From the IMG/VR virus record IMGVR_UViG_3300047497_000044, positions 1 to 23,704 of that record: a stretch of 23,704 nucleotides of DNA; one strand, given 5' to 3'. Below the pieces are notes generated by a model, which ran no database searches, was not told the origin of the DNA, and saw only the letters and a program-made list of their open reading frames with translations. The stretch is from a virus. How positions within the stretch are numbered: position 1 is the stretch's first letter; each line of letters opens with the position of its first letter. The position numbers and the translations under genes were made by a program. Below are positions 1 through 23,704 of this stretch, piece after piece.

Positions 1-1420
1 CCGTCGCCGTCGTGAGCTGGTCCGACCCTGCCGTCGGAATCGAATTCACGAGCGCAGTGCCAGCGGTAGCATCTGCCTGGATGGTGAGCGCCGGAGTCTT
101 CGACTGACGCACGGATGCGATGATCGCAGTCGTCTGCGTGCTGATGTCGGTCGACTTCGCGGCGATGTCCTGAAGCGAGTGCTCCAAGCCAGGCGCCGTC
201 GCGAGCGTTCCGGACATCGCGTTGATGATCTGGTCGAGGCTCGGGTCTGTCCCGCTCTGCCCGTTCGTCTGCTGCCCTGGGATGCCGGCAACTGCCGCCA
301 CCACTCCACGGAGCACCGAGACGGGGGTCGTGAAGGCGTTGCTGATGGTCGACAGCAGGGCCTGGAGCGCCAAGTCGGACGAAGCGGATCTCGCCGACAG
401 CGCCTGCGCGACCGCCACACGCCCGAAGAGCGGGTCAGCGTACGATCCGGCCAGGGCCTCGTAGTCCTTGCGCGTGACCGCCACCTGTCGGCTCTTGAAC
501 ACGAGCCCCGCGAACGACTGCGCATGCTCGATGGACTCGGCGTCGTCCCCACCGGTCGACCCCTGCGGGTTGTTGATCGACAAGCTGATGGTCTTGCCGG
601 ACACGACCAAGGGCACGACGACCGAGGTGATCGTGTCGGCGAGTACGAGACCCGCCAAGCCGTCCGTCACCACGTACTGCACGACGATGCTCGCGAGTCG
701 CGTCGGGATGTTGCCGGCAGTCCCGTCACCGAACCGGACCGTCGGCGGGGCATCGGTGTACGACACCTCGTACTGGTTCGTCTGCGCGAACGTGATGAAC
801 TGGCTCTCCGTCCAGGGCGTCCCGTCGACGGTCACGGACACAGAACCCTGAGCCACGAACTGAGGCGAGACGACCTTCTTCAGGTCGAACACCTGGTTCG
901 CCGTCCCGTCCGACACGAACGTCTCGGTGACAACCTTGCCGTTGAAGCACGGTACGTCGATCAGGTTATCCGGCCCCTGCTGCGCCGGCAGGATGTCGAC
1001 TTCCTTCGCTGCGCTGAAGATCAGACCGTTCGGCCCGTTGAACTGGAAGTACTGCGGGATCGGAACGGTGAACACCTGCGGCGTCGTCACCGCCACCTGC
1101 AAGTCGACGCTCGCCGAGACCGCACCGCCCATCTTGTACCCGAGCTGGCGGGTCAGGCGGGAGACAGCTCGCAGCGTTCGCGCCGTCGCCAGGTACGCAT
1201 CCGTCGCTCGGCGATCGAGGTAGAAGCTCAGCGTGTCGAGCCCGAACGAGATGACGTCGATGAGCATGATGCCCAAGCTCGACGTCGAGAAGTCGTTGTA
1301 GTCGGCGGCGAAGTTGACCTGGATCTGCGCGCGAAGATCATCCTCGTGCGTGTCGAAGTCGAGGCCGGCGTACTTGACCCTGTTCAGATCGCCAATGTTC
1401 GGGGTCGACGTGTTAGACAC
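1..1420 (-). CDS. 6: Baseplate wedge protein, T4 gp6 / baseplate J-like (3' end cut by window edge)
   Basis: This gene encodes the wedge protein that forms the iris-like periphery of contractile-tail baseplates. I translated the minus frame from a GTG at 1420 and it stays open for 473 codons to the left edge, so the C-terminus is missing. Visible landmarks are KYAGLDFD (residues 16-23), SSLGIMLID (47-55), an RRATDAYLATARTLRAV segment (71-86), RFGDGTAG (229-236) and AVTRKDYEAL (314-323). This order is characteristic of gp6-like and baseplate-J proteins. Residues after about 400 look helical and may form a coiled coil. The start overlaps the end of the gp25-like gene, and a GGAGG precedes it at good spacing. 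The gp25-gp6 pairing matches T4 and most myovirus baseplate clusters. The family call is firm; the exact gp6 role is inferred from neighbours. Confidence 0.9.
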   Translation of the reverse strand, partial: MSNTSTPNIGDLNRVKYAGLDFDTHEDDLRAQIQVNFAADYNDFSTSSLGIMLIDVISFGLDTLSFYLDRRATDAYLATARTLRAVSRLTRQLGYKMGGAVSASVDLQVAVTTPQVFTVPIPQYFQFNGPNGLIFSAAKEVDILPAQQGPDNLIDVPCFNGKVVTETFVSDGTANQVFDLKKVVSPQFVAQGSVSVTVDGTPWTESQFITFAQTNQYEVSYTDAPPTVRFGDGTAGNIPTRLASIVVQYVVTDGLAGLVLADTITSVVVPLVVSGKTISLSINNPQGSTGGDDAESIEHAQSFAGLVFKSRQVAVTRKDYEALAGSYADPLFGRVAVAQALSARSASSDLALQALLSTISNAFTTPVSVLRGVVAAVAGIPGQQTNGQSGTDPSLDQIINAMSGTLATAPGLEHSLQDIAAKSTDISTQTTAIIASVRQSKTPALTIQADATAGTALVNSIPTAGSDQLTTAT

Positions 1421-1862
1421 CTGCGCCTCCACCACTCGGAGAGATCACCTGTCCGGTGCTCATGTTCATGCTGAGCGTCTGCTTCTTGCTGGTCGCCGGG
1501 ATGAAGTACTGGATGATGCAGATCACGTTGCCGTTCGCGTCCTTCGAGACGTTCACCCCCAGAAGAACCACGCGGGTCTCGTTCTTCGCAATCGACTGCC
1601 CGACCTCGGTCTGAATCAGCGCCGTCAGCGCCAAGTTGTTGTTCTCGAACACGAACTTCCAGGCGTCCGTTCCGTACGACGGGCGCATCACCCGCGTGTT
1701 CTTCTGCGTCAGGATGAGCTGGATGAGCGCCTGCCTGATGAGATCGTCGTCGGTCGCCTGCGCCGGGAACTGCGTCGAACCCTTCTGGAACGGAAACGCG
1801 ATCCCGATGAAGGTCGGAGCGGGCTTCTTCGTCTGCGGGTAGATGGTCGTCGGGGCGGGCAT
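1413..1862 (-). CDS. 25: Baseplate wedge protein, gp25/GPW family
   Basis: This 149-aa protein belongs to the gpW/gp25 family, small lysozyme-fold wedge proteins that nucleate sheath attachment at the baseplate. The family pattern is visible: GIAFPFQ (residues 20-26), then TDDDLIRQALIQLILT (38-53) and a conserved Arg-Met-Arg-Pro-Ser-Tyr-Gly turn (57-64). Length is close to T4 gp25 (132 aa), with a Gly-rich tail (SPSGGGAGV). The ATG at 1862 follows GAGGGA at ordinary spacing. The stop codon lies inside the start region of the downstream gp6-like gene, so the two are probably translationally coupled. In this family the protein is structural and not enzymatic despite its fold. Confidence 0.9.
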   Translation of the reverse strand: MPAPTTIYPQTKKPAPTFIGIAFPFQKGSTQFPAQATDDDLIRQALIQLILTQKNTRVMRPSYGTDAWKFVFENNNLALTALIQTEVGQSIAKNETRVVLLGVNVSKDANGNVICIIQYFIPATSKKQTLSMNMSTGQVISPSGGGAGV

Positions 1863-1875
1863 ACAGTCCCTCAGT

Positions 1876-2212
1876 CTACAGGAGGTCTAGCGGGCAGGGG
1901 ATGCTGAACGACAGCGACGGGAGCTTCGGCAAGCTTGGAAGACCGGGCAGAGAAGGCAAACCGGGGAGCTTCAGCGACGGGAGCGACGGGAGCTTGATGT
2001 TCAGGCTGATCGAGAGCGTCGGCAGCGAAATCGTGGGGAGCTTCGGGAGGCTGGGAAGACTCGGAAGAGCCGGAAGCGAAGGCAGTTTCAAGCTGGGAAG
2101 CGACGGCAGCTTGATGTTCAGGTTGATCGACAGGTTCAGCGAGATCGACAGCGTCGGCAGCTTGGGGAGCGACGGCAACGAAGGCAGCGCCGGCAAACCT
2201 GGGAGCTTCAGG
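1876..2212 (-). repeat. Three in-gene repeats of about 117 bp coding Leu-Pro blocks
   Basis: Nucleotide-level copies are visible. For example AGCTTGATGTTCAGG on the plus strand occurs near 1991 and again near 2109, followed by GATCGA in both. The repeat period is about 117-120 bp, in frame with the 39-40-residue protein repeats. The third copy is shorter and diverges at the C-terminal end (SFSIPCPLDLL). Such repeats can expand or contract by recombination. Confidence 0.75.
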
Positions 2213-2250
2213 GTCGGCGGAAACGGGGGCAGTGCGCATCGGGAAGCCAC
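1876..2250 (-). CDS. Leu-Pro repeat protein between spike and wedge genes
   Basis: This 124-aa protein is almost entirely built from Leu-Pro-x units (LPSLPSLPKLP). Three tandem repeats of about 40 residues are visible at 14-53, 54-92 and 93-124. Each carries a KLP..LPSLPSLPKLP block; the first two also contain LSISLN and IKLPSLPS. Such a chain should form an extended rod and not a globular domain. A GTG start at 2250 is used because the preceding gene's stop provides a GAGGAGG; the spacing is short, so the start is uncertain. A second minus-strand frame (1871-2239) is also open throughout because the repeated codons avoid stops; I prefer this frame for its protein-level periodicity. The location next to the spike suggests a baseplate accessory, fibre core or spike cap, but I do not recognise a characterised family. 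Confidence 0.7.
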   Translation of the reverse strand: MASRCALPPFPPTLKLPGLPALPSLPSLPKLPTLSISLNLSINLNIKLPSLPSLKLPSLPALPSLPSLPKLPTISLPTLSISLNIKLPSLPSLKLPGLPSLPGLPSLPKLPSLSFSIPCPLDLL

Positions 2251-2257
2251 ATCCTCC

Positions 2258-2728
2258 TCACGTAATCGGGATCACTGTACTAGGAGGCGGAGCAACCGTC
2301 GCGAGGACAGTCAACGTGCAGGTGTGCAGCGCCGTCGCGAGAGCTGCCGCAACGGCCGCCGCCGGAAGCACGGGATTCGACACAGCGGCGGTCACGGCAG
2401 GCGTGCACGGGGCTGTCGGCGGCGCGGTGACCCCAACCTGCGCTCCTGTGACCGGCACGGCGGCCCAGAACGCCAGCAAACCGGTGTTCCAGGCCGCTCC
2501 GAAGGTCGCCGGGGAGCCTGCGGCTGGCGCAGCGATAGCACCTAGAAGCGTCGACTGGAGAGCGCTGTCACGACCTGCCAGGACCGGTAGGTTCGGCCCG
2601 AAGGTGCCTGCCGAGGCGTAGCTGAAATACGCCTGGGCCATCTTCTGGGCCGCGACCGCGGGCGTCGGCTGCGGCGCTGCGAAGATCGCGACGAAAGCCT
2701 GCGTCAGCGAGGACGGGTCGAGCGGCAC
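2258..2728 (-). CDS. Conserved small virion-type protein, Ala-rich, next to the spike gene
   Basis: This 156-aa, strongly Ala/Pro-rich protein has an internal duplication. An AFVAIFAAP...AAQKMAQAYFSYA segment (residues 11-38) resembles a later VSNPVLPAAAVAAALATALHT segment (116-136). Between them lie LAGRDSALQSTLLGAIAAP and WNTGLLAFWAAVPVTGAQVG. I recall similar proteins in tail-baseplate clusters of large phages, but no function is established that I can name. The start is a GTG at 2728 preceded by GAGGT. The gene follows the spike gene by 7 nt and precedes the Leu-Pro repeat gene by 7 nt, so it belongs to the baseplate operon. It is probably a virion component; the function is unknown. Confidence 0.65.
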   Translation of the reverse strand: MPLDPSSLTQAFVAIFAAPQPTPAVAAQKMAQAYFSYASAGTFGPNLPVLAGRDSALQSTLLGAIAAPAAGSPATFGAAWNTGLLAFWAAVPVTGAQVGVTAPPTAPCTPAVTAAVSNPVLPAAAVAAALATALHTCTLTVLATVAPPPSTVIPIT

Positions 2729-2735
2729 CGCAACC

Positions 2736-3719
2736 TCACTTCAGCTTCACGTTCTGCGACAAGATCGCCGGAGGCGGTGGAACGGTAGGCGGCGTCGACG
2801 GGCCGACACCTGTCCCGTGCATGTGCGACGTCAGCCACGTCATGAGCGGCTCACCGAGAACGGCGTGGATCATCGCCATGTCTCCGAGGAAGACGCCGCC
2901 GACCTTGGCGTTGAAGCTCTTCCCCGTGAAGTTGATGTCGCCGCTCATGACTACGTTCAGGTTCCCCGACCCCGAGTCGATCGCCATCAGGTTCCCCTGC
3001 GCGTCGACGATGTTGATGCCGGAGGGCGAGGTCGAGATCGAGTTCCCCGTCTGGTCGACCACCGAGAACGTCTTCGTGTTCGGGTCGATCGTCAGAATCG
3101 TGCTGGCGGACTTGTCGAGCGCCTCGACGATGAGCTGGAAGGCGTTGTTCGGACCAAACACCAGCGCGTTGGTGATCCCCTTCGTACGATCAGCCGTCTT
3201 CGTAACGTCGCTGAGCGCCTCGTCTCCAGGGTCTGGCTGGTGCCAGATGATCGAAATCGACTCCTTCCCAGCTTCGTCGTTGAAGATCAACTGGTGACCG
3301 GCGCGCGTGACGAAGCCTCGCTTCTGCGGCGTTCCGTCTGCGGCGTACGCGAACTCGGTCGGCAACGGGAACTTCCCGCTCGTCTGCGTGTACCAGCCTC
3401 CGAAGTACCCGATCGGCGTCGACGGGTTGCCGTTGTCGAAGAACACACGCACGAGCGACCCCGTGACAGGCGGAAAGAACGCTCCGAAGTTGTTCCCCGC
3501 TGCATCGAAGAGCGGGTCGACCCACATGGTCTGGAGCCCCTGCTGCGGGTCGTGGCCGACCTGCGGACACGCGATGCGGATACGCCCGCGCATGTCCGGG
3601 TCCGCGTTGTCGATCACGAACGCCCGGTAGATGTTGTAGTACACGCGCAGCGCACGCTCGATCCCGAGGTGCTGGATGTACTGCCTCAGCTCGTCGACTT
3701 CGCCTGCGTCGAGCGCCAT
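2736..3719 (-). CDS. 5: Central spike protein, gp5/VgrG/gpV-like OB-fold, without lysozyme domain
   Basis: This gene encodes the membrane-piercing spike under the baseplate hub. Residues about 32-110 form the gp5/gpV OB-fold: FVIDNADPDMRGRIRIACP, WVDPLFD, and FFPPVTGSLVRVFFDNGNP followed by PIGYFGGWY. The middle part (about 170-270) has the repetitive beta pattern expected of a spike helix. The end contains SHMHG (298-302) and a Pro-rich tail (PSTPPTVPPPP). T4 gp5 has a lysozyme domain; none fits in these 327 residues. The ATG at 3719 is chosen over the in-frame GTG three bases earlier because it sits in a TGATG junction with the hub stop and has better spacing from GGGAG. The neighbouring hub gene supports the call. 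Confidence 0.85.
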   Translation of the reverse strand: MALDAGEVDELRQYIQHLGIERALRVYYNIYRAFVIDNADPDMRGRIRIACPQVGHDPQQGLQTMWVDPLFDAAGNNFGAFFPPVTGSLVRVFFDNGNPSTPIGYFGGWYTQTSGKFPLPTEFAYAADGTPQKRGFVTRAGHQLIFNDEAGKESISIIWHQPDPGDEALSDVTKTADRTKGITNALVFGPNNAFQLIVEALDKSASTILTIDPNTKTFSVVDQTGNSISTSPSGINIVDAQGNLMAIDSGSGNLNVVMSGDINFTGKSFNAKVGGVFLGDMAMIHAVLGEPLMTWLTSHMHGTGVGPSTPPTVPPPPAILSQNVKLK

Positions 3720-5155
3720 CACGAACTCCCTGAGCCCGACGTGGGCGAAGCAGACGTCGACCCGGAACTCTGGGCGTCAGCATCCGTGGTGCCGACCGGA
3801 CCTTGCTGCTTCTGACCACGGTCGAACATCGAGCCGACGTTGCTCACGGCAGTGAACGACGTCGACAGACCGCTGCCGTTGAACGTGTGAGTCACGGTGA
3901 AGATCGCGTAGTTCTTCACGTACTCCCCGGAGTCAGTCCCCAGGCGCTTGCCCACGCCTTGCAGCTCGATCAAGTCGCCCGGGAACAGGTTCGGCACGCC
4001 CAGCGTGTCGACCTCGATCTTGATGCCCATGTTGGGCTGCATCGCCGTCAGCTCCCCCTTCGCCTGTTGCTGGGCCAAGGTCGTCGGCTGGTCAGCATTC
4101 CCCGGCTCCATGCCGTCCCCGGTCTGCGCATTCGGCGCCGGCCGCTCCGGATTGGGCGCCGGCTCGTTGTTCCCCTGCCCAGACTGCGCGATGGTCTGCG
4201 GCGTCCCTTGCGCACCCGGTGCGAGCGCCGACGCGATCTGCATCGCGTACGGGTCACCCGTCTCGGAGTTGATCCCCTTCATGATCTGGCCGTACGTGCC
4301 AGCACCCTTCGGGAGGAACAGTGCACCCCACGAGTTGGTCGACAGGCCGAGCACCGGCAGCAGCGTCTTCTGGTCCCCAGTCGGACTCGACGTGTTCGCT
4401 CCAGGCCCGAAGCTCACACCAGGGAAGAACGCGAAGACGTACTTCGGCGTGTCCGTCGCGTGGATCGAACGCGGCACAAGCTGAAGCATGTTGTTGCCGA
4501 CCTGCACGATCCAGCAGTGGCAGATGCGAGCAAGCCTCCAGATCTGGAACCAGTCGTTCTGCCAGCCTGGCGCAATCTCGTCCGGTGTGTCGAGCGCCAC
4601 TTGCTCGTCGCTACCGCTGGTCACGCGCGAGTCATCGAGCGTGATGGGCCTCGGGTTGTTCGGGTCCGGCCCCGCCAACAGCGACTTGATGATGTTCCGC
4701 CGGGTGTCCGGCCCAAGAGCTACGCCGCGCCCGGACGAGTTCAGCATGTCGAAGCCGCCGGTTCCGTACCCTACGAGCGTGATCGTCGGGTCGGCTCCAA
4801 GCTGGACATCCGGCTTCATCAGCAGGCCAGTGAACACCGGCGACAACACTGGCCCCTGCGACGTCCCTCCGATGTAGCCGAGCTGCACCTGCAAGTAGGA
4901 CGACCCCCACACGATCAGGTCGCTGTCGATGAAGTCGATCAGGTCCGACAGCGGCAGGTTCATCGTGACGGTGATCTTCGGGAGATACGCGAGCTGCATC
5001 TCCACGGTGACCTCTGTCACCACCGCCAGCGACAAGAGCAGGTTGTCCCCAGCGCTGAAATTCGCGTTCGTCCAGAGCGGCACGTTCGTACCGTCCGGGA
5101 GCACGATGCTCACGGCGCAGTACGGCGAGGAGAAGTCGTAGGTGGCCTCGGGCAT
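3719..5155 (-). CDS. Baseplate hub protein, gp27 / late-control-D-like
   Basis: This 478-aa protein sits between the LysM/gp53-like gene and the spike gene, where hub proteins are found in contractile tails. It begins with a beta-rich region (SIVLPDGTNVPLW, LPKITVTMNLPLSDLIDFIDSDL, YLQVQLGYI) like the barrel domains of gp27 and P2 gpD. A middle block follows (DEIAPGWQNDWFQIWRLAR, 192-210). A low-complexity Pro/Gln/Asn-rich linker spans about 311-370, then a second beta domain (KIEVDTLGVPNLFPGDLIELQG, 379-400) and a Ser/Thr/Gly-rich tail. The hub adapts the sixfold tube to the threefold spike. The start lacks a clear Shine-Dalgarno and lies 3 nt after the preceding stop, so coupling is likely. 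Identity rests on pattern and position. Confidence 0.75.
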   Translation of the reverse strand: MPEATYDFSSPYCAVSIVLPDGTNVPLWTNANFSAGDNLLLSLAVVTEVTVEMQLAYLPKITVTMNLPLSDLIDFIDSDLIVWGSSYLQVQLGYIGGTSQGPVLSPVFTGLLMKPDVQLGADPTITLVGYGTGGFDMLNSSGRGVALGPDTRRNIIKSLLAGPDPNNPRPITLDDSRVTSGSDEQVALDTPDEIAPGWQNDWFQIWRLARICHCWIVQVGNNMLQLVPRSIHATDTPKYVFAFFPGVSFGPGANTSSPTGDQKTLLPVLGLSTNSWGALFLPKGAGTYGQIMKGINSETGDPYAMQIASALAPGAQGTPQTIAQSGQGNNEPAPNPERPAPNAQTGDGMEPGNADQPTTLAQQQAKGELTAMQPNMGIKIEVDTLGVPNLFPGDLIELQGVGKRLGTDSGEYVKNYAIFTVTHTFNGSGLSTSFTAVSNVGSMFDRGQKQQGPVGTTDADAQSSGSTSASPTSGSGSS

Positions 5156-5158
5156 GGC

Positions 5159-5479
5159 TTACTGGAGCACGTTCTGGAAGAGCGCCCCCAGGACGAACCG
5201 AGGCGACGGGATGCGTAGCGTCTGGCCAGCGTTGAGCTGCGTCGGCACGATCTCGATGTTGTTGGCCGCCGCGATGACCCACCACAGGACCGGGTCCCCA
5301 TAGAACTGATTCGCGATCGTGTCGATGCGGTCAGTCGCGAGCACCTGGTACTGGATGTCGTCCGGCTGCGTCGGCATGGCCGGCATGTCCAGCAGGTTCC
5401 AGAACGTCACGCCGTCGAGCAGCAGGAGCTGTGCGAACCGGAGCCGGCTGTTCTTCTTGAGCGTGATCGTCGCAGCCAT
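5159..5479 (-). CDS. LysM-like baseplate protein, gp53-like
   Basis: This 106-aa protein carries a LysM-like module at residues about 43-93: YQVLATDRIDTIANQFYGD, then PVLWWVIAAANNI, then LNAGQTLRIPSP. This fold occurs in T4 gp53 (a wedge protein) and in small LysM proteins of P2-type tails and extracellular injection systems, where it links the hub to the wedges or tube. Here the position directly before the hub gene supports that connector role, not peptidoglycan degradation. The ATG at 5479 has a GGAGGAG 5 nt upstream, just after the tape measure stop. The protein is shorter than T4 gp53 (196 aa) and closer to the compact LysM type. Confidence 0.8.
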   Translation of the reverse strand: MAATITLKKNSRLRFAQLLLLDGVTFWNLLDMPAMPTQPDDIQYQVLATDRIDTIANQFYGDPVLWWVIAAANNIEIVPTQLNAGQTLRIPSPRFVLGALFQNVLQ

Positions 5480-5491
5480 CCAACTCCTCCA

Positions 5492-8400
5492 TCACGGGGT
5501 GATCTTCACTCCGGTTCCGCTGTTGCCGATGGCGTTGATCCGCGCTTTGGCACCTGCACCCGTCGCAGCTCCTCCACCCCGACCGACCCCTCCCGTCGCC
5601 GAGATGGCGTTGGCCAACTGCTGGATCGCGTTGATGATGCTCTGCTGCACATTCAGGTGCGCGGTGAACATCGCCTTGTACCCGTCGGTGTCGGTCCACC
5701 ACTTCGGGTAGTTGATCGCATCAACCTCCGACGAATTGACCAACCCTGGCGTCGGCGGCGGCTGGTTCGGGTTCGGCGTCGTCCCTTCGGTCCCCTTGGC
5801 GGCTTCCGCCGCTGCCTGCGCTGCGGCCGTTCGCTTGGCAGCGAGGTTCTCGAACGCCACCACGACCGACGCGAGCTGCTTGGCGACATCCGCCACCTGG
5901 TCCTGAATCGCCTGGGCGGCGACCGACGTCATGTCGATCAGGTCGTTGAACAGCTTGTTGAACAGCTTGTGCAGGAAGTCCGACAGCTTCACGAACTGGA
6001 CTTCCCAGTCCTTGATCATGATGCCGATGCTCTCGCTCGCCTTCTTGAACGCCTTGATGAATCCGCCAGAGATGGCGTTGCCGACGATGTCGGTGATCTT
6101 CTCGAAGATCGTGTTGAAGAAGTCGAAGACTCCGGTGACGATGCCCTTGATCTTGTCGAACCCCTGCTTGAACATCTCGGGGATGGTCGAGTGGCCGAAC
6201 AGCTTGTCGACCTTGTCCTCGATCCAGTCGAAGAACCCCGCGAAGAAGTCCTTCACGTCCTTCCACGCCTTCGTGACCTTGTCCGAGGCGTCCTTGATGT
6301 AGCCCCACACCTTGTCGAACAGGTCCCCGAAGAACTTGGCGACCGGGTCCCAGATCGGCTTGATGTACTTCGTCCAGACGTCCATCACGTAGTTCATGAT
6401 GGTCGTCCACACCGGCTCGAAGATGTTCGTCCACAGCCACGAGATGGTGTCGGCGATCATGCCGACGACCCACTTGATCGTGCCCCAGAGGATCTTCACG
6501 AAGATCTTGACGATGCGGTAGATGATGTAGCCGATGGTCTCCAGCGCCGCCCAGATCGGCTTGATGACCACGCAAATCGCCTCGAACACGAACTTCGCGA
6601 TGTTCCACAGCACTTCGAGCGACTTGACGATCACCTTTCCGACGAAGTCGTTGACCTTGATCAGGAACTTGATCACCGGCCGGACCGCCGCGACAATCTT
6701 CCCGAACGTCGTGTCTCCGGCATCGCCTGCGTCGTTGACGCTCTTCGTGACGTTGTCGATCCAGTCCTTGATGTCCTGCCAGTACTTCAGGATCGCGCCC
6801 AGCGGGTTCATCAGAACGCCGAGCACGGTGGACAGCGTGTCGTAGAACGTGTCGAACCCCTTCTTCAGGGCATCGAAGAAGTCCTTGAACTGCGGGAACG
6901 CCTCGCCGAGGGCGTCGAGAACGCCGTCCACGATCCCCTTCGGAATCGACAGGATGATGTCGAGCAGGCTCTGCATCGCGTCGTACACCGCGATGGACAG
7001 CTTCGGCAGCCACTCGGTGATGAGCTTCGGTCCCTGGTCGAAGAGCCACTTGATCCCATCGACGACGGCCTTCGTCAGGAACTTCATGATGTCGTGGGCG
7101 CCGTCGTGCAGGAACCCCTTGATCTTGTCGACGACGTTCTTCGTCTCTTTCGGCCAGGCCATGAAGCCGACCGTCAACGCCGCGACCGCCGCGATGACCG
7201 CCACGATAGCCCCTTCGACCGAGAACAACGCCCCGGCCACCGTCTCCAGGACAGGCCACAGCGTCTCGATGACACCGCCAAGCTTCGTGATGACACCGAA
7301 GATCGGCGTGAACTTGGCCAGCGCGAACGCGCCGGTGATGAGCCCGGCGGACGACTCGAACGTCCCGGCGACCTTCTCCTTGAAGCTCTTGCTCGGGTCC
7401 GACCACAGGCCAGTCAGGTCGTGCCACCAGCCCTTGAAGTACTCAACCAGCTTGTCCTTCACGAACTTGAAGGCCGTCTTGATGATCGAGTGAAGCGCGT
7501 CCCCGATCTTCGCAGCAGTCGAGGCACCTTCCTTCGACTTCGGGTCGATTCCCGAGATGAGCCCGTGCAGGAAGTCCTTGGCGACCCTCTTCAGGATGGC
7601 CATGCCCTCCTTCGCCTTGGCCGACACCTGCTTCCAGATTCCCTGCCAGTCGACCTTCTTGGCCTCCGCAGCGACAGTCTTGAAGATCCCCTTCAACGCC
7701 GTCACGCCTTGCTTGACGAGCGCCGGGACCTTCTTGAACAGACCTCGGATGTCTTCTCCGATCTGGTCGATGGCCTGCTGCGTCGTCTTCCCCTTCAGGC
7801 GCAGGTCTGCGAAGCGCGCCCCGAGGGCTGTGATGGCCATCGTCGCCAACCCGATGGGGCTCACCAGGTGCTTGAAGCGGAACCCCATGGCTCCCAGGGC
7901 TCCGATCATCGGAGTCGCGCGCTCGACGATGGTGCCGAAGACCGCCGCCATCGGCCGCAGCGTTTGCGGCAGCAGCGCCTTGGCACCGATGGCGTCGATG
8001 TCCGCCATCTTCTCGACGAGCTTGCCCATCGGGCCGCCCTTCTTCACCAGGCCCTGGAGCGTCTGCGTGAGCTTGCCGAACTCCTTCTGCGAGTCGGCCA
8101 CGAAGTGCTCTCGTGCATGACCCAGGGCGCGGAAGCTGGCAATCGCCGAGTCCTTCGCCATGTCGTACGCCTCTTGAAGCGTACGGCCCGTCGAGAACCC
8201 CTCCTTGGCGATCTGACCCAGGTCCTTCGTCGCGTGGCGCGTGTCCGCCATCGTCTTGAGCATCGCGTCGTCGGCGTTCGAGAACATGTTCACGAGGTCG
8301 GCGGTCATCTGCTCGCCGAGCACACCGCGCAGGCGCCCAGCCAGGAAGCCCATCGACTGGCTGACGTTCTTCCCCGACTTCTTCGCCGCGATCACCATCT

Positions 8401-9670
8401 TCGCGATGCCGGTGACCAAGCCCTGCGGCCCCTTGCGCATCAACGAGAAGGCGTCCTGCACGTCACCCGTCGAGATCGCCAAGTTCTCGGTGAAGGCGCC
8501 GAGTTCGTCGGACGTCCCCGAGAACATGTTCTGCATGTTCTCCTGCTCACCGACGAGCGTGTCGGCGAGCTTCATCGCGATCTCTTTCGCCTGCTCCTGC
8601 GAGTGCCCCATCTTCCCGAGACCGGCAGCAACGGCCGCCGTCTGCGCCGCGAAGTCCGCAAGCTGATCGGGCTTCATCGCCTTGCCCATCGAGGCGGCGT
8701 GGCGAGACAGCAGGTCCATCATCCCTGGCAGGTCCGCCAGGGCTCCACCCACGTTTCCAGTCGCCTGCCCGAACGACACGAAGCTGCTCACAACTTGGCT
8801 GATGTCCTTGTCAGCGAAGTGGAACTGCTTCCGCATCTTCTCCATCGACTTGCCGAACTCCTTGGCGTTCACCCCCGTCACCTCGGAGAGCTTCGCCAAG
8901 TCCTCGGCCGACTTGATCCCGACCGCACGCAGCGACTCCATCGAGTGCTGCCAGGCGTAGGTCGCGTCCGCCGCGGCGTTCACGTCGATGTTCAGGCCGA
9001 GAGCCATGCCGCTCACCTTGCTGGTGAACTGCACAGCGTCCTTGCCCATCAAGCCCATGTTCACGGCCGCCGCTCGGGCGGTCTTCGCCATCTGCGCGCC
9101 CTGTGCCTCCAGGCTCGTCGTCAGCTCCCCACCCTGCGTCGCGATCCCGTGAATGTGCTCGGCGATGGCGTTCAGCTTGTCGAGCGCGACGGACTGGATG
9201 AACGTCTGAAGCCGGTTCTGCTTCAGGACGTCGTTGAAGACCTGCATCGAGTCCTTCATCTTCTTCAGGATCTCGACGATCTTCTTTCCACCTCCTTCGA
9301 CCTCTCCGGCTCCTTTGCTCTTGAACCGTTTCGCGATGGCGATGAACGGCACGCCTAGGGTACTGAGCCCCTTCTTCGCAAGATCGGCGAGCTTCGCCTT
9401 CAGCGTGTCGAACTTGTTGAACGCCGGCTTGAGCGCGTCACCGACGTGGCGGAACTGCTCTCCGATCTTCCGCTTGAACCGGTCCAGCGGGTCCGCCAGG
9501 TGCTCCAGCTTCTGCCCCAGGGTGTCGAAGGGCGCCATCACCTTCGACCCCAGGCCCCCCATCGCGTCCGTCAGGCGAGAGAACCCCTTCGAGATCTTGT
9601 CCTGGAGCTTCTCCAGGCCGAGATCCTTGGCTCCGAACGAGAAACCGAGACCGAGGAAGTTGAGGGCCAT
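5492..9670 (-). CDS. Tail tape measure protein
   Basis: At 1392 aa this is the longest gene in the window, and it directly follows the tail assembly chaperone, the canonical place for the tape measure. It is largely helical, with many charged amphipathic stretches (residues 1-700). A strongly hydrophobic zone lies around 770-845, including AIVAVIAAVAALTVGFMAW, then a Trp/Ile-rich zone around 990-1130 with repeated IKPIW motifs (about 1035 and 1102). The C-terminus is a Pro-rich linker followed by a Gly/Ala-rich end. The hydrophobic zones fit the known role of tape measure ends in membrane entry. No lysozyme, peptidase or other enzyme motif was seen. From the general rule of about 0.15 nm per residue, a tail near 200 nm is inferred. 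The ATG at 9670 is preceded by AAGGTG and by a 14-bp palindrome. Confidence 0.92.
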   Translation of the reverse strand: MALNFLGLGFSFGAKDLGLEKLQDKISKGFSRLTDAMGGLGSKVMAPFDTLGQKLEHLADPLDRFKRKIGEQFRHVGDALKPAFNKFDTLKAKLADLAKKGLSTLGVPFIAIAKRFKSKGAGEVEGGGKKIVEILKKMKDSMQVFNDVLKQNRLQTFIQSVALDKLNAIAEHIHGIATQGGELTTSLEAQGAQMAKTARAAAVNMGLMGKDAVQFTSKVSGMALGLNIDVNAAADATYAWQHSMESLRAVGIKSAEDLAKLSEVTGVNAKEFGKSMEKMRKQFHFADKDISQVVSSFVSFGQATGNVGGALADLPGMMDLLSRHAASMGKAMKPDQLADFAAQTAAVAAGLGKMGHSQEQAKEIAMKLADTLVGEQENMQNMFSGTSDELGAFTENLAISTGDVQDAFSLMRKGPQGLVTGIAKMVIAAKKSGKNVSQSMGFLAGRLRGVLGEQMTADLVNMFSNADDAMLKTMADTRHATKDLGQIAKEGFSTGRTLQEAYDMAKDSAIASFRALGHAREHFVADSQKEFGKLTQTLQGLVKKGGPMGKLVEKMADIDAIGAKALLPQTLRPMAAVFGTIVERATPMIGALGAMGFRFKHLVSPIGLATMAITALGARFADLRLKGKTTQQAIDQIGEDIRGLFKKVPALVKQGVTALKGIFKTVAAEAKKVDWQGIWKQVSAKAKEGMAILKRVAKDFLHGLISGIDPKSKEGASTAAKIGDALHSIIKTAFKFVKDKLVEYFKGWWHDLTGLWSDPSKSFKEKVAGTFESSAGLITGAFALAKFTPIFGVITKLGGVIETLWPVLETVAGALFSVEGAIVAVIAAVAALTVGFMAWPKETKNVVDKIKGFLHDGAHDIMKFLTKAVVDGIKWLFDQGPKLITEWLPKLSIAVYDAMQSLLDIILSIPKGIVDGVLDALGEAFPQFKDFFDALKKGFDTFYDTLSTVLGVLMNPLGAILKYWQDIKDWIDNVTKSVNDAGDAGDTTFGKIVAAVRPVIKFLIKVNDFVGKVIVKSLEVLWNIAKFVFEAICVVIKPIWAALETIGYIIYRIVKIFVKILWGTIKWVVGMIADTISWLWTNIFEPVWTTIMNYVMDVWTKYIKPIWDPVAKFFGDLFDKVWGYIKDASDKVTKAWKDVKDFFAGFFDWIEDKVDKLFGHSTIPEMFKQGFDKIKGIVTGVFDFFNTIFEKITDIVGNAISGGFIKAFKKASESIGIMIKDWEVQFVKLSDFLHKLFNKLFNDLIDMTSVAAQAIQDQVADVAKQLASVVVAFENLAAKRTAAAQAAAEAAKGTEGTTPNPNQPPPTPGLVNSSEVDAINYPKWWTDTDGYKAMFTAHLNVQQSIINAIQQLANAISATGGVGRGGGAATGAGAKARINAIGNSGTGVKITP

Positions 9671-9683
9671 CTACACCTTGTTG

Positions 9684-9697
9684 CGAACACGTGTTCG
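9684..9697. promoter_or_regulatory. 14-bp perfect palindrome upstream of the tape measure start
   Basis: The sequence CGAACACGTGTTCG is its own reverse complement. It lies between the stop of the chaperone extension (9698-9700) and the tape measure start (9670), ending 13 nt before the ATG. As RNA it can fold into a CGAAC/GUUCG stem with an ACGU loop. The same palindrome recurs at 22126-22139, and with flanking bases 17 nt are shared. It could be a DNA operator or an mRNA control hairpin. Confidence 0.6.
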
Positions 9698-9868
9698 TTA
9701 CTTGCGCTTCAGCTTCTCCTCCCGTCGTCGTTCGAGTTCGATCTTCCTGGCGATCATTCGGTGCCGTCGGGACGTCGGCATCGCCATGACCTGCTCGTAC
9801 GACAGATGCCACACCTCCATCAGGTAGAAGAGTTCTTCTTCCAGTCCCTCAATGCCCGAGATGGGAAG
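9698..9868 (-). CDS. -1 frame extension of the tail assembly chaperone
   Basis: The -1 frame relative to the chaperone gene is open from the slippery site for 56 codons to a TAA at 9698-9700. It reads LPISGIEGLEEELFYLMEVW, then HLSYEQVMAMPTSRRHRMIA, then a basic helix ending REEKLKRK. Its only ATG near the start (TGATG at the chaperone stop, 9820) would remove the EEELFYL part that looks continuous with the rest. A frameshifted fusion of 326 aa therefore fits better than a separate 40-aa gene, although reinitiation at the TGATG is an alternative. In phage lambda (G/GT) and many other tails, a minority frameshift product of this kind binds the tape measure, whose gene follows immediately here. 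Confidence 0.8.
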   Translation of the reverse strand, partial: LPISGIEGLEEELFYLMEVWHLSYEQVMAMPTSRRHRMIARKIELERRREEKLKRK

Positions 9869-10677
9869 AAAAAACCGGTCTGCCCCACATCGAGATCCTG
9901 CTTGAAGTCATGCTGGCAGTTCGGGCACGACATGTCCATCGAGGTCTCGACGCCACCCTCGTTCTCCTCGAACGACATCTGGATGGCCTCCATGTCCCGC
10001 AGCCCGAGGTTCTTCACGAGGTGCAGATCCTTCGGCTTGCCGGCGACCGGCTGCTTCTGGACCTTGGCGCCGTTCAGCTCGTCGAGCCGAGCGAAGACGC
10101 TAAGCGAGACCTTGTCCATGCCGCTCTTGCCGAACTTGGCGATCAGCGCCTCGTCGTGACCGGTCATCACGTGGTACTTCACGGTCTTGCCGGTCGGGGT
10201 CTTGCACTCGTACTGGCGCTTCATGGGATCAGCCATCTTCCGAACTTCCAGTTCGGACAGGTCAAGCATGAAGAGCTGGTTCACCTCGCACGCTGGGCAC
10301 TTCTGCACGAACGGGTACGTGTCCCCGAGCGACACGCGCCGGATGCAGAAGATCAGGTACGTGCGGTCCCCGATGGTCAGGTCGAGGAGACGGTCGCGGT
10401 ACTGCTCGTCCGACTGGCGGTACTTGCCCAGCCGAGTCACACAGCGAACGAGCAGCTCGGACAGCTTCTTTTCCTCGGCGATCTTCTCGTTGGCGAGCAG
10501 GTCTTCCTCGTTCGCCGTGATCTCCTTCAGCTCGACGTCGTTGACCAGCTCCTTGCTGTCGGGATCGATGTAGCCGCACGGCAGCTCGTAGATGCCGATG
10601 GGCGCCTTGGGCTCCTCCAACTGCTGCTGGTTGAGCAGGTGAAGCTTCTGCGCGGTGTTGTCTGCCGGTTGCGTCAT
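9820..10677 (-). CDS. Tail assembly chaperone / T4-type baseplate-family protein with zinc-ribbon cysteines
   Basis: This 285-aa protein just upstream of the tape measure has the build of the T4 gp26-like baseplate or chaperone family of large myoviruses. It has a PIGIYELPCGYID start (residues 26-38), an acidic helical stretch (45-75), a core GDRTYLIFCIRRVSLGDTYP (103-122), and two CxxC pairs, C127/C130 and C251/C254, that could form one zinc ribbon. Near its 3' end codons 268-270 read GGT TTT TTC, a heptamer suited to -1 slippage. The zero-frame product continues 15 more residues (FPSRALRDWKKNSST) to a TGA. Its ATG has a GAGGAG upstream. It probably guards the tape measure during tail assembly. 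The family name is from memory; the frameshift architecture is seen directly. Confidence 0.8.
   Translation of the reverse strand: MTQPADNTAQKLHLLNQQQLEEPKAPIGIYELPCGYIDPDSKELVNDVELKEITANEEDLLANEKIAEEKKLSELLVRCVTRLGKYRQSDEQYRDRLLDLTIGDRTYLIFCIRRVSLGDTYPFVQKCPACEVNQLFMLDLSELEVRKMADPMKRQYECKTPTGKTVKYHVMTGHDEALIAKFGKSGMDKVSLSVFARLDELNGAKVQKQPVAGKPKDLHLVKNLGLRDMEAIQMSFEENEGGVETSMDMSCPNCQHDFKQDLDVGQTGFFFPSRALRDWKKNSST
9868..9874 (-). promoter_or_regulatory. Slippery heptamer T_TTT_TTC for -1 ribosomal frameshifting
   Basis: On the minus strand the heptamer TTTTTTC is phased T TTT TTC with the chaperone frame, matching the X XXY YYZ rule. Slippage back by one base re-pairs both tRNAs and enters the 56-codon -1 extension. 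A short stem (GAAGA/TCTTC, loop AGAAC) lies about 30 nt downstream, and a CCC/GGG pairing lies closer. Neither is a convincing pseudoknot, so a stimulator is not proven. Confidence 0.8.
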
Positions 10678-10678
10678 G

Positions 10679-11317
10679 TCAGCTCCTCGTGGTCTTCATC
10701 AGGGGTTCGGCCTCGGCGCCGTACATGCGCAGAAGCGACTTCAGAGCGTCGGTCACCGTCAAGCCGCGAGCGTTCACCATCCCCTTGAACTGCTCGTAGC
10801 TGGCCGGATCGACCCACACGTTGATCTTCACGTCGGTCCCGTCGTCCTGGTACATCTCCAGGTCGTCGAACCGCTTCTCGTCCGAGACGTACTTGCCGAT
10901 CAAGTACCGGACGAGCGAGCTGGTGCTCGTGAAGCCGTTGAACGCCTTCACCTTGTCGAACAGCGGCCGGCTCACCCAGAAGTTCACCGGGCGGTGCTGG
11001 TCGTCGGGCGTGCGGTGCCTCGCCGGTTCGTCGGACTGCCGGCTGACGATGTCGGTCGCCATGTCGCAGACGCGGCATAGCACCGTCCCGTTCGCGGCGG
11101 TCTTTCGATTCGTCGCGGGATCGTCGACGAACGCCTTCTTCCCGCCCGCCTCCTCCGGGACAATCATCTTGACCCGGAGCCGATCCTTGTTGCCGCAGTT
11201 CTCGCACTTGAAGCGATGCTGCTCCAAGACGAGCTGCTCCCAAGACGGCTCTCTCGCCTGCCCCGATCCCACACTCTCGTCGAGGCGGAGCGGAGCCGGC
11301 TTCTCGTCATTCTGCAT
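10679..11317 (-). CDS. Zinc-ribbon protein with two ribbon-helix-helix-like domains (putative regulator)
   Basis: This 212-aa protein has a cysteine module (C38-x2-C41 and C81-x2-C84) followed by two segments with the strand-helix-helix pattern of Arc/MetJ-type DNA-binding domains. The first is at about 109-145 (PVNFWVSRPLFDKVKAF, then STSSLVRYLIGKYV). The second is at about 162-199 (DVKINVWVDPASYEQFKGMV, then TVTDALKSLLRMYG). Ribbon-helix-helix proteins normally repress transcription as dimers; two copies in one chain could act alone. It sits among tail genes, between a tube-associated protein and the chaperone. Unlike most neighbours it has no Shine-Dalgarno before its ATG, and a TAGAAC box lies 7 nt upstream, so the mRNA may be leaderless. 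The domain call is by eye. It could instead be a structural protein that reuses the fold. Confidence 0.65.
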   Translation of the reverse strand: MQNDEKPAPLRLDESVGSGQAREPSWEQLVLEQHRFKCENCGNKDRLRVKMIVPEEAGGKKAFVDDPATNRKTAANGTVLCRVCDMATDIVSRQSDEPARHRTPDDQHRPVNFWVSRPLFDKVKAFNGFTSTSSLVRYLIGKYVSDEKRFDDLEMYQDDGTDVKINVWVDPASYEQFKGMVNARGLTVTDALKSLLRMYGAEAEPLMKTTRS

Positions 11318-11324
11318 GAGGCTA

Positions 11325-11354
11325 GTTCTACACCAGCCCCGAGGTAACGCGCAA
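11325..11354 (-). promoter_or_regulatory. Weak candidate promoter for a leaderless zinc/RHH transcript
   Basis: In the 45-nt gap before the RHH gene there is a TAGAAC box (11325-11330; 4 of 6 to TATAAT) with seven bases to the ATG. A poor TTGCGC (11349-11354) lies 18 bases further upstream. A start of transcription at or one base before the ATG would give a leaderless message, which fits the missing Shine-Dalgarno. The -35 match is weak. Confidence 0.3.
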
Positions 11355-11362
11355 CAAGCGCC

Positions 11363-11641
11363 TCAGATCCGTAGAACTCGACGCAGGTTTCGCTCCAGGC
11401 TTTCCTCCTTCGGAGCGATCTCGTCCTCTGCCTCACCTGCGGGCGACTTCCGCCGAAGCACACCCCCGAGGGGCACCTCGAAGGCTCCGACGTTGGCGCC
11501 GGTCGTGGCTCCGGCAACGCCGAACGTGCCAGTGCTCGATCCTCCACGACCGCCCCCGCCGCCTCCCGCCTCGGAGACGCGCAGCTTTTTCTGCTTCTGG
11601 AGGGACTCGCGAATCCTGGCTCGGTTCCAGATCGGTCTCAT
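11363..11641 (-). CDS. Small Gly-rich linker protein following the tube genes
   Basis: This 92-aa protein has three parts: a basic N-terminal helix (MRPIWNRARIRESLQKQKKL), a Gly/Ser/Thr/Ala-rich flexible middle (residues about 25-60), and a charged C-terminal helix (EDEIAPKEESLERNLRRVLR). I recognise no family. The layout, two short helices joined by a flexible linker, suits a protein that bridges partners or acts as a small chaperone. It starts 3 nt after the second tube gene's stop with only a weak GGGTGA before the ATG, so it is probably coupled to that gene. After its stop there is only a 4-bp GCGC stem, not a convincing terminator. Confidence 0.6.
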   Translation of the reverse strand: MRPIWNRARIRESLQKQKKLRVSEAGGGGGGRGGSSTGTFGVAGATTGANVGAFEVPLGGVLRRKSPAGEAEDEIAPKEESLERNLRRVLRI

Positions 11642-11644
11642 GGC

Positions 11645-12349
11645 TCACCCGAAGAGGCTCAGTTCCTCGAACGACTCCAACTGCATCTCGACCTCGGCGA
11701 TGGACACCGCGCTCGACATGGCGTCGAAGTCACTCGCCACCTTGTACCGCACCGGGATGCAGCCTTCCAGAATCCAGCACTTGGCAGGGATGCGCGGAGC
11801 GAACTCGAACGGCCCGATGCCGGCGTTGGCCAGGGCACTGATGGCGGCGTTCGTTACGGCCCCCAGGAGGGCCGATGCTGCGCTTCCACCGGAGATCGAG
11901 ACCCCGATGCCCGTCAGCACGCCCGTGGCCGCAGTCTCGGCGGCAGCGGCGCCCGTCCCCGTCCCGAAGGTCGTCTTCGACAGGTACTGGATGAGCATCA
12001 TGTTCCGCCGGTACGACGCGCCTGACGCCGTCGTGAACGGCAAGATGGCACGCGATGCGGACGTGCCTGTCGTCCCCGCCAAGATCCAAGCCCAGAAGTC
12101 GCTGTTGTACCAAGTCACGCCCTGCTGCGCGACGATCGGCGTGATGCTCGTGTCCTTGATGACCTTGCGCCGGAAGTACCAGTCCCCTTCGCCGAACTCG
12201 TACACGTCGTTCGTCATCTCGGGGGCCGTGATCCCGGAGAAGCCGAACACCGGCGTGAAGACAGGCAGCGACAGCGGCTGAATTGGAGCGACGTCCATCA
12301 GCCAGAACGGGTAGACCTGTAGGTAATCGGCGATGCCCGATCGGGCCAC
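11645..12349 (-). CDS. Second tail tube-like protein (gp19 paralogue) with Gly/Ala hydrophobic insert
   Basis: This 234-aa protein resembles the preceding tube protein in its C-terminal pattern. GCIPVRYKVASDFDAMSSAV (residues 186-205) corresponds to AFPIRHKVAADLDATASEIS in the other. It shares the middle FGEGDWYFRRKVIKDTSITP and a Trp-Asn/Asp-Phe-Trp-Ala-Trp region (80-88). A Gly/Ala/Thr-rich, strongly hydrophobic insert at about 126-178 (11816-11974) is absent from the other copy. Contractile injection systems often carry several tube paralogues, with minor ones acting as initiators at the baseplate; that role is a reasonable inference here. The start is a GTG at 12349, 4 nt after the previous stop, with no clear Shine-Dalgarno, which suggests coupling and lower expression than the main tube. 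Confidence 0.75.
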   Translation of the reverse strand: MARSGIADYLQVYPFWLMDVAPIQPLSLPVFTPVFGFSGITAPEMTNDVYEFGEGDWYFRRKVIKDTSITPIVAQQGVTWYNSDFWAWILAGTTGTSASRAILPFTTASGASYRRNMMLIQYLSKTTFGTGTGAAAAETAATGVLTGIGVSISGGSAASALLGAVTNAAISALANAGIGPFEFAPRIPAKCWILEGCIPVRYKVASDFDAMSSAVSIAEVEMQLESFEELSLFG

Positions 12350-12353
12350 GGGA

Positions 12354-12944
12354 TCACGCGGTTCCGATCACGTCGAAGTACTCGTACGCGACGTCCAGCT
12401 CCATGATGGAGATCTCGCTCGCCGTCGCGTCGAGGTCGGCCGCCACCTTGTGCCGGATCGGGAACGCCTGGTACAGGATGTACTGGCGCGCGGGCGTATC
12501 GGTGTCGATGTTCGTGTTCGTCTGGCCCGCCGTCGCGTCCTGCGGGTTGCCGGCGGCGCCCGCCACGCCCTTCTGGAGCGCCTCGGCGCGGTGGAAGTGC
12601 TTGATGGTCACGTCGGCCCGGTAGTCGCCGGGCAGGCCCGTGCCTTCCACCACGATGCGCATCCAGTCCCAGAACGTGGAGTCGTTGCGGGCGACTCCAC
12701 GGGACAGGGTCACGTCCGAGGTCGTCGGGTTGCCGGGGAACTTGCGCGCGTAGACGAAGATCCCCTCGCGGTACTCGACGGCCTCGGCGCTGACCTCCGG
12801 CGTGGTGCACGCGGAGAACCCGGCCTGGGGCCGAGTGTCTCCGGTCTCCAGCGACGGGTTCAGGTACAGGGTGTTCGTCGCCGTCTGCGCGCTCACCTGG
12901 AAGCGCATCGAGTGCAGGAAGTCGGTTGCGATCGGCCTGGGCAT
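12354..12944 (-). CDS. 19: Tail tube protein, gp19 family
   Basis: This 196-aa protein fits the gp19/conserved phage tail region family that forms the inner tube. Visible landmarks are VEYREG (residues 56-61), ARKFPGNPTTSDVTLSRGVA (66-85), FWDWMRIVVEG (91-101), and a terminal domain with AFPIRHKVAADLDATASEIS (160-179) and ELDVAYEYFDVI (182-193). The length is typical of the family (T4 gp19 is 163 aa). The ATG follows TAGGAGATCC, a good ribosome binding site, so this copy is probably the major tube subunit. It lies downstream of the sheath and a decoration-like gene and upstream of the second tube gene, as in many contractile tails. Confidence 0.88.
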   Translation of the reverse strand: MPRPIATDFLHSMRFQVSAQTATNTLYLNPSLETGDTRPQAGFSACTTPEVSAEAVEYREGIFVYARKFPGNPTTSDVTLSRGVARNDSTFWDWMRIVVEGTGLPGDYRADVTIKHFHRAEALQKGVAGAAGNPQDATAGQTNTNIDTDTPARQYILYQAFPIRHKVAADLDATASEISIMELDVAYEYFDVIGTA

Positions 12945-12985
12945 CTGGATCTCCTACAGGTGAGCGGTCGGCGTCACTCCAAGGC

Positions 12986-13780
12986 TTACTGCTGCGCCTC
13001 GTAGTACACCGCGTACTTGTGCGTGCCGTTCGGCGCGTCGTGCGGCGTGTACAGCTTGCCGGGGTTCGAGAGCGTACCCGCCGTGCCGGCCGCGGCACCG
13101 TCCTCCAGCTCCGGGAAGACGGGGTGGTACGGCGACGTCATGCCGGTGCGGAGGATCGGCTCGTACTTCAGGCCGATGGACACGCCGAACCCGATCTCCT
13201 CGGTCCCGGCCGTCCCCGTGCCGCCGACGAACTCGACCGACGACAGGCTGCTCCAGCCCTTGACGCCCGTCCCCGAGCCCGCCGTGAGGGCGATGGTCTC
13301 GGTCTGCGCGTTGCCGCCGCCGTCGAAGCCGGTGACCACGGCCGACGTCGGGCACTGCGCCGTCGTTCCGCCGCCGGTGATGGTCAGGTTGCGGGGCGCT
13401 GCTCCGACCGCCATGCCCGGCGGGTTGTACAGCGCACCGGCGACGGGAGCGCCGGCCGTCGTCGGGACGTACGTGACGGTCCCGTTGACGGTCGCCGTGG
13501 CCGCCATGATGCCGGCGGGGTTCGCCGCCACGGGCGAGTCCCACTCCTCGGCGACGACCTGCGCCGCGTCGGGGTAGAGCAGGCCGGAAGCCTCCTCCGT
13601 CGCCGTCGCGGTGGCCACCACGGACAGGTTGCCGGCGGCCACCTGTGCCTGGAGCGAAGCCATCCTCGACAGGTCCGACTGGGTTCGGGTCGTCGTGATC
13701 TTCCCGTTCCCCGGGACGGACGTGAAGAGGTCCGACACGTAGATCGGGTTCGGGGTCAGATTCGTGATGACGAGTTCCAT
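12986..13780 (-). CDS. Beta-rich virion protein between sheath and tube genes
   Basis: This 264-aa protein has an N-terminal module (MELVITNLTPNPIYVSDLF, then GNGKITTTRTQSDLSRMASL, residues 1-43) of a type I recall in structural genes of large phages. A central beta module follows (RNLTITGGGTTAQCPTSAVV, GFDGGGNAQTETIALTAGSG, 132-172) with GGTGTAGTEEIGFG (190-203). It closes with NGTHKYAVYYEAQQ. The Gly/Thr-rich, immunoglobulin-like pattern suggests a decoration or tail-surface protein; no function is certain. The gene has its own sigma70-like promoter and a GGAGG Shine-Dalgarno, so it may be strongly expressed. It could be a tail-tube-associated or head-decoration protein. Confidence 0.65.
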   Translation of the reverse strand: MELVITNLTPNPIYVSDLFTSVPGNGKITTTRTQSDLSRMASLQAQVAAGNLSVVATATATEEASGLLYPDAAQVVAEEWDSPVAANPAGIMAATATVNGTVTYVPTTAGAPVAGALYNPPGMAVGAAPRNLTITGGGTTAQCPTSAVVTGFDGGGNAQTETIALTAGSGTGVKGWSSLSSVEFVGGTGTAGTEEIGFGVSIGLKYEPILRTGMTSPYHPVFPELEDGAAAGTAGTLSNPGKLYTPHDAPNGTHKYAVYYEAQQ

Positions 13781-13815
13781 GTGTCGGGTCCTCCGAGGCT
13801 CCTACCTCATTCGCG

Positions 13816-13844
13816 AGTATACGGCGATCCCGTCAGGGCATCAA
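13816..13844 (-). promoter_or_regulatory. Sigma70-type promoter at the end of the sheath gene
   Basis: On the minus strand TTGATG (13839-13844) is followed after exactly 17 bases by TATACT (13816-13821), 4 of 6 and 5 of 6 matches to consensus. The predicted start is near 13809, giving a leader of about 29 nt to the ATG at 13780, with GGAGG in it. The -35 box overlaps the last sheath codons. It would let the decoration/tube genes be transcribed independently of the sheath. Confidence 0.6.
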
Positions 13845-16495
13845 CCCTGCGTAATCTGCTGGAAGCGGAAGACGACGAACTCGGCCGGCGTGTTCGGCGC
13901 GACTCCGACGTCGATGATGACCTGCCCCGCGTTGATCGTGGCAGCCGTGTTGTTCGTGTTGTCGACCTTGACGAAGAAGGCGTCCGCAGGCGTGTTGCCG
14001 GCGAAGTAGCCGTTCTGGAACAGCCCGAGCAGGAAGCTCGAAAGCTGGAGGTTGATGCGCGCCCAGAGCTGCGGACCGTTGTTCTCGAAGACGATCCACT
14101 GCGTGCTGTTGTAGACCGACTTCTCCAGGAACATGAAGAGTCGGCGCGCGTTGACGTACAGCCACTGCGGGTCGGGCGAGATCGTCCGAACACCCCAGAC
14201 GGCCGTTCCGGTCTGCGGCGTCTGGATGAGCGGGTTGATGCGGTTCGGGTAGACGAGATCGCGCTCGCCCTGCGTCGAGACGTACTCCAGCCCGAGCTGG
14301 AAGCTGAGCTGACCGTCGACCGTCCCGGCCGGCGCCTTCCCGACGTTCCGGGTCGCGTCCGTGCGGGCGTAGATGCCGGCGATGTGGCCGAGCGCCGGGA
14401 TCGTGTGCGCACGGTTGTTCTGGAGCGGGTCGGCGACCTTGATCCACGGCCAGTAGATGGCCGCCCACTTCGAGAAGCGGGCCAGCGTGAACCGGAAGTA
14501 GTCGACCGCCTGCTGCGGGTTCGACCCCTTGGGCACCGTCAGGATGATGAAGCGGTCACCGCCGGCCGGCGACGCGGCGTGCGTGTCGGCGTAGTCGAGC
14601 AGCGCGCCGGTCACCACCGTGTCCCCGGCGAAGTCGGGGATGATGACCTGGAGGATGTCGCTCACCTTGTCGAGCGCGTACAGGCCCTTGAAGCTCGCTT
14701 CGAGCGACGGGTCCGTGAACTGGTTCGGACCGTAGTTCGTCGAGTTGAACGTGCCGTCTGCGCCAGCCACCCAGCCGAGCGCCGTGTCGCCGAACTGCGT
14801 CGTGTCCTGCGTCTCGACGGCCTGCGAGTAGTACGCCACCGTCACGAACGAGTCGGTGGCGATCGGCTCGACCGTCTTGAAGTTCACGACACCCGAGGCG
14901 TAGTCGATCGCGTTTGGACCGACGGTCACGCCTGCGTAGGTCGTGCTGGACGTGTACGTCGGGTCGATCGCGCCGACGAGCGTACCGGACCCGTTGTCGG
15001 TGATGGTCTTCGTCAGACCGCTGGTCTGGCCCTTGAACGTGATGCTGACCGAGCGCTTCGCGATGGGACCGCCGAAGATCTGCGTCGCGACGACCGCATT
15101 GGCAGCCACACCGTTGCCAGCCCAGATCACTCCGCCGCGAGCGACACCGTCGAGCGACAGGGGCTCTTCGTTGCCACCGGCCGGATTGACCGAGATGTAC
15201 GCCGACAGCGAGTTGATGACGTTCGGGAAGTACATCGCCGACGTCGGGTCGTTGAACACGATCCCGTCGTAGGTCTCCACGACCTGGTACGACTGCGTCC
15301 CCGAGTCGAAGAGCTGGATGTTCACGAGGAACGTCGTGTACGAGTCCGTCCCTGCGACGAACGCCGAAGCGTCGCCCTGGATCGTGACCTGCATGTTGTT
15401 CGCCCACGCACCCTTCGAGACGGGCGCCAGCGTCCAGTCCCAGATCTGGTACGTCGCGAGCATCCGCGCACCGGAGTGCGGCTGCTTCCCGGTCAGGGTC
15501 TCGAAGTTGTAGCCGCCGTGGGCGTAGTGGACGGTGTTCGGTGCGACGCCGTTGACTGTCGTCGCGTACGAGCTGTCGAGGATGGCCGGCGAGACCGAAC
15601 CGGCCGGGATCAGGTTCCCGGACCCGTCGTCGGTGATCGTGACCGTGTTCGCCGCCTTCGTGTAGTCCGCGGCGATGACCGTCGCGTTGTCCGGCGGGGC
15701 CGTGAACACGATCGAGATGCGGCCCGTCCGACGATCGAACGTGCCGGTCGCATCCGCATTCGTCGCCGAGACGACCGGACCGCTGGCCGAACCGGGGAAC
15801 ACGAGCGTCTTGCCCGTCGTGACCGTCCAGTGCAGCGTGACGTCGTTCCCGGTCCCCGAGATGACGAGGTCGAGCGCCGGATCGGTCGGGTTGAAGTTCG
15901 CGTCGAGGATGTCGTTCGACGACCCCGTGAAGTCGGAGGGCGCGAGCCGCAACGCGAAGTTCGTCGTGGTGCCGTCGCCGGCAGCAGGCGTCGAGCCGTC
16001 GTTGAGCGTGACCTGCACCGCCGCAGACGCGGCTCCGGTCGGCCTCCAGCGAATCGAGAGGCTCTTCGGTTGGATCGGCGTGGCCCCGGCGTTCACGATC
16101 AGGTTCGTGATCGGCGAAGGCCCGGTGGGGCTGTCCGACTTGTGGAACGCCTTGACGGTACCGTCGGGCGTCTCCTCCAGACCCTGATCCGTCTGCTCGC
16201 TGAGGATGTACCCCGTCGCAGCGACTGCGTCGGCCGGCACGACACGAACGATGTAGGCGTTCGTTCCGCCGTTGGCGAAGAACGCAGCCACGCAGAGCGG
16301 CAGCACGCTGTTCAGCGTGAAGCCACCGAAGATCTGCGTGAACTGCGCGAACGACGTGACGAGGGTCGCTTCGTCGGTCGGTCCCTGCGGCGTGAATCCG
16401 ACCGCACCCATGGTCGAGGTCGACACCGCCTGGATGGTCTGAACCGACGACGGGACTTCCTCGATGAATACGCCCGGAGACAAGAACTCAGCCAC
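13841..16495 (-). CDS. 18: Contractile tail sheath protein, gp18-like, enlarged by beta-module insertions
   Basis: The protein starts with the sheath signature LSPGVFIEEVPSS (residues 5-17) and GAVGFTPQGPTDEATLVTSF (30-49). It ends with the conserved sheath handshake region: VWGVRTISPDPQWLYVNARR (767-786), LEKSVYNSTQWIVFENNGP (790-808) and LWARINLQLSSFLLGLFQNG (810-829). At 884 aa it is longer than T4 gp18 (659 aa). The extra length is in the exposed middle (about 130-570), which holds three related beta modules around 247-279, 286-350 and 497-556. The subunits form the contracting cylinder around the tube. The start is a GTG at 16495 with TAGGAGGAC upstream. A 208-bp leader precedes the gene, the longest gap in the window, which suggests separate regulation of this abundant product. 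Confidence 0.95.
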   Translation of the reverse strand: MAEFLSPGVFIEEVPSSVQTIQAVSTSTMGAVGFTPQGPTDEATLVTSFAQFTQIFGGFTLNSVLPLCVAAFFANGGTNAYIVRVVPADAVAATGYILSEQTDQGLEETPDGTVKAFHKSDSPTGPSPITNLIVNAGATPIQPKSLSIRWRPTGAASAAVQVTLNDGSTPAAGDGTTTNFALRLAPSDFTGSSNDILDANFNPTDPALDLVISGTGNDVTLHWTVTTGKTLVFPGSASGPVVSATNADATGTFDRRTGRISIVFTAPPDNATVIAADYTKAANTVTITDDGSGNLIPAGSVSPAILDSSYATTVNGVAPNTVHYAHGGYNFETLTGKQPHSGARMLATYQIWDWTLAPVSKGAWANNMQVTIQGDASAFVAGTDSYTTFLVNIQLFDSGTQSYQVVETYDGIVFNDPTSAMYFPNVINSLSAYISVNPAGGNEEPLSLDGVARGGVIWAGNGVAANAVVATQIFGGPIAKRSVSITFKGQTSGLTKTITDNGSGTLVGAIDPTYTSSTTYAGVTVGPNAIDYASGVVNFKTVEPIATDSFVTVAYYSQAVETQDTTQFGDTALGWVAGADGTFNSTNYGPNQFTDPSLEASFKGLYALDKVSDILQVIIPDFAGDTVVTGALLDYADTHAASPAGGDRFIILTVPKGSNPQQAVDYFRFTLARFSKWAAIYWPWIKVADPLQNNRAHTIPALGHIAGIYARTDATRNVGKAPAGTVDGQLSFQLGLEYVSTQGERDLVYPNRINPLIQTPQTGTAVWGVRTISPDPQWLYVNARRLFMFLEKSVYNSTQWIVFENNGPQLWARINLQLSSFLLGLFQNGYFAGNTPADAFFVKVDNTNNTAATINAGQVIIDVGVAPNTPAEFVVFRFQQITQG
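14828..15757 (-). repeat. Three diverged beta-module repeats within the sheath gene
   Basis: Three protein segments share a pattern with a DNGSG/DDGSG lead, a G-x-hydrophobic-x-Tyr/Phe-x-x-x-x-Gly turn and a terminal alternating strand ending Ala-x-Tyr. They are TGTFDRRTGRISIVFTAPPD (from residue 249), TVHYAHGGYNFETL (321-334) and AIDYASGVVNFKTV (529-542). DNA identity is low, so these are old duplications or independent acquisitions. The major capsid protein has the same kind of module. Confidence 0.55.
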
Positions 16496-16628
16496 GGCGT
16501 CCTCCTACGACGGTGAGAGCGAGATCGCGTCCGTCTCTCTGCTCGACAATCCTGCCATCAACTCCGTAGGAGTCAAAGCTCTGCGGGCCGAGGATCGGCC
16601 TGAACGAGCTGCGAGGGCAGAGACTCAT
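16488..16628 (-). CDS. Possible 46-aa ORF in the sheath leader
   Basis: An ATG at 16628 opens 46 codons that end in a TGA overlapping the first bases of the sheath gene. The product starts MSLCPRSSFRPILGPQSFDS and continues YGVDGRIVEQRDGRDLALTV, which looks more protein-like than random. Against it, there is no Shine-Dalgarno, and the leader is full of inverted repeats that impose their own composition. The ATG falls one base after the start predicted from the weak upstream promoter, so it would be leaderless. It could be a leader peptide or simply noise. Confidence 0.25.
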   Translation of the reverse strand: MSLCPRSSFRPILGPQSFDSYGVDGRIVEQRDGRDLALTVVGGRRG

Positions 16629-16698
16629 CGGCTCTAAGCTACTTCCCGTGTACGGGTGGCGTCAACGCCCATGTGCACGAGGATCGTACTCAGTGAGT
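16561..16698 (-). promoter_or_regulatory. Dyad-rich sheath leader with a candidate promoter
   Basis: The 208-bp gap 16496-16703 precedes the sheath gene. It holds five small inverted repeats: 16561-16573 (ACTCC/GGAGT), 16586-16600 (GGCCGA/TCGGCC), 16645-16656 (CCCGT/ACGGG), 16658-16669 (GGCGT/ACGCC) and 16688-16698 (ACTCA/TGAGT). On the minus strand TTGACG (16660-16665) sits in the centre of one dyad, and 18 bases later TAGCTT (16636-16641) is a poor -10. A further dyad fills the spacer. This looks like an operator-covered promoter or a structured leader; which one cannot be decided here. Confidence 0.4.
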
Positions 16699-16703
16699 TA
16701 CGT

Positions 16704-17546
16704 CTAGGGTGCAGTAAGTTTCGAGAAACCGAGGACCGCCGGAGAACCGACGGTCTTGGAAGTCTGCGGATCGTTGAGGTCCAGCTCCGCCTCGACTCTG
16801 AGCGTGATCCCGAAGCCCAAGACTCGATCCGTCACCTCACTGATTTCGTCGAGGACGGTCGTTCCCTCCATGAATCCGCTGTACCCGCGCACGGTCCCAA
16901 TGCTGTCGCGGACGTAGACCGTGTTGTACGCCTGGTACACCTTCAGCACGTACGTGAAGAGCGTGTTCACCGCGCCGCGGAGCGAGATCCCGCCTCGGTA
17001 GTGCGCGATGCACGACAGCGTGTACGTGATGTCGAAGGGATGCGCCTGCTCGGCCATCTCGACGGTCGGGTACCCGGTGACCTGCCTCTCCGGGCTGGCC
17101 CCCATCGTTGTACCCGGCACGCCTACGGTCACGGTCTTGGGGACCGCGCCGGGCGCCGGCACCTGGTACTGCTGCGTGCCCGGATGCCAGCGCTCCATCG
17201 CAGGCGAGATGTCGTCCCGCCGGATGAGCAGCAGCGGGATCTTGTACGTCTTGAAGACGTCTTCCGGGAACGAGAACGTGATCGGAATCCCCGGCAACTG
17301 GGGAGGAGGGTCCATGCCGGGGACGACCAGGCCCGAGTCCGGGATCGTCAGCCAGTACGAGTCGTTCTCGATGAAAACGGTGCCGGTCGCCGCCGGGTTC
17401 AGCGCCTTGCCGAGCGTCTCGACGACGCCTTCGTCGAACGCACGCAGCCCGACAGTGCCGTTCCGGACCGTGCCAAACTGAGCGTTGACGTAGTCCTGAG
17501 CGGCCTGCGGGCTGACGACGGGGACGCCCGGCGGCGGCTTGGCCAA
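16704..17546 (-). CDS. Tail terminator / tail completion-like protein upstream of the sheath
   Basis: This 280-aa protein directly precedes the sheath gene. Features include FPEDVFKTYKIPLLLIRRDD (residues 93-112) with a WHPG turn, a Pro-rich loop, and a C-terminal half with FDITYTLSCIAHYRGGISLR and YVLKVYQAYNTVYVRDSIG. It then has EISEVTDRVLGFGITLRVEAELDL. Such alpha/beta proteins with a closing amphipathic strand resemble tail terminators or sheath-end proteins (the role of T4 gp3 or gp15). The call rests on position and general pattern, not on a diagnostic motif. The start is a TTG at 17546 with AAGGAGG upstream, in the region of the previous gene's stop. The long noncoding leader follows its stop. 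Confidence 0.6.
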   Translation of the reverse strand: MAKPPPGVPVVSPQAAQDYVNAQFGTVRNGTVGLRAFDEGVVETLGKALNPAATGTVFIENDSYWLTIPDSGLVVPGMDPPPQLPGIPITFSFPEDVFKTYKIPLLLIRRDDISPAMERWHPGTQQYQVPAPGAVPKTVTVGVPGTTMGASPERQVTGYPTVEMAEQAHPFDITYTLSCIAHYRGGISLRGAVNTLFTYVLKVYQAYNTVYVRDSIGTVRGYSGFMEGTTVLDEISEVTDRVLGFGITLRVEAELDLNDPQTSKTVGSPAVLGFSKLTAP

Positions 17547-17555
17547 AGGCCCTCC

Positions 17556-17972
17556 TTACGGAGCGCCTGCGCCGGCCGTTGCCTGCTCCTGCGCGCGGTG
17601 GAGAACCGCCTGCGGGAACTGCATCGACTTGGCGCGGCCGAGCCAGGCAGCGACTTCCTCGGGAGCGGCGCCGGTGTCGGGGATCGGCATGCCCATCTCG
17701 TCCGCGAGGTCGTAGATGAGCGACGAGGCCGCCGCGTCGTCCAGGTCGTACTGGATGGCAGCGAGGTCGGCGATCTCGGCCAGGAAGAGATCGAGCGTGT
17801 CGCTCGTCTCGGCCGGGTTCGCCGCACCGCCAGAGCCTGCGGCAGCGCCCATGCTCGACGGCGTCGGAGGTGCACCCTCCGGACCCCAGGCGCTCTCCAG
17901 CTCCTCGCGGATCGAGCTGAGGACGGCGTTCGTCCTCGGGCTGATCTCCATCTGCTGCAACGCTGCTCCCAT
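17556..17972 (-). CDS. Unknown acidic, Ala-rich protein in the neck block
   Basis: This 138-aa acidic protein has an N-terminal helix (SPRTNAVLSSIREELESAWG), an Ala/Gly/Pro linker (residues 31-57), and a helical acidic middle (TLDLFLAEIADLAAIQYDLD, 59-78, then SSLIYDLADEMGMPIPD). It ends in an AAWLGRAKSMQF helix. I do not recognise a family. The acidic character contrasts with the very basic protein encoded just upstream, so the two could interact; this is speculation. Its ATG follows TCAGGAGGAAG, a strong ribosome binding site, 22 nt after the previous stop. It may be a head-tail joining accessory or chaperone. Confidence 0.65.
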   Translation of the reverse strand: MGAALQQMEISPRTNAVLSSIREELESAWGPEGAPPTPSSMGAAAGSGGAANPAETSDTLDLFLAEIADLAAIQYDLDDAAASSLIYDLADEMGMPIPDTGAAPEEVAAWLGRAKSMQFPQAVLHRAQEQATAGAGAP

Positions 17973-17994
17973 GGTCTTCCTCCTGAGTCCTTCG

Positions 17995-18840
17995 TCAATC
18001 GATCCGGATGCCCAGCTTCTGCTGGAAGTTCTTGAACAGGCGGACGTCGTTCATTCTAACCCGGTGCCGGACCCTCGGGGGCCACTTTCGCCAGCCCTGG
18101 AAGTTGGACCGGGTCATTGCGTACGTCAAGGCGTGGTGCGAACGACGAAACTCCCTGAAGCCGGATCGTAGCAGCTTGCGGATCGCAGGTCGCCAGTGCG
18201 GCTTCGCCTTATCTGTACCAAGGCCGAACTCCAACTTCAAGGCCGACATGACCACGTCGGGGATCTTCTTCAGGCGCCTGGACACCTTCAGCTTGTTCCT
18301 CTTGTTCACCGCCCGGTGACCGATCTTGGACAGCTCCTTGGTGAACGTCCGCAAGATCTTCTTCTTTTGCTTGGTCACCCGGTCGATCGTCGTCTGCGAC
18401 ACCTTCTTGTGCACGATGATGGCGTCAGCCTTCGACGGCTGGAAGGGCATCGTCTCGAAGGTCCACGGGTTGTACTTCTCCAAGAGCGCGACCTCCTTCT
18501 TCGGCCTGCGGCTCTTGCGGCGGGGCTTCACGAAGATCAGCGTCCTCTGGACGTTCAGGCTTCGGACCTTGCGGTGCTTCGGGTCGACGTAGACGGCGAA
18601 CACGTCCGATCCCGGCTCCCCGCCCATCATCATCCCGACGGTGAGCCCCATCCGGTAGGCTCTCCACTCGTCCTTCTTCGGGATCTTGTCGAGCATCTGG
18701 TCGTGCACGTACTTGGCCGCCAAGTACACGATGTAATTGCGCATTGCGCGCGACCGCTCAGGCCACTCCTTGAGCAGCCTCGGCAGGTCCAGGTTGCCCT
18801 TCGCCTGGATCTTCGCCGAGACAGAGACGAGGTGCCCCAT
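17995..18840 (-). CDS. Very basic neck-block protein, possibly a connector or head-tail joining component
   Basis: This 281-aa protein is rich in Lys and Arg, for example KPRRKSRRPKKEV (residues 105-117), TKQKKKILRTF (155-165) and NKRNKLKVSRRLKKIPD (179-195). The N-terminal third is helical (LLKEWPERSRAMRNYIVYLA, KYVHDQMLDKIPKKDEWRAY). A large minor-virion protein with a tail-joining (HK97 gp10-like) N-terminus is one possibility; a DNA-contacting neck protein is another. I see no diagnostic motif. Its ATG overlaps the previous stop by one base (TGATG), so it is coupled to the two-zinc-site protein. Confidence is high that it is a gene and low for the function. Confidence 0.7.
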   Translation of the reverse strand: MGHLVSVSAKIQAKGNLDLPRLLKEWPERSRAMRNYIVYLAAKYVHDQMLDKIPKKDEWRAYRMGLTVGMMMGGEPGSDVFAVYVDPKHRKVRSLNVQRTLIFVKPRRKSRRPKKEVALLEKYNPWTFETMPFQPSKADAIIVHKKVSQTTIDRVTKQKKKILRTFTKELSKIGHRAVNKRNKLKVSRRLKKIPDVVMSALKLEFGLGTDKAKPHWRPAIRKLLRSGFREFRRSHHALTYAMTRSNFQGWRKWPPRVRHRVRMNDVRLFKNFQQKLGIRID

Positions 18841-19322
18841 CAGCTCTTCTTCCCCCGCCGCTCCTGCTCGTCCAGGTACTGCGTCGCGTCCGCGAGCGAA
18901 TCCGCGAACGAAGGCTTGCTGCGAGCCAGCAGCTTCTCCAAGTCGATCTCGCCCTTGCCGTTCACGATGGTCGGCAGGCCCTCGGGGATCTTCATCGCGT
19001 TGGTCGCCCGATGCGTCTTGAGCATCGGCAGGTGCGCCTCGCAGACACCGACGATGCGGAGCTTGCCCTTGGCTCGAACGCCGATCTTCGCCGGACTAGC
19101 GCAGACGAAGCAGAACTTCTCCATCGCCCCGCCCGCCGAGAGCGGTCCCACGTACTCGTGGAAGTCGTCCCCCGCGATGGGCGAGCCACACCCATCGGTC
19201 GCCAAGCACTTGAACCCCGGAACTCCCCGTTCCCGAGCCTCCCAGTACTTCGTGCACGTGGCGCAGACAGCAGAAAGGCCGCTCTTCATCGCGGCCTGGA
19301 CTTCGTTCGGGTCCAGCGGCAT
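18840..19322 (-). CDS. Protein with two putative zinc sites in the neck block
   Basis: This 160-aa protein has two cysteine clusters. The first is C20-x2-C23 with C39 and C45 (DGCG). The second is C71-x2-C74 (CFVC) with C94-x2-H97 (CEAH). Each set has four ligands, so two structural zinc sites are likely. The rest is a helical acidic C-terminus (IDLEKLLARSKPSFADSLAD, DATQYLDEQERRG). I do not know the family. The gene has only a weak GTAGAG before its ATG and overlaps the next gene's start by one base, so it is probably expressed by coupling. Its place between neck genes suggests a virion-assembly or connector role. Confidence 0.7.
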   Translation of the reverse strand: MPLDPNEVQAAMKSGLSAVCATCTKYWEARERGVPGFKCLATDGCGSPIAGDDFHEYVGPLSAGGAMEKFCFVCASPAKIGVRAKGKLRIVGVCEAHLPMLKTHRATNAMKIPEGLPTIVNGKGEIDLEKLLARSKPSFADSLADATQYLDEQERRGKKS

Positions 19323-19328
19323 TCGACT

Positions 19329-19943
19329 CTACGGAGCGGTCAGCCTTCGATCGGGGTTGAACTCCGTCCTCCTCGACAACTTCAGCTTGAAGCCGGTGAA
19401 AGCCGGGCCGTCGAACGGGTGTCCGTCGGCCTCGGCACTGACGACATCGAAGTAGTACCCGGTCCCCTGCATGAACGGCTCGGGCTCCGTGTACGCATCG
19501 AAGAACGGCCCCTTCCACACGAGGATGACGTCCGCCTCCTTCGGCGGCGCCAGTCCGGCCTGCTCGACCAGGGCTCGCGCGATCCACAGCGACGCGGTGT
19601 GCACCTGACGGAAGCCTCGCTCGCTGGCCTCGGCCGCGTACTCGATGTCCGAGAACACACCCTGGAGATCGAACGGACCGGCGAAGACGGGTTGGACCGG
19701 CTCGCTGTAGAGCGGGTCCTTCTTCGTCTTCTTCAGGTCGACCTTCCAGTACTTGATGTCGGTCCCCGGGATCGTCCCGCTCTGCTCCGCTGCCCACGTG
19801 TCGAACAAGGCCAGCTCGCTGTCGTCGAGCTGGAAGACAGTCTGCGCCGTCACCGTGGACGTCGCCGGCTTGGCCGGGTGGAAGCACTCGACCTTGGACG
19901 GCTTGCGCGGTCTGGCTCCTGGGTTCGTGCGGGGCAGCGGCAA
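19329..19943 (-). CDS. Unknown virion-type protein in the neck block
   Basis: This 204-aa protein has a basic, Pro-rich N-terminus (RTNPGARPRKPSKVECFHPA), then DPLYSEPVQPVFAGPFDLQG (residues 76-95) and EASERGFRQVHTASLWIARA (105-124). It continues with EADVILVWKGPFFDAYTEPE (136-155) and a final beta region (DGPAFTGFKLKLSRRTEF). The body looks like a compact beta protein with a conserved helix, as in head-closure or neck proteins, and similar sequences occur in structural clusters of large phages as far as I recall. The start is a TTG at 19943; GGAGGAAG lies 9 nt upstream across the previous stop. The exact role is not assignable from the sequence. Confidence 0.65.
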   Translation of the reverse strand: MPLPRTNPGARPRKPSKVECFHPAKPATSTVTAQTVFQLDDSELALFDTWAAEQSGTIPGTDIKYWKVDLKKTKKDPLYSEPVQPVFAGPFDLQGVFSDIEYAAEASERGFRQVHTASLWIARALVEQAGLAPPKEADVILVWKGPFFDAYTEPEPFMQGTGYYFDVVSAEADGHPFDGPAFTGFKLKLSRRTEFNPDRRLTAP

Positions 19944-19946
19944 GGG

Positions 19947-20222
19947 TTACTTCCTCCGGAGCAGCTTCTCGTAGCGCTGAACCGCCAGCGGCACGCCCGG
20001 CTTGGGGTTCGCCTCGCGCTTGATCTTCTCCTTGCTCTCCATCCCGACGGGCTCGTCCTCGCCGGGAAACGGGACGGGTGGGTAGCCGGGCGGCATGGTC
20101 GCCATCGGATCGTCCTCTTCCTCGGGCGGCTCGCGACGCATGATGGGCTCGTCCGTGCTCATCTCGTTCTTCTTGCCGAAGATGTCGGTGATCGAAACCA
20201 GGGGGCTGACAACGGTGGGCAT
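19947..20222 (-). CDS. Small acidic, Pro-rich unknown protein
   Basis: The longest open frame reaches upstream into the preceding gene, but the ATG at 20222 is chosen because GAGGAGACC directly precedes it and it lies 8 nt after that gene's stop. The 91-aa product has an N-terminal SPLVSITDIFGKKNE, an acidic Pro stretch (REPPEEEDDP, then PPGYPPVPFPGEDEP), and a basic C-terminus (SKEKIKREANPKPG, RYEKLLRRK). This composition suggests a disordered linker or a small binding partner. No family was recognised. It lies between the gp13-like gene and an unknown structural gene. Confidence 0.6.
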   Translation of the reverse strand: MPTVVSPLVSITDIFGKKNEMSTDEPIMRREPPEEEDDPMATMPPGYPPVPFPGEDEPVGMESKEKIKREANPKPGVPLAVQRYEKLLRRK

Positions 20223-20230
20223 GGTCTCCT

Positions 20231-20974
20231 CTATCCTCGCAGGAACGGCATCGGGAAGGCGCTCTCCATGATCTCCTTGTCGAGCGACTCGATCTCCTTC
20301 TCGGCATCGTCGTGAAGACGCTGCCAATCCAGCTCCACCGTGCCCTGCGCACCGGGGAAGCCAGCAGGGTACTTACCACGAATCATGCTCAGATCCTGCT
20401 TCGCACGTGCGAGAGCGAAGCGCTTGAGCATGTCGTGGTCGCGCTCGGGGAGCTGCTCGATCGTGAAGTTGTGCGACTTGTACTCCAGGATCATGTTCCC
20501 GGTGTACCGCGGCACGGGCGACAGGAAGAGCTGGTTGCCTTCCTGCTTCCAGTCCGAGTCGGCCGACAGCACCCGCTTGGCCATCTCGACGAACTGGAGC
20601 GTCTGCGTGAACGTCGAGTAGATGCCGGCCGCGTTCGGCGCCGCGAAGACGTCGTAGGGCACCTTCTCGTCGATGAGCAGGTACGGGCTGAAGATCAGCG
20701 TCAGGTCGGCGTTGTTCTCCGGGAACACGACATCGAGCACCGTGTCGATGTCCGGGTCGAGCGTGTACGCCGGCATCCCCGCCTGAATCGGCTGCGCAAG
20801 CAGCTTCCGAACGCCCTTCTTCGCGGCGAACCAGCGCTTGGCGAAGTCGATGTCGTCCTGGATCATCTCGCACGTCAACTCGACCTTGACGAGGGGCGAA
20901 CCGAGCCTCCGCAAGATCCACTGTTGCAGTTGCTCATTGTCCATCAACTGCGTGGGAGTCGGCGGTGTGGGCAT
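20231..20974 (-). CDS. Neck / head-completion protein, T4 gp13-like (putative)
   Basis: This 247-aa protein begins MPTPPTPTQLMDNEQLQQWI and continues LRRLGSPLVKVELTCEMIQD and DIDFAKRWFAAKKG (to residue 52). The leading helix, RxLGxP and hydrophobic-acidic continuation match my memory of gp13-type neck proteins. Downstream are YTLDPDIDTVLDVVFPE and a beta-rich middle, then a helical C-terminus (HDMLKRFALARAKQDLSMIR, LDWQRLHDDAEKEIESLDKE). The ATG at 20974 is preferred to a GTG two codons earlier because it has AAGGAGG at good spacing and forms TGATG with the upstream 41-aa ORF. Its first 14 residues are identical to that ORF. The neck role is inferred. Confidence 0.7.
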   Translation of the reverse strand: MPTPPTPTQLMDNEQLQQWILRRLGSPLVKVELTCEMIQDDIDFAKRWFAAKKGVRKLLAQPIQAGMPAYTLDPDIDTVLDVVFPENNADLTLIFSPYLLIDEKVPYDVFAAPNAAGIYSTFTQTLQFVEMAKRVLSADSDWKQEGNQLFLSPVPRYTGNMILEYKSHNFTIEQLPERDHDMLKRFALARAKQDLSMIRGKYPAGFPGAQGTVELDWQRLHDDAEKEIESLDKEIMESAFPMPFLRG

Positions 20975-21099
20975 CAGCACGCCTCCTTCAAACGCTGTTC
21001 ACGGGCAGCTTCCGCACGCTTCCGGGTGCGGATGCGGTGGCAGTTCGAGCAGATGACCTCGTTGTCCATCAACTGGGTCGGGGTCGGCGGCGTCGGCAC
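20933..21099 (-). repeat. Direct repeat of 14 codons at the starts of adjacent genes
   Basis: The first 14 codons of the 41-aa ORF (21058-21099) and of the gp13-like gene (20933-20974) encode the same peptide. The stretch CAGTTGATGGACAA is identical in DNA; the upstream Pro/Thr codons differ only at third positions. Both copies carry an AGGAGG-type ribosome binding site. Confidence 0.85.
20974..21099 (-). CDS. 41-aa chimeric microprotein: duplicated neck-protein N-terminus plus HNH-like CxxCH tail
   Basis: I found this short ORF by reading the 128-bp gap between two genes. A GTG at 21099 with TAAGGAGGAGCC upstream opens 41 codons ending in a TGA that overlaps the next ATG (TGATG). Residues 1-14 (MPTPPTPTQLMDNE) are identical to the start of the downstream gp13-like protein, yet six third positions and the start codon differ. 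Residues 15-41 read VICSNCHRIRTRKRAEAARE then QRLKEAC. The ICSNCHRIRT motif is what the C-terminal part of many HNH endonucleases looks like; the catalytic His-Asn half is absent. It could be the remnant of an HNH gene, or a working zinc microprotein that shares a partner-binding peptide with the neck protein. Confidence 0.65.
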   Translation of the reverse strand: MPTPPTPTQLMDNEVICSNCHRIRTRKRAEAAREQRLKEAC

Positions 21100-21108
21100 G
21101 GCTCCTCC

Positions 21109-21507
21109 TTACTGCACCTCGATCTTGAGCCCGAGATTGAGCTGCGTCCCGTCGGAGAGCGTCATCTTCGACATGTACCGCCAGCGCTCCATCGTCCCGC
21201 GCATCACGCGGACGATCTCGGCGGGCGGCACCTCCATGTCCTTGGCGAGGCGCTCGACCATGTCGACCATCTCGCTGGCGTAGCCCGAGTCGTACACGCT
21301 GGTCCCGAGGGCGTGCCCCAGGATGGCGTGCGTCGCCGAGCGAATCTCGTCCTCCCGCGACGGGTCGAGCTGTGCCGGAGCCTGTTCGATCTCGCCTTCG
21401 CCTCCCGGCTGCGGAGACGTGGCCGGCGGTGCCTTCGGAGGCGGTGCCGGCGGAGCTTCTCCCGCCTCCGCCAGTTGCCGGAGTCTTGTTGCGCGTGCCG
21501 GGTTCAT
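21109..21507 (-). CDS. Unknown protein with Pro-rich N-terminus and helical C-terminus
   Basis: This 132-aa protein starts with a basic helix (MNPARATRLRQLAEAGEAPP), followed by an Ala/Pro/Gly linker to about residue 50. A helical domain follows (DEIRSATHAILGHALGTSVY, SEMVDMVERLAKDMEVPPAE, IVRVMRGTMERWRYMSKMTL) and a short beta end (LNLGLKIEVQ). I do not recognise a family. It starts in an ATGA junction with the 51-aa gene upstream and is followed at once by the 41-aa ORF, whose ribosome binding site overlaps its stop. The arrangement suggests co-expression with the neck genes. Confidence 0.65.
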   Translation of the reverse strand: MNPARATRLRQLAEAGEAPPAPPPKAPPATSPQPGGEGEIEQAPAQLDPSREDEIRSATHAILGHALGTSVYDSGYASEMVDMVERLAKDMEVPPAEIVRVMRGTMERWRYMSKMTLSDGTQLNLGLKIEVQ

Positions 21508-21659
21508 TCCGATCTCTCCTCTTCCTCTTCGAGCGGCCGACGCTTCGGCTCCTCGTCGTTGCGATCACCCGTCAGCAGCCGGGGTCCCTGGCGCTGACGC
21601 TCCTCGACCTGTTCGGCCGGGCTGGGCAGGATCTCCTTGAGCTGGCGGGGTCCGTTCAT
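21504..21659 (-). CDS. 51-aa charged protein of unknown function
   Basis: A short ORF fills the gap between two unknown genes. The ATG at 21659 lies 3 nt after the previous stop and has AAGGAG at normal spacing; the TGA overlaps the next ATG (ATGA). The product begins MNGPRQLKEILPSPAEQVEE and ends in a run of acidic residues (EEPKRRPLEEEEERSE), with RQRQGPRLLTGDRND between. It is highly charged and probably disordered. The good ribosome binding site and the perfect fit at both ends are the evidence that it is a gene. No family was recognised. Confidence 0.65.
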   Translation of the reverse strand: MNGPRQLKEILPSPAEQVEERQRQGPRLLTGDRNDEEPKRRPLEEEEERSE

Positions 21660-21662
21660 GGC

Positions 21663-22103
21663 TCACTCCTTCGGCAGGGGAACGCCCGGCGGGATTTCGA
21701 CGGCGACGGCGCTCTCGTCAGCGCCGGGCAGCTCGATGTCGTCGGGGAACACATCACCAACAGGATACGCCTCTTTCTTCGGTTTGGCAGCGGGTGCCGA
21801 GGGATCGTCGCGCAGCGCCCTCGGCTCGGTCGTGTCCTGGTCGTTCGGCGAGAGTGCGGAGACCTCCTCCTCGACCGGCTTCCCGGTCAGAACCTCGGAC
21901 AGGTTCTGGAGCGCGACGCCAGCCTTGTGCAGCGCCGCCACGGCCTCCTGAATGCTGGTCCTGGCGTCTGCGACCGCCTCCTCCAGCACCGCAGCCCGCT
22001 CCTGCTCGGCGACAGGCCGAGGCGACGACGCAGGACCGTCCTTCACCTCCGACAGCACGCCCTCCAGCTCCTCCATCTCCCTCTGAATCGACTCTAGGCT
22101 CAT
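21663..22103 (-). CDS. Coiled-coil protein downstream of the capsid gene
   Basis: This 146-aa acidic protein opens with a heptad-like helix (MSLESIQREMEELEGVLSEV). After a short Ser/Pro break comes a long Ala-rich helix (AEQERAAVLEEAVADARTSI, QEAVAALHKAGVALQNLSEV). The C-terminus is a Pro/Ala/acidic tail (DDIELPGADESAVAVEIPPG). A scaffold, capsid-accessory or chaperone role is possible, but no family is recognised. It begins in an ATGA junction with the Gly/His-rich gene. The palindrome at 22126-22139 lies 22 nt upstream of its ATG, inside that gene's coding sequence. Confidence 0.65.
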   Translation of the reverse strand: MSLESIQREMEELEGVLSEVKDGPASSPRPVAEQERAAVLEEAVADARTSIQEAVAALHKAGVALQNLSEVLTGKPVEEEVSALSPNDQDTTEPRALRDDPSAPAAKPKKEAYPVGDVFPDDIELPGADESAVAVEIPPGVPLPKE

Positions 22104-22447
22104 CGGCTCCTCCAGCTCTCATCAACGAACACGTGTTCGCCCTCGTGACCTGTCACCTGCATGCACGTCCCGCCGACGGTCGGCTTCTGGCCGGGCGGGC
22201 ACTTCGGGTGACCCGAGACGGCTACGCCGCCCGCCTCCTCCACCTTCTTGCACGTCCCGTCAGCCATCGTCTCGTACCCCGGCGGACACCCACCGTACCA
22301 CCAGCCAGGGTACGGGCCTACCCCGACGATCCCTCCCGGATGGCGTCCGAAGCCGTGCCCGCCCCCGTGACCGCCTCCACCATGGCCGCCGCCCCCGCCG
22401 AACTCGACGAGGGCCTTCAGCTCCATGATCTTGTGTCGCAAGGCCAT
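22100..22447 (-). CDS. Gly/His-rich small protein with two Cys-loop repeats
   Basis: This 115-aa protein has a short helix (MALRHKIMELKALVEF), a Gly/His tract (residues 17-39, GGGGGHGGGGHGGGHG), a GPYPGWWYGG turn, and two copies of a Cys loop. These are CPPGYETMADGTC (C54-C66) and CPPGQKPTVGGTC (C83-C95), each with 11 residues between the cysteines. The His tract could bind metal, and the Cys pairs could be disulfide or metal loops. The ATG has TGGAGA 5 nt upstream. The gene begins 19 nt past the hairpin that follows the capsid gene, so it would be expressed by read-through or from a promoter I cannot identify. The family is unknown; a surface-exposed or decoration role is conceivable. Confidence 0.65.
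   Translation of the reverse strand: MALRHKIMELKALVEFGGGGGHGGGGHGGGHGFGRHPGGIVGVGPYPGWWYGGCPPGYETMADGTCKKVEEAGGVAVSGHPKCPPGQKPTVGGTCMQVTGHEGEHVFVDESWRSR
22126..22139. promoter_or_regulatory. Second copy of the 14-bp palindrome CGAACACGTGTTCG
   Basis: This is the same perfect palindrome as at 9684-9697, here inside the last codons of the Gly/His-rich gene and 22 nt before the start of the coiled-coil gene. With flanks, AACGAACACGTGTTCGC (17 nt) is shared by both sites in opposite orientations. Coding constraint alone does not explain the match to an intergenic site. Confidence 0.55.
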
Positions 22448-22465
22448 GCAGGTCTCCAGATACGC

Positions 22466-22499
22466 GAAAGCCCCCGCCCGTAGCGGGGCGAGGGCTTCC
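22466..22499 (-). terminator. Hairpin terminator after the major capsid gene
   Basis: Just beyond the capsid stop (22520) the minus strand can form a stem of about 14 pairs with two mismatches: GAAGCCC plus CGCCC pairs with GGGCG plus GGGCTTTC, with a CGCTAC loop. Only a short T-run (TTTC) is present, so termination may be partial or the stem may protect the capsid mRNA. No other hairpin of this strength was seen in the window. Confidence 0.65.
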
Positions 22500-22519
22500 G
22501 AGGACCGAACCGTCTGGGA

Positions 22520-23704
22520 TCAGAGGTTCAGGATGTTGAGCTGGCCGTAGAACTCCGGCCGGAGCAGCTTCTTCGCGTACCTCGTCCTCAGACCCTTGCG
22601 GAAGCTGAAGTCGTTCGGATCGAGGAACGTCGGGGTGACCTGGAGCGGGATGTACGGCGCCCAGACGTACCCGGCGTCGAGGTAGCTCGCGCCCTTCAGC
22701 CCGATGAGCATGAAGTTGCGCGTGAAGAACGGGTCCTCGTACAGCAGCCACTTGTTCTGGAGCGTCCCGAACTTGTAGATGCCGAACTGGCCGTGCTGCG
22801 TGAGCGGGCGCGGCATGTCCGCGGGGCCGTACGGCGAGTCGCCGCCGGACACGTAGATCGGCCGGAAGTCGCCGTGCGTCGTGAGCTGCGCGATGAGCGC
22901 GGAGACCTCGGGCGAGGTCACGATGAAGTTCGCCGGTGCGCGCAGCGTCTTCTTGTGGATGAGGTTCGAGATCGTGCTGATCTGCGTCAGCATCGAGCGC
23001 AGGTAGTCGACCTCGGGGATGCCGGCCGGCGGGATGCGGTCGAACGTGCCGGTGGTGCCCGTCGCGGAGGCGAACAGGTCCTGGATGATCTCGCGGTCGA
23101 TCTCCAGCGCGATCTCCTGGGCGATGGCCGAAACCATCTCCGTCTCGGCGTCCAGGCCGTGGAAGGCGCGGAGGTCTTCCGCCGCCTCTGCGGACCACAG
23201 AGCCTTGAGGCGCCGCGGGATCGCCTCGACGGGGCTCTTCTTCACGTCGAGGTTGATCTGCGGGATCTTCGTGTTCAGCTCGCCGTCGTAGAAGTACAGC
23301 GCCTTGATGGCGTTGCCCGAGGCGGGTGCGGCGGTGAACTTGAAGTTCGTGAGCGCGCCGTTCGAGTAGTTGATCGTGCCGCTCGCGACCGCGCCCGTGA
23401 AGCCGCCGGTCCCGTTGTCCGTGGCGGACTGCACGACCGCGCCGGTGGCCGTGCTGACCTCCTGGATGACGACGGAGAAGCCGCCGGTCGTGTCGAGCGG
23501 ACGCACCGGGTTGAACGCGAACGTCGCCGACAGCGGGTTGCCCGCGCCGCCGAAGTTCACGCCGTCGCCGGTTGCGAGGGGCTCGCCGTTGATGAACTCC
23601 GACGAGTAGTCCTTGTCGAAGTCGCGGGGGAAGACGTTGCCCTGCGTCGTGATCCCCTTCGTCGTCCCGTAGATGTAGTCCAGGTAGAAGACTGCACCGA
23701 TCGG
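22520..23704 (-). CDS. 23: Major capsid protein, gp23-like (5' end beyond the right edge)
   Basis: The frame is open from the stop at 22520 to the right edge, so the N-terminus is missing. An internal GTG at 23560 is not the start, because the upstream codons read PIGAVFYLDYIYG and FPRDFDKDYSSEFINGEP, which fits the N-terminal part of gp23-type capsid proteins. Further landmarks, counted from that GTG, are SAIAQEIALEIDREIIQDLF (144-163), TLRAPANFIVTSPEVSALIA (205-224), WLLYEDPF (271-278), IGLKGASYLDAGYVWAPYIP (286-305) and FSFRKGLRTRYAKKL (318-332). A beta-module insertion lies at about 46-92. The protein forms the icosahedral shell, probably after N-terminal processing by a protease not encoded in this window. 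Confidence 0.92.
   Translation of the reverse strand, partial: PIGAVFYLDYIYGTTKGITTQGNVFPRDFDKDYSSEFINGEPLATGDGVNFGGAGNPLSATFAFNPVRPLDTTGGFSVVIQEVSTATGAVVQSATDNGTGGFTGAVASGTINYSNGALTNFKFTAAPASGNAIKALYFYDGELNTKIPQINLDVKKSPVEAIPRRLKALWSAEAAEDLRAFHGLDAETEMVSAIAQEIALEIDREIIQDLFASATGTTGTFDRIPPAGIPEVDYLRSMLTQISTISNLIHKKTLRAPANFIVTSPEVSALIAQLTTHGDFRPIYVSGGDSPYGPADMPRPLTQHGQFGIYKFGTLQNKWLLYEDPFFTRNFMLIGLKGASYLDAGYVWAPYIPLQVTPTFLDPNDFSFRKGLRTRYAKKLLRPEFYGQLNILNL
23285..23428 (-). repeat. Beta-module insertion in the capsid protein, related to the sheath modules
   Basis: The capsid segment ATDNGTGGFTG, then GTINYSNGALTNFKFTAAPA and SGNAIKALYFYD, has the same order as the sheath module near 14828-15007 (TITDNGSGTLVG, AIDYASGVVNFKTV, FVTVAYYSQ). 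The motifs align as DNG[TS]G, [IV]xY[AS]xG, NFK and a final Tyr strand. The match is by eye and only moderate in length. Confidence 0.5.

Follow-up and report, generated by a model that had tools for sequence, protein, structure and literature searches.

A probable decayed HNH homing element at the start of a phage neck gene, and the same gene-end arrangement at other phage genes

The window analyzed here, a single viral metagenomic record of 23,704 bases (IMGVR_UViG_3300047497_000044), very probably holds the remains of a decayed, free-standing HNH homing element, inserted in the 5′ end of the essential neck gene together with a complete, differently coded replacement for that end. The locus retains an orphan stump of the neck gene, the C-terminal remnant of an HNH gene, and a recoded duplicate of the stump with which the present neck gene begins.

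The neck gene (positions 20231–20974, minus strand; 247 aa, N-terminus MPTPPTPTQLMDNE) is assigned to the gp13 or head–tail adaptor genes by a match to the PHROG profile phrog_211, 'head-tail adaptor Ad2' (E = 2.6e-12), and by tblastn, in which its product matches the neck proteins of cultured T4-like phages. It also lies downstream of gp23, the window gene at 22520–23560 matching the Pfam Gp23 capsid family (E = 5e-56). Adjoining its start is a 41-codon ORF (21099–20974, minus strand; 41 aa, VPTPPTPTQLMDNE-VICSNCHRIRTRKRAEAAREQRLKEAC), preceded in turn by a 132-aa gene (21109–21507, minus strand) for which profile searches gave no family match at curated cut-offs. The ORF and the neck gene each have a Shine-Dalgarno sequence AAGGAGG on the minus strand, the former at 21104–21110, overlapping the stop of the upstream gene, and the latter at 20982–20988, within the HNH remnant, whose stop overlaps the neck ATG (TGATG). 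Two other ORFs of the window, likewise without a family match, are a 115-aa ORF with a Gly/His-rich stretch, GGGGGHGGGGHGGGHGFGRHPGG (22100–22447, minus strand), and a 160-aa Cys-rich ORF with several CxxC pairs (18840–19322, minus strand).

The first 14 residues are common to the ORF and the neck protein. In the ORF they are encoded by the stump (21058–21099, minus strand), that is, GTG and 13 further codons specifying PTPPTPTQLMDNE, and in the neck gene by its first 14 codons (20933–20974, minus strand), which, by analogy with the loci L073 and L353 described below and given the silent differences from the stump, are putatively element-borne and recoded. Codon comparison bears out the original prediction that the two copies differ at six third positions and at the start codon, all silently: the pairs, ORF versus neck, are CCG/CCC, ACG/ACA, ACC/ACT, CCG/CCC, ACC/ACG, and AAC/AAT, with GTG against ATG as start. 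The copies thus differ at 7 of 42 bases and form a direct DNA repeat of 41 nt with 85% identity that ends abruptly at codon 14, past which 5 of 24 bases match, a chance level. The probability that six of six random single changes would all be silent is 1.5e-4 to 5e-4, the range being set by transition bias. The imported tract in the neck gene may extend past codon 14.

The remainder of the ORF, VICSNCHRIRTRKRAEAAREQRLKEAC and a stop (20974–21057, minus strand), matches two HNH profiles, phrog_2255 (E = 1.3e-4, covering profile positions 157–181 of 211) and phrog_3106 (E = 9e-4, positions 210–235 of 252), whereas a Pfam search of the 41-aa micro-ORF gave no match. The earlier description of a C-terminal HNH half without its catalytic half is thereby confirmed: the ORF lacks the catalytic DxDH half, which is present as a DFDH motif in the HNH genes of L073, L169, and L353, and matches only the C-terminal part of each profile, so that it is a remnant and no enzyme. 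Its two families are those of the intact HNH gene found at the same place in L073.

Related loci were collected by a capsid-protein scan (77 loci) and a neck-profile scan (80 more, partly overlapping). Among them, the viral contig L073 carries the intact version: an HNH gene with two HNH units (8760–9686; phrog_3106, 5e-41; phrog_2255, 7e-36) directly upstream of the neck gene, with an orphan neck start, MSCRLMTEPQLKAW (8572–8606), upstream of the HNH gene. The working neck gene starts at 9667 with MPKLMNESELRHWILRRL, its GTG falling within the 3′ end of the HNH gene, and its first ~18 codons are recoded. The suggestion that the window ORF is the scar of an HNH element is supported by this locus, where a comparison with related phages, as had been proposed, finds an intact HNH gene of the same families at this exact place and in the same layout of stump and new start. 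The contig L051, a close relative lacking the insert, provides the empty site. In blastn, L073 7850–8606 corresponds to L051 7086–7845 and L073 9703–11772 to L051 7850–9924, placing an insert of ~1.1 kb between two near-neighbor bases within the L051 neck gene; similarity to L051 thus covers the stump side and the body of the neck gene in L073 but skips the new 5′ end. Accordingly, codon differences between the two amount to 11 of 15 in the first codons after LM and to 6 in the next 85, and the four largest 5′-end excesses among 26 close neck-gene pairs all involve L073. The GC3 of the new 5′ end (0.56) resembles that of the HNH gene (0.54), whereas the remainder of the neck gene has a GC3 of 0.75. 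In the L073/L051 subfamily about 70–115 nt at the neck start are shared with the upstream gene, so that an insertion there hits both genes. L073 is rich in homing genes, having two double-HNH genes and, at 7140–8000 just past gp23, a LAGLIDADG-type endonuclease gene that is mostly absent from L051.

When the 3 kb preceding each of 129 neck genes (63 distinct N-termini) were scanned position-specifically for stumps, L073 was the only further case, so that every neck 5′ duplicate seen has HNH sequence between its copies. Because a close relative of the window was not found in the collections, either by a single-protein search of viral contigs with its neck gene or by the neck-profile scan of genome contigs, we infer from context, composition, and analogy that its stump is the native end and its neck start the imported one. 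The stump starts directly 3′ of the upstream gene with its own Shine-Dalgarno sequence, which is the setting of native neck starts in relatives, and GC3 (1.0 in the stump, 0.79 in the neck 5′ end) leans weakly the expected way. The stump comprises 14 codons in the window and ~12–18 in L073, and the insertion points therefore need not be identical.

The same layout occurs at two other genes. For about 110 HNH genes, the sequence on one side was compared with that on the other, in several forms since a first duplication test with 40-aa peptides proved insensitive (L073 itself scored only z 1.8), and three further cases emerged, L353, L169, and L320, in which, as in L073, all HNH proteins match both phrog_3106 and phrog_2255. 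In L353 (2183–3275), an RNA-ligase stump, MEFLEFPKIARLSRECVITEK, is followed by an HNH gene and then by the working gene, MEFQEFPKIARLSREAIITEK-IDGTNAQ. The ligase is interrupted exactly at its catalytic KxDG motif, and the HNH gene carries a recoded gene start of 21 codons; the duplicated segment corresponds to the first 63 nt of the uninterrupted RNA-ligase gene in the relative L404, which together with L397 and L398 represents the empty site. The stump, a short dead-end ORF, encodes exactly the L404 peptide. Of the 21 codons in the working 5′ end, 13 differ silently from L404 and 3 carry replacements, and the GC3 values are 0.33 for this new end, 0.48 for the HNH gene, and 0.78 for the ligase body. 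L169 (2915–4558) presents the 3′-end version: next to a UvsX/RecA-like gene, an HNH gene carries a native UvsX C-terminal stump fused to its own C-terminus, so that its product finishes with a second UvsX C-terminus. Compared with the working end, this stump is nearer to 46 of 58 relatives, the working copy being nearer to 11, and the arrangement is absent from the other 79 relatives. L320 (1692–2749) has the 3′ end of an RNA ligase followed by an HNH gene with a short stump fused to its C-terminus, ENDEIHKWE, which repeats the ligase C-terminus EGDELHKWQ.

In the window, L073, L353, and L169, the end left as a stump lies on the far side of the endonuclease gene, and it is the stump, more than the working copy, that resembles the empty-site relative in L073 (L051) and L353 (L404, L397, L398), and likewise most relatives in L169. 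Outside the window, wherever an empty site is available for comparison, the stump is the native gene end and the working copy a diverged import brought in by the element. Most HNH genes of the phrog_3106/phrog_2255 families lie cleanly between genes or tRNAs without end duplication, and none was found at 18 cultured-phage loci of the same HNH family. Three candidates were rejected: the double-HNH genes of L063 and L217 sit at gene boundaries and lack an end duplication, and in L166, which scored as a 5′ duplication (z 17–18), one copy is the C-terminus of an intact gene, the other is the N-terminus of a different gene, and a third gene separates them. The L063 gene (10530–11276) lies at the stop codon of the gene following the neck region, and the relative L029 has no HNH gene there, as in a clean insertion. 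HNH genes of the same family also occur between tRNA genes, namely in L345 (2201–2799) and L490 (1178–1805), where the two tRNA genes are for the same amino acid: tRNA-Gln genes with different anticodons that agree at 54 of 76 bases in L345, and Trp tRNA genes with the same anticodon in phage Sham. The pairs are possibly a target and a replacement tRNA.

The most economical reading of these loci is a homing element that invades a conserved gene end and supplies its own version of it; the arrangement would then arise as follows. In phages that lack the element, the endonuclease would cut the neck gene within a conserved coding stretch close to its start, and repair would bring in the HNH gene along with the donor's own neck 5′ end. 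This donor end would have its own ribosome-binding site, begin at or within the HNH 3′ end, and escape cutting through its recoded sequence; the old neck 5′ end would stay upstream as an orphan stump. In the window, a later deletion would have left only the last 27 codons of the HNH gene, fused in frame with the stump. The two neck ends would have diverged in separate phage lineages under selection on the neck protein before homing juxtaposed them. Cutting, homing, self-protection by recoding, deletion, and translation are all predicted here from sequence; given its good Shine-Dalgarno sequence, translation of the 41-codon ORF probably persists and may be coupled to that of the neck gene through the TGATG overlap.

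Other explanations have to be weighed against this one. The copies adjoin, and illegitimate recombination can yield gene-end duplications, and one might therefore consider that the neck 5′ end was simply duplicated in tandem, that an HNH fragment was captured independently afterwards, and that the copies drifted silently; this is unlikely, since across ~60 distinct neck loci the 5′ duplicate occurs only with HNH sequence between the copies, and since, where an empty-site relative is available, the working copy is too diverged to stem from a recent duplication, unlike the remainder of the gene. An assembly artefact in the form of a chimeric contig, which the origin of the window in one metagenomic record of 23,704 bases could suggest and which had been named as a possible source of the two copies, is scarcely credible and is set aside, given the 7 differences in 42 bases between the copies and the presence of the same layout at the same locus in an independent contig, L073.

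The original prediction also read the silent differences as a sign that the peptide is kept in both copies, and offered the ORF as a zinc microprotein that docks at the neck protein or competes with it through the shared peptide. The open frame, the good Shine-Dalgarno sequence, the CxxCH motif, and the silent-only differences would suit a maintained product of this kind; against it, such an ORF is absent from all of the other ~60 distinct neck loci scanned, the CxxCH is a single half-site, the N-terminal peptide is unconserved in the neck family, and a silent-rich difference is found also in L353, whose stump is a dead end, all of which makes the microprotein very improbable. Nor is the idea of a peptide kept in both copies supported, a silent-rich difference being expected, as in L353, from divergence before the copies met. 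Most likely, the silent-only differences reflect purifying selection in two lineages before their meeting, and as such prior divergence accounts for them, selection on the 41-aa product is unneeded. A more plausible, though still doubtful, proposal is that the remnant ORF has taken on the role of a translated leader, linked to the neck gene by TGATG, and that its frame has stayed open for this reason. The stop/start overlap and the position of the neck Shine-Dalgarno sequence within the ORF speak for such a leader, which would be compatible with the homing-element explanation as a later step; however, one third of deletions are in frame by chance, and close relatives that could show conservation were not found.

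On the homing-element explanation, it is reasonably likely that phages host a recurrent class of HNH elements acting as natural home-and-rescue drives, which would enter the conserved 5′ or 3′ ends of essential genes (neck, RNA ligase, UvsX) with a recoded end that keeps the protein working and confers immunity to their own nuclease. Such a class would account for puzzling viral micro-ORFs and for silent-only partial gene duplications, and would show how essential phage genes can acquire mosaic 5′ and 3′ ends. Cluster J mycobacteriophages, whose unexplained lysA 5′ ends lie next to HNH genes, may be an example (PMC3706429). The open-licence literature searched contained no account of phage homing elements replacing gene ends, although reports elsewhere are possible; the present cases would extend a process described in that literature for fungal mitochondria to phages and to gene starts.

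The closest known counterparts are the mobile ORFs (mORFs) of fungal mitochondria, reported for atp6 of Allomyces and for atp6, atp9, cox2, and nad3 of Glomus, where an endonuclease ORF in a conserved gene brings a foreign C-terminal end and the native end becomes a stump, the native and imported ends being 94–100% identical in protein and 64–81% in DNA (PMC3630166). The phage elements share with them the combination of endonuclease, replacement gene end, and native stump, but mORFs are mitochondrial, encode LAGLIDADG or GIY-YIG enzymes, and replace C-terminal ends, whereas those described here are of the HNH type, reside in phages, and replace N-terminal ends as well. The homing genes of T4 are known to act on conserved coding sequence within essential genes, with co-conversion of its flanks (PMC2988022). 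The intronless homing of the seg and mob genes resembles the present case in having free-standing endonuclease genes beside essential genes, flank co-conversion, and a variant neighbor in the donor that resists cutting (PMC2988022); there, however, insertion is between genes and leaves no orphan gene end, while a stump is present here. T4 mobA/gene 60 likewise combines a homing endonuclease in an essential phage gene with linked sequence thought to shield the donor copy (PMC2988022, PMC5009743). Gene 60 is thought to have acquired its protection by another route (PMC5009743), and that gene is split and read by translational bypass, whereas here a gene end is replaced and a single-chain protein retained. 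Engineered home-and-rescue gene drives (PMC7968924) also join an endonuclease to a recoded rescue of its essential target. Those drives are CRISPR constructs in insects, whereas the phage elements would be their natural counterparts, with an activity predicted from sequence and open to in vitro tests.
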